This document shows positions 1-38,914 of a DNA stretch of 38,914 bases, piece by piece (positions within the stretch are counted from its first letter, which is position 1; each line of letters begins with the position of its first letter). The notes under the pieces were generated by a model. The model saw nothing but the letters and a program-made list of their open reading frames with translations. It searched no databases and was not told where the DNA came from. The position numbers were made by a program, and so were the translations under genes. The stretch comes from a virus. The stretch is taken from positions 1 through 38,914 of IMG/VR virus record IMGVR_UViG_3300033996_001948; one strand, written 5' to 3'.

Positions 1-127
1 TCGTCATCGATCCACGGCGTCATATGCGCCAGCCATGGCGGCATGACGTACGCGGGGCATGCGCTCGCATCGCCGGCTCTCCCAGCCTCCGGCGACAGTG
101 CAGCAAGTAGACACGCACGCTCGTGCC
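1..127. repeat. Terminal direct repeat, left copy (assembly overlap)
   Basis: Bases 1-127 are identical to 38788-38914. A repeat of exactly 127 bases at both ends is what a de Bruijn assembler leaves when it closes a circle with k=127, so I read it as a circular or circularly permuted genome and not as a biological terminal repeat. The repeat lies inside a coding sequence, which fits that reading. Confidence 0.93.
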
Positions 128-209
128 CGTCGGTCCACTGCTGGCGGACGATGCGGTCCTCCGCGATCATCGTGTCGAGTCGCGCGACCCGCTCCTCCAT
201 GTCTGTCAT
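1..209 (-). CDS. Alanine-rich paralogue A, N-terminal part (gene crosses the contig ends)
   Basis: The ATG is at 209-207; the frame runs off the left end and continues at 38787 down to the stop at 38250, giving 248 aa in the circular genome. The visible N-terminal part begins MTDMEERVARLDTMIAEDRI and contains the family block WTDGHERACLLAALSPE and CPAYVMPPWLAHMTPWIDD. Its start overlaps the stop of paralogue B by 4 bases (ATGA). The function is not recognised. Two tandem paralogues lie upstream and a Rad52-type gene lies downstream, so it belongs to the leftward early operon. Confidence 0.85.
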   Translation of the reverse strand, partial: MTDMEERVARLDTMIAEDRIVRQQWTDGHERACLLAALSPEAGRAGDASACPAYVMPPWLAHMTPWIDD

Positions 210-892
210 CGCTCGCTCCTCTCGATCTCCGCCTCGATTGCATCAAGCACCGCAGCCGCGATGCGGTCCGATGCCGCCGCTCCCGCCGCCCTCGACGCCT
301 CCGCCGCCGATGCAGCCGATGCAGCCGCTCTCGCCGCTTTCGCCGCTCTCGCCACCTCCGCCGCCGATGCAGCCGATGCGGCCGCTCTCCTCGCCGCCTC
401 CCCCGCCAACACCACCGACCACGACACCGCCGCCCCCGCCGCCGCATCGCGCACCGCCACCCGCTCAGACTCGGGTGCGCCGCGACGCAGCCACTCGAGC
501 ACCCTGTCGATCGCAGAGAGGGCGCGGGCCTCATCGTCGGGACAGTGAGCGCGCGCCTCGGCCACGATCGCGATGAGCGACGCGATTCGAGCGCGCTCCC
601 ATGCGGCACCGTCGAGACGGTGCCATCGACGCGCGAGATCCGCATAGCGTCGGATGATGCGAGGCCACGCTTCGTCGCTCACCTCATCATCGATCCACGG
701 TGTCAGATGCGCGAGCCACACGGGCATGACGTGTGCGGGACACGCGCCCACGTTACCATCTCTCGCGACCTCGGGGCTAAGAGCAGCGAGCAGACACGCA
801 CGCTCGTGCCCGTCCGTCCACTCGTGGCGGATGATGCGTCCCTCTTCGATCATCGTGTCGAGTCGCGCGACCCGCTCCTCCATGTCTGTCAT
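206..892 (-). CDS. Alanine-rich paralogue B, unknown function
   Basis: 228 aa. I chose the ATG at 892-890 because it gives the same MTDMEERV start as the paralogues and a 4-base ATGA overlap with paralogue C. The longer open frame upstream reads through the Gly-rich antisense of paralogue C and is not credible. The architecture is a 25-residue helix, the block WTDGHERACLLAALSPE, CPAHVMPVWLAHLTPWIDDEVS, a helical middle, then Ala/Ser/Arg repeats and ASDRIAAAVLDAIEAEIERSER. No catalytic motif or membrane segment is seen. It could be a structural or protein-binding early protein; no function is assigned. Confidence 0.87.
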   Translation of the reverse strand: MTDMEERVARLDTMIEEGRIIRHEWTDGHERACLLAALSPEVARDGNVGACPAHVMPVWLAHLTPWIDDEVSDEAWPRIIRRYADLARRWHRLDGAAWERARIASLIAIVAEARAHCPDDEARALSAIDRVLEWLRRGAPESERVAVRDAAAGAAVSWSVVLAGEAARRAAASAASAAEVARAAKAARAAASAASAAEASRAAGAAASDRIAAAVLDAIEAEIERSER

Positions 893-1572
893 CGCTCGCT
901 CCTCTCGATCTCTGCCTCGATCGCGTCGAGGACCGCCGTCGCGATGCGGTCCGACGCCTCCGACGCCGCCGCCCACGCCGCATCCGCCGCCGACGACGCC
1001 GCCCGCGCCGACGACGCCGCCCGCGCCGCCGCCGCCGCCACCGACGCCGCCGACGCCGCCGCCGCCTCTCCCGCCCACGCCGCCCGCGCCGCCGCCCTCG
1101 TCGCCTTCGTCGCCGCCCTCGTCGCCTCCGACACCGCCGCCCGCTCAGACTCCGGTGCGCCGCGCCGCAGCCACTCGAGCACCCCGTCGATCGCAGCCAG
1201 TGCGCGCTCCTCGCTCGAAGGGCAGTTCAGGCGCGCTTCGCTCACAATCGCGATGAGAGACGCGATTCGAGCGCGCTCCCATGCAGCATCGTCCAGCGCG
1301 CTCCATCGTCGTGCGAGCGCAGCGTAGCGCCGGATGACCCCAGGCCACGCATCCTCAGAGACCTCGTCATCGATCCACGGCGTCAGATGCGCGAGCCACG
1401 GCGGCATGACATGCGCGGGGCATGCGCTCGCGCGCTCGGCTTTGCCGGTTTCGGGTGAGAGAGCAGCGAGCAGACACGCGCGCTCGTGCCCGTCGGTCCA
1501 CCGCTGGCGGATGATGCGGTCCTCCGCGATCATCGCGTTGAGTCGCGAGACCCGCTCCTGCATGTCTGTCAT
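889..1572 (-). CDS. Alanine-rich paralogue C, unknown function
   Basis: 227 aa, first of the three paralogues to be transcribed. It starts MTDMQERVSRLNAMIAEDRI and shares with A and B the WTDGHERACLLAALSPE and HLTPWIDDEVS blocks, VLEWLRRGAPESER, and the C-terminus ATAVLDAIEAEIERSER. The middle (about residues 145-205) is almost only Ala, Ser, Arg and Trp. It overlaps the upstream four-cysteine gene and downstream paralogue B by 4 bases each, so translation is probably coupled. Function unknown. Confidence 0.87.
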   Translation of the reverse strand: MTDMQERVSRLNAMIAEDRIIRQRWTDGHERACLLAALSPETGKAERASACPAHVMPPWLAHLTPWIDDEVSEDAWPGVIRRYAALARRWSALDDAAWERARIASLIAIVSEARLNCPSSEERALAAIDGVLEWLRRGAPESERAAVSEATRAATKATRAAARAAWAGEAAAASAASVAAAAARAASSARAASSAADAAWAAASEASDRIATAVLDAIEAEIERSER

Positions 1573-1865
1573 CGCTCCTCGCCTTCGTCCGACTCGTCAC
1601 TCTTCCAGGGACGCACCGGGTGTAGGGGGCACCTCGTCACGCTGCACGTCCCGATGCGCTGCCGGGGCGCCGGGTCGGAGTCCCCGCCCTGACAGTCCCA
1701 GCACTTCGCTGTGATGGCGAGTCGGAGTGACGTGGGCCTGCGCTTCGCCTTCTCGATGGGATCGAGGCGTCTGGCCTTCACGCCGGCCGCCCTCATGGCC
1801 GCCGACGCCTCCCGGGCCTTGTCCAGTGCTGATGTAGCAGGGCCATCCTGGTGCACGTCTGTCAT
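1569..1865 (-). CDS. Small four-cysteine, zinc-binding-like phage protein
   Basis: 98 aa. Cysteines at about 55, 58, 74 and 79 form CWDC...CSVTRC followed by PLHPVRPW. Many phages carry small proteins with the pattern AKCxxCxGG...C...CPLxPYR, and this fits that type; their function is unknown. I chose the ATG at 1865 because it overlaps the upstream stop by ATGA; a longer frame to 1988 would overlap the whole upstream gene. The N-terminal half is basic and helical. Zinc binding is inferred from spacing only. Confidence 0.8.
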   Translation of the reverse strand: MTDVHQDGPATSALDKAREASAAMRAAGVKARRLDPIEKAKRRPTSLRLAITAKCWDCQGGDSDPAPRQRIGTCSVTRCPLHPVRPWKSDESDEGEER

Positions 1866-2068
1866 CGCTCCTCGCCTCCCGGGCCGACCGCGTCGGCCTC
1901 CATCCAGTCGACGATCCATGACAGACCGTCGCAGGTCCACTCCTGACACCGCTCGTGGCGCTCGAGGTCGAGTGACGCGACATGACACGCGATCCGCTCT
2001 GCGGTCTCCGCCCTCGACGCGTCGACCGCTATCTGCGCGCGCATACGCACTGTCACCCGTACCATCAT
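1862..2068 (-). CDS. Hypothetical 68-aa protein
   Basis: 68 aa, starting MMVRVTVRMRAQIAVDASRA. The start lies in a 4-base ATGA overlap with the upstream gene and the stop overlaps the next start the same way. It has Cys at three positions (IACHV, ERCQEWTCDG) and a tryptophan-rich acidic end (LSWIVDWMEADAV). Family not recognised. The alternative ATG upstream at 2218 would overlap the neighbour by about 150 bases and is less likely. Confidence 0.7.
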   Translation of the reverse strand: MMVRVTVRMRAQIAVDASRAETAERIACHVASLDLERHERCQEWTCDGLSWIVDWMEADAVGPGGEER

Positions 2069-2427
2069 CGCGACCACCCCCTCATACGCTGCTCCGCGCG
2101 AGCGCGTAGCATCTCGACCGCGTACCGCAGCTCGCTCGAGCTCGCCCGGATGATCTCGCCCTCGACCTCCGCCCACGCGACATACAGCCGATCGCGCAGA
2201 CGGATCGTGATCCCGCACTCGGTAGCGCCGTCGTCTAGTAGCCGCTGAACGATGCGGTCCTCCACGGACACGTCGTCCACATCACTATCGCCCGCGTCGA
2301 GGGCGTCTAGATGCTCCGCGAGTGCATCGGCCACAACGCTCCCCTGCGCCCGATCCGACGCGTCCGCAGCACGGAGCAGACGCTCCGCGAGCGCGTCCGC
2401 GATATGCGCCACGACCCGCGTCGTCAT
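2065..2427 (-). CDS. Hypothetical 120-aa early protein
   Basis: 120 aa, starting MTTRVVAHIADALAERLLRA. It is rich in Ala, Asp and Arg, mostly predicted helix, with an acidic middle (DALDAGDSDVDDVSVEDRI) and a C-terminal helix rich in Arg and Glu. No known domain recognised. Both ends overlap neighbours by 4 bases, placing it in the leftward early operon. Confidence 0.78.
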   Translation of the reverse strand: MTTRVVAHIADALAERLLRAADASDRAQGSVVADALAEHLDALDAGDSDVDDVSVEDRIVQRLLDDGATECGITIRLRDRLYVAWAEVEGEIIRASSSELRYAVEMLRARAEQRMRGWSR

Positions 2428-2723
2428 GCGTCACCCCCGAGCAGCGCCTCGAGAGCGTGTTCGAGCGTCTCGCCGACTCGAGCGTGCGCCACCTCGCCGC
2501 CGACGCCGCACGCGGCCGCGAGCCAACCCGCGCCCGTCGCGGAAATGACGACGGTATATCCGCGCTCCGTGTAGCGCGTACGAATCAGCTCGCCGAGATC
2601 CCCGACAGTCATCTCTCCGATCGTCGACTCGTCGCACGGCTCAAGCTCGGCGGGCGACATCTCATCGCCAGGCCCGAGATCACGCACACGACCGACACCA
2701 CTCCACACATCATGGTCACTCAT
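2424..2723 (-). CDS. Hypothetical 99-aa protein, first gene of the leftward operon
   Basis: 99 aa, starting MSDHDVWSGVGRVRDLGPGDE. A good Shine-Dalgarno sequence (GGAGGTGG on the minus strand) stands upstream of the ATG. The middle, TVGDLGELIRTRYTERGYTVVISATGAGWLAAACG, looks like a small alpha/beta fold, but I do not recognise a family. As the first gene after the divergent control region it should be expressed earliest from the leftward promoter. Confidence 0.8.
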   Translation of the reverse strand: MSDHDVWSGVGRVRDLGPGDEMSPAELEPCDESTIGEMTVGDLGELIRTRYTERGYTVVISATGAGWLAAACGVGGEVAHARVGETLEHALEALLGGDA

Positions 2724-2740
2724 ACACCACCTCCGACGCC

Positions 2741-2769
2741 GTTATCGCACGTCGCGATTCGACGTGCAA
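2741..2769 (-). promoter_or_regulatory. Leftward early promoter candidate
   Basis: On the minus strand TTGCAC (2769-2764), a 17-base spacer and GATAAC (2746-2741) give a sigma70-like arrangement, 18 bases upstream of the first leftward ATG. Matches to TTGACA and TATAAT are partial (3/6 and 4/6). The spacer and -35 box lie inside the inverted repeats, which would make repression by steric block easy. Confidence 0.45.
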
Positions 2770-2786
2770 GTTTTTTTGTTGCACGT
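2747..2786. promoter_or_regulatory. Two overlapping inverted repeats, operator candidate
   Basis: GCACGTCG (2747-2754) pairs with CGACGTGC (2760-2767). The second half-site is shared with another repeat, ACGTGCAA (2762-2769) with TTGCACGT (2779-2786), whose spacer is g-T7-g. The repeats sit between the leftward operon and the XRE regulator gene, the usual place for the operators of such a regulator. Binding is inferred. Confidence 0.6.
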
Positions 2787-2813
2787 GGCCGCTAATCGTG
2801 CGACGGTGGGAGC

Positions 2814-3137
2814 ATGAGAAAAGCCACTCTCGCCGCGATGCGGCGCCGTCTGCGCACGTCCCGAATCGACGCGGGACACACTACTATCAGCCTCGCGAAA
2901 AAGCTCGGCGCCACGCACTCGACGATCGTCCGATGGGAGCGCGGGGACACGGAGCCGCGCGCGAGCGATCTCCTGCGATGGGCAGAGTCGTGCGACGTGT
3001 CCGCGTCGTGGCTGCTATGCGGGTCGATGTCGATCGTCGTCACTCCGGACCGCCGCGTCGAGCCGCGCGAGACTATCGATGACACTCTCGCGCGCGAGGC
3101 TAGCCGCCTACGCGACCTAGATCCGGTGGAGCGATGA
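2814..3137 (+). CDS. XRE-family HTH transcriptional regulator
   Basis: 107 aa. Residues about 23-52 (TISLAKKLGATHSTIVRWERGDTEPRASDLLRW) are a typical XRE helix-turn-helix (cI/Cro type): helix, turn after LGA, and a recognition helix with STIVRWERG. VSASWLLCG follows, a common linker in this family. The start is the ATG after GGTGGGAG. It lies divergently from the leftward operon across paired inverted repeats, so it is the likely lytic/early switch. There is no integrase, so a role in classical lysogeny is uncertain. Confidence 0.88.
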   Translation: MRKATLAAMRRRLRTSRIDAGHTTISLAKKLGATHSTIVRWERGDTEPRASDLLRWAESCDVSASWLLCGSMSIVVTPDRRVEPRETIDDTLAREASRLRDLDPVER

Positions 3138-3223
3138 GCGCGACCGATATCGCGATCGGTGCTGCGCTCGTGTGCGCGGTCATCGTGGCGGGCATCTGGC
3201 GCCATCTGGCGGGGTCGTCATGA
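3134..3223 (+). CDS. 29-aa single-span membrane peptide
   Basis: A 29-residue frame with 4-base overlaps (ATGA) on both sides, tying the regulator gene to the methyltransferase gene. It encodes MSATDIAIGAALVCAVIVAG followed by IWRHLAGSS: one hydrophobic helix of about 18 residues and a short basic tail. The exact overlaps argue that it is translated; the function is unknown. No start other than that ATG is needed. Confidence 0.6.
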   Translation: MSATDIAIGAALVCAVIVAGIWRHLAGSS

Positions 3224-4059
3224 CGTGGCACTCGGGCGTCATGCGCGCGCTAGCGTCTGTCGGCGTCGTCGCCGGCGAGCACTACCTCATCGCGCAATGC
3301 GATCATGCCACGCTCGCGGCAGCGATGCGCGAGGCAGGGCTCGTCGCGGACGCGCTCGTGGTCGACGCGCCTTACAGCGAGCGCACGCACGCGGGGCACG
3401 ACGATGCGGCCGTGACCGTCAACCACGGCTCGGACTACCGGTCACGCGTCAGCAAGCCAACGGGCGGCACGGGCGCGCGCCGCGAGATCGATTACGCCGC
3501 GTGGTCTGACGAGGACGTGCGAGCGTTCGTCGGTACATGGGGCTCGCGCGTACGCGGGTGGGTCTGCTCGCTCACCGATCATCACCTCGCTTCCACGTGG
3601 TCGAGCGAGCTTGAAGCGGGCCGCTACGCGTTCGCGCCGCTCGCATGCGTTGAGCGCGGCTCGCGCGCGAGGTTCACTGGCGACGGCCCGTCTCAGTGGT
3701 CCACGTGGCTCGTCGTCGCACGCCCGCGCACGCGCGAGTGGCAGACATGGGGCACGCTCCCGGGCGCCTACGTCGGCGGCAGGGAAGCCAAAGCGGTCGT
3801 GGGCGGGAAGCCACTGTGGCTCATGCGCGCGATCGTCGGTGACTACTCGCGGCCCGGCGATCTCGTGGCCGATCCGTGCATGGGCGCTGGGACGACACTC
3901 GTCGCGGCCGTAGAGCTCGGCCGTCGCGCGATTGGGTGCGAGCCGGATCCGGGGCGCTTCTCGATTGCCGCGAAGCGACTCGCGCGGACTCGGCCGCAGC
4001 TCGCACTACCGATCACGACAGAGGTACAGATGACGCAGACCAGACTGGGGGACGAATGA
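3220..4059 (+). CDS. DNA methyltransferase, beta-class N4/N6 type
   Basis: 279 aa. A catalytic DPPY-like motif is present as DAPY (residues 49-52) in ALVVDAPYSE. The SAM-binding motif I is DPCMGAGTT (218-226) followed by LVAAVELGRRAIGCEPD. The order motif IV then motif I is that of beta-class amino-methyltransferases of the N6_N4_Mtase family. The Pro-to-Ala change in DPPY is a tolerated variant in some members but should be noted. The start at 3220 overlaps the peptide gene by ATGA. No cognate restriction enzyme gene is visible, so protection from host restriction or regulation is more likely than an R-M system. Confidence 0.85.
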   Translation: MTWHSGVMRALASVGVVAGEHYLIAQCDHATLAAAMREAGLVADALVVDAPYSERTHAGHDDAAVTVNHGSDYRSRVSKPTGGTGARREIDYAAWSDEDVRAFVGTWGSRVRGWVCSLTDHHLASTWSSELEAGRYAFAPLACVERGSRARFTGDGPSQWSTWLVVARPRTREWQTWGTLPGAYVGGREAKAVVGGKPLWLMRAIVGDYSRPGDLVADPCMGAGTTLVAAVELGRRAIGCEPDPGRFSIAAKRLARTRPQLALPITTEVQMTQTRLGDE

Positions 4060-4643
4060 CGCCCGAAGAAGCGCTAGCGGGCGCGGACGCTGTGCAGCGA
4101 AGGCGCGCTACTCGGTGTCTGTGGCAGAGGCGCAAACTCGGGTGGGACGAGGAGCGCGCGATGACGACTCCGATGGATCGCGGCGCGTCACGGCGAAAGA
4201 CAGGCGGCATTGACGCGCACACCGCATGGGAGGACGATGATGCGTGCTGGTACTACACAGCGTGCCACCCTGGCGGACTGACGCACGAGCAGATCGGAGA
4301 GGCGCTCGGCGGTCTGTCGCGTCAACGCGTACAAATGATCGAGCGCGATGCGCTGCGCACGCTCGGGGCCGCGCTCGCGCTGGAGGGCCTGCGGGAGTCG
4401 GATCTGGTGGTCTGGCTATCTCGCGATCGTCCTGGCGACGGCAGCGGGGAACCTCCGCCGCCGATGCTGGGACACGGAATCGACGGCGAGGAGCGCCAGC
4501 GCAGGATCGCGGCGCGCATTGACGCGCAGGAGCCGAGCGACACGACGCGGGCCATCGATGCGGCTATCGTGCAGCTCGAGGCCGCAGCGGGGCGCGTAGC
4601 GGCGGCCCTCGAGGCGTACGAACCGCGCACGGGGCAGCCATGA
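4056..4643 (+). CDS. Sigma-70 region 4-like HTH protein
   Basis: 195 aa. Residues 75-104, LTHEQIGEALGGLSRQRVQMIERDALRTL, match the helix-turn-helix of sigma region 4.2 (pattern EIGexLGvSReRVrQIExrALrkL). Regions 2 and 3 are absent, so it is not a complete sigma factor. The C-terminal part has a long helix (EAAAGRVAAALEAYEP). It could be a transcription regulator that contacts -35 DNA or RNA polymerase, possibly acting on the recurrent promoter-like elements; that link is inference. Start and stop overlap neighbours by 4 bases. Confidence 0.75.
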   Translation: MTPEEALAGADAVQRRRATRCLWQRRKLGWDEERAMTTPMDRGASRRKTGGIDAHTAWEDDDACWYYTACHPGGLTHEQIGEALGGLSRQRVQMIERDALRTLGAALALEGLRESDLVVWLSRDRPGDGSGEPPPPMLGHGIDGEERQRRIAARIDAQEPSDTTRAIDAAIVQLEAAAGRVAAALEAYEPRTGQP

Positions 4644-5026
4644 TCTGCGCGACGACACTCGACGGAGATCCGGTGACATGGAAGCGCGCGCGGTCGCAGG
4701 GCGCGCGACGCTGGACTGACCCGCACGACAGGCGCTATCGCGACGCGATACGGTATGCGCTACTCGCGGCGCGCCCTCGAGGGTGGCCACTCGACGCGCG
4801 CTACTCCGTGACGCTCGTCGTGAGCGTCCGTCGGGATGTCGGAGACGTGGACAACTATGCCAAGAGCTGGCTCGACGCGGGCAAGGGCATTTTGTGGGAC
4901 GACGACGCGAGCGTGGTCGAGCTGTATGTGCGGCGCGTGCGTGCGGACAGGGGCAGCGTGAGCGTGCTCGTCGAAGCCGATGAGGTACTGCGACGATCGT
5001 CGAAGAAGAGTCGAACCAAGATCTAG
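4640..5026 (+). CDS. rusA: RusA-like Holliday junction resolvase
   Basis: 128 aa, the usual RusA length. The catalytic carboxylates appear in DVGDVDNYAKSWLDAGKGILWDDDASV: D69, D71-N72, K75 and the DDD at 87-89. RusA enzymes are dimeric, Mg-dependent nucleases that cut four-way junctions; in phages they resolve recombination intermediates before packaging. The ATGA overlap with the upstream gene fixes the start. It fits with the Rad52-type and SSB-like genes of the leftward operon. Confidence 0.87.
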   Translation: MICATTLDGDPVTWKRARSQGARRWTDPHDRRYRDAIRYALLAARPRGWPLDARYSVTLVVSVRRDVGDVDNYAKSWLDAGKGILWDDDASVVELYVRRVRADRGSVSVLVEADEVLRRSSKKSRTKI

Positions 5027-5072
5027 AATCGGATACAAACAGCCGCGTTGCGTCGCGGCGTGGAGGGTAGGC

Positions 5073-6689
5073 ATGTATGAGCTGAGGCCGTATCAGGTAG
5101 AGGCCATCGCGGAGATCGAGAGAGCATGGGAGTCGGGACACAGGAGCACGATTCTCGTGCTCGCCACGGGGCTAGGGAAAACGACCGTCTTCACCGAGAT
5201 CGCGCGGCGCGCACGCGACGCTCGGCGCGGGCGGACTCTCGTGCTTGCGCATCGCATCGAGCTCGTGGAGCAAGCGGCGGCGCGGCTTGAGGTGGGCACA
5301 CTCACGACCGAGATCGAGAGTGGCGATAGGCGTGCGTCGTGGATGCAGCTACCGGTATCGGATGCCGTCGTCGCGACGGTGCAGACGCTGCGCGGTCGTC
5401 GGCTCGCGCGATGGCCTCGCGACGCGTTCGGTACGATCGTGATCGATGAAGCGCACCACGCTGCCGCGCGCGCCTATCGCGACGTGCTCGCGCATTTCTC
5501 CGGCGCTCGCGTGCTCGGCGTGACTGCTACTCCCGATCGTGGCGACGAGGTAGCGCTGGGCCATGTCTTCGCGTCGACCGCGTACACGTACGGGATCCGA
5601 GAGGGCATCGAGGGCGGCTACCTCGCGCCGCTGCGCTGCAAGACAATCGATCTCGACTGCGTTTCACTCGACGGCGTTCGCGTCACCCGACAAGAGCACG
5701 GCCGCGACCTATCGGCGGAGGACGTTGCGAAAGCGATGTCGGGAGACGAAGCGCTCCACGCTATCGCGGCTCCCGTCGCGAAAGAGGCGGGCGCGCGAAA
5801 GACGCTGATCTTCATGCCGTCTGTCGAGCTGACGCATGAGCTGGCGCGCGTGCTCTCGGGCTACGTCGGAGCGGACCGCGTGCGCAGCCTCGATGGCTCA
5901 TGCGACAAAGACGACCGCAAAGAACAGCTCCGCGCGTACACACACGGAGACGTGCAGTTCATGGTCAACTGCGCGCTTTTCACGGAGGGCTTCGACGCGC
6001 CGAGCACGTCGTGCGTCGTCGTCGCAAGGCCCACGAAAAGCCGCGCCCTATATGCGCAAATGGTCGGCCGAGGGACGCGTCTCGCGGATGGAAAGAGCGA
6101 TTGCCTCGTCATCGATCTACATCCCGGCAATACGCGCCACGACCTCGCGAAGATCGCGGACATCTTCGACGGGCTTGATCTGCCGGATGGCGGCGAGGAG
6201 CGTGACCTCTTCGATGCTGCGGTGCGGTCCGGCGAGACTGTCCTCGATGCGCGCAAGCAAGCGAAAGAGATCCACGACAAGCGCGAGGCCGCGCGGCGCG
6301 CCGATCGCGAGCGCGCGCGTATGCAAGCGCAGGTCACATATCGTGCAGTCGAGAGGCCAATGTGGTCTGTCGATATCGCGCTCGGAGTCACCGCATCGAT
6401 GTACGGGAGCACCGTGCCTCCTGCTCGCGAAGACCAGATCGAGCGCCTCCGTGCGCTGAAGCTAGACATCGATCCGCGAGAGACCGTGCAAAGCGCCAGC
6501 GCGAAGATCAAGGCCATGCTCGACCGACGAAAGAGCGGCCTATGCACGATCAAGCAGGCTCGCGTCCTCGCGAGAGCGGGCCTGAATCCGGACATGACAT
6601 TCGATCAAGCGCGCACGGCCATGGATCTGCTAGTGGCCAATCGCTGGCGTGCGACACCCGATATGCTTGCTAAATGGGGCGCGCGGTGA
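5073..6689 (+). CDS. SF2 DEAH-box helicase
   Basis: 538 aa. Q-motif-like RPYQVEAI at the N-terminus; Walker A ATGLGKT (31-37); motif Ia LVLAHRIELVEQ; DEAHH (125-129); motif III TATP (151-154); helicase C-domain with FTEGFDAPSTS and motif VI YAQMVGRGTRL. This is the ResIII/UvrB-like superfamily 2 fold. The C-terminal 150 residues hold a charged coiled-coil-like stretch (ARKQAKEIHDKREAARRADRERARMQA) and a helical tail. The start at 5073 has GGAGGG upstream; the longer frame from 4980 overlaps RusA and lacks a ribosome site. Probable role: DNA unwinding in replication or recombination. No primase is seen. Confidence 0.9.
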   Translation: MYELRPYQVEAIAEIERAWESGHRSTILVLATGLGKTTVFTEIARRARDARRGRTLVLAHRIELVEQAAARLEVGTLTTEIESGDRRASWMQLPVSDAVVATVQTLRGRRLARWPRDAFGTIVIDEAHHAAARAYRDVLAHFSGARVLGVTATPDRGDEVALGHVFASTAYTYGIREGIEGGYLAPLRCKTIDLDCVSLDGVRVTRQEHGRDLSAEDVAKAMSGDEALHAIAAPVAKEAGARKTLIFMPSVELTHELARVLSGYVGADRVRSLDGSCDKDDRKEQLRAYTHGDVQFMVNCALFTEGFDAPSTSCVVVARPTKSRALYAQMVGRGTRLADGKSDCLVIDLHPGNTRHDLAKIADIFDGLDLPDGGEERDLFDAAVRSGETVLDARKQAKEIHDKREAARRADRERARMQAQVTYRAVERPMWSVDIALGVTASMYGSTVPPAREDQIERLRALKLDIDPRETVQSASAKIKAMLDRRKSGLCTIKQARVLARAGLNPDMTFDQARTAMDLLVANRWRATPDMLAKWGAR

Positions 6690-7303
6690 GGCACGACGTG
6701 CGCTCGCTTGCGTGGTGTCTCGCACGCGTGGATAGCGTGGGCCTGCGCGTAGCTCCTCGAGGCACTCCAGTGCACGACTGGGCACGAGGATGGGTGACAG
6801 ATGAGACGATGTGGGCACGCGCGCCCGAGCGATACCCGCTGCCGACAGACTATGATCCGGTGTGGTGGCCGGCCCTCGACGCGCCTGCGGACTCCGATAG
6901 AGCGCGTGCGTGGGTCGGCGATGCGTGCGCGGACCACCTCGCGTGGGCGCACGCGTGGCGGACGTACGCGTCTCCGGCGCCCGCCTCCACGTACCATCTA
7001 GCAGCGATCGGAGGCGCCCTCGACGCGGTGCGGCCGACGCCGGATATGTGCCGCCGCGTGCTCCTCGCTCTAGAGCCGGCGCCCGCGCCCGCGCCCACGC
7101 CTCCCGCGCCCGGCGCGCGGCGCCCGCTGAGCGTCGTGGAGGCGGCGTCGGTGCTCGGCTGGCCCCTCGATGCGCTCCGAACCGCGCTGCGGCGCGGAGA
7201 CGTCCGCTCCGTCGCGGTGCCCGGGCGTCGAGAACGGTGCGTGCCCGTCGCCGAAGTCGAGCGGCTAATCGGCGAAAACAGCAACGAATCCGGGAAGTTG
7301 TGA
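6674..7303 (+). CDS. HTH (excisionase/MerR-like) domain protein
   Basis: 209 aa from the ATG at 6674; a GTG at 6686 in the same frame gives a GTGA overlap with the helicase stop and is an equally good start. Residues about 150-202 (RRPLSVVEAASVLGWPLDALRTALRRGDVRSVAVPGRRERCVPVAEVERLI) form a winged helix-turn-helix of the excisionase/helix_turn_helix_17 type. It is preceded by a Pro-Ala linker and a Trp-rich N-terminal region of unknown fold. It could be a DNA-binding replication or regulatory factor. An excisionase role is unlikely because no integrase is present. Confidence 0.72.
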   Translation: MGRAVRHDVRSLAWCLARVDSVGLRVAPRGTPVHDWARGWVTDETMWARAPERYPLPTDYDPVWWPALDAPADSDRARAWVGDACADHLAWAHAWRTYASPAPASTYHLAAIGGALDAVRPTPDMCRRVLLALEPAPAPAPTPPAPGARRPLSVVEAASVLGWPLDALRTALRRGDVRSVAVPGRRERCVPVAEVERLIGENSNESGKL

Positions 7304-7321
7304 GATAGTCGGAAGAAAGTT

Positions 7322-7355
7322 CGTGCATTCGTGCACGGACAGATTATATCTAGGG
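7322..7355 (+). promoter_or_regulatory. Promoter candidate, CGTGCA-N17-TATATC-TAGGG
   Basis: CGTGCA (7322-7327), 17 bases, TATATC (7345-7350) then TAGGG. The same layout occurs at 10379-10412. CGTGCA also forms a perfect inverted repeat with TGCACG (7332-7337) separated by TTCG, a likely operator next to the -35 box. It stands in the gap after the helicase block and about 40 bases upstream of the next ATG. Confidence 0.55.
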
Positions 7356-7390
7356 GGTGCCGCACGGAGCGGCGAAAAGAGGAGACCGAC

Positions 7391-7675
7391 ATGACCAGCA
7401 CGATCACCGCGACCCTTTCCACCTGGCTGGCGGGCGACGCCTACACCGCGCGCGTCACCTCCGCGGGTCTCTGGGTGGCCGTCGCGCGCGGTTCGAGCCC
7501 CGCGGCGGCGGCGGATGCGGCGTGCGCGCTGGCGGGCGCGCGTCGCCCCGAGGGCGCCGTCGACGGCGCGGTCGAGGCCTCCAGCGCCGTGGTCGAGGCG
7601 CGCGCTTCCGGCGGCCCCATCCTCCGCGCGCTCGGCATCGTCGGCCCCCGCAGCACCATCGTGCTCCCCGCTTGA
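7391..7675 (+). CDS. Hypothetical 94-aa alanine-rich protein
   Basis: 94 aa from the ATG at 7391, preceded by GAGGAGA. It begins MTSTITATLSTWLAGDAYTA and is Ala/Val-rich (SPAAAADAACALAGARRPEGAVDGAVEASSAVVEA). Possibly a small beta-alpha fold; no family recognised. It is the first gene behind the promoter candidate at 7322. Confidence 0.7.
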   Translation: MTSTITATLSTWLAGDAYTARVTSAGLWVAVARGSSPAAAADAACALAGARRPEGAVDGAVEASSAVVEARASGGPILRALGIVGPRSTIVLPA

Positions 7676-7681
7676 GGGAAG

Positions 7682-7697
7682 GGATTCGTTTGAATCC
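7682..7697. terminator. Small stem-loop between two genes
   Basis: GGATTC (7682-7687) - GTTT - GAATCC (7692-7697): a perfect 6-bp stem 6 bases after the upstream stop codon. No T-tract follows, so a factor-independent terminator is doubtful; it may be an mRNA processing or attenuation element. Confidence 0.35.
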
Positions 7698-7729
7698 GCG
7701 AAGTTAACAACCGGAGAATTTAACGAGCC

Positions 7730-7939
7730 ATGAAACTATGCATCCACGTAAGACCGCGAGATGACAAGCAAGGCTGGGCCGTTGACGTGTTCGACGGACG
7801 CCGCGCATGGACCAAAACCCACCTCGGAGAGCAGCCCTTGAACAAGGCTGAGGCCCACAGGCTGGCTCACAAACTCCGCGACCCGAAATTTTACACCGCG
7901 CGAACGAAGCACGCAGTTAACAGCGGAGGTGCGCTGTGA
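7730..7939 (+). CDS. Hypothetical 69-aa basic protein
   Basis: 69 aa, MKLCIHVRPRDDKQGWAVDV at the start, basic, with an aromatic beta-strand-like first half and a helix (NKAEAHRLAHKLRDP) after it. Third codon positions are less GC-rich than in the helicase or terminase genes, and it sits in the accessory stretch, so recent acquisition is possible. Family not recognised. The next gene starts within its stop (GTGA). Confidence 0.68.
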   Translation: MKLCIHVRPRDDKQGWAVDVFDGRRAWTKTHLGEQPLNKAEAHRLAHKLRDPKFYTARTKHAVNSGGAL

Positions 7940-8355
7940 ACGTCGGCGAAGCGAACCGCGTGCGCGCCTGTCTGGACTGCGGCGAGCCCGGCGCACTCCT
8001 GTGGCGCACGACGAAGGGCGAGAATCCTGGTCGCTTGTTGCGCATCTGCGGCGCGTGTCTGCGCAAAGACGACTGGCACCGCTTTGGATTGGTCGAGCGT
8101 CAGCCGATCCTGGGAGAAGTGGCCACGGAGTTTTTCGAGGGCGAGTGGCACTTTCCAAAAGCGGACGGCCCCGAGCCTTGGGCCGTCATCACCTACACCG
8201 ATGAGCCGTCGCCTGAGACGGGGTGTGTTGGCTGGTGCTGGTGGGCGCTCGGGCGGATGGGTGACGCGCCAACGTACGAGGAGGCGAAGCGCAAAGCGGA
8301 GACGTGGGTTCAGGCGCGCATCGAAGGCATGCCTGCAAGCGGGAGATGGGCATGA
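7936..8355 (+). CDS. Zinc-ribbon-like protein, 139 aa
   Basis: 139 aa with a GTG start in a 4-base overlap with the upstream stop. Two CxxC knuckles, ACLDC (C12, C15) and CGAC (C38, C41), separated by 22 residues, suggest one zinc ribbon. The C-terminal half (ETGCVGWCWWALGRMGDAPTYEEAKRKAETWVQARIEGM) has an unusual Trp/Cys cluster and a helix. Function unknown; nucleic acid or protein binding is possible. Confidence 0.72.
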   Translation: MNVGEANRVRACLDCGEPGALLWRTTKGENPGRLLRICGACLRKDDWHRFGLVERQPILGEVATEFFEGEWHFPKADGPEPWAVITYTDEPSPETGCVGWCWWALGRMGDAPTYEEAKRKAETWVQARIEGMPASGRWA

Positions 8356-8582
8356 GCCACAAGGACGGGCGGGTGGTGTTGTCTGCATGGGTGGAGCCGG
8401 TCTTGCGTGACTACGCGCGCGCAGCCGCAAAGCTCGCCAATCTGGAGTTCTCCAGGTGGGTCGAGCGAGCCGTTCGGCAGACGATGGCGCGCGAGTCGGC
8501 GGATAGAGCGATGGTCGCCGCGATCGATCGTGGCGAATGCGGGACGTGCGGCTACGCGCCGTGCGCTTGTGACCAAACATGA
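8352..8582 (+). CDS. Ribbon-helix-helix-like small protein with Cys tail
   Basis: 76 aa; ATGA overlap with the upstream stop fixes the start. A strand (GRVVLSAWVEP) followed by two helices (LRDYARAAAKLAN, EFSRWVERAVRQTMARES) fits the ribbon-helix-helix layout of small DNA-binding proteins. The end, CGTCGYAPCACDQT, has four cysteines. The RHH assignment is from pattern only. Confidence 0.65.
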   Translation: MSHKDGRVVLSAWVEPVLRDYARAAAKLANLEFSRWVERAVRQTMARESADRAMVAAIDRGECGTCGYAPCACDQT

Positions 8583-8686
8583 GTTCGTGCAGAGCGACGA
8601 ATGAGAAGGCCCCCCGGGGGGTTGTACACAAAGTTCTTGACGGCGCTCGCGCGCCGGATCATGATGGCCCCACGGTCAGAGCCTAG
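8579..8686 (+). CDS. Possible 35-aa ORF
   Basis: A 35-codon frame starting in an ATGA overlap with the upstream stop and ending TAG inside the loop of the 8664-8706 stem-loop. The peptide (MSSCRATNEKAPRGVVHKVL...) has no recognisable feature. The exact overlap is its main support; the region's strong RNA structure argues against it. Confidence 0.3.
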   Translation: MSSCRATNEKAPRGVVHKVLDGARAPDHDGPTVRA

Positions 8687-8706
8687 TGCCGAGACCGTGG
8701 GGCCAT
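8664..8706 (+). terminator. Strong 14-bp stem-loop, terminator or structured RNA
   Basis: ATGGCCCCACGGTC (8664-8677) pairs perfectly with GACCGTGGGGCCAT (8693-8706) across a 15-base loop. No T-tract follows. It lies after the accessory gene run at the start of a 400-base stretch without convincing genes, so it may end transcription or be part of a noncoding RNA. Confidence 0.55.
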
Positions 8707-9102
8707 CCCGCTTTGGGGCCCGTGCGAGACTGCGAGTGTGCCGTCGGACCCTGACGGGTCTATCCGGACTGCCGGCTGCCAGAAGGGCCGGGCCGATCTC
8801 CGCACCCCCCACGTCCGTGTGCCGCTGGGCCCGCATATAGCGGCACGCCGCACCACGCAGCCGGACCCTACGACCGCGCGAGCTTGACCGCGGGACGGAG
8901 ACGATCCCGACGAGGGAGCCGACGTATAGGCGGGGTGGCGACGCGTAGCCGGCTCGGTGCCGGGCTCTTCGCGGTGGAGCAGCGGGCCTGCACATCGGCA
9001 AACGGAGGGGCGGGAGCGCGTCCGGGCGGGCGGGTAGATCTGTCCGGAGTAGACGTAGCGCGGTGATCGGGTAGGCTCAGGTGTAGGCTAAAAGGGGGAA
9101 AT
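8687..9102. other. Gene-poor, stem-loop-rich stretch
   Basis: No convincing gene. Open frames in both strands are Arg/Pro-rich with poor codon patterns. It contains hairpins GACCC-TGAC-GGGTC (8747-8760) and GTGCCGCT (8819-8826) with AGCGGCAC (8839-8846). With the 14-bp stem just upstream this gives three stems in about 180 bases, and a GC palindrome CCCCCCGGGGGG lies at 8610-8621. Candidate noncoding RNA, origin or regulatory region; I cannot decide which. Confidence 0.45.
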
Positions 9103-9297
9103 GTGGGTAGCGGTGAGACATGTACGACACGGTTAGTCGGGAGGTACGTATGCGAGACGACGACGGACACGACGACGCCACCGGAGCTCGACGAGGGACA
9201 TCCGCTAGAGGGCCGCGAGACGACGCGGGAGTGGCGATGCTGGCACGATCTAGCTACGGGCCGACGCGTGCACGTGTGGCGCATGGGGTGGCGCTAG
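9103..9297 (+). CDS. Hypothetical 64-aa protein
   Basis: 64 aa from a GTG at 9103, preceded by AAAGGGGGAA. It reads MGSGETCTTRLVGRYVCETT at the start and ends ATGRRVHVWRMGWR, with strong GC third positions. It competes with a different frame (from 9120) over the same bases; I prefer this one for 9103-9297 because of the ribosome site and composition. Function unknown. Confidence 0.5.
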   Translation: MGSGETCTTRLVGRYVCETTTDTTTPPELDEGHPLEGRETTREWRCWHDLATGRRVHVWRMGWR

Positions 9298-9530
9298 AGA
9301 CCGGGCAGCGCGTACACGTGGCGCTCGAGACGTGGCCGGGCACGTACGTCCCGCCGCGAGAGCACGGTGCGGTAGTGACGAGCGCGGAGCGGTGGGAGTA
9401 CCTGCCGCACGTGTACGGGCCGCGGCGACGCGACACCCACGGGCACTGGTGGGGCACGGTCGACGTGCGGGTAGACGGCGAGGACGCGGTGCGGCGGGTG
9501 TCGGTGTGTCGAGTGCGTGCGAGGGCGTGA
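9288..9530 (+). CDS. Hypothetical 80-aa protein
   Basis: 80 aa from a GTG at 9288 overlapping the upstream stop by 10 bases. The sequence (ALETGQRVHVALETWPGTYV, later RWEYLPHVYG and GHWWGTVDVRVDGED) looks like a small beta-rich fold. An open frame continues upstream to an ATG at 9120, giving 136 aa; that longer form has a biased, disordered N-terminus and I rate it lower. The 9103 and 9288 products share the phrase TGxRVHV. Confidence 0.5.
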   Translation: MALETGQRVHVALETWPGTYVPPREHGAVVTSAERWEYLPHVYGPRRRDTHGHWWGTVDVRVDGEDAVRRVSVCRVRARA

Positions 9531-9543
9531 ACCAGCGTTCACG
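9526..9543 (+). terminator. Stem-loop at the end of the 80-aa gene
   Basis: CGTGAAC (9526-9532) - CAGC - GTTCACG (9537-9543), a perfect 7-bp stem with a 4-base loop that includes the stop codon. No clear T-tract follows, so it may be a weak terminator or an operator. Confidence 0.4.
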
Positions 9544-9644
9544 GTCGCGGTTTGAGTGTGGATTTTCATTCACGCTTCGGGTCTGGGCGAGGGCGCGTGT
9601 AGGGTGGTAGTCGATGGTGCGGCGCTGTGGCCGAGGAGGGCGCG

Positions 9645-9986
9645 ATGAAGATCGATAGATGGATCTCGTTCGACGAGGCTGATGGTATGTCAGAGGCAGT
9701 GGGCGGCATGGGCGGCGTGTGGGATGGCATGGACCGCGCTGAGTACCTCGCGACGTGGTTGCCAGAGGCGCGCCCGTACATCGAGGCCATCTGGTCCGCT
9801 CTTGACGAGCGCGGCGCGATGTCCGGCCAGGAGCATCAAGACTCGGGCGTGCCTGTCTTCGATGACGGCAAGGTCGCGTCGTTCTCGATGCGCGGATGGG
9901 GCGACCTTGTTGCCGCGTGGTGGAACTCGGCACATCCAGACGAGCCGAGACGCTCCTACTGCCACTATGCATGGGATCTTCCGTGA
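9645..9986 (+). CDS. Hypothetical 113-aa acidic protein
   Basis: 113 aa from the ATG at 9645, preceded at good distance by GAGGAGGG. The longer GTG start at 9627 would place that ribosome site inside the gene. Starts MKIDRWISFDEADGMSEAVG and is rich in Trp, Asp and Glu (GVWDGMDRAEYLATWLPEARPYIEAIWSALDERG). No family recognised. It is the last gene before the CCAACCT repeat region. Confidence 0.68.
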   Translation: MKIDRWISFDEADGMSEAVGGMGGVWDGMDRAEYLATWLPEARPYIEAIWSALDERGAMSGQEHQDSGVPVFDDGKVASFSMRGWGDLVAAWWNSAHPDEPRRSYCHYAWDLP

Positions 9987-10002
9987 GTGCGCGGATGTGA
10001 GA

Positions 10003-10287
10003 GGACCAACCTCCCCAACCTCGGGACCAACCTTAGAGCCAGGTTGGGACGCGGAATCGCCATGTTCCGCAAGCGTTTTCGCGTCACTCCCCAACCTCCC
10101 CAACCTCCTGCAAGAGATCCTGTAGAGGCGACGCTAGCGATAGGCCTAGCGCCCTGTTCTCCCCCGGCAGACTTTTCCGGCGAAAAGGTTGGGGAGGTTG
10201 GTCCACGCGCGGATCGCCTTTCACGGCATGGCTTTTCGCGGGGCCAACCTGGCTCCAAGGTTGGTCCGTCTGCGGCAGGTTGGTCCG
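10003..10287. repeat. Giant imperfect palindrome of CCAACCT repeats, origin or centromere-like candidate
   Basis: Eleven CCAACCT copies lie here. Six are direct (10006, 10015, 10027, 10091, 10100, 10244) and five inverted (10041, 10186, 10195, 10258, 10277). They pair symmetrically about 10145-10146: 10006 with 10277, 10027 with 10258, 10041 with 10244, and the 16-base double unit CCAACCTCCCCAACCT at 10091 with its complement at 10186. A third copy of that double unit is at 10006. Arms also share GGACC flanks and weaker matches (GCCATG, CGCG). The centre carries CGCTAG...CTAGCG (10132-10151). Iteron-like repeats with dyad symmetry are typical of replication origins, partition sites or multi-operator regions. 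No good coding frame covers it. Confidence 0.8.
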
Positions 10288-10305
10288 TCGGTGACGGTTT
10301 CGTCC

Positions 10306-10363
10306 CCGGATTCATGCGAGGCCCCCCTCCGGGGCGAGGGCACCCTCCCTCTGGGGAATCCGG
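10306..10363. repeat. Nested inverted repeats after the palindrome
   Basis: CCGGATTC (10306-10313) pairs with GAATCCGG (10356-10363). Inside are GCCCC (10321) with GGGGC (10331-10335) and AGGG-CA-CCCT (10338-10347). This forms a cruciform-like structure just upstream of the 10379 promoter candidate. It could be a transcription terminator insulating the late operon. Confidence 0.4.
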
Positions 10364-10378
10364 ATTCCTATGAACGCG

Positions 10379-10412
10379 CGTGCACATTATGTGTACGTTG
10401 CTATACATAGGG
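10379..10412 (+). promoter_or_regulatory. Promoter candidate, CGTGCA-N17-TATACA-TAGGG
   Basis: CGTGCA (10379-10384), 17 bases, TATACA (10402-10407), then TAGGG: the same arrangement as at 7322. GTGCACAT-T-ATGTGTAC (10380-10396) is a near-perfect palindrome over the spacer, likely an operator. A start site 6-7 bases after the -10 box would fall at or beside the ATG at 10414, so the transcript may be leaderless. Confidence 0.55.
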
Positions 10413-10413
10413 C

Positions 10414-10860
10414 ATGATGCTCCCGCGCATTCGATGCGTGTACTGCCAGGCGCCCGGCCGGCTGTCCGTCTGTCGCGGGTGCGCACGCGATCGTCGACCG
10501 ACCGAGCTTCAGCGATGGCTATCGTCGCGACACGTGACGATGACGGACCTCGCGGACAGGTGCGGGTGTACGTACCGGACGATCCTGAATGCGGCGCACG
10601 GGGCGCGGCTCAGTGGCGATATTGCGATCAAGATCTCGCGTGCGACGGGGATATCGCTGGAGACTCTACTGCGAGGTACGCATGGGACAGAGAGACCGAG
10701 CGTGGATAGAAGAGCTGCGGGCACTCGTGCGGACGAGCGCGCAGAGTCTACGGGAGCGACTCGACAGCATGGCTCCGGAGCAGGTCGCATCGATCATGGG
10801 CATCGCGGCGAGCGAGATCACGAGCTATCAGAGTCTGATCCCGCAGGGCGACGACGATGA
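10414..10860 (+). CDS. Zinc-knuckle plus HTH regulator
   Basis: 148 aa. Residues 8-23 hold CVYC...CRGC (C8, C11, C20, C23), a small zinc finger. Residues about 41-87 (VTMTDLADRCGCTYRTILNAAHGARLSGDIAIKISRATGISLETLLRG) are an XRE/Cro-type helix-turn-helix. The last 58 residues are low in complexity and overlap another gene for 179 bases; their third positions are poorly GC-biased, so they may be tolerated and not selected. The stop overlaps the terminase start by ATGA. Candidate late-gene activator or autoregulator. Confidence 0.72.
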   Translation: MMLPRIRCVYCQAPGRLSVCRGCARDRRPTELQRWLSSRHVTMTDLADRCGCTYRTILNAAHGARLSGDIAIKISRATGISLETLLRGTHGTERPSVDRRAAGTRADERAESTGATRQHGSGAGRIDHGHRGERDHELSESDPAGRRR

Positions 10861-11020
10861 CGCTAGCGACGCTGGCGAGGGTCGCCCGAATCCGCAGGAT
10901 GGCGGACAGCGCGCGAAGGTCGCGGGAACGCGCCGCAAGGCAGGGAGACCCCGAAAGGCTGTCAAGACGCGCGCTTCCGCTGCGCCAGTGGATCCCAGTC
11001 GCGAGCCCTCATCTCAGTGA
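10682..11020 (+). CDS. Hypothetical 112-aa protein, possible small terminase
   Basis: 112 aa from the ATG at 10682, inside the end of the upstream gene and overlapping the large terminase gene by 164 bases. The N-terminal 60 residues (WIEELRALVRTSAQSLRERLDSMAPEQVASIMGIAASEITSYQ) look like a compact helical domain. The end is basic (RRKAGRPRKAVKTRA), like an AT-hook. Third positions stay GC-rich along the whole frame, which supports it. Position next to the large terminase and DNA-binding character suggest TerS, but similarity is not evident. Confidence 0.55.
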   Translation: MGQRDRAWIEELRALVRTSAQSLRERLDSMAPEQVASIMGIAASEITSYQSLIPQGDDDDASDAGEGRPNPQDGGQRAKVAGTRRKAGRPRKAVKTRASAAPVDPSREPSSQ

Positions 11021-12362
11021 TCCGGATCATCTAGCTCCGCTCGTCGCCGAGCTCGAGCGAGTCGCTAGTGGTGAGTCGATCGAGGTCTGCGTATCGGTGC
11101 CACCGAGGCACGGAAAGACCACGACGATCACACACTGGATCGTGTGGCTGCTCGAGCAGCGCCCCGATATGCGGGTTCTGTATTGCTCGTTCGGCGCGCG
11201 CATGGCCATCAAGCAAACGCGCGCGATGCGCACTTTAGCGCGCAAGCGTGGCATCCCGCTGGGCGAGGTGCAGACCGCTAGTGAATGGACAACTGCGGGC
11301 GGCGGCTGCGTCAAGGCTTGCGGTATTACCGGCCCTCCGACGGGCGATGGCTTCGACGTCATTGTCGTTGACGACCCGCATCGCTCTCGCAAAAGCGCCG
11401 AGTCTCCGCTCGAAAGAGACACCGTCAACACGGGCTATCGCGACGATATCTACACTCGCCAGCTTCCTCGAGGGACGTCGCATGTAATCGTGCACACGCG
11501 GTGGCACGAGGACGATCTTATCGGCGTGATGACTCGCACAAGCGAAGACGGGCCGCGCCCTTTTCGGCTAATCAATCTACCTGCGATCGATGCGAAGGGC
11601 CTACCGCTCGCGCCGAAACTGTGGCCTTTGGAGAGGCTACAGCGCATCGAAATGCGGCTCGGCGCGTACGCGTGGGCGTCGCTCTATCAGGGCTCGCCGA
11701 GGCCCAAGGGTGGCGCGCTTTTCGGCCCTGCTATCTGGGCCAGCGACCCTCCGCTTGAAGCATCGTACGCGGGCGGAGTCGACCTCGCGCGTACCGCGAA
11801 GTCAAGGTCTGACCACCAAGCCGCTGTTATGCTTGCGAAGGACACGACGAGTGGCGTGATCTACGTGGTCGACATCGAGTGGGCTCGCGAGCTTTTGAGC
11901 GACAGGATCACCGAAGGCGGTGACGCACAGCTCGGCTTTTCGAGGCGCTTGCATTCGATGCAAAGGCGTTGGCACAACGCCTCTTTCCGCTGGTACACGG
12001 GGGGGGGCGAGTCGTCGCTTTCAGACCTCCTCGCGAGACACGACACATATCCAGCCCACGTCCGCCAGGTCAAAGCGACTGAGGACAAGTGGGGTCGCGC
12101 GCAGCCGTTCGCCGCAGCGTGGAATGCCGGCAAGATCCGCGTGATTCGGTCGCTTCGTCACGCCGAGGATCTCGTGGGACAGTTGCAGCGATTCACCGGA
12201 CTTGACGGGGATTCGGACGATCTGGTCGACGCCGTCGTCGCTGCGTACGATGAGATCGGCGGAGAGACCATCATCCGCGGTATCTCGAAGCCAGAAGAGC
12301 GCGCCGCACTAAAGCCGGCGGCAGCTTCAAGGTCTGTCTCGAAGGGCCGAATGCACACGTGA
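10857..12362 (+). CDS. terL: Terminase large subunit
   Basis: 501 aa. ATPase domain with Walker A PPRHGKTTT (82-90) and Walker B VIVVDDP (168-174) followed by HRSRKSAES. The nuclease domain follows with GGVDLARTAKSRSDHQAAV and the late acidic block DGDSDDLVDAVVAAYDEI. TerL drives genome packaging into the prohead and cuts the concatemer. The ATG at 10857 overlaps the upstream stop by ATGA. The first conserved residues appear near 38 (SRRALPLRQWIPVASPHL), so an internal start such as 10899 is possible and would shorten the overlap with the preceding gene. Confidence 0.95.
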   Translation: MTLATLARVARIRRMADSARRSRERAARQGDPERLSRRALPLRQWIPVASPHLSDPDHLAPLVAELERVASGESIEVCVSVPPRHGKTTTITHWIVWLLEQRPDMRVLYCSFGARMAIKQTRAMRTLARKRGIPLGEVQTASEWTTAGGGCVKACGITGPPTGDGFDVIVVDDPHRSRKSAESPLERDTVNTGYRDDIYTRQLPRGTSHVIVHTRWHEDDLIGVMTRTSEDGPRPFRLINLPAIDAKGLPLAPKLWPLERLQRIEMRLGAYAWASLYQGSPRPKGGALFGPAIWASDPPLEASYAGGVDLARTAKSRSDHQAAVMLAKDTTSGVIYVVDIEWARELLSDRITEGGDAQLGFSRRLHSMQRRWHNASFRWYTGGGESSLSDLLARHDTYPAHVRQVKATEDKWGRAQPFAAAWNAGKIRVIRSLRHAEDLVGQLQRFTGLDGDSDDLVDAVVAAYDEIGGETIIRGISKPEERAALKPAAASRSVSKGRMHT

Positions 12363-12378
12363 ATCTCGCTTCATATGG
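12360..12378 (+). promoter_or_regulatory. Repeated promoter-like element, copy 1
   Basis: TGAATCTCGCTTCATATGG differs by one base from 27722-27740. Both copies begin at the stop codon of the upstream gene and end 32-33 bases before the next ATG. The TTCATATGG part could serve as an extended -10 box. It would start transcription at the portal gene. Confidence 0.55.
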
Positions 12379-12411
12379 CGTCAAGTCAAAGGCCGTGCGT
12401 GACTTGGCACA

Positions 12412-13899
12412 ATGGTCACGGGCCTTCGTGCCGTAGAGTCGGAGACGACTAGAGGAAAGCGCATCTCATCGACGCGACGCGATCGCGGTGCGATGGCCAC
12501 GCGCTTTGCTTCGCTACAGCCCGAGACGCTCACGGCAATCCAGACCGAGCTTGAGCAAGGAACCCTTGTAAACTGGGCCGATCTGTGCGATCGGATGATC
12601 CAGCGAGACCCCGATATCCTCGCGACGTATGAGTCGCGACTGTCGGTGATCTCTGGCGCCGAGATCATCGTCGAGCCCGGTGTGCCTACTGGCGATCCTG
12701 CTCGAGACGCTCTCGCGGACGACTGCGCATCGTGGGTTGACTCGTGGCTTCGATCGATGCCGTCGAGCCGCTATGCGCACGAATCACTCGATGCGATCGG
12801 CAAGGGCCTTGCCGTTCATGAGATTCTCTACGATGAGACCGACGCGGGTCTTGTCCCTGTCTCTCTTGAGTGGCTGCATCTCCGGCGGTTCTGCTACGCG
12901 CCCGATTGGTCCCCGCGCATCATGGATCTCGGCGATGGCTCGCCGTATCTGACAAGCGGGTACGCGCTCGAACCCGGGCGCTTTCTCGTGCACGAGCCAC
13001 GCGCGCTCCCCGGATATCCGACCGGCGGTGTCCTCCGCGCGGTGATGTGGCTTTTCCTCTTCAAGAGCTGGGCGGTGCAGTACGGCGTAAGCGGAGCCGA
13101 GCAATTCGCCTACCCGATGAAGATTGCCACGATCCAGCGTGGCGGAGACGCGCAAGCTCGCGAAGCTGCCAAGCAATATCTTGAGGAGCTTGCGCAGGAT
13201 CATGGTGCTGTCATTGACAGGGACACCACGATTCAGCTCCTTGAGAGCACCGTCAAAGATGGCGGCACGTGGAGCAACCTAATCGCCGAGTGCAACCGCG
13301 GTATCGCGAAGGCGTTGCTCGGGATGACGGACCTCGCCGAGCCTACGCGCGTCGGCGCCTACGCTGCGGTCGAGACGCGCAAGGGCGCGACCGTTGATGC
13401 GCGCGTGCTGAAGGACGAGCGAGCTCTCGCGGTGACGTGGGAACGCGACCTCGTCGCCCCGGCTGTCGCGGCAAACATCGATCGTTGGGGCGGCATCCTG
13501 CCGCCGCTCCCTCGGCTTCGGTGGTCCATCGCGGCAAAGCGTCTCGACGTCGCGGGCGAGGGCGCGCTCGCTCTGTCGGTCGATGAGGTGCGGTCGCGTC
13601 AAGGCCTGTCCCCTGTCGGCGGTCTCCTCGGCTCGCAAATCTGGAGGGACTTCGTCGCCGGCAAAGACCCGATCGATCCGGCGGCCGTGTCTGAAAAGCC
13701 CGTGAGCGAAACCGCTTTGAACGGTGCGCAGGTCTCATCGCTTGTGCAGATCGTCGGCGAGGTCGCGGCCGGCCGCATTCCTCGAGGCACTGGCGTCGAG
13801 CTGATTATCGCTGCGTTCCCGACGATGAGTCGTGACCAAGCGGAGCGCATCATGGGAGACGTCGGAGCCGGGTTTGTGCCCACCACGGAGGCGCCTTGA
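12412..13899 (+). CDS. Portal protein, DUF935 (Mu gp29-like)
   Basis: 495 aa, usual for the family. Recognisable blocks: RDPDILATYESRLSVISGAEIIVEPG, AHESLDAIGKGLAVHEILYDE, FGIQ-equivalent segments with WAVQYGVSGAEQFAYPMKIATIQRGGDAQ, and LLGMTDLAEPTRVGAYAAVETRKGATVDARVLKDERALA. These match the DUF935 portals of Mu-like phages. The portal forms the dodecameric DNA channel at the capsid vertex. No strong ribosome site precedes 12412; an internal ATG at 12493 is an alternative. No separate gpF/MuF minor head gene follows. Confidence 0.92.
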   Translation: MVTGLRAVESETTRGKRISSTRRDRGAMATRFASLQPETLTAIQTELEQGTLVNWADLCDRMIQRDPDILATYESRLSVISGAEIIVEPGVPTGDPARDALADDCASWVDSWLRSMPSSRYAHESLDAIGKGLAVHEILYDETDAGLVPVSLEWLHLRRFCYAPDWSPRIMDLGDGSPYLTSGYALEPGRFLVHEPRALPGYPTGGVLRAVMWLFLFKSWAVQYGVSGAEQFAYPMKIATIQRGGDAQAREAAKQYLEELAQDHGAVIDRDTTIQLLESTVKDGGTWSNLIAECNRGIAKALLGMTDLAEPTRVGAYAAVETRKGATVDARVLKDERALAVTWERDLVAPAVAANIDRWGGILPPLPRLRWSIAAKRLDVAGEGALALSVDEVRSRQGLSPVGGLLGSQIWRDFVAGKDPIDPAAVSEKPVSETALNGAQVSSLVQIVGEVAAGRIPRGTGVELIIAAFPTMSRDQAERIMGDVGAGFVPTTEAP

Positions 13900-15248
13900 C
13901 TGCCAGGTATAAACCGCGCGGGCCCGTTGCCGTCATGCCGTCTGCTATCGGCGAGACGTACGAGACCGACCCTTCGAGCCTGTCGACGGCAGTCATCGAC
14001 GGCACTGTCGCAATCGTGCCTGTCCGCGGGCCGCTCATGCAGCACGCCAATCCGTGGTTCGATTCGTACGAGTCGATTCAAGGGCGCGTTGCGCTTGCTC
14101 TAGAAACTCGCCCAATGGCGGTCGTGCTTTCTATCAGCTCGCCGGGCGGCTCTGTCGCCGGGCTCTTCGAGACCGCCGAGCACATTCGCATGTCATGCGC
14201 TCGCGCTGGCGTGCCTCTCCATGCCTACGTCGACGGCATCGCGGCCAGCGCAGCGTACGCGCTGGCCGCCGCGTGCGACTCCGTGACAGTGCCGCAGACC
14301 GGCCTAGTCGGGAGCGTGGGTGTCATCGCAAGCGCGGTCGACCAGAGCAAGAGCCTCGAGGCCGAAGGCGTGCGCGTCGTGCTCGTCAAGAGCGGGGCTC
14401 GAAAGGGTGATCTAGACCCGTCGCAACCGGTGACGAACGAAGCACTTGCGGCGCTTCAGTCGCAGGTCGACTCGATGGCTAGGACTTTCTTCGAGCACGT
14501 GGGCGCGTGGCGAGCGATGGACGCCGGTGTCGTGCAAGCGATGGAAGCTGCGGTTTACACGGGCGCCGAAGGCGTTGCCGCAGGCCTCGCGGACAACGTG
14601 GGTTCGATTGGCGATCTGGTCGCATGGATCGCGGCCGGCGGGCCGGAGGCGGCCCAGGAAGGGAACGCGACAATGGAAGAGAAGATCGATGCGATCAAGG
14701 CCGCTCTACAGGCAATGATCGATGACAGTGAAGTGCCGGATGCGATGAAGAAGAAGCTTGCATCGGCGCTTGAGATCATCGTTGAGGAGGAGCCTTCCGA
14801 GCCGGAAGACATGCCCCCGGAAAAGCCGGAAGAGCCTTCGGCCATCGCTGCGCTCAACGCCAAGATCGCGGCCCTCGAGGCTGCCGCGTCGGAGATGGCG
14901 GCTCAGCTTGAGGCGCAGCCAAGCGCGGCTTCTGTCGAGGCGTCGAAGGCCGCGGCCGCTCGCGCTGCGGTTGTGGATGCGGCAATCGCATCCGGGCGAA
15001 TCGCGGCAAGCTCGCGCGAACGGTGGCTTGCTATCGCGGAGCGTGACGTCGACGCTGCGCGCGGTGCTCTCGCGATGATGCCCGCTCGGCGTCATCGGGT
15101 GACGGCTCCCTCGGAGAGCGTCTCCGCACCACGCATCGACGCGTCGATCTCCGGTGAGGTCAACGACGCAAAGAGTGACGCGAAGCGGCTTCTCCGCCTC
15201 GTGCTGGACAAGGACATTGCCGAGCGTGCCTCGGCTTCGATCAAGTGA
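13896..15248 (+). CDS. S49-family capsid protease fused to scaffold
   Basis: 450 aa from a TTG start in a TTGA overlap with the portal stop, with ACGGAG upstream. Residues 30-240 are an SppA/ClpP-fold serine protease: SISSPGGSVAG, catalytic serine in GIAASAAYALAAACD, and the lysine region SGARKGDLDP. The rest is acidic and helical (IIVEEEPSEPEDMPPEKPEEP, a heptad-like AALNAKIAALEAAASEMAAQLEA), as in capsid scaffolds. It processes and shapes the prohead, like lambda gpC/Nu3. A separate internal start gives the scaffold alone. Confidence 0.9.
   Translation: MTARYKPRGPVAVMPSAIGETYETDPSSLSTAVIDGTVAIVPVRGPLMQHANPWFDSYESIQGRVALALETRPMAVVLSISSPGGSVAGLFETAEHIRMSCARAGVPLHAYVDGIAASAAYALAAACDSVTVPQTGLVGSVGVIASAVDQSKSLEAEGVRVVLVKSGARKGDLDPSQPVTNEALAALQSQVDSMARTFFEHVGAWRAMDAGVVQAMEAAVYTGAEGVAAGLADNVGSIGDLVAWIAAGGPEAAQEGNATMEEKIDAIKAALQAMIDDSEVPDAMKKKLASALEIIVEEEPSEPEDMPPEKPEEPSAIAALNAKIAALEAAASEMAAQLEAQPSAASVEASKAAAARAAVVDAAIASGRIAASSRERWLAIAERDVDAARGALAMMPARRHRVTAPSESVSAPRIDASISGEVNDAKSDAKRLLRLVLDKDIAERASASIK
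14673..15248 (+). CDS. Nested in-frame scaffold protein
   Basis: An ATG at 14673, in frame with the protease at codon 260, is preceded by AGGAAGGGA at suitable distance. It would give a 191-aa protein, MEEKIDAIKAALQAMIDDSE onward, exactly the scaffold part. Lambda Nu3 and Mu gpZ are made the same way from inside the protease gene. Expression is inferred from this precedent and the ribosome site. Confidence 0.65.
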   Translation: MEEKIDAIKAALQAMIDDSEVPDAMKKKLASALEIIVEEEPSEPEDMPPEKPEEPSAIAALNAKIAALEAAASEMAAQLEAQPSAASVEASKAAAARAAVVDAAIASGRIAASSRERWLAIAERDVDAARGALAMMPARRHRVTAPSESVSAPRIDASISGEVNDAKSDAKRLLRLVLDKDIAERASASIK

Positions 15249-15265
15249 TCACCGAGGAGTAAGAA

Positions 15266-15721
15266 ATGGCCAATCTCACCGCAGACAAGCAGCGATACAC
15301 GCGCGGCCCGATCCGCGTCGGCAAGGCAGTCGCCGCAACCGGAACGACCTTCTTCCGCGGTTCTGTGCTTGCGTTCAACGCGACCGGACTGCTGGTCCTC
15401 GCGGCAGATACCGCGGGTCTCCGAATCGCCGGAATCGCCAAGACCGGATCCGTCAATGCGGCGGGCCTTCCTGGCGCTTCTGTCGCGGGTGCCGTGTATG
15501 AGTTCGAGTTCGATCACGAGGAGTGGATCCTCGAAGTGAGCGGCACGTGGACCGGCGCAGCAGTCGGACTCGATGCAGTGATGATCGACGATAGCGGGAG
15601 CACGACCGCAGCGGTCGCGACGAACGACATCCGCATCGGTCGCATCATGGAACGCGAAACTATCGCAGGCGCCGCGGGCCAGTGGGTCCGTATCGGCGTC
15701 TTCTCTACCGCGGCGTTCTGA
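15266..15721 (+). CDS. Capsid decoration-like protein
   Basis: 151 aa, preceded by GAGGAGT. It lies between the scaffold and the major capsid gene, the usual place for head decoration proteins. Sequence is beta-rich with Gly/Ala turns (FFRGSVLAFNATGLLVLAADTAGLRIAGIAKTGSV), comparable to the gpD/DUF2190 type. Trimeric stabilising protein of the capsid lattice is the likely role. Moderate confidence because the match is by position and fold character. Confidence 0.72.
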   Translation: MANLTADKQRYTRGPIRVGKAVAATGTTFFRGSVLAFNATGLLVLAADTAGLRIAGIAKTGSVNAAGLPGASVAGAVYEFEFDHEEWILEVSGTWTGAAVGLDAVMIDDSGSTTAAVATNDIRIGRIMERETIAGAAGQWVRIGVFSTAAF

Positions 15722-15750
15722 TACGCCACCGAGCAGAAAGGAACGCCACA

Positions 15751-16722
15751 ATGGGAGTCAGTCAGAGCAACGCATTTCAGAGCACGTCGATCGCATTCAA
15801 GGCATATGCGGACGACATCTTCTCGCACGACGGGCGCCGCGCGCCGCAGTTCTCGATGTTCACCGCGCTCGACAGCACCGACCGATACACGGTTGAGCAT
15901 GATGTCATGGAGGCGCTTCCGGTCGTGCGTGAGTGGGTCGGCACTCGTCAGGAGCCCGACGTCATCTTCGCGACTGTCCGGGGCGTCGCGCGTACCTGGG
16001 AAAAGACCTTCTCAGAGGACCGTAAGCGCGCGCTTTCCGGCGCCGCAGACGGGCAGCTTCTCCGCCGTCTCATGTCGTGGCTCGGTTCTCCGGACATGGA
16101 CCTCGACAAGATCGCGACCGACTATCTAGTCAGCAACCCGACTGGATATGACGGTGTCGCCGTCTTCTCTGCGTCTCATCCGCGCGGCCCTGGCGGCGGT
16201 ACGCAGAGCAACACGAGCGCGACCGCTCTCAGCGGCGCGCAGCACCGCTCGGTCATCACGTCGGGGTCGGGCTTTGGCGACGTCTACGGAGAGCCCTTCG
16301 GCATTCAGTACGACACGCTGATGGTCGGTCCCGCGCTAGCGCCGCTTGCGCGTGAGCTCACCGGCTCGACGCGTTTCGCCGCTATCAACGCCTCTGGTGT
16401 GGAGGCGACTTCGGCGGTCGTTGCTGCTGCGGAAGTGCCGAGCGCGAACCGCCTTCAGGTCTTCACTGGTGGCGAGATGAACGTGGTGGTCAATCCGCGT
16501 TTCATCGGCTCTTCGCTCGCGAACAAGTATTTGTACCTCGACACCTCGAAGAGCGCGCGCCCGATCGTGGCATATCGCTTCCAGGGTGGCAGTCGCGTCG
16601 TGGAGCGTACGCAGGACACTGACCAGTCGCGGTGGGCTGCTGATCGCTACGAGTGGGCCGCAGAGCATGACCTTGTGCTCGTGCCCGGTGCGTGGCAGGT
16701 CGCGTTCTTCGGCGGCCCGTGA
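15751..16722 (+). CDS. Major capsid protein, Mu gpT-like
   Basis: 323 aa from the ATG at 15751 with AGAAAGGA upstream. The order and blocks (FQSTSIAFKAYADDIFSHDG, WEKTFSEDRKRALSGAADGQLLRRLMSWLG, YDGVAVFSASHPRG, FGIQYDTLMVGPALAPLARELTGS, GGEMNVVVNPRF) match the Mu gpT major head subunit family. HK97 fold expected. A longer frame from 15682 overlaps the decoration gene and is not needed. Confidence 0.92.
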   Translation: MGVSQSNAFQSTSIAFKAYADDIFSHDGRRAPQFSMFTALDSTDRYTVEHDVMEALPVVREWVGTRQEPDVIFATVRGVARTWEKTFSEDRKRALSGAADGQLLRRLMSWLGSPDMDLDKIATDYLVSNPTGYDGVAVFSASHPRGPGGGTQSNTSATALSGAQHRSVITSGSGFGDVYGEPFGIQYDTLMVGPALAPLARELTGSTRFAAINASGVEATSAVVAAAEVPSANRLQVFTGGEMNVVVNPRFIGSSLANKYLYLDTSKSARPIVAYRFQGGSRVVERTQDTDQSRWAADRYEWAAEHDLVLVPGAWQVAFFGGP

Positions 16723-16731
16723 TGTGAGCTG

Positions 16732-16763
16732 ACGGGGTGGCTCTGGGCGAGGAGCCACCCCGT
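16732..16763 (+). terminator. 12-bp stem-loop after the capsid gene
   Basis: ACGGGGTGGCTC (16732-16743) pairs perfectly with GAGCCACCCCGT (16752-16763) over an 8-base loop, 9 bases after the capsid stop and 2 bases before the tRNA. No T-tract follows. It may be an attenuator or a processing/stability element for the abundant capsid mRNA. Confidence 0.65.
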
Positions 16764-16765
16764 TG

Positions 16766-16836
16766 TGCGACGTGGATCAATGGTCGATCAAGGGTCTCAT
16801 ACACCCTGTAAGCCGGTTCGATTCCGGCCGTCGCAA
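16766..16836 (+). tRNA. tRNA-Met (anticodon CAU)
   Basis: Full cloverleaf read by hand. The 7-bp acceptor TGCGACG/CGTCGCA is perfect. D-stem GATC/GATC has a 7-base loop containing GG. The anticodon stem AGGGT/ACCCT carries loop CTCATAC with anticodon CAT at 16798-16800. Variable loop is GTAA; T-stem GCCGG/CCGGC has loop TTCGATT. T33, T54, T55, C56 and A58 are present. CCA is not encoded. CAU could be elongator Met or, if lysidine-modified, Ile. It sits in the structural operon right after the capsid stem-loop. Confidence 0.85.
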
Positions 16837-16870
16837 TCGCGCATTTCGCGCGTGAAGGAGAGTGATTCGT

Positions 16871-17263
16871 ATGAGCAGCGCCACCGATATGATCCTCGAG
16901 ACACTCATGGAAGAGCGAGCCAATCGCACGGGCCGTGACATCCGGTCTGGCGAGCGCGTTGATGTGCGCGTGGTTTCTCGCGGTGTCTGCGTGGAAGCGG
17001 GGCGACGCATCGAGTCTGGCGAGAACACGCTTAGCGGCGTCCACGTCAACGACCTTCCTGCCCTTCAGTCTCTTGTTGAGACTTCGACCGCCGAGCAGAT
17101 GCGCGCCGCGCAGACTCGGTTGGCCGCTATGCAGGAGACCGCGAAGAAGGACCCGAGTCGCTACGGGAGCAAGCCCACTATCGAGGCCGCTTTCCGCGAC
17201 ATGTACGGACGCGACATCAAGCCGTTCTCGACTGTCGAGGTCGTGAAGGGAAAGCGGGCCTGA
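16871..17263 (+). CDS. Hypothetical 130-aa head-region protein
   Basis: 130 aa from the ATG at 16871 with AAGGAGAG 8 bases upstream. Starts MSSATDMILETLMEERANRT and has a helical second half (QSLVETSTAEQMRAAQTRLAAMQETAKKDPSRYGSKPTIEAAFRDMYGRDIKPF). It lies between the capsid and connector genes; family not recognised. Possible connector or head accessory protein. Confidence 0.75.
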   Translation: MSSATDMILETLMEERANRTGRDIRSGERVDVRVVSRGVCVEAGRRIESGENTLSGVHVNDLPALQSLVETSTAEQMRAAQTRLAAMQETAKKDPSRYGSKPTIEAAFRDMYGRDIKPFSTVEVVKGKRA

Positions 17264-17266
17264 TCG

Positions 17267-17725
17267 ATGGCATACGTGACGGAGACTCAGCTCGAGAATG
17301 CTCACGGCGTGGACGAGGTCTACGCCTTGACGGGCGGGTCTGCGTCGACGATGGCTTCGCTGATCGACGAGGCGAGCGCGAGAGTCCGAGAGGCCCTGAT
17401 GGTCGGCGGGTACTCTGCCGCTGTACCGGAGACCGTGTACGCGGCAGACGCCAGCGATTGCCCGCTGGAGATCCGCACGCTCACCGAGAAGGTGTGGAAA
17501 AGGGTCGCGTACACGCGGCGTGATCTCTCTATTCCAGAAGACCAGATGTCCCTCCTCGATGCGATGCTCGCGCGCGTCGAGGAGGGACGCGCCGAGATGA
17601 AGGGGCTGTCTCGCGACGTCACGCGCAGCCCTGGAGGCATCACGTCGAGCATCTCGAGCTCCACTTCGACTGACGAGAACGCGCGCCCGCGGGTCTTCTC
17701 GCGGCCTCGGATGAGGGGCTACTGA
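17267..17725 (+). CDS. Head-tail connector, DUF1320 (Mu gp36-like)
   Basis: 152 aa. The N-terminus MAYVTETQLENAHGVDEVYAL and the segment IDEASARVREALMVGGY fit the DUF1320/gp36 family, which occupies this position in Mu-like genomes. The end is Ser-rich and basic (SRPRMRGY). Likely head-completion adaptor. Its stop TGA shares one base with the next ATG. Confidence 0.82.
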   Translation: MAYVTETQLENAHGVDEVYALTGGSASTMASLIDEASARVREALMVGGYSAAVPETVYAADASDCPLEIRTLTEKVWKRVAYTRRDLSIPEDQMSLLDAMLARVEEGRAEMKGLSRDVTRSPGGITSSISSSTSTDENARPRVFSRPRMRGY

Positions 17726-18237
17726 TGCCCGTCAAGATCACAGGGATCAAGGAGTGCCGTGACGCGGTAACGCGGCTCACGCAAGACATCACCGACGTCG
17801 AGCGAAAGCTCATCGAATGGGGCGAGCGTGTCGACGATCTCGTGCGTGGCTCTGCGTCTATGCAGCAAACGCCGGAAGGCGAACCGTGGGATCCACGCAA
17901 GACAGCCACTGAGCGCAAGCAGTGGCGAGCGGCTCCCGGCAACGCAATCCGGAGAGCGTCTAGGGCCGCGACTGCCCGCACTCCTGATAGCGGTACTCTT
18001 GGCATCAAGTCTGGAAAGATGCTCCGCTCAATCGCTGTCCGGGTGGGGCGTAACAAGGCAACGCTTTCTGTCGGCAGTGGCGGAGCCCGTTACGCAAAGT
18101 ACTTCATCGGCTACTCATCGAGACAGCCGGCGCGGCCGATCCTTCCCGATCACTCCAAAGGCACATCGTCTGCGTGGCTTGACGAGTGGTCAGAGCGTCT
18201 AGCGGACGAAGCTATCAAGGCGTTCAACCGTGGCTGA
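17725..18237 (+). CDS. Phage virion morphogenesis protein (gpG/gpS-like)
   Basis: 170 aa. Blocks typical of the Phage_tail_S/virion morphogenesis family: PEGEPWDPRKTATERKQW, SGTLGIKSGKMLRSIAVRVG, GGARYAKYFIGYSSRQPARPIL. The C-terminal helix DEWSERLADEAIKAFNRG is also typical. It acts in head-tail joining. Starts in a TGATG junction with the connector gene. Confidence 0.85.
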   Translation: MPVKITGIKECRDAVTRLTQDITDVERKLIEWGERVDDLVRGSASMQQTPEGEPWDPRKTATERKQWRAAPGNAIRRASRAATARTPDSGTLGIKSGKMLRSIAVRVGRNKATLSVGSGGARYAKYFIGYSSRQPARPILPDHSKGTSSAWLDEWSERLADEAIKAFNRG

Positions 18238-18745
18238 TTTCTCGCCGATGCTGACCGCTATCCGCGAAGCGTGTCGCGGCGCGCTCGGAAGCGTGCGCGT
18301 TGTCCAATCGAACGCACTTCGAGAGCGCGCCTATCCGTCGACGACAGAGCATGAAGCGGCGCGCGTGATCGTGGGTCCTCGATTCGAAGTGAGCGTTGCG
18401 AAAACTGGAGTGTCGAAAGAGTCTCCGTGGGAGAACAGCCCGGTTCGGCTCCTCGATGTTGAGGTCCGCGTCAGGACAGAGTGGTCGACGAAGCACGAGC
18501 TTTTAGACGATGAGCGGAGCGCCGTAAGGGCCAGCGCGCTCGCGCTCCTCGAGGACGTGCGCGCTGCACTCATGCGCCCCGGGAATCTCACGACGACAGC
18601 AAGCGGGCAGTCGTCGGGCCTCGTGTCCGGGTGCCTCCATCGTCACTCTGGCCACTCGCTAGAGCGTGAAGACTGGCAACGACGACGGCTCTCATACGTG
18701 AGCACGTACTCAACCGTCATGCGCATCGCGCAGAATGCAGGGTGA
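18230..18745 (+). CDS. Putative tail terminator / neck protein
   Basis: 171 aa from a GTG overlapping the upstream stop by 8 bases. Starts MADFSPMLTAIREACRGALG and has a beta-rich middle (VRLLDVEVRVRTEW) with RLSYVSTYSTVMRIAQ near the end. No direct motif recognised; position between the gpG-like and tail tube genes is that of tail terminators in siphoviruses and Mu-like phages. Confidence 0.65.
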   Translation: MADFSPMLTAIREACRGALGSVRVVQSNALRERAYPSTTEHEAARVIVGPRFEVSVAKTGVSKESPWENSPVRLLDVEVRVRTEWSTKHELLDDERSAVRASALALLEDVRAALMRPGNLTTTASGQSSGLVSGCLHRHSGHSLEREDWQRRRLSYVSTYSTVMRIAQNAG

Positions 18746-18748
18746 TCA

Positions 18749-19993
18749 ATGAGCTATGAAGTCAACGCGCTAAGGAGCCTCCGAGTCTACGTCGAGCCCG
18801 CTGGCTCCTATGCTGTCGACAGCTCGGCGACGCCCGCAAATTTCATCGATGTCCCGATGACTGAGGGCTTTGCGATGGGTCCTCCCGCGCGGGACATGCT
18901 TGACCCGATGCTCGCTCAGGTGCGCCTCGACGGTAGAGCGCAGCGCATCACCGGTAAGCGGAGCGCGGCACTCCAGGTCGCGATGCTACTGGCCAGCCAC
19001 GGCGTGGATATGGTCGGCAACGAGACGCAACCCGCGGCGACCACGTGGGCTCTCCGCAGGCTGCTCACCGCTATCATGGGCGGTGTCTCGCTCACGGGCA
19101 CTACGGCCGCGGCCTCCACGGTCGTTTCTGCCACGACGACTACGGTGACTGTCACCGCGACGCACGGTGCTCGATGGACGCCTAACAGCGTGATCGCCTG
19201 CGTCGTCGGAGGCGTCCTCGAGGCGCGCGAGGTGCTGTCTGTCGCTGGCGATGTTGTGAGCGTCAAAGAGGCGTTCTCCGTGGCGCCCACGGCGTCCTCG
19301 ACGGTGCGTGGCGGAGTGACGTTCTTCCCGACTGAAGACCCTGACACAAGCCTTCAGTTCATCGCGCAGGGTCGAGAGTTGTCGGACAACTTCTTGTATC
19401 GCGGGATGCAGGGTTCTATGCAGGTCGAGGCTAAGCCTGGCCAGCTAGCGAAGATCACAATGGACCTTAAGGGCGCGTCCGCAACGAAGCTCGCGGACCA
19501 CGCCGGGATCAACGTGCCATCGATCGCAAACTGGTCTCCTATTGCGGTCGTCGCGTCGACGCTCTCCGCGCCTACCGTCGGGTCTACTACGCGGACTCCG
19601 GTTCTCGCGAGCGATTGCACGGTCGCGCTCGGCTTTGCGTACGAGCCGATTACTGGATACGGCGGGACCGAGACCATCATCCGAATGCGGCGACAGCGCC
19701 CGCGCGATGGCGTGCTCGGGAAGGTCACGTTCGTCGTGCCATACGAGGACGACACTTGGATCAACGCGAGAGACAACCGCGAAAATCGCGCGTTGTTTTT
19801 CCAGATTGGCAATGCCGCTGGCGCAACGGTGCTCATGTCGTTCCCGACAGTGCAGGTCGTTGACGTGCAGCGCAGCGCGAGCGCGACACAGATCGCCGGT
19901 CAGACGGTTGTGTGCGAGACGCGACACGACACCAGCGCAGCGGCGGACACCACGGAGCGCCGGTATGCGGCGTTCAGGCTGCATATGGTATGA
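18749..19993 (+). CDS. Major tail tube protein
   Basis: 414 aa. Contains FIAQGRELSDNFLYRGMQGSMQVEAKPGQLAKITMDLKGASATKL, characteristic of tail tube proteins, with a Thr/Val-rich insert at about 115-190 (TTAAASTVVSATTTTVTVTATHG) that may be an added surface domain. Large for a tube protein, which fits such an insert. It lies directly before the chaperone and tape measure genes. AGGGTGA stands upstream. Confidence 0.82.
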   Translation: MSYEVNALRSLRVYVEPAGSYAVDSSATPANFIDVPMTEGFAMGPPARDMLDPMLAQVRLDGRAQRITGKRSAALQVAMLLASHGVDMVGNETQPAATTWALRRLLTAIMGGVSLTGTTAAASTVVSATTTTVTVTATHGARWTPNSVIACVVGGVLEAREVLSVAGDVVSVKEAFSVAPTASSTVRGGVTFFPTEDPDTSLQFIAQGRELSDNFLYRGMQGSMQVEAKPGQLAKITMDLKGASATKLADHAGINVPSIANWSPIAVVASTLSAPTVGSTTRTPVLASDCTVALGFAYEPITGYGGTETIIRMRRQRPRDGVLGKVTFVVPYEDDTWINARDNRENRALFFQIGNAAGATVLMSFPTVQVVDVQRSASATQIAGQTVVCETRHDTSAAADTTERRYAAFRLHMV

Positions 19994-20520
19994 CCGAGCT
20001 CGACAAGCACGTTCGGGCATACGACCCGGCGATCGACTGGAACGATCACGGCGGCACTCCTGCGGAGTACCTGCGATCGCGCGATGAGAAACAGCTAGTC
20101 ATCAAGCCAGGTAGAAAGCCGATTGTCTTCTACGCGGCGCGTCTATCGCGCTCGGCCTTCAGATGGTGCGCGGAGGCATCGTCAGACTCGGAGCGGATCG
20201 AGCGCGCTTTCCGCGCTGGAGTTCGCCGAGTAGAGCACCCGGACGGGACGACGTGGTCTCCCGCTGGGACAGACTCAAAGGGCTATGTCGCGATGACAGA
20301 GTCGGAGTCTGAGCGATACGGGATCGCAGACGTGCTCGAGATCGGAGGGCTCGTCTTCGAGCGTAGCCTGGTCCCTCCCGACTGCGAGGTAGGCTATACG
20401 CTGCGGCCTACCTCGCATCACGTGCTGGACGCGGCGCTACGAGCCTCCCACCGTGCGGCGCAGAGCCGGGAACAGCGAGCGTCGACTGCGAGCGTTCCCG
20501 AGGATTCCTCGGCGGTATAG
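19990..20520 (+). CDS. Putative tail assembly chaperone, first frame
   Basis: 176 aa from an ATG in a 4-base overlap with the tail tube stop. Starts MTELDKHVRAYDPAIDWNDH. Position between tube and tape measure is that of the gpG-type chaperone. The frame one base back (-1) is open from 20367 through this stop into the next gene, so a frameshifted longer product is possible. No classic slippery heptamer is evident. Confidence 0.7.
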   Translation: MTELDKHVRAYDPAIDWNDHGGTPAEYLRSRDEKQLVIKPGRKPIVFYAARLSRSAFRWCAEASSDSERIERAFRAGVRRVEHPDGTTWSPAGTDSKGYVAMTESESERYGIADVLEIGGLVFERSLVPPDCEVGYTLRPTSHHVLDAALRASHRAAQSREQRASTASVPEDSSAV

Positions 20521-20537
20521 ACCCTGTCGCTCGCGCT

Positions 20538-20897
20538 ATGCGGCGCGAGGTACGGAGATCGTATGCGTGCCCGTGCGAGGGTGAGAGATGGCCTCCTGGC
20601 AGAGAAGTCGGTCACCCGATCGGCGGCGCCGCCGTGGGCTCGCTCGTCGCGATTGGAAGGCTACTTGGACACGAGCCTCCAGAGTGTCCGTGGAACTCGT
20701 GGTCTGACTCTGACGTCGCGACGATTGTCGATGCGTGGTCATGGTACGATAAGGGCCAGCTCGAGACGCTACTCGGAGATGACCCGCCACAATGGATCCT
20801 CGACGGCGTGCGCGAGTTCGCGCGCGCTCTCGACCTCTCGCGAGCCGATGTGATGGACCAAGAGCGCAAAGCGCGGGAGGCTAGTCGTGCCCACTAG
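20538..20897 (+). CDS. Putative tail assembly chaperone, second frame
   Basis: 119 aa if it starts at the ATG at 20538, but no ribosome site precedes that ATG. Contains SYACPCEGERWPPG, ECPWNSWSDSDVATIVDAWSWYDKGQLETLLGDDPPQWILDGVREF and a charged helical end. Small proteins of this kind lie directly upstream of tape measures. It could be expressed as a -1 extension of the previous gene. The tape measure start overlaps its end by 11 bases. Confidence 0.68.
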   Translation: MRREVRRSYACPCEGERWPPGREVGHPIGGAAVGSLVAIGRLLGHEPPECPWNSWSDSDVATIVDAWSWYDKGQLETLLGDDPPQWILDGVREFARALDLSRADVMDQERKAREASRAH

Positions 20898-22479
20898 ATC
20901 AGGCGGCAGCGGCGCTGATGCCGTGCGTGTCATTAGAGTCGTGTACGAGCTCGAAGGCGTCGAAGACGCGACGGTGGACCAGGCTTCTCTTGAAGACGCT
21001 CTGCGACGCGCGGGCGAAGCGATGGGGGAGCAGTCGGAGGCCGCGGGTAGAGCCGAGGGCTCAACGAGGTCTCTGTCTGGCGCAGCGACCGAGGCGGGGC
21101 TTCAAGCCATCCTCACTCAACAACGCATCTCCGCGCTCGCTTCTGGTCTGTCTGGGCTTGGCTCGGCAATCGGATCCGATTCCGAACTGGGCTCCACTCT
21201 CGGCCGGATGGGCCAGCTTGCCGCAACTGGCGTTTCGCTCGGGTCAATGTTTGGCCCACAAGGCGCAGTGGTCGGGGGCATTATTGGCGGCGCGATTCCA
21301 GCTTTTCAGTCTCTTGGAGAGCAGCTAGGGATCATCGCGCGAGCGCACGACGCCGCGGCAGAGCGCGCCGCGGAGCACGCAAGACGTATTGACGACCTCG
21401 CGAAGTCGGCACAGACCGCTAGCGAACACCTCTCTGATCTCCAACAGAAGATAAGCACACGGCAGCAAGAAGACAGACTAGCGCGTGTCATTTTTGGCGA
21501 AGTGTCGGAAATGACCCCGGAGGAAGCCTCTCTCGCCGCGGAGGCTGCACGCCGAAGAGTGTCGGAAATCAGGTCCGAAAGAGAAGCCAGGGCGCAAAGC
21601 CAAGGGGCGTTTTTGACTTCTCTGGAGAATCCTATTGAGGATGAGCTTCGCCCGCTCGAAGAGCGAATCCGACAAGCGGAAGCCAGGGCACGGCAGAGGC
21701 CGACCGCTCGGCGAGGCGGAGGCCGTGGCGGTGGTAGGCGCAGGGCTGACCCGCTCGAAGAGCTCATGGAGCGCGCCGCGGGCGGCTCGGACGCGGTCGG
21801 TTTTGCGGCTGGACTAGAGGGAGCCGACGTGAGCGGCGCGCCGAGCGCCTTCGATGTCGAAGCAGCGGATCTCCAGCGGCAGGGGCGAAACCGCAGATTC
21901 GGCGGCTCCACTCAAGCGGAGATCCAAGCCATCGATCGGCTCAAGCGTGAACAAGAAGACGCGCACAACAAGCAGATGGCGCGCATTCAAGAGCAGGTCG
22001 ACGCATGGACAGCGGCCGGTGAGAAGATCGGGAGCACCGTTTATAGCGCATTTACGACCGCAGTGTCGGGGCAAGAGAACTTCGACGTTGCGATGGTTAA
22101 GGGCTTCAAGAGTCTTGCAGTCCAGTTCGGCGGGCAGATGGTCAATGAAGGCATCGCGGCCTTGCTGACCGCTGCCGGAAACACAGTAGCAAACCCTCCA
22201 GTTGCAGCTACGAAGGCCGCAGAAGGCGCGGGCAAGCTCGCGCTTGGCATTGGCCTTGGAGCAGCGGGCGCGGCTATTCCGGTGCCTTCTAGTGGAGGCG
22301 GCGAGCAAGCGCGGCCTCCGCGCCTAGGACCTACTGGCTCTGAGGGCGCGAGCGGAGGCAGCGTCATCGTGAACATGAACGCTCCGGCCGTCGTCGCGGG
22401 CACGCGAGCGGAGCTCGGGCGCGAGATCGGGACGACGCTTCGCGACGCGCGCAATCGCTTTGGGAGGGTGTCGCTATGA
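20887..22479 (+). CDS. Tail tape measure protein
   Basis: 530 aa from a GTG. Long helical segments (AHDAAAERAAEHARRIDDLAKSAQTASEHLSDLQQKI; coiled coil around RPLEERIRQAEARARQR), a Gly-rich hydrophobic segment (GSMFGPQGAVVGGIIGGAIPAF), a GGGRGGGRRR linker and a second hydrophobic Ala/Gly stretch near the C-terminus. Tape measures set tail length at roughly 0.15 nm per residue, which would give a tail of about 80 nm, short for a siphovirus. Confidence 0.85.
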   Translation: MPTRSGGSGADAVRVIRVVYELEGVEDATVDQASLEDALRRAGEAMGEQSEAAGRAEGSTRSLSGAATEAGLQAILTQQRISALASGLSGLGSAIGSDSELGSTLGRMGQLAATGVSLGSMFGPQGAVVGGIIGGAIPAFQSLGEQLGIIARAHDAAAERAAEHARRIDDLAKSAQTASEHLSDLQQKISTRQQEDRLARVIFGEVSEMTPEEASLAAEAARRRVSEIRSEREARAQSQGAFLTSLENPIEDELRPLEERIRQAEARARQRPTARRGGGRGGGRRRADPLEELMERAAGGSDAVGFAAGLEGADVSGAPSAFDVEAADLQRQGRNRRFGGSTQAEIQAIDRLKREQEDAHNKQMARIQEQVDAWTAAGEKIGSTVYSAFTTAVSGQENFDVAMVKGFKSLAVQFGGQMVNEGIAALLTAAGNTVANPPVAATKAAEGAGKLALGIGLGAAGAAIPVPSSGGGEQARPPRLGPTGSEGASGGSVIVNMNAPAVVAGTRAELGREIGTTLRDARNRFGRVSL

Positions 22480-23393
22480 CCGCATGGATGTCCGTCGGAT
22501 ATGACGCCGGGCGGCTCGGCTCGCTCACCGGATTTCTCACGGAGACCGGGACAGGCGGAGTCACAAATGTACAGTTCAACATGACTGACCGGTATGCCCA
22601 TTGGGTCTACTCGCAGGTCGGAGCCAACACCCCGGTCCGATCGGTTGACCCGCTGCTCCATTCGGATTTCGGAGGCAACTACCAGTTCGTCGACGTGGGC
22701 GGATATCGCAACTTCGCGATCGAGCTTGCGGACATCCTGACAACGGTGGGGAATGGTACATATACGGTCGTCTTCGACCCGTCGGTCGATCGGTATACGA
22801 TCTCCCTTTCTGGCGCTGGGCTCACTGGCTTTTCGATCACCGGAATGAACGCGTCTCTAAGTGGAATGCTTGGGGTCTCGACATCTGGTATTGGTTCGTC
22901 TGGCGCGACGTGGTCCACTCCGACGGCGCCCCCTCACGTGCAAGGCTCAAGAATTCTTCATTGGTGCAGACCGGAGTCGGGCGGTTGGTCGGAGTGGACA
23001 GAGTCGGACGAAGACATCGATGGTCAGGCGCTTTTTGGCGCTGACGGTAGCGTGCGCGGGCTAACCGGAATCGCGTCCGCGCGCCGCGCCGACTTTGTCG
23101 CGGCGTGGGAGCCAGAGCGTAAGATCCGCTCTGTGTGGCCTGGGAGATTCTGGACGACGGGCTCCACGTGGAGCTCGATCTTCGCGCGAGCCAGATGCGC
23201 GGAGCCTATCTGGATCAGCCCACCGAATGACCTGGATCCGTTCGCGAGTAACATGACCCCGCTCGTCGGGTTCTTTCGGCAAGACGCCGCCGTGCTAAGG
23301 CCTCGCCTGCCGACTGTCGACTACAGCGGCTACCAAACGGTGCCCTTCGGGATGTACATAGTCGGCCTCGGCTTGTGGTACAATCAGGCCTAA
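22476..23393 (+). CDS. Distal tail protein candidate
   Basis: 305 aa, ATGA overlap with the tape measure stop. Beta-rich sequence with a segment TVVFDPSVDRYTISLSGAGLTGFSITGMNASLSGMLGVS, which is a common phage module for a sheet that compares input values to a lattice. The C-terminal part (SVWPGRFWTTGSTWSSIFARARCAEPIWI) is Trp-rich. Position after the tape measure suggests a distal tail or baseplate role. Confidence 0.68.
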   Translation: MTAWMSVGYDAGRLGSLTGFLTETGTGGVTNVQFNMTDRYAHWVYSQVGANTPVRSVDPLLHSDFGGNYQFVDVGGYRNFAIELADILTTVGNGTYTVVFDPSVDRYTISLSGAGLTGFSITGMNASLSGMLGVSTSGIGSSGATWSTPTAPPHVQGSRILHWCRPESGGWSEWTESDEDIDGQALFGADGSVRGLTGIASARRADFVAAWEPERKIRSVWPGRFWTTGSTWSSIFARARCAEPIWISPPNDLDPFASNMTPLVGFFRQDAAVLRPRLPTVDYSGYQTVPFGMYIVGLGLWYNQA

Positions 23394-23394
23394 A

Positions 23395-26016
23395 ATGACG
23401 CTCTCACGCATCCTAGCTACTGGCCGCGGGCGTCTCTCCGCGAGGCTCGTGATTGAAGGCCTCGAGGTCGAGTTCGTATCGGCGAAGCGGATGGAGCGTA
23501 CAACCGGCGACGGGCGCACGCGCGTCGCCGGGCTCGACATCGCATCGATGCGCATCGGCGCGTCGGCAGACCTCATGCGCGCGACGCTCACCGCAGAGCC
23601 TCTTACGGTGCGCCTCCTCGATTTGGACCGACTAGGGGGCAAGAGGCACGGGAGAGTCACGCGGTCCTTGTGGCGCTCCCCGCAAGTGCGGTGCTTCCTT
23701 GGCGCAAACGTCTTGACCAGCGACACCACGATCACGCTGCGCGATGCGAGCGCGCTGCCGGCGAGCGGCGTAGTTCACATCGGCACCGAGGCGATCCGCT
23801 ATCTGTCGAGGACGACGACGACGCTATCGTGCGGAACGCTCTTCAATCGCGGCATCTGGAACAGCATCACGCAAGGCCACTTCGTGGCAGACGGCGAGGG
23901 CCTATCGGATGCTCTTGTCACCGACCAGCCCGTAGGCGTCGAGGGGCGGCGCGCGATTCTCTATCTGTACGGGGACGGCGACGACCCGCAGGGCGACGGC
24001 ACGCAGCGATGGCTCGGCGTATGCGCAAGCGATGTTCGGTGGACCGGTGGCATCTGCGAGATTGCCATTGATCCGATCACGCGGATTCTGGAGCAGCCCG
24101 TCGGCGGCGACCTTTCTACGCCGATCAAGATCCGCGGCATCCACTACACAAGCGCAAGCCCTTGGTCGATCAGCATCACGGACTATTCAACGACGCCTTT
24201 CCCGACCGGAGTCGCCGCAATCCTGACCGGGTACTTCGACACCCAAGCAGACTTTATCGCAGCCGCTAATACCGCTATCACGTCGGTGATCTCGGGCACT
24301 ATCGCGACGTCTATCGGCAACGGGTACGTAAAGCTCATAGAGCGGCTCGGCGGATACTCGGTCACCTATCGGACGGACAGCGTCTCTCCAAAACCGATCT
24401 TCGTGAAGGTGTCTTCTCAGATTGAGAGCTATCCAGGAGACGCAACTGACGCGTACTCAAGGACGTCCGGCGCAGGATGGGACGGCGCTATCGGCGCAAG
24501 CTACCCATCGGGGTGGACTCCACTGTCCTCGTCAATCTATTCTCTCGACATCGACGCAGAAGAGCCGCGCGCATCCATCGGCAGGCGCGGCGGGTGGAAC
24601 GAAGGAGCCGCGGAGTCTTCGTCCTCTCCAGACTGGAACAAGATCCATTTCGGCGGGTTCACGATCCCGCGCAGCACAGACGTCGTTTCGTTCGGAAGTG
24701 AAGAGGACTCCAGGACGGCTCGCGTCTACTCGGTAAACGCGGCGCTTCGTACTGCGCAGATCAGAGAGGCGAGCTTTCAGCGACTCGACTCAACGACAGA
24801 ACTCTATCTGGGGCGCAATCTCACCAGCGCGGGCAGTAGTGACAGCCTCCTCGGGATGCTTGAGACCATTTTTGTTTTGTCTCCGGGGCTTGCCAATAGC
24901 GGAGCCATGCCGCTCGTCACCGGTCAATCGGTAATCTGGGGCACCGATGTTGACAGCAAGGTCGCGTCTTCTCCGCTCGCGGTCGGTCGTGGGCTGTATG
25001 CCTTCGAGGGAGATAGCACCGTCCTCGACTACATCACTCCGGAGATGCTTGTGTGCGGCCTCTATCCTCGCTTCCGAGCGGACGGCCGATTCGAGCTATT
25101 CCAGATCCGGCCGCCACTCACTACGGATCAGGCTGTCGTGTCGATCGACGATAGCGCCGGCCCGCAGCCGACGATCGAGAAGAGCCCTCGTGGTGTCCTG
25201 TCGCAGCTTACATACCGCTACGGGTACGACCCGAGAACGCAGGAGTGGGACAAGCGCACGATCACATTTCGCGACGTACAGAGTACCAGCGCGGTCAGAA
25301 CGCCGATCACGCTTGAGGTCGCCCAGCTAAGCACGAACGTAGATGATTATCGCGGATCCGCGAGGGTCTCTCGCGATGACATCGCGCGCGTCGCGCTTGA
25401 GCGGCTCGGCCTTTTCGGTATGCCGACAGCCGTCTTAACGGTGAGCCTCGATGCGCGCTACATGGACGTGCTCATCGGAGACGTCGTGTCGATCTCGTCT
25501 TCGATGCTCCCCGACATCGAAGACGGTTGCAGCGCGATTGTTGGCAGGACTGGCCTAGTCGTAGGCACGTCGCTGGAGCTCGCGAGCGGCGCGGTACAGC
25601 TCGCGATCCTCATGCACACGCAACGCTTCGCGGGATATGCGCCGTCGTTCCCTGTCGCTGATCAGGTCTCGCTTGGCTCCAATGTGTGGCAAATCGAAGT
25701 TGCGCCGAGCCCGTATTCCGCGGAAGCGTCGGCGGCGCCTTGGATGATGGCAGGGGACCTCCTGCGGCTCATACGCCCAGACAGTGCAGCATCGGAGATG
25801 CTGTGCACCGTCCAGTCTGTTGGCCCCGGCCCTGATATCGTGACAGTGCAGACCGCGTCGGCGTGGACTCCTGGCGCTTTTGAATGGGCGCTCTCAACCC
25901 GCAAGAGCGACGCCTACACCACCGTCGCGCGCCTATCGCAATTCGCGTTCTTTGGGGACGCGGCGCGGCGTCTTGCGTACAGCGGAACCACTGTCGACGC
26001 GAAGGTTTTCCTATGA
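23395..26016 (+). CDS. Large tail protein, putative tail hub
   Basis: 873 aa, the largest gene. N-terminus MTLSRILATGRGRLSARLVI; beta-rich modules throughout (SDTTITLRDASALPASGVVHIGTEAIRYLSRT). The late part RYMDVLIGDVVSISSSMLPDIEDGC resembles hub proteins of short-tipped siphoviruses. It starts 2 bases after the previous stop. Likely the central hub through which DNA exits; no enzymatic motif seen. Confidence 0.7.
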   Translation: MTLSRILATGRGRLSARLVIEGLEVEFVSAKRMERTTGDGRTRVAGLDIASMRIGASADLMRATLTAEPLTVRLLDLDRLGGKRHGRVTRSLWRSPQVRCFLGANVLTSDTTITLRDASALPASGVVHIGTEAIRYLSRTTTTLSCGTLFNRGIWNSITQGHFVADGEGLSDALVTDQPVGVEGRRAILYLYGDGDDPQGDGTQRWLGVCASDVRWTGGICEIAIDPITRILEQPVGGDLSTPIKIRGIHYTSASPWSISITDYSTTPFPTGVAAILTGYFDTQADFIAAANTAITSVISGTIATSIGNGYVKLIERLGGYSVTYRTDSVSPKPIFVKVSSQIESYPGDATDAYSRTSGAGWDGAIGASYPSGWTPLSSSIYSLDIDAEEPRASIGRRGGWNEGAAESSSSPDWNKIHFGGFTIPRSTDVVSFGSEEDSRTARVYSVNAALRTAQIREASFQRLDSTTELYLGRNLTSAGSSDSLLGMLETIFVLSPGLANSGAMPLVTGQSVIWGTDVDSKVASSPLAVGRGLYAFEGDSTVLDYITPEMLVCGLYPRFRADGRFELFQIRPPLTTDQAVVSIDDSAGPQPTIEKSPRGVLSQLTYRYGYDPRTQEWDKRTITFRDVQSTSAVRTPITLEVAQLSTNVDDYRGSARVSRDDIARVALERLGLFGMPTAVLTVSLDARYMDVLIGDVVSISSSMLPDIEDGCSAIVGRTGLVVGTSLELASGAVQLAILMHTQRFAGYAPSFPVADQVSLGSNVWQIEVAPSPYSAEASAAPWMMAGDLLRLIRPDSAASEMLCTVQSVGPGPDIVTVQTASAWTPGAFEWALSTRKSDAYTTVARLSQFAFFGDAARRLAYSGTTVDAKVFL

Positions 26017-26687
26017 GCAGCAGCGCGCCCTTCCCCGGGAATCGGTCGTTCGACTCTGCGTATATCGCTCCGACAGGACCGATCGATCCGGTGCTGTTTC
26101 GCGACTACGTGTCGAACAATCTTTTGCACTGCGCGGACCAGACGTGCGCGCGCGTGCTCGTCAATGACATGTCGGCGGTTTCGTCGCTCACTGGCAACGC
26201 GATCCCGCAGTATACGACGGGCGGGTTTAGCAGCTCAGAGTGGAGGCCGATCGCTGTATACGGGCCATTCCCTATCTCGTGCCGCGAGGTCGCTGGCACG
26301 ATCTCTCCTTACAGGATCCGGTGCGCTATCTACGCAGCCGCCGCGACGTCGACATGCGCTTTCGCGGTGCACGCGGTGACAGGGTTCGGCACCGGGTACC
26401 AAGCATATGCAGCGTCAAGCGCTCTTGTGTCTGGCAGCGACGCGGTTGTTTTCACCGCAGCGGCATCGGCCACGCCGGCGTGGCTTACGCCCGACCCTTC
26501 TGTGGGCGAGGGTGTCATGCAGGTCGCCGAGTCGTCGCTTCTTGATAGGGTCTGGGAGGTCGTTGACGTGCCTGGCGGCAGTACCACGCCGGTTGGACTC
26601 ACTGTCCCTAGCGTGGTCTTCCGTGTCATGGCCAAAGGCGCCGGCGAGCCGAGGCTCCACGGAGTGCACATTGCGGAGGTGTACTGA
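26013..26687 (+). CDS. Tail-associated protein, 224 aa
   Basis: 224 aa from an ATG overlapping the hub stop by ATGA. Ala/Ser/Val-rich beta pattern (AVHAVTGFGTGYQAYAASSALVSGSDAVVFTAAASATPAWL) and an aromatic end. Likely part of the tail tip, contacting the hub. It has the same layout as the next gene, with a short N-terminal arm and then a beta domain, so the two may be diverged relatives; that is a weak inference. Confidence 0.62.
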   Translation: MSSSAPFPGNRSFDSAYIAPTGPIDPVLFRDYVSNNLLHCADQTCARVLVNDMSAVSSLTGNAIPQYTTGGFSSSEWRPIAVYGPFPISCREVAGTISPYRIRCAIYAAAATSTCAFAVHAVTGFGTGYQAYAASSALVSGSDAVVFTAAASATPAWLTPDPSVGEGVMQVAESSLLDRVWEVVDVPGGSTTPVGLTVPSVVFRVMAKGAGEPRLHGVHIAEVY

Positions 26688-27724
26688 TGCCCGGTCCTCC
26701 TGACGGTGCGGTCCCCACATATCGGCCCACCGTGGACACAAGCCAGATCCAAATTGGCGCGCCCGTGCGTGCGCAGACTGCGCTTGACCACGCTCGACTT
26801 GCGCACTGGATTAGCGGTCGCGGTCAATGCGTCGTGCCGCAGCACAGAGTCGCGATGATCGTGAGCGGGACCACTGAGACGCTCAGATACTACGTGCCCG
26901 GCAGTGGCCGCGCGATGTACCGATGTTGGGTATTCGACCTGCGCACGGCTGCTACGAACGGCGAGGGCCCGGGCTATGGCGCAGAGGGCACTATCACCGT
27001 GGGTGGAGTGACGACTCCCTGGTACACGGAAAACAAAACGCTCCCTTATCTGGTCTTCGTGATCCAATCGGGAGTCACGCCGAGCTCGTCGGAGGGCGAG
27101 ATCACCATCCAGGTCACGAGCGACACCTCGAGGCAGTACGCCGTACGCATCGAGTCTGTCGGATGCTGGGAGCTACCACGCTCGGTGCTCGACAGGACGA
27201 CCGCAGACTGCGGCATATCGCTCGACAGCTTGTTCGCGCGCCGTCCACTCATCGACGACAACGGCTCGCCGGCCGTCGTTTCGATGGGCGCTGTTTACGA
27301 GCAGTCGCATCGCATGACAGTTGGCTCTCCACTACGCCGAATCGGACACATCGGTCGATGGGGCTACGAGCTATCAAGCACGGGCAAGACCAACGTCGCT
27401 CTCACGACCGCGCCCTATCGTCTGGTGCCCAGAAAGATCGGGGCAAACGACACCACAAAGACTGTGCGTGCGCGCGTGTACGGGGAGAACGGCGATTTCC
27501 GCGTCGTCGGCGGGGCGGCCGGGGCGTCTGCGTGGGTGGCAATGCCCGCAACGTACGCGTGGAGCAACCCGATCGACATCGCGATCAACTGTGAAGACAA
27601 CGTCGCGACCATCGGCGGACAGCCAATCGGTGGATACGACACGCTCTTGGTCGAAGCTAGAGCGCCAGGAGCGGGCGTGACTGCTTTCCGCATCAAAGGC
27701 TGGTGTGTCTACGAGCAGACATGA
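26687..27724 (+). CDS. Tail-associated protein, 345 aa
   Basis: 345 aa, in a TGATG junction with the previous gene. Beta-rich (EGEITIQVTSDTSRQYAVRIESVGCWELPRS; GRWGYELSSTGKTNVALTTAPYRLVPRK). No known domain recognised. The stop coincides with the second copy of the TGAATCKCGCTTCATATGG element, so a transcription unit boundary may lie here. Confidence 0.63.
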   Translation: MPGPPDGAVPTYRPTVDTSQIQIGAPVRAQTALDHARLAHWISGRGQCVVPQHRVAMIVSGTTETLRYYVPGSGRAMYRCWVFDLRTAATNGEGPGYGAEGTITVGGVTTPWYTENKTLPYLVFVIQSGVTPSSSEGEITIQVTSDTSRQYAVRIESVGCWELPRSVLDRTTADCGISLDSLFARRPLIDDNGSPAVVSMGAVYEQSHRMTVGSPLRRIGHIGRWGYELSSTGKTNVALTTAPYRLVPRKIGANDTTKTVRARVYGENGDFRVVGGAAGASAWVAMPATYAWSNPIDIAINCEDNVATIGGQPIGGYDTLLVEARAPGAGVTAFRIKGWCVYEQT

Positions 27725-27740
27725 ATCGCGCTTCATATGG
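27722..27740 (+). promoter_or_regulatory. Repeated promoter-like element, copy 2
   Basis: TGAATCGCGCTTCATATGG, one base different from the copy at 12360-12378. It begins at the upstream stop codon and ends 32 bases before the next ATG, as copy 1 does (33). Flanks are unrelated, which argues for a selected site. It would drive the receptor-binding and lysis genes. Confidence 0.55.
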
Positions 27741-27772
27741 TGCGTGAGCCGATAGCGTAGCACCGTGGGCGC

Positions 27773-28168
27773 ATGGCCCTCCGATCGAATCGCCCGCTTG
27801 ACGCGGGAGAGTACCAGTCTCCGTGCCGCGGACTTGGCGTCCTTCGAGACCCGAGCGTCACGACTGGAACCGACTTCACGCTAACGAACTGGTCCGGTCA
27901 GATCGTCAACGTCGATGTGAGCGGAGACGCCGATGCGTGCTTCTTCGAGGCCACGGGACAGACGATCACCACGACGACGATCACGACGGCTCCAGCCAGC
28001 GGCAACGAAGCAGCGATCCGCACGAACGCCTTCGTTCTTCGCTCCGGCATGCGAAACGAGTTCGTGGTGCCCGTGAGCGACCTCGCGACGCCGGTTGTCG
28101 TGCTCCGCATCGTGGCTCAGTCGGGGACCATTTCGGTGCGCATCGATCGCGCGTCTTCGGTGGGATGA
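27773..28168 (+). CDS. Hypothetical 131-aa tail-region protein
   Basis: 131 aa, first gene behind the second promoter-like element. MALRSNRPLDAGEYQSPCRG at the start, then a beta-rich domain with a Thr run (TGQTITTTTITTAPASGN) and RNEFVVPVSDLATPVVVLRIVAQ. Looks like a small virion protein. No family recognised. Confidence 0.68.
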   Translation: MALRSNRPLDAGEYQSPCRGLGVLRDPSVTTGTDFTLTNWSGQIVNVDVSGDADACFFEATGQTITTTTITTAPASGNEAAIRTNAFVLRSGMRNEFVVPVSDLATPVVVLRIVAQSGTISVRIDRASSVG

Positions 28169-28890
28169 TGCGACGCGACCGCCGACGCTCTGCGGTCGCG
28201 ATATCGCCGCGTTCGATCTTCGGGTCGTCGCTTGCGGCCTGGTATCAGTTCAATCGCGGCATCACCTTGGGCACTCCGCCGGAGGTCGCCGCGTGGGCAG
28301 ATCAAAGCGGGCGCGCCAACGATCTCGTGCAGACTACCGTGGCGTCGCGTCCTTTCACTGCGGCCGATGGCGTCGACTTCGACGGCATTGACGACAACAT
28401 CGCGGCGCCCTCGAGCTCCACGCTCGACGTGGTGTCTGCGCTTACTGTAGCTATCCGAGTGAAGCCCGATGTCGTGACATCGAATCGGTGCCCTATCGCG
28501 CGGTCGCTCACCACCGCGGGAACATGGTCAGCACAGACAAACAACGCGGCAATGCGCTTCCATTTCGGGGCGCCTGGCGTGAACACTGGCGAGGCCGCAT
28601 CTCAGCTGACTGCGGGAGTCGAGGTTACGCTCGTGTGGGTATACGCTGGAGGCGGTGCGACGAATGCCGATCGGCTCCAGCTATGGAGGGACGGCGTCCT
28701 ACAGACCCAGACCTACTCCGGCACAATCCCTGCGACGGCGACAAACACCGCGAACACACTTTCAATCGGGAGCTTCTCCAGCGCAACCGGGCAGTTCTGG
28801 GACGGCAGGATCAAGGGCGCAGTCGTCGCGATTGCGAGCGCGACGACTGCGCAGCGGACCGCGCTTGAGCGATATCTGGGGGCGCTATGA
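28165..28890 (+). CDS. LamG/concanavalin A-like domain protein
   Basis: 241 aa from the ATG at 28165 (ATGATG, 4-base overlap). The core AAWYQFNRGITLGTPPEVAAWADQSGRANDLVQTT, DGVDFDGIDDNIAAPSSSTLDVVSALTVAIRVKP and DRLQLWRDGVLQTQTYSG is a laminin-G/ConA-like beta sandwich, a common carbohydrate-binding module of phage tail fibres. Probable host-surface contact. Confidence 0.8.
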   Translation: MMRRDRRRSAVAISPRSIFGSSLAAWYQFNRGITLGTPPEVAAWADQSGRANDLVQTTVASRPFTAADGVDFDGIDDNIAAPSSSTLDVVSALTVAIRVKPDVVTSNRCPIARSLTTAGTWSAQTNNAAMRFHFGAPGVNTGEAASQLTAGVEVTLVWVYAGGGATNADRLQLWRDGVLQTQTYSGTIPATATNTANTLSIGSFSSATGQFWDGRIKGAVVAIASATTAQRTALERYLGAL

Positions 28891-29150
28891 TGTGCATCCT
28901 CTACGCGACGCAGGCGGCCGCACTCGCGGCAATCGCGGCTCGCGATGTGGCGCTCGGCTATCCGACCTCGAGCGACGGTGTCGACGTCGGAGGCGGTCGA
29001 TTCGTGGTGTCGGTCGTGACGTCTACGTGTGCCCGCCCCGTCCCACTGTCGAGCGGGCAGTGGGCCGTCTCTGCCGCGGCGCTCGGGGCTAGCGTCGGGG
29101 CTGTGGCAGTCTCATCGTCTGACGTCCTAGTCGCACAAATCGGAGCGTGA
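28887..29150 (+). CDS. Hypothetical 87-aa protein
   Basis: 87 aa in a 4-base overlap with the LamG gene. Starts MMCILYATQAAALAAIAARD, Ala/Val/Ser-rich with a short hydrophobic N-terminal segment. Possibly a small partner of the adjacent fibre gene. No family recognised. Confidence 0.65.
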   Translation: MMCILYATQAAALAAIAARDVALGYPTSSDGVDVGGGRFVVSVVTSTCARPVPLSSGQWAVSAAALGASVGAVAVSSSDVLVAQIGA

Positions 29151-29153
29151 CCG

Positions 29154-29570
29154 ATGGCCGTGTTCAACAAGTTCTTTTCGTTCACCGAAGCCGTGGCGGA
29201 GAAGGTCCACAATCTCGGTTCCGATACTCTGCGGGTCGCACTAAGCAACACCGCACCGAGCCAATCGAACACCCAGCTTTCGCAGATCACGCAGATCGCT
29301 AACGGCAACGGGTACACGACCGGGGGCGCGGCCGCTTCGATCACCAGTAGCTCACAGACGTCGGGCACGTATCGGCTCGTCCTCGGCGACGTGGTGTTCA
29401 CCGCGACCGGATCGGTTGGGCCTTTCCGGTATGCGGTCTTGTACAACGACAGCGCGACCAACGACGAGTTGATCGGATGGTGGGACTACGGGTCTTCGAT
29501 CACGCTCAATAGCGGAGAGACTTTCACGGTCGACTTCGACCCTGGCACCGGCGTGCTGACGATTACATGA
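29154..29570 (+). CDS. Conserved phage structural protein, 138 aa
   Basis: 138 aa. The start MAVFNKFFSFTEAVAEKVHN followed by LGSDTLRVALSNTAPSQSN is a widespread phage protein type (pattern FNxFxxxxxxLAexVHNLgsDtlKvALSNTAP), found in tail/fibre regions. The beta-rich remainder (GTYRLVLGDVVFTATGSVGPFRYAVLYNDSATNDELIGWWDYG) is also typical. Likely a virion protein; exact role unknown. Confidence 0.78.
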   Translation: MAVFNKFFSFTEAVAEKVHNLGSDTLRVALSNTAPSQSNTQLSQITQIANGNGYTTGGAAASITSSSQTSGTYRLVLGDVVFTATGSVGPFRYAVLYNDSATNDELIGWWDYGSSITLNSGETFTVDFDPGTGVLTIT

Positions 29571-29580
29571 AGAGGTAGCA

Positions 29581-30015
29581 ATGGCCGATAACGTCCAGCT
29601 CCCCGCGAATACCGGGAAGGTCGCGACCCGCGAGGTCACCTACAGCGGCGAAACCGCGCAGGCTCAAGCGGTCGGGCTCGTCGTCGTGAGTGGCGCCGAT
29701 GACGCTAAGGTCGCGACCGACGTCAGCGCGCAGGAGCCACTGCCGGTCAAAGACACCGGTGGCGCCGACTCACCCGGAAGGATGATCCTTGCGGTGCTTC
29801 AGAGCCCGCCTGGATTCGACAGCACGCTACGCCGCGCGAGGTCGACTGCCGTCATTGAAAGCGGGACTGTCACGACTGTCACGACTGTCACGACTGTCAC
29901 GACTGTCGCGACTGTCACGGGTCTCACGAACATCGACGGCCGAAACGGGTCAATGCTCATCAACCAAACCAACCTCAGCGCGTGGGCCGATGTCGTTCGC
30001 GCAAGGATCACCTGA
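29581..30015 (+). CDS. Virion protein with VTT repeats, 144 aa
   Basis: 144 aa. Starts MADNVQLPANTGKVATREVT and ends with a VTTVTTVTTVTTVATVT run and GLTNIDGRNGSMLINQTNLSAW. Runs of TVTTV before a short end domain are common in phage tail-region proteins and probably form a fibrous stalk. The run is encoded by 9-base tandem repeats. Stop TGA shares a base with the next ATG. Confidence 0.75.
   Translation: MADNVQLPANTGKVATREVTYSGETAQAQAVGLVVVSGADDAKVATDVSAQEPLPVKDTGGADSPGRMILAVLQSPPGFDSTLRRARSTAVIESGTVTTVTTVTTVTTVATVTGLTNIDGRNGSMLINQTNLSAWADVVRARIT
29865..29918 (+). repeat. Six 9-base tandem repeats GACTGTCAC
   Basis: Six consecutive units from 29865 to 29918, five perfect and one (29901) GACTGTCGC. 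Each adds three residues (VTT) without changing frame. Slippage could change stalk length. Confidence 0.9.
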
Positions 30016-31634
30016 TGGCAAACACCTACAAAAAGGTCATTGACCGGATGATGTGGGCGCAGGTTGCGCCGAGCATCACTGCGGCCACTGCCGCGCAGGG
30101 TTTCGCGAGCGACTTCCGCAACGACGCGACGCGCAATCCTTTTGCGTACCAGCTTGCGAGCAATGCCGTGCTCAATCGCTTCAACGCGATCACGAAAAGC
30201 TGGCAAACGGCTGTCGCAAACCCGCTCACGGCGGGCACGTTTGGCGCTGGCGCCACGGCATGGTTCGCTCCGAGCTTCGGAGCGGTCGGGACGCTATCAG
30301 CCGCAGCGCACACGACAACGGCATTCACGCTCGGCACCGCGCTGCCAACGGCGGTCGGTGTAAATATGCTTGCCAATCGCGGCGGTTCTGGCGAGCTTGG
30401 TTTCCGAATCCGGTTGATCGACACCGCTACGGGCAAGACCGAAGAGCGCTGGATCGTGGGCAACACCTCAGGCACGACCCCGCGAATCAATGTCGACGTT
30501 GCGTTCACGTTCACGCCTGTCACTTCGACTCGGTATGAGCTGCTTTGCGGGCGCCTGTTCATGCTCGGTTCTGGCACGCTCGCGGCCGGCGCGTTCCGCA
30601 CTTTTGAGCCGGCGTCTAACACGCTCGCCAACCGATCGATCACGAACCTTCCGGCGACGCTCTCGACCGATAGCGCGGCTATCTGCCTCGATGAGCAGTA
30701 CGTTCCCTTTGACAACAAGCCCGGCGAGGGCTTCATCAAGGGTGGCCACGACACCGACACTGCCGGAGGAGGCCGTTTCGCGATCACCGCTACGGGCAGC
30801 GGGACATCGTCGATCACTGGCAGAGCGAGCGGAGGAGACTCCGCTGTCGCGGCTGACGAATACAGGAACTTCCAGATCCGGATTGTCGAGGACACGCTCA
30901 CCCCAGGAGCGGTCGGGCAGCGCAGGATCATCTCGACGCACACGGCAGGGCCGAGCCCTGTCTACACACTCGGCACGATCTGGACGCAGACTCCAAGCGC
31001 GTCCGCGAAGTTCGTGATCGAAAACCCCAACGTCGCGGTCCTGCGGACTACCGCGAACACCACGACGTACACCTACAACTACAGCGACGCGACGATCAAC
31101 AACGGGACGAACAACATCACCGCGGACACGTGGAGCACGACCTACTTCGGGGCAGCTCCAGCGGCCAGCGCGGCAGGGTGCCTTTGGGCTCCGAGCTTTG
31201 GCATCCAGCCAGACGCGGGACGCAACGCGCGCCACTCGCACCAGTTCTTCTTCCGAGGCGGCGCGGTGACTCTGGACCTCCTGGACATCGCGGGATCCAT
31301 CACTGGTACATGGACGGGCGCCATTACGTATGACGGCAACGTCAACGCCTTCGGCGCTGGCACCACGGGCACGCCCGCGCCGTGTGATCAAGAGGGCCGC
31401 TTTACGTATGTCAACGTCTACACCGCGAGCGCGCTTAATCAGATTTTCCGGTTCGATGCAAAGCACCGTGTTTTCTCACCGTACGTCGCAACTGACTTCA
31501 TCCAAACGGGCACCGCGGCACTCGGAGGCCGAATGGCCTCGTATGTAGCGATCGACGGGGCTGACAAGTACAGCGTGATCCTGCTCCAGAGCCACGCGTC
31601 CGCTCTGTGCCAAGAGCTCATCCCGCTCGTGTGA
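30015..31634 (+). CDS. Large virion/fibre protein, 539 aa
   Basis: 539 aa from the ATG at 30015. The longer frame from 29982 overlaps the upstream gene. Starts MANTYKKVIDRMMWAQVAPS and is Gly/Thr/Ala-rich with beta-strand patterns and many aromatic turns (GRLFMLGSGTLAAGAFRTFEP; HSHQFFFRGGAVTLDLLDIAGS). Likely a fibre or tail-surface protein. No enzyme motif seen. Confidence 0.72.
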   Translation: MANTYKKVIDRMMWAQVAPSITAATAAQGFASDFRNDATRNPFAYQLASNAVLNRFNAITKSWQTAVANPLTAGTFGAGATAWFAPSFGAVGTLSAAAHTTTAFTLGTALPTAVGVNMLANRGGSGELGFRIRLIDTATGKTEERWIVGNTSGTTPRINVDVAFTFTPVTSTRYELLCGRLFMLGSGTLAAGAFRTFEPASNTLANRSITNLPATLSTDSAAICLDEQYVPFDNKPGEGFIKGGHDTDTAGGGRFAITATGSGTSSITGRASGGDSAVAADEYRNFQIRIVEDTLTPGAVGQRRIISTHTAGPSPVYTLGTIWTQTPSASAKFVIENPNVAVLRTTANTTTYTYNYSDATINNGTNNITADTWSTTYFGAAPAASAAGCLWAPSFGIQPDAGRNARHSHQFFFRGGAVTLDLLDIAGSITGTWTGAITYDGNVNAFGAGTTGTPAPCDQEGRFTYVNVYTASALNQIFRFDAKHRVFSPYVATDFIQTGTAALGGRMASYVAIDGADKYSVILLQSHASALCQELIPLV

Positions 31635-31643
31635 GGTGAAGTC

Positions 31644-31805
31644 ATGACGCTCCAGCAAGTCAGGGCCATCCTCACGAACAAGCTCACGACGCTTCACGCG
31701 CAGCGTGGGTATGCGATGGCGATCGGAGACCTCGACAGGGTCGCGGTCCTCGACGCCGAGATTCAAGAGACGCAGACAACGCTCGACCAACTCAACGCTA
31801 TCTAA
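31644..31805 (+). CDS. Small helical protein, 53 aa
   Basis: 53 aa, MTLQQVRAILTNKLTTLHAQ at the start and VLDAEIQETQTTLDQLNAI at the end, preceded by GAGGTGA. Two amphipathic helices suggest a coiled coil. Small helical proteins in this position accompany phage fibre genes. Too short for most ORF filters, but composition and spacing support it. Confidence 0.72.
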   Translation: MTLQQVRAILTNKLTTLHAQRGYAMAIGDLDRVAVLDAEIQETQTTLDQLNAI

Positions 31806-31810
31806 GCGCG

Positions 31811-32329
31811 ATGCTGCTACTCCTATTCCAGCAAGCGACCGGTGCATACGCGGTGACCGCGGATGTCGGCGTGTATGCGCTCGCCGGTCAAGGTGCTGGA
31901 CTGGTGGCCATCCGCGTCATGCCGTCCGATGCCGGAGTGTATGCGCTCGACGGCCAGGACGCGACGCTATCGCGCGGCAGGACGCTGGTTTCGGATGCGG
32001 CCGCGTACGCGCTCGCCGGACGAGACGCCTCGCTGCTATCCGCGCGGCGTGTCTCATCCGACGTCGGCGCGTATGCGCTATCAGGACAGGACGCCACGCT
32101 AGCGTATGGGCGCGTGGTCGTGTCCGACGTCGGCGCGTATGCGCTATCAGGACAGGACGCCGGCCTAGTCTACTCAGGCACCGCGACGCTGGAGCCGATG
32201 GCTCCAGTCTATGTGCCTCGCGACCGTCGCTCGTGGTCTGCTGGCTACGGGCCAATCGCGTTCGAGGCGACGAGCACTCTCCTATGGGTCGTGCCTCGCG
32301 CTAGGCACACGACGACGGAGGATCAGTGA
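31811..32329 (+). CDS. Virion protein with YAL-GQDATL repeats
   Basis: 172 aa. Five tandem repeats of about 22-24 residues with the pattern (S)DVGAYALSGQDATLxxGRxxx from residue 12 to about 120, then a conserved end (PMAPVYVPRDRRSWSAGYG). Similar repeats (GxYALTGQDAxLxRGR) occur in tail-region proteins of many phages, probably as a short beta-fibre. Repeat number may vary between strains. Confidence 0.8.
   Translation: MLLLLFQQATGAYAVTADVGVYALAGQGAGLVAIRVMPSDAGVYALDGQDATLSRGRTLVSDAAAYALAGRDASLLSARRVSSDVGAYALSGQDATLAYGRVVVSDVGAYALSGQDAGLVYSGTATLEPMAPVYVPRDRRSWSAGYGPIAFEATSTLLWVVPRARHTTTEDQ
32057..32161 (+). repeat. 39-base perfect direct repeat in the YAL-repeat gene
   Basis: Bases 32057-32095 recur exactly at 32123-32161, an offset of 66 bases (22 codons). 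The identity at DNA level shows recent duplication or gene conversion of one repeat unit, while the other three units have diverged. Confidence 0.9.
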
Positions 32330-32622
32330 CACTAGCGAAAGCGACAAAAGACCCTAACGCGATCCTCCCATTCTCGATTGACTGGGCAGAGTGGATCTCA
32401 GACATTGCAGGTGAAAGCGTGGCGTCCGCGTCATGGCACGTCGACTCTCCCCCCGACGCTGCGCTCGTAATCGGCGCGACGTCTGTGTCCGGGGCCGTCG
32501 CTACGGCGGTCGTCAGCGGTGGCACTCTGGGGCGCTCGTACAATCTGCGATGCCGGATCACCACGGCGCCATCGAGTTACATCGACGACAGGACCATCTC
32601 CGTTCGCGTGGAGAGCCGATGA
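32326..32622 (+). CDS. Putative fibre-tail adaptor protein
   Basis: 98 aa, GTG start in a GTGA overlap. The pattern KDPNAILPFSIDWAEWISD, WHVDSPPDAALVIGATSVSG and AVVSGGTLGRSYNLRCRITTAPS matches small phage proteins of the form KDPxAxLDYxxDW...TtvwvsGGtaGxxYxvtxritT, described as fibre-tail adaptors. Ig-like beta fold likely. Confidence 0.75.
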   Translation: MTLAKATKDPNAILPFSIDWAEWISDIAGESVASASWHVDSPPDAALVIGATSVSGAVATAVVSGGTLGRSYNLRCRITTAPSSYIDDRTISVRVESR

Positions 32623-32927
32623 GTCACGCGGATATCTCGGACCTGCACCTCGAGGACGACGACGTGTCACGCATCCCACGCACGCCGGACCCCAGCGAGA
32701 TCCCATCTATCGTGCGCGAGCTGCTCCGCGTCGTCGGCGCGCACGGGCGCGCGCTTCGAGCGATGCGTCGGCTAGTGTGGGCCGTGGTGCTCGCGGTACT
32801 CGTCGGCTCGCTCGGAGTCGTGGCGAGCGTAGCGGTGGCAGCGTGGTCGCTTGGTGCGCGGATGGAGCGAATCGAGGCGCTTACTCAAAGGATCGACAGA
32901 CTAGAAGCGATGGAGGCGAGACGATGA
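32619..32927 (+). CDS. Membrane protein with coiled coil, holin/spanin-type candidate
   Basis: 102 aa, ATGA overlap. A charged N-terminal 50 residues, one or two closely spaced membrane segments at 52-79 (LVWAVVLAVLVGSLGVVASVAVAAW) and a short C-terminal coiled coil (RMERIEALTQRIDRLEAME). Such proteins next to a second membrane protein and endolysin are usually part of the lysis machinery. Holin is possible, not shown. Confidence 0.65.
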   Translation: MSHADISDLHLEDDDVSRIPRTPDPSEIPSIVRELLRVVGAHGRALRAMRRLVWAVVLAVLVGSLGVVASVAVAAWSLGARMERIEALTQRIDRLEAMEARR

Positions 32928-33604
32928 AGATCCCGAAGATCGAATGGCCGACCGCGGCCGTCCTTGTCGCTCTCATTGCGGCGATCGTCGCTGTATGGGT
33001 CACCGGCCCAGAGCATCGCGGGGACATCCTCGCCGGCCTCGGCGTATGCGGTGGTGCCGTGCTCGCGCTCATGCGCGCACTCATCTCGACGAGCGTCGCA
33101 CCCTCCGAGCCCGCGCAGGCTCCACGTCCTCCGCGTAGCAGCCCGCGACACACCATCGCTCCTCGCGTCGCGCTCGTGCTCGGGTCGGTCGTCGTCGTGG
33201 GCTGCACGCCGTCCGCGCTGCGCACGCACAGCACCATCGCGACGATCGCCCGCGTGTCTGTCGTCGCCGCTCACCCTGCGATCGTGAGCGCGTGCGAGGC
33301 TCGTATGTCCGAGTGCCACGATGACGGGTGTCTCGAAGACGTGCGGCACGACTGCGAGGCTGCCGCCATCGCGCGAGACACCGCGCACGCTGCGGTCCGC
33401 GCGTACGTCGATGCGATCGAGGTCGCTGCGCACGCCGACGAGGGCCGCGTAGCGGAGGCGCTGGACGCGTCGCTCTCCGGCCTCGCGCGGGTGTACGACG
33501 AGACCCGGCGCGCCGTGCTCGCGCTCACCGGGTACGCGCTCCCCGAGCTACCGCCTGAGGCGCTCGCCATCGTCCGCGCGCTCGTCGGTGCGGTCCGTGA
33601 CTGA
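32924..33604 (+). CDS. Membrane/lipobox fusion protein in the lysis cassette
   Basis: 226 aa from the ATG at 32924 (4-base overlap). Two membrane segments (11-27 and 35-53) look holin-like. After a Pro-rich linker (residues 58-75) comes a hydrophobic stretch ending in VVVVGC with Cys 94, like a lipoprotein lipobox, then a helical domain with four cysteines (SACEARMSECHDDGCLEDVRHDCEAA). This could be a holin fused to an outer-membrane spanin-like lipoprotein, or two products using an internal start. Function inferred from context. Confidence 0.62.
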   Translation: MKIPKIEWPTAAVLVALIAAIVAVWVTGPEHRGDILAGLGVCGGAVLALMRALISTSVAPSEPAQAPRPPRSSPRHTIAPRVALVLGSVVVVGCTPSALRTHSTIATIARVSVVAAHPAIVSACEARMSECHDDGCLEDVRHDCEAAAIARDTAHAAVRAYVDAIEVAAHADEGRVAEALDASLSGLARVYDETRRAVLALTGYALPELPPEALAIVRALVGAVRD

Positions 33605-33860
33605 CCCGGCCGTCATCGAGCTACTGGCGGGCGCAGCGCGCGCCGCAGGGCCGCTCCTGGGGCTGCTCCTCGACGCGCTCCACGACGGGAGCCGAGCGGC
33701 CGTGCTCGAGCGTCTCGCGAGGGACGCCAGCGCTCTAGACCGCGTGCCGTCCACGGAGCGGACCATCCACGACATGCATACTCGGCACGTGGCCCGTGTG
33801 GAGCTCGACGCGATCACGGGCGGTGTCGTGCGTCTGCCCGCGCCCACGGGCGAGCGATGA
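33597..33860 (+). CDS. Hypothetical 87-aa protein
   Basis: 87 aa from a GTG at 33597, overlapping the upstream stop by 8 bases; a GTG at 33588 in the same frame is the alternative. Hydrophobic helix AGAARAAGPLLGLLLDAL near the N-terminus, then charged residues. Could be a small membrane-associated lysis accessory. No family recognised. Confidence 0.62.
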   Translation: MTDPAVIELLAGAARAAGPLLGLLLDALHDGSRAAVLERLARDASALDRVPSTERTIHDMHTRHVARVELDAITGGVVRLPAPTGER

Positions 33861-34024
33861 GCGTCTCGCGTCGCGATATCGCGCGAGCGGTGCGACGCAT
33901 GGAGGCGGACCCTATCGGCGCGTGCGAGGTGCTCTTCGAGCTCGCCGTCGAGGAGTACGGAGACGACATCGCAGTGCGGCTTGTCTGGTGGATGCGCGCG
34001 GTCGGGCTCGGGGGCTCCGCGTGA
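33857..34024 (+). CDS. Hypothetical 55-aa protein
   Basis: 55 aa with ATGA overlap at the start and GTGA at the end. Sequence MSVSRRDIARAVRRMEADPI then GACEVLFELAVEEYGDDIAV, RLVWWMRAVGLGGSA. Helical and amphipathic. Short for automatic callers but bracketed by exact overlaps. Function unknown. Confidence 0.7.
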   Translation: MSVSRRDIARAVRRMEADPIGACEVLFELAVEEYGDDIAVRLVWWMRAVGLGGSA

Positions 34025-34359
34025 GGGCGCGTGAGCGAGCCCGAGTCGAGCGCCACGCGGCGCGCGTGCTGTCGCTCGTCGCTCCGAAAATGCGGCTCCT
34101 CGTCGGATGGTCCCGTCAATGCGGAGCATGGCATAGCGGCGTCCACGCGGAGGCCTTCGTGTGGAAGTGCTTCGGTGTGGTCGTTCTGAGCGAGCCTCTC
34201 TTTGAGCGCGGTACGCCCGAGTCGCGCGAGGACACTATCCGACATGAGCTAGCGCACCTCCTCGCATGGCATAGACATGGGCACGAGATACCGGCGCACG
34301 GCAGAGAATGGCGAGACGCACGAGCCGACATTGACCGCGTGCTAGACGAGGACTCGTGA
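34021..34359 (+). CDS. SprT-like zinc metalloprotease domain protein
   Basis: 112 aa from a GTG at 34021 (GTGA overlap). Zinc motif HELAH at 75-79 within DTIRHELAHLLAWHRHGHEIPAHGREWRDA; the downstream HGxxW is the third-ligand region of SprT/WLM-type proteases. Shorter than full SprT (about 160 aa). Role in phages is unknown; DNA-protein crosslink repair or late maturation are options. Confidence 0.8.
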   Translation: MRARERARVERHAARVLSLVAPKMRLLVGWSRQCGAWHSGVHAEAFVWKCFGVVVLSEPLFERGTPESREDTIRHELAHLLAWHRHGHEIPAHGREWRDARADIDRVLDEDS

Positions 34360-35684
34360 GACCGCCGAAGGGGACCGCAGCGCATCGTCAGTGGGTGACC
34401 GCGATGATGCTCGAAGCGGCTCGTCGGGCCAATCGGTCGATCGCAGACATGCCACGGTCGGCCGTGATTGCGATGCGCGGAGAAGGCGACCGTCATTGGC
34501 CACAGTCCGACGACTGGGCTGCGCTCGGAGGGTACGCGCGAGCGCGCGCAGCGTGCGTGCTCGAGCTGGATATGCCATCGGGCGACCCGACGCCGGATAG
34601 AGCGGAGCTTGGTGAGCGTCGAGGCGTGCAGCGCGATCTCCTCCACGCGCGGCGGCTTGAGCGCATCGTCGGAGACCGAGAGCACTGGACGGACACTGTG
34701 TCCCGCCTGCTGCTCGAGGGGATCGAGCGCACTCATACGCGCGCGCACGCACCGCGCATCGAGGCGCCAGCGTACGAGGGAGACCGCGAGGTCGTGGTAT
34801 TGCTGTCGGATCTTCACTACGGCCAGCGCATCGATCCGCGCGAGGTGCCCGGCAGTCGATACGGGTGGACCGAGGCCGCGAGGAGGACCGCCTTCGTCGT
34901 CCGTGAGGCGTGTAGCTACAAGCCATCACACCGCGACAAGACCACGTGCCGGCTCCTACTCGGCGGCGACATCATCGAGGGCGAGATCCACGGGCCTACG
35001 CGCGAGGCCGATGCTCTAGCAGCACAGCTCGACGGCGCTCGGCAGATCCTCACGAGCGCGATTGCCTACCTTCGCGAGAGCTTCGCACGCGTTGACGTCG
35101 TCTGTGCGATTGGCAATCACGGCCGGTGGCCACACGCCCACGGGCGCGCCGTCGCAAGTAAATGGGATGGCGCCGTAACTGTGCTTTACCGCGCGCTTGA
35201 GGCCATCTTCGCGCGCGATCCTGGAGTGACGTGGACGATCCCCCGCACTCCCTATTCGACGTGGACTGCTCCCGGCGGTGCTGTATGCGCGCTCACGCAT
35301 GGAGACACCGTCGTGTCTGCGGGGTCGCCCGGCAGGACCGTGCACACTCACCGCATCGCAGAGCAGCTCCGGAGATGGAACAGCGCGCGCGCTGCGCAGG
35401 GCGAGCCGCCCATTCGCGCTCTCGCACTCGGGCACTACCACGTGCCGATGCGCGTGTGCCTCGACGATGGCCTCGACGTGGTGGTCAATGGCTGCCTCGG
35501 CGGGACTGCCGCATACGCTCAAGGCTCCTATGGCGTGCATGGCTCGCGGCCCGCGCAGGTCATTTGGGAAAGCACCGCGCGCCATCCCGTGGGCGACCTC
35601 CGCGTCGTGGAGGTAGGGCGCGCGGACGACGACGCTAGCCTCGACGCTATCTGCGCTCCAGTAGTCGAGATCGGAGGACCATGA
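34356..35684 (+). CDS. Calcineurin-like metallophosphoesterase
   Basis: 442 aa from a GTG overlapping the upstream stop. Metal-binding motifs in order: SDLHYGQ (151-157), GGDIIEGEIHG (from 203), GNHGR (253-257), THGD (314-317), GHYH (359-362). The N-terminal 135 residues are helical and may be a DNA-binding part. Related to SbcD/Mre11-type nucleases; phage versions are frequently found near late genes. Likely DNA-end processing or nucleotide metabolism; substrate not inferable. Confidence 0.85.
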   Translation: MRPPKGTAAHRQWVTAMMLEAARRANRSIADMPRSAVIAMRGEGDRHWPQSDDWAALGGYARARAACVLELDMPSGDPTPDRAELGERRGVQRDLLHARRLERIVGDREHWTDTVSRLLLEGIERTHTRAHAPRIEAPAYEGDREVVVLLSDLHYGQRIDPREVPGSRYGWTEAARRTAFVVREACSYKPSHRDKTTCRLLLGGDIIEGEIHGPTREADALAAQLDGARQILTSAIAYLRESFARVDVVCAIGNHGRWPHAHGRAVASKWDGAVTVLYRALEAIFARDPGVTWTIPRTPYSTWTAPGGAVCALTHGDTVVSAGSPGRTVHTHRIAEQLRRWNSARAAQGEPPIRALALGHYHVPMRVCLDDGLDVVVNGCLGGTAAYAQGSYGVHGSRPAQVIWESTARHPVGDLRVVEVGRADDDASLDAICAPVVEIGGP

Positions 35685-36367
35685 TCGAGCGTGGAATCGT
35701 AGTACGTGGGCGCGTCATCCGTGGATCGGAGCGCGTGCTCCGAGACTCGTCGGCGTGGTGGACCGCAGGCCGTGAGACGCGGCCGCGCCGATGGCCTATC
35801 GACTTGCTCGTCGGGCACTGGACGGCGGGCAATCCACGCACGGGGCCCACCGCAGGTCCCGCCGTGTGGCGGGCGATGGAAGCGCGCACGGGAGTCGGCG
35901 GTCGTGACCTATCCGTAAGCGTCCACTTCGTGATCTCGTGGGATGGCCTCATCTGGCAGACGCTCGACCTCGAGCACGCGGCCGTGCACGTGGGACACCG
36001 ACCGACCATCGCGCGATCCATCGGTGTCGAGACGTGCTGGCCTGGCACCGTGGCTCAGGCGCGTCGCCTAGGACTCGACGTGTGGCTCTCGGAGACTCGT
36101 CGAGTCGGCTCGCATCGCGTGCAGTGCGTGCGACCCGGAGACGCCCTCGTAGAGTCGTGGCGATGGCTCGGGGAGGTGCTCGCCGGCGAAGCGGCACGAG
36201 AGCACGGCATCGAGATCCCGCGCATCGCTGCGCCGGTGGACAGGCGGCTCACATCGACGGAGCTAGCTAGTCATCGCGGAGCGTGCGAGCACGTGCACAT
36301 CCCCGGCAGCACGAAGATCGACGCGGCGGGCTATCTAGTCGAGTCGCTCGGGTGGGCGTCGCGCTGA
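35681..36367 (+). CDS. N-acetylmuramoyl-L-alanine amidase endolysin
   Basis: 228 aa from an ATG in a 4-base overlap. Amidase_2/PGRP fold: zinc ligand in LLVGHWTAG (H46), then SVHFVISWDGLIWQTLDLEHAAVHVGH with H82 and H103/H106, and late SHRGACEHVHIPGSTKID. Cleaves the amide between MurNAc and L-Ala. No signal peptide or wall-binding module, so it needs a holin. It closes the late operon, and its last 37 bases overlap the end of the convergent leftward gene. Confidence 0.88.
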   Translation: MIERGIVVRGRVIRGSERVLRDSSAWWTAGRETRPRRWPIDLLVGHWTAGNPRTGPTAGPAVWRAMEARTGVGGRDLSVSVHFVISWDGLIWQTLDLEHAAVHVGHRPTIARSIGVETCWPGTVAQARRLGLDVWLSETRRVGSHRVQCVRPGDALVESWRWLGEVLAGEAAREHGIEIPRIAAPVDRRLTSTELASHRGACEHVHIPGSTKIDAAGYLVESLGWASR

Positions 36368-36723
36368 GATATCTCTTTAAGAGCCTCCGAGACGCCAGCG
36401 GCCCCGTATCTCTTATACGCAGAGCGCAGACGCCCGACGTCGGCCCGCGCTTCGTCGCGCTCGGTCCTGCGCGCAAGCTCCTCGGCCTGCCAAGCCTTGA
36501 CCTGTGCCCGCGCCGCGTCGCGCTCACGCACGACGCGCGCGACTGCTTGAAGCGGATGCTCGTCGGCCGTGCGTCCGCACAAACTCGCGATGCGTTCAAG
36601 GTCTGCCCACTGCGCGTTGGACTTCGACTCGTACTTCTCGCACGTCTCACAGACCTCGCAAAGGCGCACGGTGCTGCGGATCCTCCGCGCTCCGCACTCG
36701 GGGCAGTCTTTGTAGGTGATCAT
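36331..36723 (-). CDS. Zinc-ribbon coiled-coil protein, end of the leftward operon
   Basis: 130 aa. N-terminus MITYKDCPECGARRIR, LCEVCETCEKYESK: CPEC (C7, C10) and CEVCETC (C22, C25, C28) form a zinc ribbon. The rest is a coiled coil (VVRERDAARAQVKAWQAEELARRTERDEARADVGRLRSAYKRYG). GGGAGGAG on the minus strand stands upstream. Its end runs 37 bases into the endolysin gene. Function unknown; DNA or RNA binding is possible. Confidence 0.8.
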   Translation of the reverse strand: MITYKDCPECGARRIRSTVRLCEVCETCEKYESKSNAQWADLERIASLCGRTADEHPLQAVARVVRERDAARAQVKAWQAEELARRTERDEARADVGRLRSAYKRYGAAGVSEALKEISQRDAHPSDSTR

Positions 36724-36726
36724 CGC

Positions 36727-36807
36727 TCACTCCTCCCATACACGGATCGTGGCCAGCACGCTTGCGACTCCAGCGGCACCGTATCCCGCCACCAAGTCAC
36801 GGGTCAC
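36727..36807 (-). CDS. Possible 26-aa peptide
   Basis: GTG start in a GTGA overlap with the upstream 80-aa gene and TGA stop just before the next gene. Encodes VTRDLVAGYGAAGVASVLAT then IRVWEE; it resembles a short helix and shares YGAAGV with the C-terminus of the downstream gene. The overlaps support translation but 26 residues could occur by chance. Confidence 0.4.
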   Translation of the reverse strand: MTRDLVAGYGAAGVASVLATIRVWEE

Positions 36808-37046
36808 GCGAGCGGTTCGGGGTCGTCGGAGTCGTCTATGTCGCCACCGTCGCGCTCGTCGCGGTGGGATAGCGCCGCGAGGGCGCCATCCCACTTGTCC
36901 GCGATGAACGCGAGGCGCGCTTCTGGCGTGTCGGACACGTCGGCGTTGATCTCATCGATCCGAAGGATGCGCGCGCGGGTCCCCATGACAACCGCCGTGA
37001 TGCGCACGGCGACGCGTGTCAATGTCGCGTGCTCATAGCGTTTCAT
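36804..37046 (-). CDS. Hypothetical 80-aa acidic protein
   Basis: 80 aa from the ATG at 37046 with AAGGGGC upstream, inside the end of the ligase-like stub. Starts MKRYEHATLTRVAVRITAVV and ends in an acidic tail (HRDERDGGDIDDSDDPEPLA). The beta-strand-like first half and acidic tail could suit a small partner of a nucleic-acid enzyme. Family not recognised. Confidence 0.7.
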   Translation of the reverse strand: MKRYEHATLTRVAVRITAVVMGTRARILRIDEINADVSDTPEARLAFIADKWDGALAALSHRDERDGGDIDDSDDPEPLA

Positions 37047-37194
37047 CGGTGCCCCTTCGGCGCGTCGTCGCCCTCGAGAAGCACTCCGACACAGAGACCA
37101 GCGCGTTTGTGCCGTCGATCTTCTCCGTGACAACGATGCGCCGACGAAGTCGTGGAATCTTCGGGAATGCAGGGAACGTCTCGATCTCGCTCAT
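37033..37194 (-). CDS. RNA ligase-like N-terminal stub, 53 aa
   Basis: 53 aa from the ATG at 37194, with GGAGG at ideal distance. The start SEIETFPAFPKIPRLRRRIV followed by VTEKIDGTNALVSV is the N-terminus of the RNA ligase/nucleotidyltransferase family, with motif I K25-x-D-G intact. The frame then ends at residue 53, without motifs III to V. It may be a truncated relic or a small protein with a reused start domain. A frameshift could hide more, but I see no further ligase motifs in the other frames. Longer open frames upstream overlap other sequence without a ribosome site. Confidence 0.65.
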   Translation of the reverse strand: MSEIETFPAFPKIPRLRRRIVVTEKIDGTNALVSVSECFSRATTRRRGTDETL

Positions 37195-37287
37195 ATCTAC
37201 CTCCGATCCCCACCTGCCGAATCGAACGGCAAGCTCCACGCGCGCAGGGGAGGTGGCGAAGGACCGCGCGCGCCGCTGTGGGGTAGT

Positions 37288-37304
37288 GGCCGCTTTATGC
37301 GGCC
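37288..37304 (-). terminator. Stem-loop after the SSB-like gene
   Basis: GGCCGC (37288-37293) with GCGGCC (37299-37304), 5-base loop, 5 bases past the stop of the SSB-like gene on the minus strand. It may attenuate transcription into the ligase-like stub. No T-tract. Confidence 0.4.
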
Positions 37305-37309
37305 TGCTA

Positions 37310-37642
37310 TCAGAACGGGATATCGTCGACTGCGCCGCCGTCGACCGCCGCGTCGAGCAGCGGCGCACTACTGCCAACCGCACTCCGTCGCACCGAGTCT
37401 GCGGGACGCACCGGCGCCGCGCCCCCCTCATAGATGTTGAGCCAGTGAGACGGCTTCCCATCTGCGGCTCGCTGGATCACTTCGCGCGATCCATCCGTGC
37501 GCTCGATGACGATGCGAGCCACATCGCGATCGAGAGACGCAGATAGCCCGCGCTCACCACGCCACGCGGCAAGCACCGTGAGCGGCTTCGCGTCGCGCTG
37601 CTTTGCTTTGATCACCAACTTGAAATCGGGTCGATTCGGCAT
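37310..37642 (-). CDS. Single-stranded DNA-binding-like protein
   Basis: 110 aa from the ATG at 37642 with AAGGAGA upstream. Starts MPNRPDFKLVIKAKQRDAKP with a beta-rich core (LTVLAAWRGERGLSASLDRDVARIVIERTDG) and ends VDGGAVDDIPF. The acidic DDIPF tip is the signature of SSB C-termini that dock DNA-processing partners. Fold is smaller than bacterial SSB and the OB-fold is not proven. It lies next to the Rad52-type gene, a pairing common in phage recombination modules. Confidence 0.72.
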   Translation of the reverse strand: MPNRPDFKLVIKAKQRDAKPLTVLAAWRGERGLSASLDRDVARIVIERTDGSREVIQRAADGKPSHWLNIYEGGAAPVRPADSVRRSAVGSSAPLLDAAVDGGAVDDIPF

Positions 37643-37650
37643 CTGTCTCC

Positions 37651-38253
37651 TTACGCTTTCTTGACGTTGCTTCGGAGCCACGTCTTTTGTGCCTCCGTGA
37701 GCGTTCCCCAGACCGCGCGCTTGCCCGGCTCCGGCAGAGTCGGCCACTCAGCCGCGAGCTTTGTCAGCACGGGATCCGGCGCATGCGCCGGCGGCGCCGC
37801 GGTCTCTTCGACGTGCTCCTGGGCCTTGTCGTATAGCGCAAGCCCGACCTGCATTCCGAGGGACTTCGCGCACCTCTTCAGGGCGTCCGTTGCTGCCTCT
37901 TTCTCTGCGCTTTCGACCGCGACTCCGAGCCTACGATCGACACCGTGGCCGTGCCCCACATCGCAAATCTGGAGTGACTCTAGACGCTCTCCCGAGCGCC
38001 GCTGTAGCGTGAGTCGACACCGGCACGCGTACGACACGACCCATCGCTGGCGGTCGTCCTGCTCGCGAGCGATCTCGCGCGTGTCTGTCGCATCGTAGCA
38101 CCACGAGCCATCACCGAATGCTCGATTCAGCGTCGCGATCACGCGCCACCCTGCGATGTATGATAGCGTGGCACCGCCCTGCGTACGTGTCTCGACGTGC
38201 TCGCGCGGGATCGGCGCGTCGAGGATAGCCCTCTGCTCTGCTGTGATGATCAT
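37651..38253 (-). CDS. Rad52-type single-strand annealing protein
   Basis: 200 aa from the ATG at 38253 (ATGA overlap with paralogue A). The core TLSYIAGWRVIATLNRAFGDGSWCYDATDTRE (29-60) and VESAEKEAATDALKRCAKSLGMQVGLALYDK (113-143) match the Rad52/22 family, including the EKEAxTDALKRAxxxFGxxxGxxLYDK block. It anneals complementary single strands in phage recombination, together with the SSB-like protein and RusA. A longer frame upstream runs antisense through the Ala-rich gene and is false. Confidence 0.9.
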   Translation of the reverse strand: MIITAEQRAILDAPIPREHVETRTQGGATLSYIAGWRVIATLNRAFGDGSWCYDATDTREIAREQDDRQRWVVSYACRCRLTLQRRSGERLESLQICDVGHGHGVDRRLGVAVESAEKEAATDALKRCAKSLGMQVGLALYDKAQEHVEETAAPPAHAPDPVLTKLAAEWPTLPEPGKRAVWGTLTEAQKTWLRSNVKKA

Positions 38254-38914
38254 GCCTGCTCGCTCCTCTCGATTTCCGCTTCGATCGCGTCGAGGACCGC
38301 CGTCGCGATGCGGTCCGACGCCTCCGACGCCGCCGCCCACGCCGCATCCGACGCCGCATCCGACGCCGCATCCGACGCCGCCGACTCCGCCGCCCTGGCC
38401 CCCGCCAACCACGCCACCTCCTCCGCAGCCGACGCTACCGCCGACGACGCCGACGCCGCCGCCCTCGACGCCGCCCACGCCGCTCGCGCCGCCGCCCACG
38501 CCGCCGACTCCGCCGCCGACTCCGCCGCCTCCGCCCACGCCGCATCCGACGCCGACACCGCCGCCCGTTCAGACTCCGGTGCACCGCGCCGCAGCCACTC
38601 GAGCACCGCGTCGATCGCAGAGAGGGCGCGGACCTCATCGGCGGGACAGTGCAGACGCGCCTCGCCCACGATCGCGATGAGAGACGCGACGCGAGCGCGC
38701 TCCCATGCAGCATCGTCCAGCGCGCTCCATCGACGCGCGAGCGCCGCGTAGCGCCGGATGACTCCAGGCCACGCGTGAGCGGACACTTCGTCATCGATCC
38801 ACGGCGTCATATGCGCCAGCCATGGCGGCATGACGTACGCGGGGCATGCGCTCGCATCGCCGGCTCTCCCAGCCTCCGGCGACAGTGCAGCAAGTAGACA
38901 CGCACGCTCGTGCC
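38250..38914 (-). CDS. Alanine-rich paralogue A, C-terminal part (5' end lies past the contig end)
   Basis: Continuation of the gene that starts at 209. It reads on from the conserved MPPWLAHMTPWIDDEVS block through IRRYAALARRW, AAWERARVASLIAIVGEAR and VLEWLRRGAPESERAAV. An alanine-rich stretch of roughly 75 residues follows, then the family C-terminus ASDRIATAVLDAIEAEIERS. The stop overlaps the ATG of the Rad52-type gene by 4 bases. The Ala-rich stretch is predicted helical and is longer than in paralogues B and C, which accounts for the extra 20 residues. The function is unknown. Confidence 0.87.
   Translation of the reverse strand, partial: HERACLLAALSPEAGRAGDASACPAYVMPPWLAHMTPWIDDEVSAHAWPGVIRRYAALARRWSALDDAAWERARVASLIAIVGEARLHCPADEVRALSAIDAVLEWLRRGAPESERAAVSASDAAWAEAAESAAESAAWAAARAAWAASRAAASASSAVASAAEEVAWLAGARAAESAASDAASDAASDAAWAAASEASDRIATAVLDAIEAEIERSEQA
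38788..38914. repeat. Terminal direct repeat, right copy (assembly overlap)
   Basis: Second copy of the 127-base end repeat. Joining the copies restores a full reading frame for the first alanine-rich paralogue (209 nt on the left plus 538 nt on the right = 249 codons including stop), which supports circular closure. Confidence 0.93.

Follow-up and report, generated by a model that had tools for sequence, protein, structure and literature searches.

A described parallel to the genes considered here is AcrID1, for which 26 of 35 homologues lie close together in four rudiviruses (PMC11065993). In those clusters (PMC11065993) an early viral gene stands in several diverged, neighbouring copies, and so do the tandem genes A, B and C of the present phage. 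An anti-CRISPR function has been shown for AcrID1; its likeness to A, B and C is one of gene arrangement. Two further proteins come into view through a distant subfamily of the A/B/C family, the YADA-type, in which alternating YAYADAYA or NANADAYA takes the place of an AAW/AAR-type tract. SpcZ of Streptomyces has in common with this subfamily a middle helical region (PF.VVHDWHA..V.PML.E ... LH.RALAGE....EW), followed by an Ala/Tyr/Asp/Asn-rich part that resembles that of the subfamily, at 36.8% identity (E 7e-15). The Streptomyces proteins that were read lack the DGRxxACxLG and CPAxxMP motifs, which A, B and C carry and which hardly vary within the phage family, and the similarity was detected through the YADA-type subfamily only, a query of the A/B/C type against plasmids returning nothing. 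For SpcZ a literature search gave no biology paper, and beyond the name no characterised function was found. In the Streptomyces genes (L132 4046-4723 and L147-L158, one of them annotated SpcZ) the middle region and an Ala/Tyr/Asn-rich second half correspond to those of the YADA-type phage proteins, and several of these genes have, within a few kb, another that encodes 1400-2000 aa. These partial relatives are found in chromosomes and plasmids and not obviously in prophages, so that some of the fold may have a role outside phages. The second protein, A0A6J5QCR4 of an uncultured Caudovirales phage in BFVD, matches the model of a YADA-type protein (E 1.4e-3, probability 1.00, TM 0.52-0.55) at similar length and 17% identity; it is itself uncharacterised, and did not appear among the matches listed for the C model.

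How does the present locus compare? The window, that is, the whole stretch of 38,914 nucleotides that was analysed (IMG/VR record IMGVR_UViG_3300033996_001948), begins and ends with the same 127 bp, and because this overlap is exact the contig closes into a circle of 38,787 bp. The break point falls within copy A, the triplicated gene itself, and both pieces of A match the family profile (E 3.6e-43 for the piece at the window end and 1e-31 for the other). The original prediction described three tandem paralogues differing mainly in an Ala-rich part, and this description holds: the shared blocks that it named are present, protein identity to C is 71% for B and 81% for A, and gaps and low identity are gathered in the alanine tract. 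Since the contig ends lie inside A, three copies are a minimum, and an uncounted, near-identical fourth copy is a more likely error than a count that is too high. A search of viral contigs with an A-specific 31-mer, which may omit very near records, returned no near-identical phage.

A, B and C belong to a leftward operon with the order g1-g2-g3-g4-C-B-A-Rad52 (Table 1), from which the gene of a Cro/CI-like regulator diverges; judged by this layout, the operon is of the early-left type. The ATGA linkage of the three copies had been thought significant. The linkage is there, but the same 4-nt overlap occurs at 7 of 7 operon junctions, and is therefore generic to the operon rather than peculiar to A, B and C. 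Rad52 does adjoin the copies, as had been proposed; the proposed SSB-like neighbour is a small protein with an acidic DDIPF tail, for which Pfam and PHROGs gave no match. The four genes upstream of C (1569-2723) have no PHROG match; g4 has a four-cysteine motif (CWDCQGG...CSVTRCPLHPVRPW) and is probably a small zinc protein. The inverted repeat between the operon and the Cro/CI-like gene, which was also picked up by a terminator scan, is a plausible operator. Elsewhere in the window, a short frame with a nucleotidyltransferase motif appears to be what remains of an RNA ligase gene, and two tandem repeats lie later in the genome.

Table 1. Coordinates of the three copies, their alanine-rich tracts and other features of the window.
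Feature	Position	Strand	Remarks
Copy A	comp(38250..38787,1..209)	-	248 aa; stop-free frame across the circular junction
Copy A, N-terminal part	1..209	-	frame continues across the circular junction
Copy A, remainder at window end	38250..38914	-	38788-38914 repeats 1-127
Copy B	206-892	-	228 aa; family profile E 5.8e-55
Copy C	889-1572	-	227 aa; family profile E 1.3e-54
Alanine-rich tract of A	38315..38565	-	9-, 12- and 21-bp tandem units; GCG in 41/43 tract Ala codons
Alanine-rich tract of B	268..389	-	57-bp in-frame tandem duplication, 89% match; GCG in 23/31 Ala codons
Alanine-rich tract of C	951..1138	-	9-30 bp tandem repeats; GCG in 34/34 tract Ala codons
ATGA overlap B/A	206-209		
ATGA overlap C/B	889-892		
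g4	1569-1865	-	directly upstream of C; ATGA-joined
g3	1862-2068	-	upstream of C; ATGA-joined
g2	2065-2427	-	upstream of C; ATGA-joined
g1	2424-2723	-	upstream of C; ATGA-joined; only a sub-threshold Pfam match
Inverted repeat	2747-2767		perfect 7-bp arms, GCACGTC-N7-GACGTGC
Cro/CI-like helix-turn-helix regulator	2814-3137	+	PF01381 E 2.2e-9; phrog_2328 repressor E 6e-14
Tandem repeat	29865-29919		six 9-bp units
Tandem repeat	32002-32161		2.4 copies of a 66-bp unit
Putative RNA ligase remnant	37033-37194		53-aa frame; motif EKIDGTN; weak RNA_ligase match, E 0.0016
SSB-like small protein	37310-37642	-	after Rad52; acidic DDIPF tail, by sequence only
Rad52/22-family annealing protein	37651-38253	-	directly after A, ATGA overlap; PF04098 E 8.1e-27
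Direct repeat at window ends	1-127 = 38788-38914		127 bp, exact

Far from being confined to this phage, the gene belongs to a large family, defined by our profiles A4 and A9. In IMG/VR the first N-terminal domain profile found 19 loci, and with the wider profile at least 106 stretches encode the family. Members are roughly 190-370 aa long and acidic (median pI 5.1). The N-domain of A, B and C bears the conserved motif EGRxIRxxW..DG.E.ACLLAALSPE....CPA.VMP.WLA.LTPW.DD, and is followed by the alanine-rich tract and a short C-terminal helix (DRI..AVLDAIE). Across 40 diverse members W21, G28, C33, L35, C51, P52, A53, M56, P57, W59, L60, A61 and D69 (numbering of L054) are invariant or nearly so, and A, B and C each carry the near-invariant W21, G28, C33, L35, C51-P52, M56, W59-L60-A61 and D69. 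A scan of genome contigs for the distant subfamily gave 26 loci, in Sphingobium, Sphingomonas, Novosphingobium, Hyphomicrobium and others, together with the partial relatives in Streptomyces; the A4 profile gave nothing in genome contigs, and neither subfamily was matched in 50,697 phage records. Pfam, PHROGs and NCBIfam gave no match to the family near the cut-off, and PADLOC only two isolated weak ones; DUF2866, DUF4638, tail fibres, JetC and ZorF appeared in these scans as weak matches that look compositional, and were rejected. The alanine tract is reminiscent of Imm5-like putative immunity proteins, but Pfam reported no immunity model for any member that was scanned. With no curated model and no match among the phage records, current annotation misses the family. 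The earlier statement that no known function matches thus stands against Pfam, PHROGs, NCBIfam and PADLOC, and also against PDB and BFVD, as described next.

An AlphaFold model of C, built on a 49-sequence alignment, has a mean pLDDT of 89.3 and a pTM of 0.78. The first 136 or so residues make up an all-helical domain; after it come helices 141-169 and 178-226, which are predicted to form an antiparallel hairpin made by the tract; confidence drops to about 53 near the hairpin turn. The model of the YADA-type subfamily is weaker (75.1). A fold search of PDB with the C model gave no clear match (best Foldseek E 3.0), VIA-align Z scores against PDB were at most 2.9 for C and at most 6.3 for the YADA-type model, which is within helical-bundle noise, and neither a BFVD fold search with the C model nor a PDB sequence search with the N-domain profile found a match. 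Zuotin, matched in the PDB sequence search by the YADA-type profile (E 7e-5), was rejected as reflecting the composition of a long charged, alanine-rich helix.

At the DNA level the tract has a character of its own. The tracts of A, B and C contain tandem units of 9 to 57 bp, as called by Tandem Repeats Finder, and their alanine codons are mostly or wholly GCG (Table 1), whereas the N-domains of the three genes use all four alanine codons. Over 68 members the median entropy of alanine codons is 0.51 bits in the tract versus 1.71 bits in the N-domain, the tract being lower in 64 of the 68. This codon bias, along with the tandem units, makes the tract look as though it was built by expansion and contraction of DNA repeats. 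The N-domain is under purifying selection and the tract is made of in-frame, GCG-rich repeats; repeat expansion may serve diversification. In a few family members, among them L104 5974-6834 (poly-Arg) and L128 5980-6699 (Thr-Pro repeats), the alanine tract passes into another frame, which may reflect a slippage frameshift, phase variation or a sequencing error.

What might such a protein do? One proposal is that it is an accessory of recombination or replication, such as a scaffold or loader, that acts with the neighbouring Rad52 and SSB-like proteins. That A and Rad52 are directly joined in one operon of the window speaks for it, as does the recurrence of annealing proteins, SSB, RecE and helicases nearby: the neighbours in close relatives include RecT, ERF, SSB, RecE, DnaB and integrase. 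The neighbourhood, to which the original prediction attached meaning, does not hold up across the family. Rad52 was found in only 3 of 55 family contigs and adjoins the family gene only in the window; the distance is 2.4 kb in G007, where the two genes are on opposite strands, and 5.2 kb in G043. RecT was found in 5 of 55, and both are mostly kilobases from the family gene. No partner is conserved, and the protein is therefore likely to act alone; the acidity of the family does not suggest direct DNA binding. Across the family this is a gene of the early region that keeps no constant partner, and a role alongside Rad52 is rather unlikely.

Does it instead serve lysogeny, immunity or superinfection exclusion as part of an early-left operon? 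At alphaproteobacterial loci the gene is found near CI-like repressors, CII, integrase, RecE and methyltransferases, and in the window the Cro/CI-like gene diverges from the operon. The gene is also carried, however, by contigs of 137-206 kb, atypical for temperate phages of this kind, and we consider this proposal distinctly unlikely.

Dosage or diversification had both been offered as reasons for keeping three copies. If dosage alone were at issue, the copies would be functionally equal and the tract neutral repeat noise, and one might point to the free variability of the tract, to its slippage-prone repeats, and to exchange between copies: the variable core sites cluster by partner copy (50 switches where 63.7 would be expected, p=0.002), a pattern suggestive of partial gene conversion. 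Against this, the proteins differ by 19-29%, and over the gap-free core of 147 codons dS is 0.4-0.6 and dN/dS is 0.16-0.36. A, B and C are old and partly mosaic, and each is under purifying selection. Moreover, one copy suffices in most relatives (48 of 55 contigs, the other 7 having two or three), and the in-genome copies elsewhere are diverged too. Age, constraint, mosaicism and divergence elsewhere all favor diversification over pure dosage, and dosage alone is a quite doubtful explanation. Adjoining copies occur in the window, in G012 and in G027. The tree unites A, B and C in a single clade (100/99), and likewise the copies in G012, those in G005 and two of those in G001 each group with their own kind; this within-genome clustering indicates that duplication recurred independently, in unrelated phages. 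That the copies are an assembly artefact is most improbable, for although the contig ends fall within A, the longest exact repeat in the circle (70 nt, no 71-mer occurring twice) is shorter than the 127-bp overlap, itself unique in the circle, so that an assembler is very unlikely to have created the copies, and they differ along their whole length, by 5-30% in 63-nt windows of the core, and have tandem counterparts in other, unrelated contigs.

The reading that we prefer, with a probability of roughly one in three, is that A, B and C are an early accessory protein directed at a host target, anti-defence being the likeliest role, and that the copies are kept for divergent targets. On this reading A, B and C would be three lineage-specific tandem copies of the protein; the N-domain would be a folded interaction module, and the hairpin an adjustable arm or an oligomerisation element. 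Early in infection the protein would bind some factor of the host, in all likelihood to blunt a defence or another host function, and diverged copies would be retained through action on different target variants, as has been suggested for the AcrID1 clusters of rudiviruses. Early expression would follow from the position of the genes near early and lysogeny-control genes. A host-acting early role would explain this position and the missing partner, as well as why tandem copies recur and stay divergent, and several diverged copies do stand side by side in A, B and C. It counts against an anti-defence role that typical anti-CRISPRs are smaller than these proteins, that PADLOC gave no more than the two weak matches, and that the partial relatives in Streptomyces do not obviously belong to prophages. 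One may go further and suppose that a conserved helical head joined to an alanine arm, the arm being remade in length and surface by GCG slippage and by gene conversion between tandem copies, is a built-in device for diversification against changing host targets or defences; this supposition is speculative, and we give it only a small chance of being right.

The tripling of a gene is in itself a known kind of event, and the value of the present case lies in a broad, unnamed family with a repeat-built arm. Although widespread in IMG/VR, the family lacks a model in Pfam, PHROGs and NCBIfam. Screens for host interaction or anti-defence activity could draw on its members as a defined set of early genes that have repeatedly been duplicated in tandem and whose variable arm is driven by repeats.

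Follow-up and report, generated by a model that had tools for sequence, protein, structure and literature searches.

A two-sided CCAACCT array in a phage genome resembles the replication origins that lie behind VapE-type primase-helicase genes

What is the role of a dense, two-sided cluster of one 7-mer in a phage genome in which no VapE initiator is found? The window, meaning the whole stretch of DNA analysed here, is virus record IMGVR_UViG_3300033996_001948, which has 38,914 bases and a 127-base terminal repeat, suggesting that the genome is complete and either circular or permuted. A first-pass annotation had offered three functions for the cluster: an iteron origin, a partition centromere or a packaging site. 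Comparison with other phages supports the first of these well, but not the other two. We infer that the array is a replication origin of the PICI/VapE type, with a probability of about 0.7; the packaging-site and centromere readings are weaker.

A motif count over the 38,914-base window places eleven exact CCAACCT/AGGTTGG units within 278 bp (10006-10283), starting at 10006, 10015, 10027, 10041(-), 10091, 10100, 10186(-), 10195(-), 10244, 10258(-) and 10277(-). CCAACCT occurs 12 times in the window, and the sole copy outside the array is at 29969. Shuffled windows are expected to hold 1.7 copies, none of 100 shuffles reached 12, and no 7-mer exceeded six copies per 300 bp in 20 simulated genomes of equal dinucleotide make-up. 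The claim of eleven copies in fewer than 300 bases, far beyond chance, is thus confirmed. There is no one-mismatch copy in the array region, so all units are perfect. The parts of the array are as follows.

10006-10021, plus strand: iteron doublet 1-2, two CCAACCT 9 bp apart, left outer set (motif count and layout comparison)
10027-10047, no strand: left inverted iteron pair, CCAACCT-N7-AGGTTGG (motif count and layout comparison)
10056-10083, no strand: left spacer, a 71% direct copy of the right spacer (repeat family D3)
10091-10106, plus strand: inner left iteron doublet (motif count and layout comparison)
10107-10185, no strand: central spacer between the iteron sets, 79 bp, presumed melting region (GC 61%, genome 65%)
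10186-10201, minus strand: inner right iteron doublet (motif count and layout comparison)
10213-10240, no strand: right spacer (repeat comparison)
10244-10264, no strand: right inverted iteron pair (motif count and layout comparison)
10277-10283, minus strand: outermost right iteron (motif count)

Two iteron sets therefore flank a spacer: two direct units and an inverted pair, then a doublet, on the left; a doublet on the opposite strand, then an inverted pair and one unit, on the right. The earlier claim that all eleven units pair symmetrically about one centre holds for ten of them, with the centre near 10145; the unit at 10015-10021 has no partner. The earlier description as a 280-bp palindrome applies to the repeats, which follow a mirror-image order, but not to the intervening DNA: as inverted repeats, the two halves reach at best 47% identity (42% outside the repeats), and the spacers 10056-10083 and 10213-10240 are direct, not inverted, copies. 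Likewise, the reported regular spacing of 9 or 12 bases is only part of the picture: doublets have 9 and one interval is 12, but each inverted pair has 14 and the rightmost interval is 19. The CGCTAG and CTAGCG near the centre are indeed present (10132-10151). Open reading frames cross the array region; one example, 9987-10373, has no match in Pfam or PHROGs.

The same array is found in unrelated phages. A blastn search with the array against phage and plasmid collections gave no match. We scanned on DNA patterns alone, defining an array locus as at least seven CCAACCT, on both strands, within 400 bp. This filter is passed by 48 other loci, 46 of which are IMG/VR phage records; some are near-duplicates, and 27 distinct VapE C-termini remain once identical ones are collapsed. 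Most pattern matches in genome contigs were removed by the requirement for both strands, and many of them were tandem repeats on a single strand. Eight matches to an exact 19-mer in other contigs lacked the array and were set aside as chance.

Because the scans ignored proteins, the proteins beside the array are an independent result. VapE (PF05272) is encoded in 45 of the 46 IMG/VR array records, compared with 5 of 80 in a set of stretches retrieved because their terminases were similar, a rough control since these stretches are partial. The lone record without VapE (G038) carries an 812-aa gene, judged by eye from its translation to be a primase-helicase, that ends at the array. The VapE stop codon is 0-34 bp from the first unit in 26 of 35 readable loci and within 150 bp in 31; in one locus, L134, the array precedes the VapE gene instead. 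A 56103-bp phage record (G007) has 39 CCAACCT, 15 of them clustered at 34250-34556; its VapE gene lies elsewhere, near 55 kb, and has an array of its own. This record possibly has two origins.

The likeness extends to layout. The CCAACCT arrays of VapE phages, for example those at a Rhodanobacter thiooxydans locus (L299) and at three IMG/VR loci (L168, L216 and L247), share with the window array the 7-mer, the 9-bp doublets, the kind of inverted pair and a closely similar arrangement. In the best match, L247, nine of the eleven window units fall within 5 bp, which 1 of 1000 random layouts equalled; the sum of the ten best layout scores was equalled by none of 1000. Unlike the window array, the VapE-phage arrays have a near-constant 3-base prefix within each phage and an abutting VapE gene, and their central spacers show a GC drop with a median of 14 points in a set of 44 arrays, against 61% and 65% in the window phage.

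The design is also found with other cores. Arrays of the same kind are built from TGTCCCAC in Pseudomonas phage LPPA36, GGGGTGACC in Marinobacter phage PS3 and ACTGCAACA in Paenibacillus phage Bob, all VapE phages. We fetched 80 VapE loci by protein similarity and counted the 900 bp downstream of VapE, which usually hold 4-11 copies of one 7-mer; within the gene the number is mostly 3, and shuffled sequence gives 2-3. L038, which has a distant terminase, carries a twelve-unit TGGGGAG array directly after a different primase-helicase-like gene. Together, the other-core VapE arrays and L038 lead to a rule: behind a phage primase-helicase gene stands a two-sided iteron array.

The array-linked VapE is a homologue of PriRep1 (PDB 7pds), which it matches both by sequence (E 8e-104) and by fold (E 4e-30), and its predicted model (mean pLDDT 82) has C-terminal helices and a beta hairpin forming a winged-helix-like unit. 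The three bases before the core are near-constant inside each VapE phage (median 0.94) and differ between phages. In a Mantel test, the prefixes of two phages differed more the further their VapE had diverged (r 0.46-0.54, p 0.0005). Given the AAA+ domain, the partial correlation for the winged helix is -0.06 (p 0.74); therefore, the data do not demonstrate that the winged helix is the prefix reader. The prefix constancy of the window array, 0.55, is the lowest among all arrays compared.

The following genes of the window phage lie closest to the question.

4980-6689, plus strand: DEAD-box helicase (PHROG 16), 3.3 kb upstream of the array and closer to it than any other replication-type gene (profile matches)
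9627-9986, plus strand: orphan ORF of 119 aa, its stop about 17 bp before the array, in the place of VapE in other phages (a search found no relatives)
10414-10860, plus strand: Zn-ribbon and Cro/CI-type HTH protein, just downstream of the array (common only to two close relatives)
10682-11020, plus strand: small conserved protein, probable small terminase subunit by its position
10857-12362, plus strand: terminase large subunit, TerL (profile matches)

Besides the DEAD-box helicase, Zn-ribbon/HTH protein and TerL, the phage encodes a DNA methyltransferase, RusA, a Mu-type portal, a head protease, a major head protein, an exonuclease, an endolysin and a Rad52-type protein; one further protein has a sigma-70 region-4 match slightly under the Pfam cut-off. 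Neither PF05272 VapE nor a VapE-type winged helix was found anywhere in the window phage, and the only clear Walker ATPases are the DEAD-box helicase and TerL. To that extent, the first-pass view of a phage with no visible polymerase or Rep protein is borne out. No initiator gene was found immediately 5' of the array, where the upstream ORF is the 119-aa orphan; its single-sequence fold model had low confidence (mean pLDDT 60) and was left unused. DEAD-box helicase relatives occur alongside VapE in several array phages. A single exact DnaA box (TTWTNCACA) is present in the window, at 17493, with none near the array, and an IHF site scan gave nothing near it.

Several further sequence features were observed. 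A tRNA-Met (CAT) gene (16766-16836) directly follows the major head protein gene, and six 9-bp head-to-tail units containing GACTGTC lie on one strand at 29865-29917. Positions 1-1663 and 38454-38914 contain direct repeats about 680 bp apart, with several diverged segment copies and low-complexity GCC-rich stretches; the repeated segment is seemingly single-copy in one relative.

The two closest phages, G001 and G002 from IMG/VR, have genomes collinear with that of the window phage and TerL proteins 77% and 75% identical to its own. The first-pass annotation had proposed the presence of the array in close relatives, and a GC-skew change, as checks. The CCAACCT array is absent from both relatives and is common to unrelated phages instead; the skew has no extremum near 10145 and tracks gene strand. 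Neither result settles the origin question. At the array position, the relatives hold a few TGGCACA sites (4 of 6 genome copies in G001, 4 of about 7 in G002). A palindrome at 9527-9542, GTGAACCAGCGTTCAC, is likely an operator; in G002, the intergenic region upstream of the HTH gene contains it twice in nearly identical form. The sequence at 10337-10348, GAGGGCACCCTC, has a similar counterpart at the corresponding place in both relatives. In all three phages, the HTH frame (10414-11020 in the window) stays open across the overlapping small conserved ORF, and its terminal ATGA overlaps the start of TerL; the small terminase may be split or joined by a frameshift here.

These neighbours bring two other explanations into consideration. 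First, the array could be the site recognised for packaging (pac or cos), with the HTH protein, the small terminase subunit or both, whose genes lie just downstream, as the binding factors. It is immediately upstream of the HTH, TerS-like and TerL genes, and several VapE phages have a small terminase gene about 160 bp, and TerL about 700-1500 bp, beyond their array. However, what the array phages have in common is a primase-helicase and not a particular kind of terminase: in phage Bob, VRR-Nuc and DEAD helicase genes come after the array and no terminase gene is near, and in L101 a DEAD helicase comes next. G001 and G002 lack the array despite their TerL identity, where conservation would be expected, though it is not strictly defining. 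We thus consider a packaging site unlikely. Second, the units could be operators at which the Zn-ribbon/HTH protein, or another phage regulator, controls the late operon. The HTH gene adjoins the array, and the putative recognition helix differs from those of both relatives, whose intergenic region has TGGCACA sites instead. Against this, the search found HTH homologues only in these two array-less relatives and in none of the array phages compared; 131 bp separate the array from the HTH start, and another palindrome, GTGCACATTATGTGTAC, is found at the likely HTH promoter (10380-10396); and chance convergence on the VapE-phage core, 9-bp spacing and dyad layout is hard to credit. An operator array is accordingly improbable.

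Repeat arrays of this size can serve as centromeres, which would make the locus the partition site of a phage-plasmid. No ParA/ParB-like match occurs among the proteins scanned, array neighbours included, and elsewhere the array is tied to primase-helicase genes, so that this reading has very little probability.

The closest known counterparts of the array are the origins of PICIs, in which two iteron sets flank an AT-rich spacer immediately 3' of the initiator gene (PMC6092414); a rep-ori segment of the E. coli PICI EcCICFT073 drove plasmid maintenance (PMC6092414). PICI/SaPI origins share with the window array the two sets of short iterons around a spacer (PMC6092414), and with the VapE array phages the position directly 3' of the initiator gene and one structural family of initiators (VapE/PriRep). 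They differ from the window phage, which has no initiator beside its array, a spacer that is not clearly AT-rich, and the gene content of a full phage rather than a satellite. Among the papers searched, none joins VapE, origin of replication, iterons and phage. In satellite phage P4, ori and crr carry iterons in both orientations that are served by the fused alpha primase-helicase; they are like the window array in having iterons in both orientations, with another iteron sequence. The origin of Streptococcus thermophilus phage Sfi21 is a non-coding segment with direct and inverted repeats, and is alike in these repeats and in its position behind a phage primase gene.

We propose that the array acts as the phage's replication origin, with two mirror-image iteron sets around a short spacer that would open. 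Initiator protomers would load on the plus units of the left set and the minus units of the right set, facing one another with the 79-bp spacer between them; they would melt this spacer and send out two replicative helicases. What is established here is the array itself, how its units are laid out, that it recurs in other phages and that it is tied to primase-helicase genes. Several findings count against an origin: no adjacent initiator gene and no VapE, the two closest phages without the array, no skew turn near its centre, a spacer hardly AT-rich and the loosest prefix. Since the layout matches but initiator adjacency fails and spacer GC is little below that of the genome, we describe the array as working like such an origin and not as a full member of the class.

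The missing initiator could also mean that the array is an inactive relic, whose ancestor carried VapE and the array and then lost VapE. The non-uniform prefix bases and the absence of the array in two relatives agree with this; nevertheless, decay would not leave eleven perfect cores and no one-mismatch copy unless the loss were very recent, and we regard a relic as quite improbable. If the array is instead a working origin, its reader may be the 119-aa orphan, the HTH protein, the DEAD helicase, a host protein or a VapE from another element, and the loose prefix fits a reader that needs the core alone. A tentative version, which we consider doubtful, is that the origin works although the phage encodes no initiator for it: a VapE-type initiator from another phage or a satellite, either resident or co-infecting, would fire it in trans. 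If so, a complete tailed phage would be an origin parasite, or the array would be a decoy titrating a competitor's initiator.

A two-sided iteron array just behind a VapE-type primase-helicase gene provides a sequence rule for locating origins in a large set of phages. The many VapE phages in our scans extend to phages an origin design that had been described as unique to PICIs. In the window phage, the origin and the initiator appear to be uncoupled, and the question of which protein reads the iterons thus becomes directly testable.
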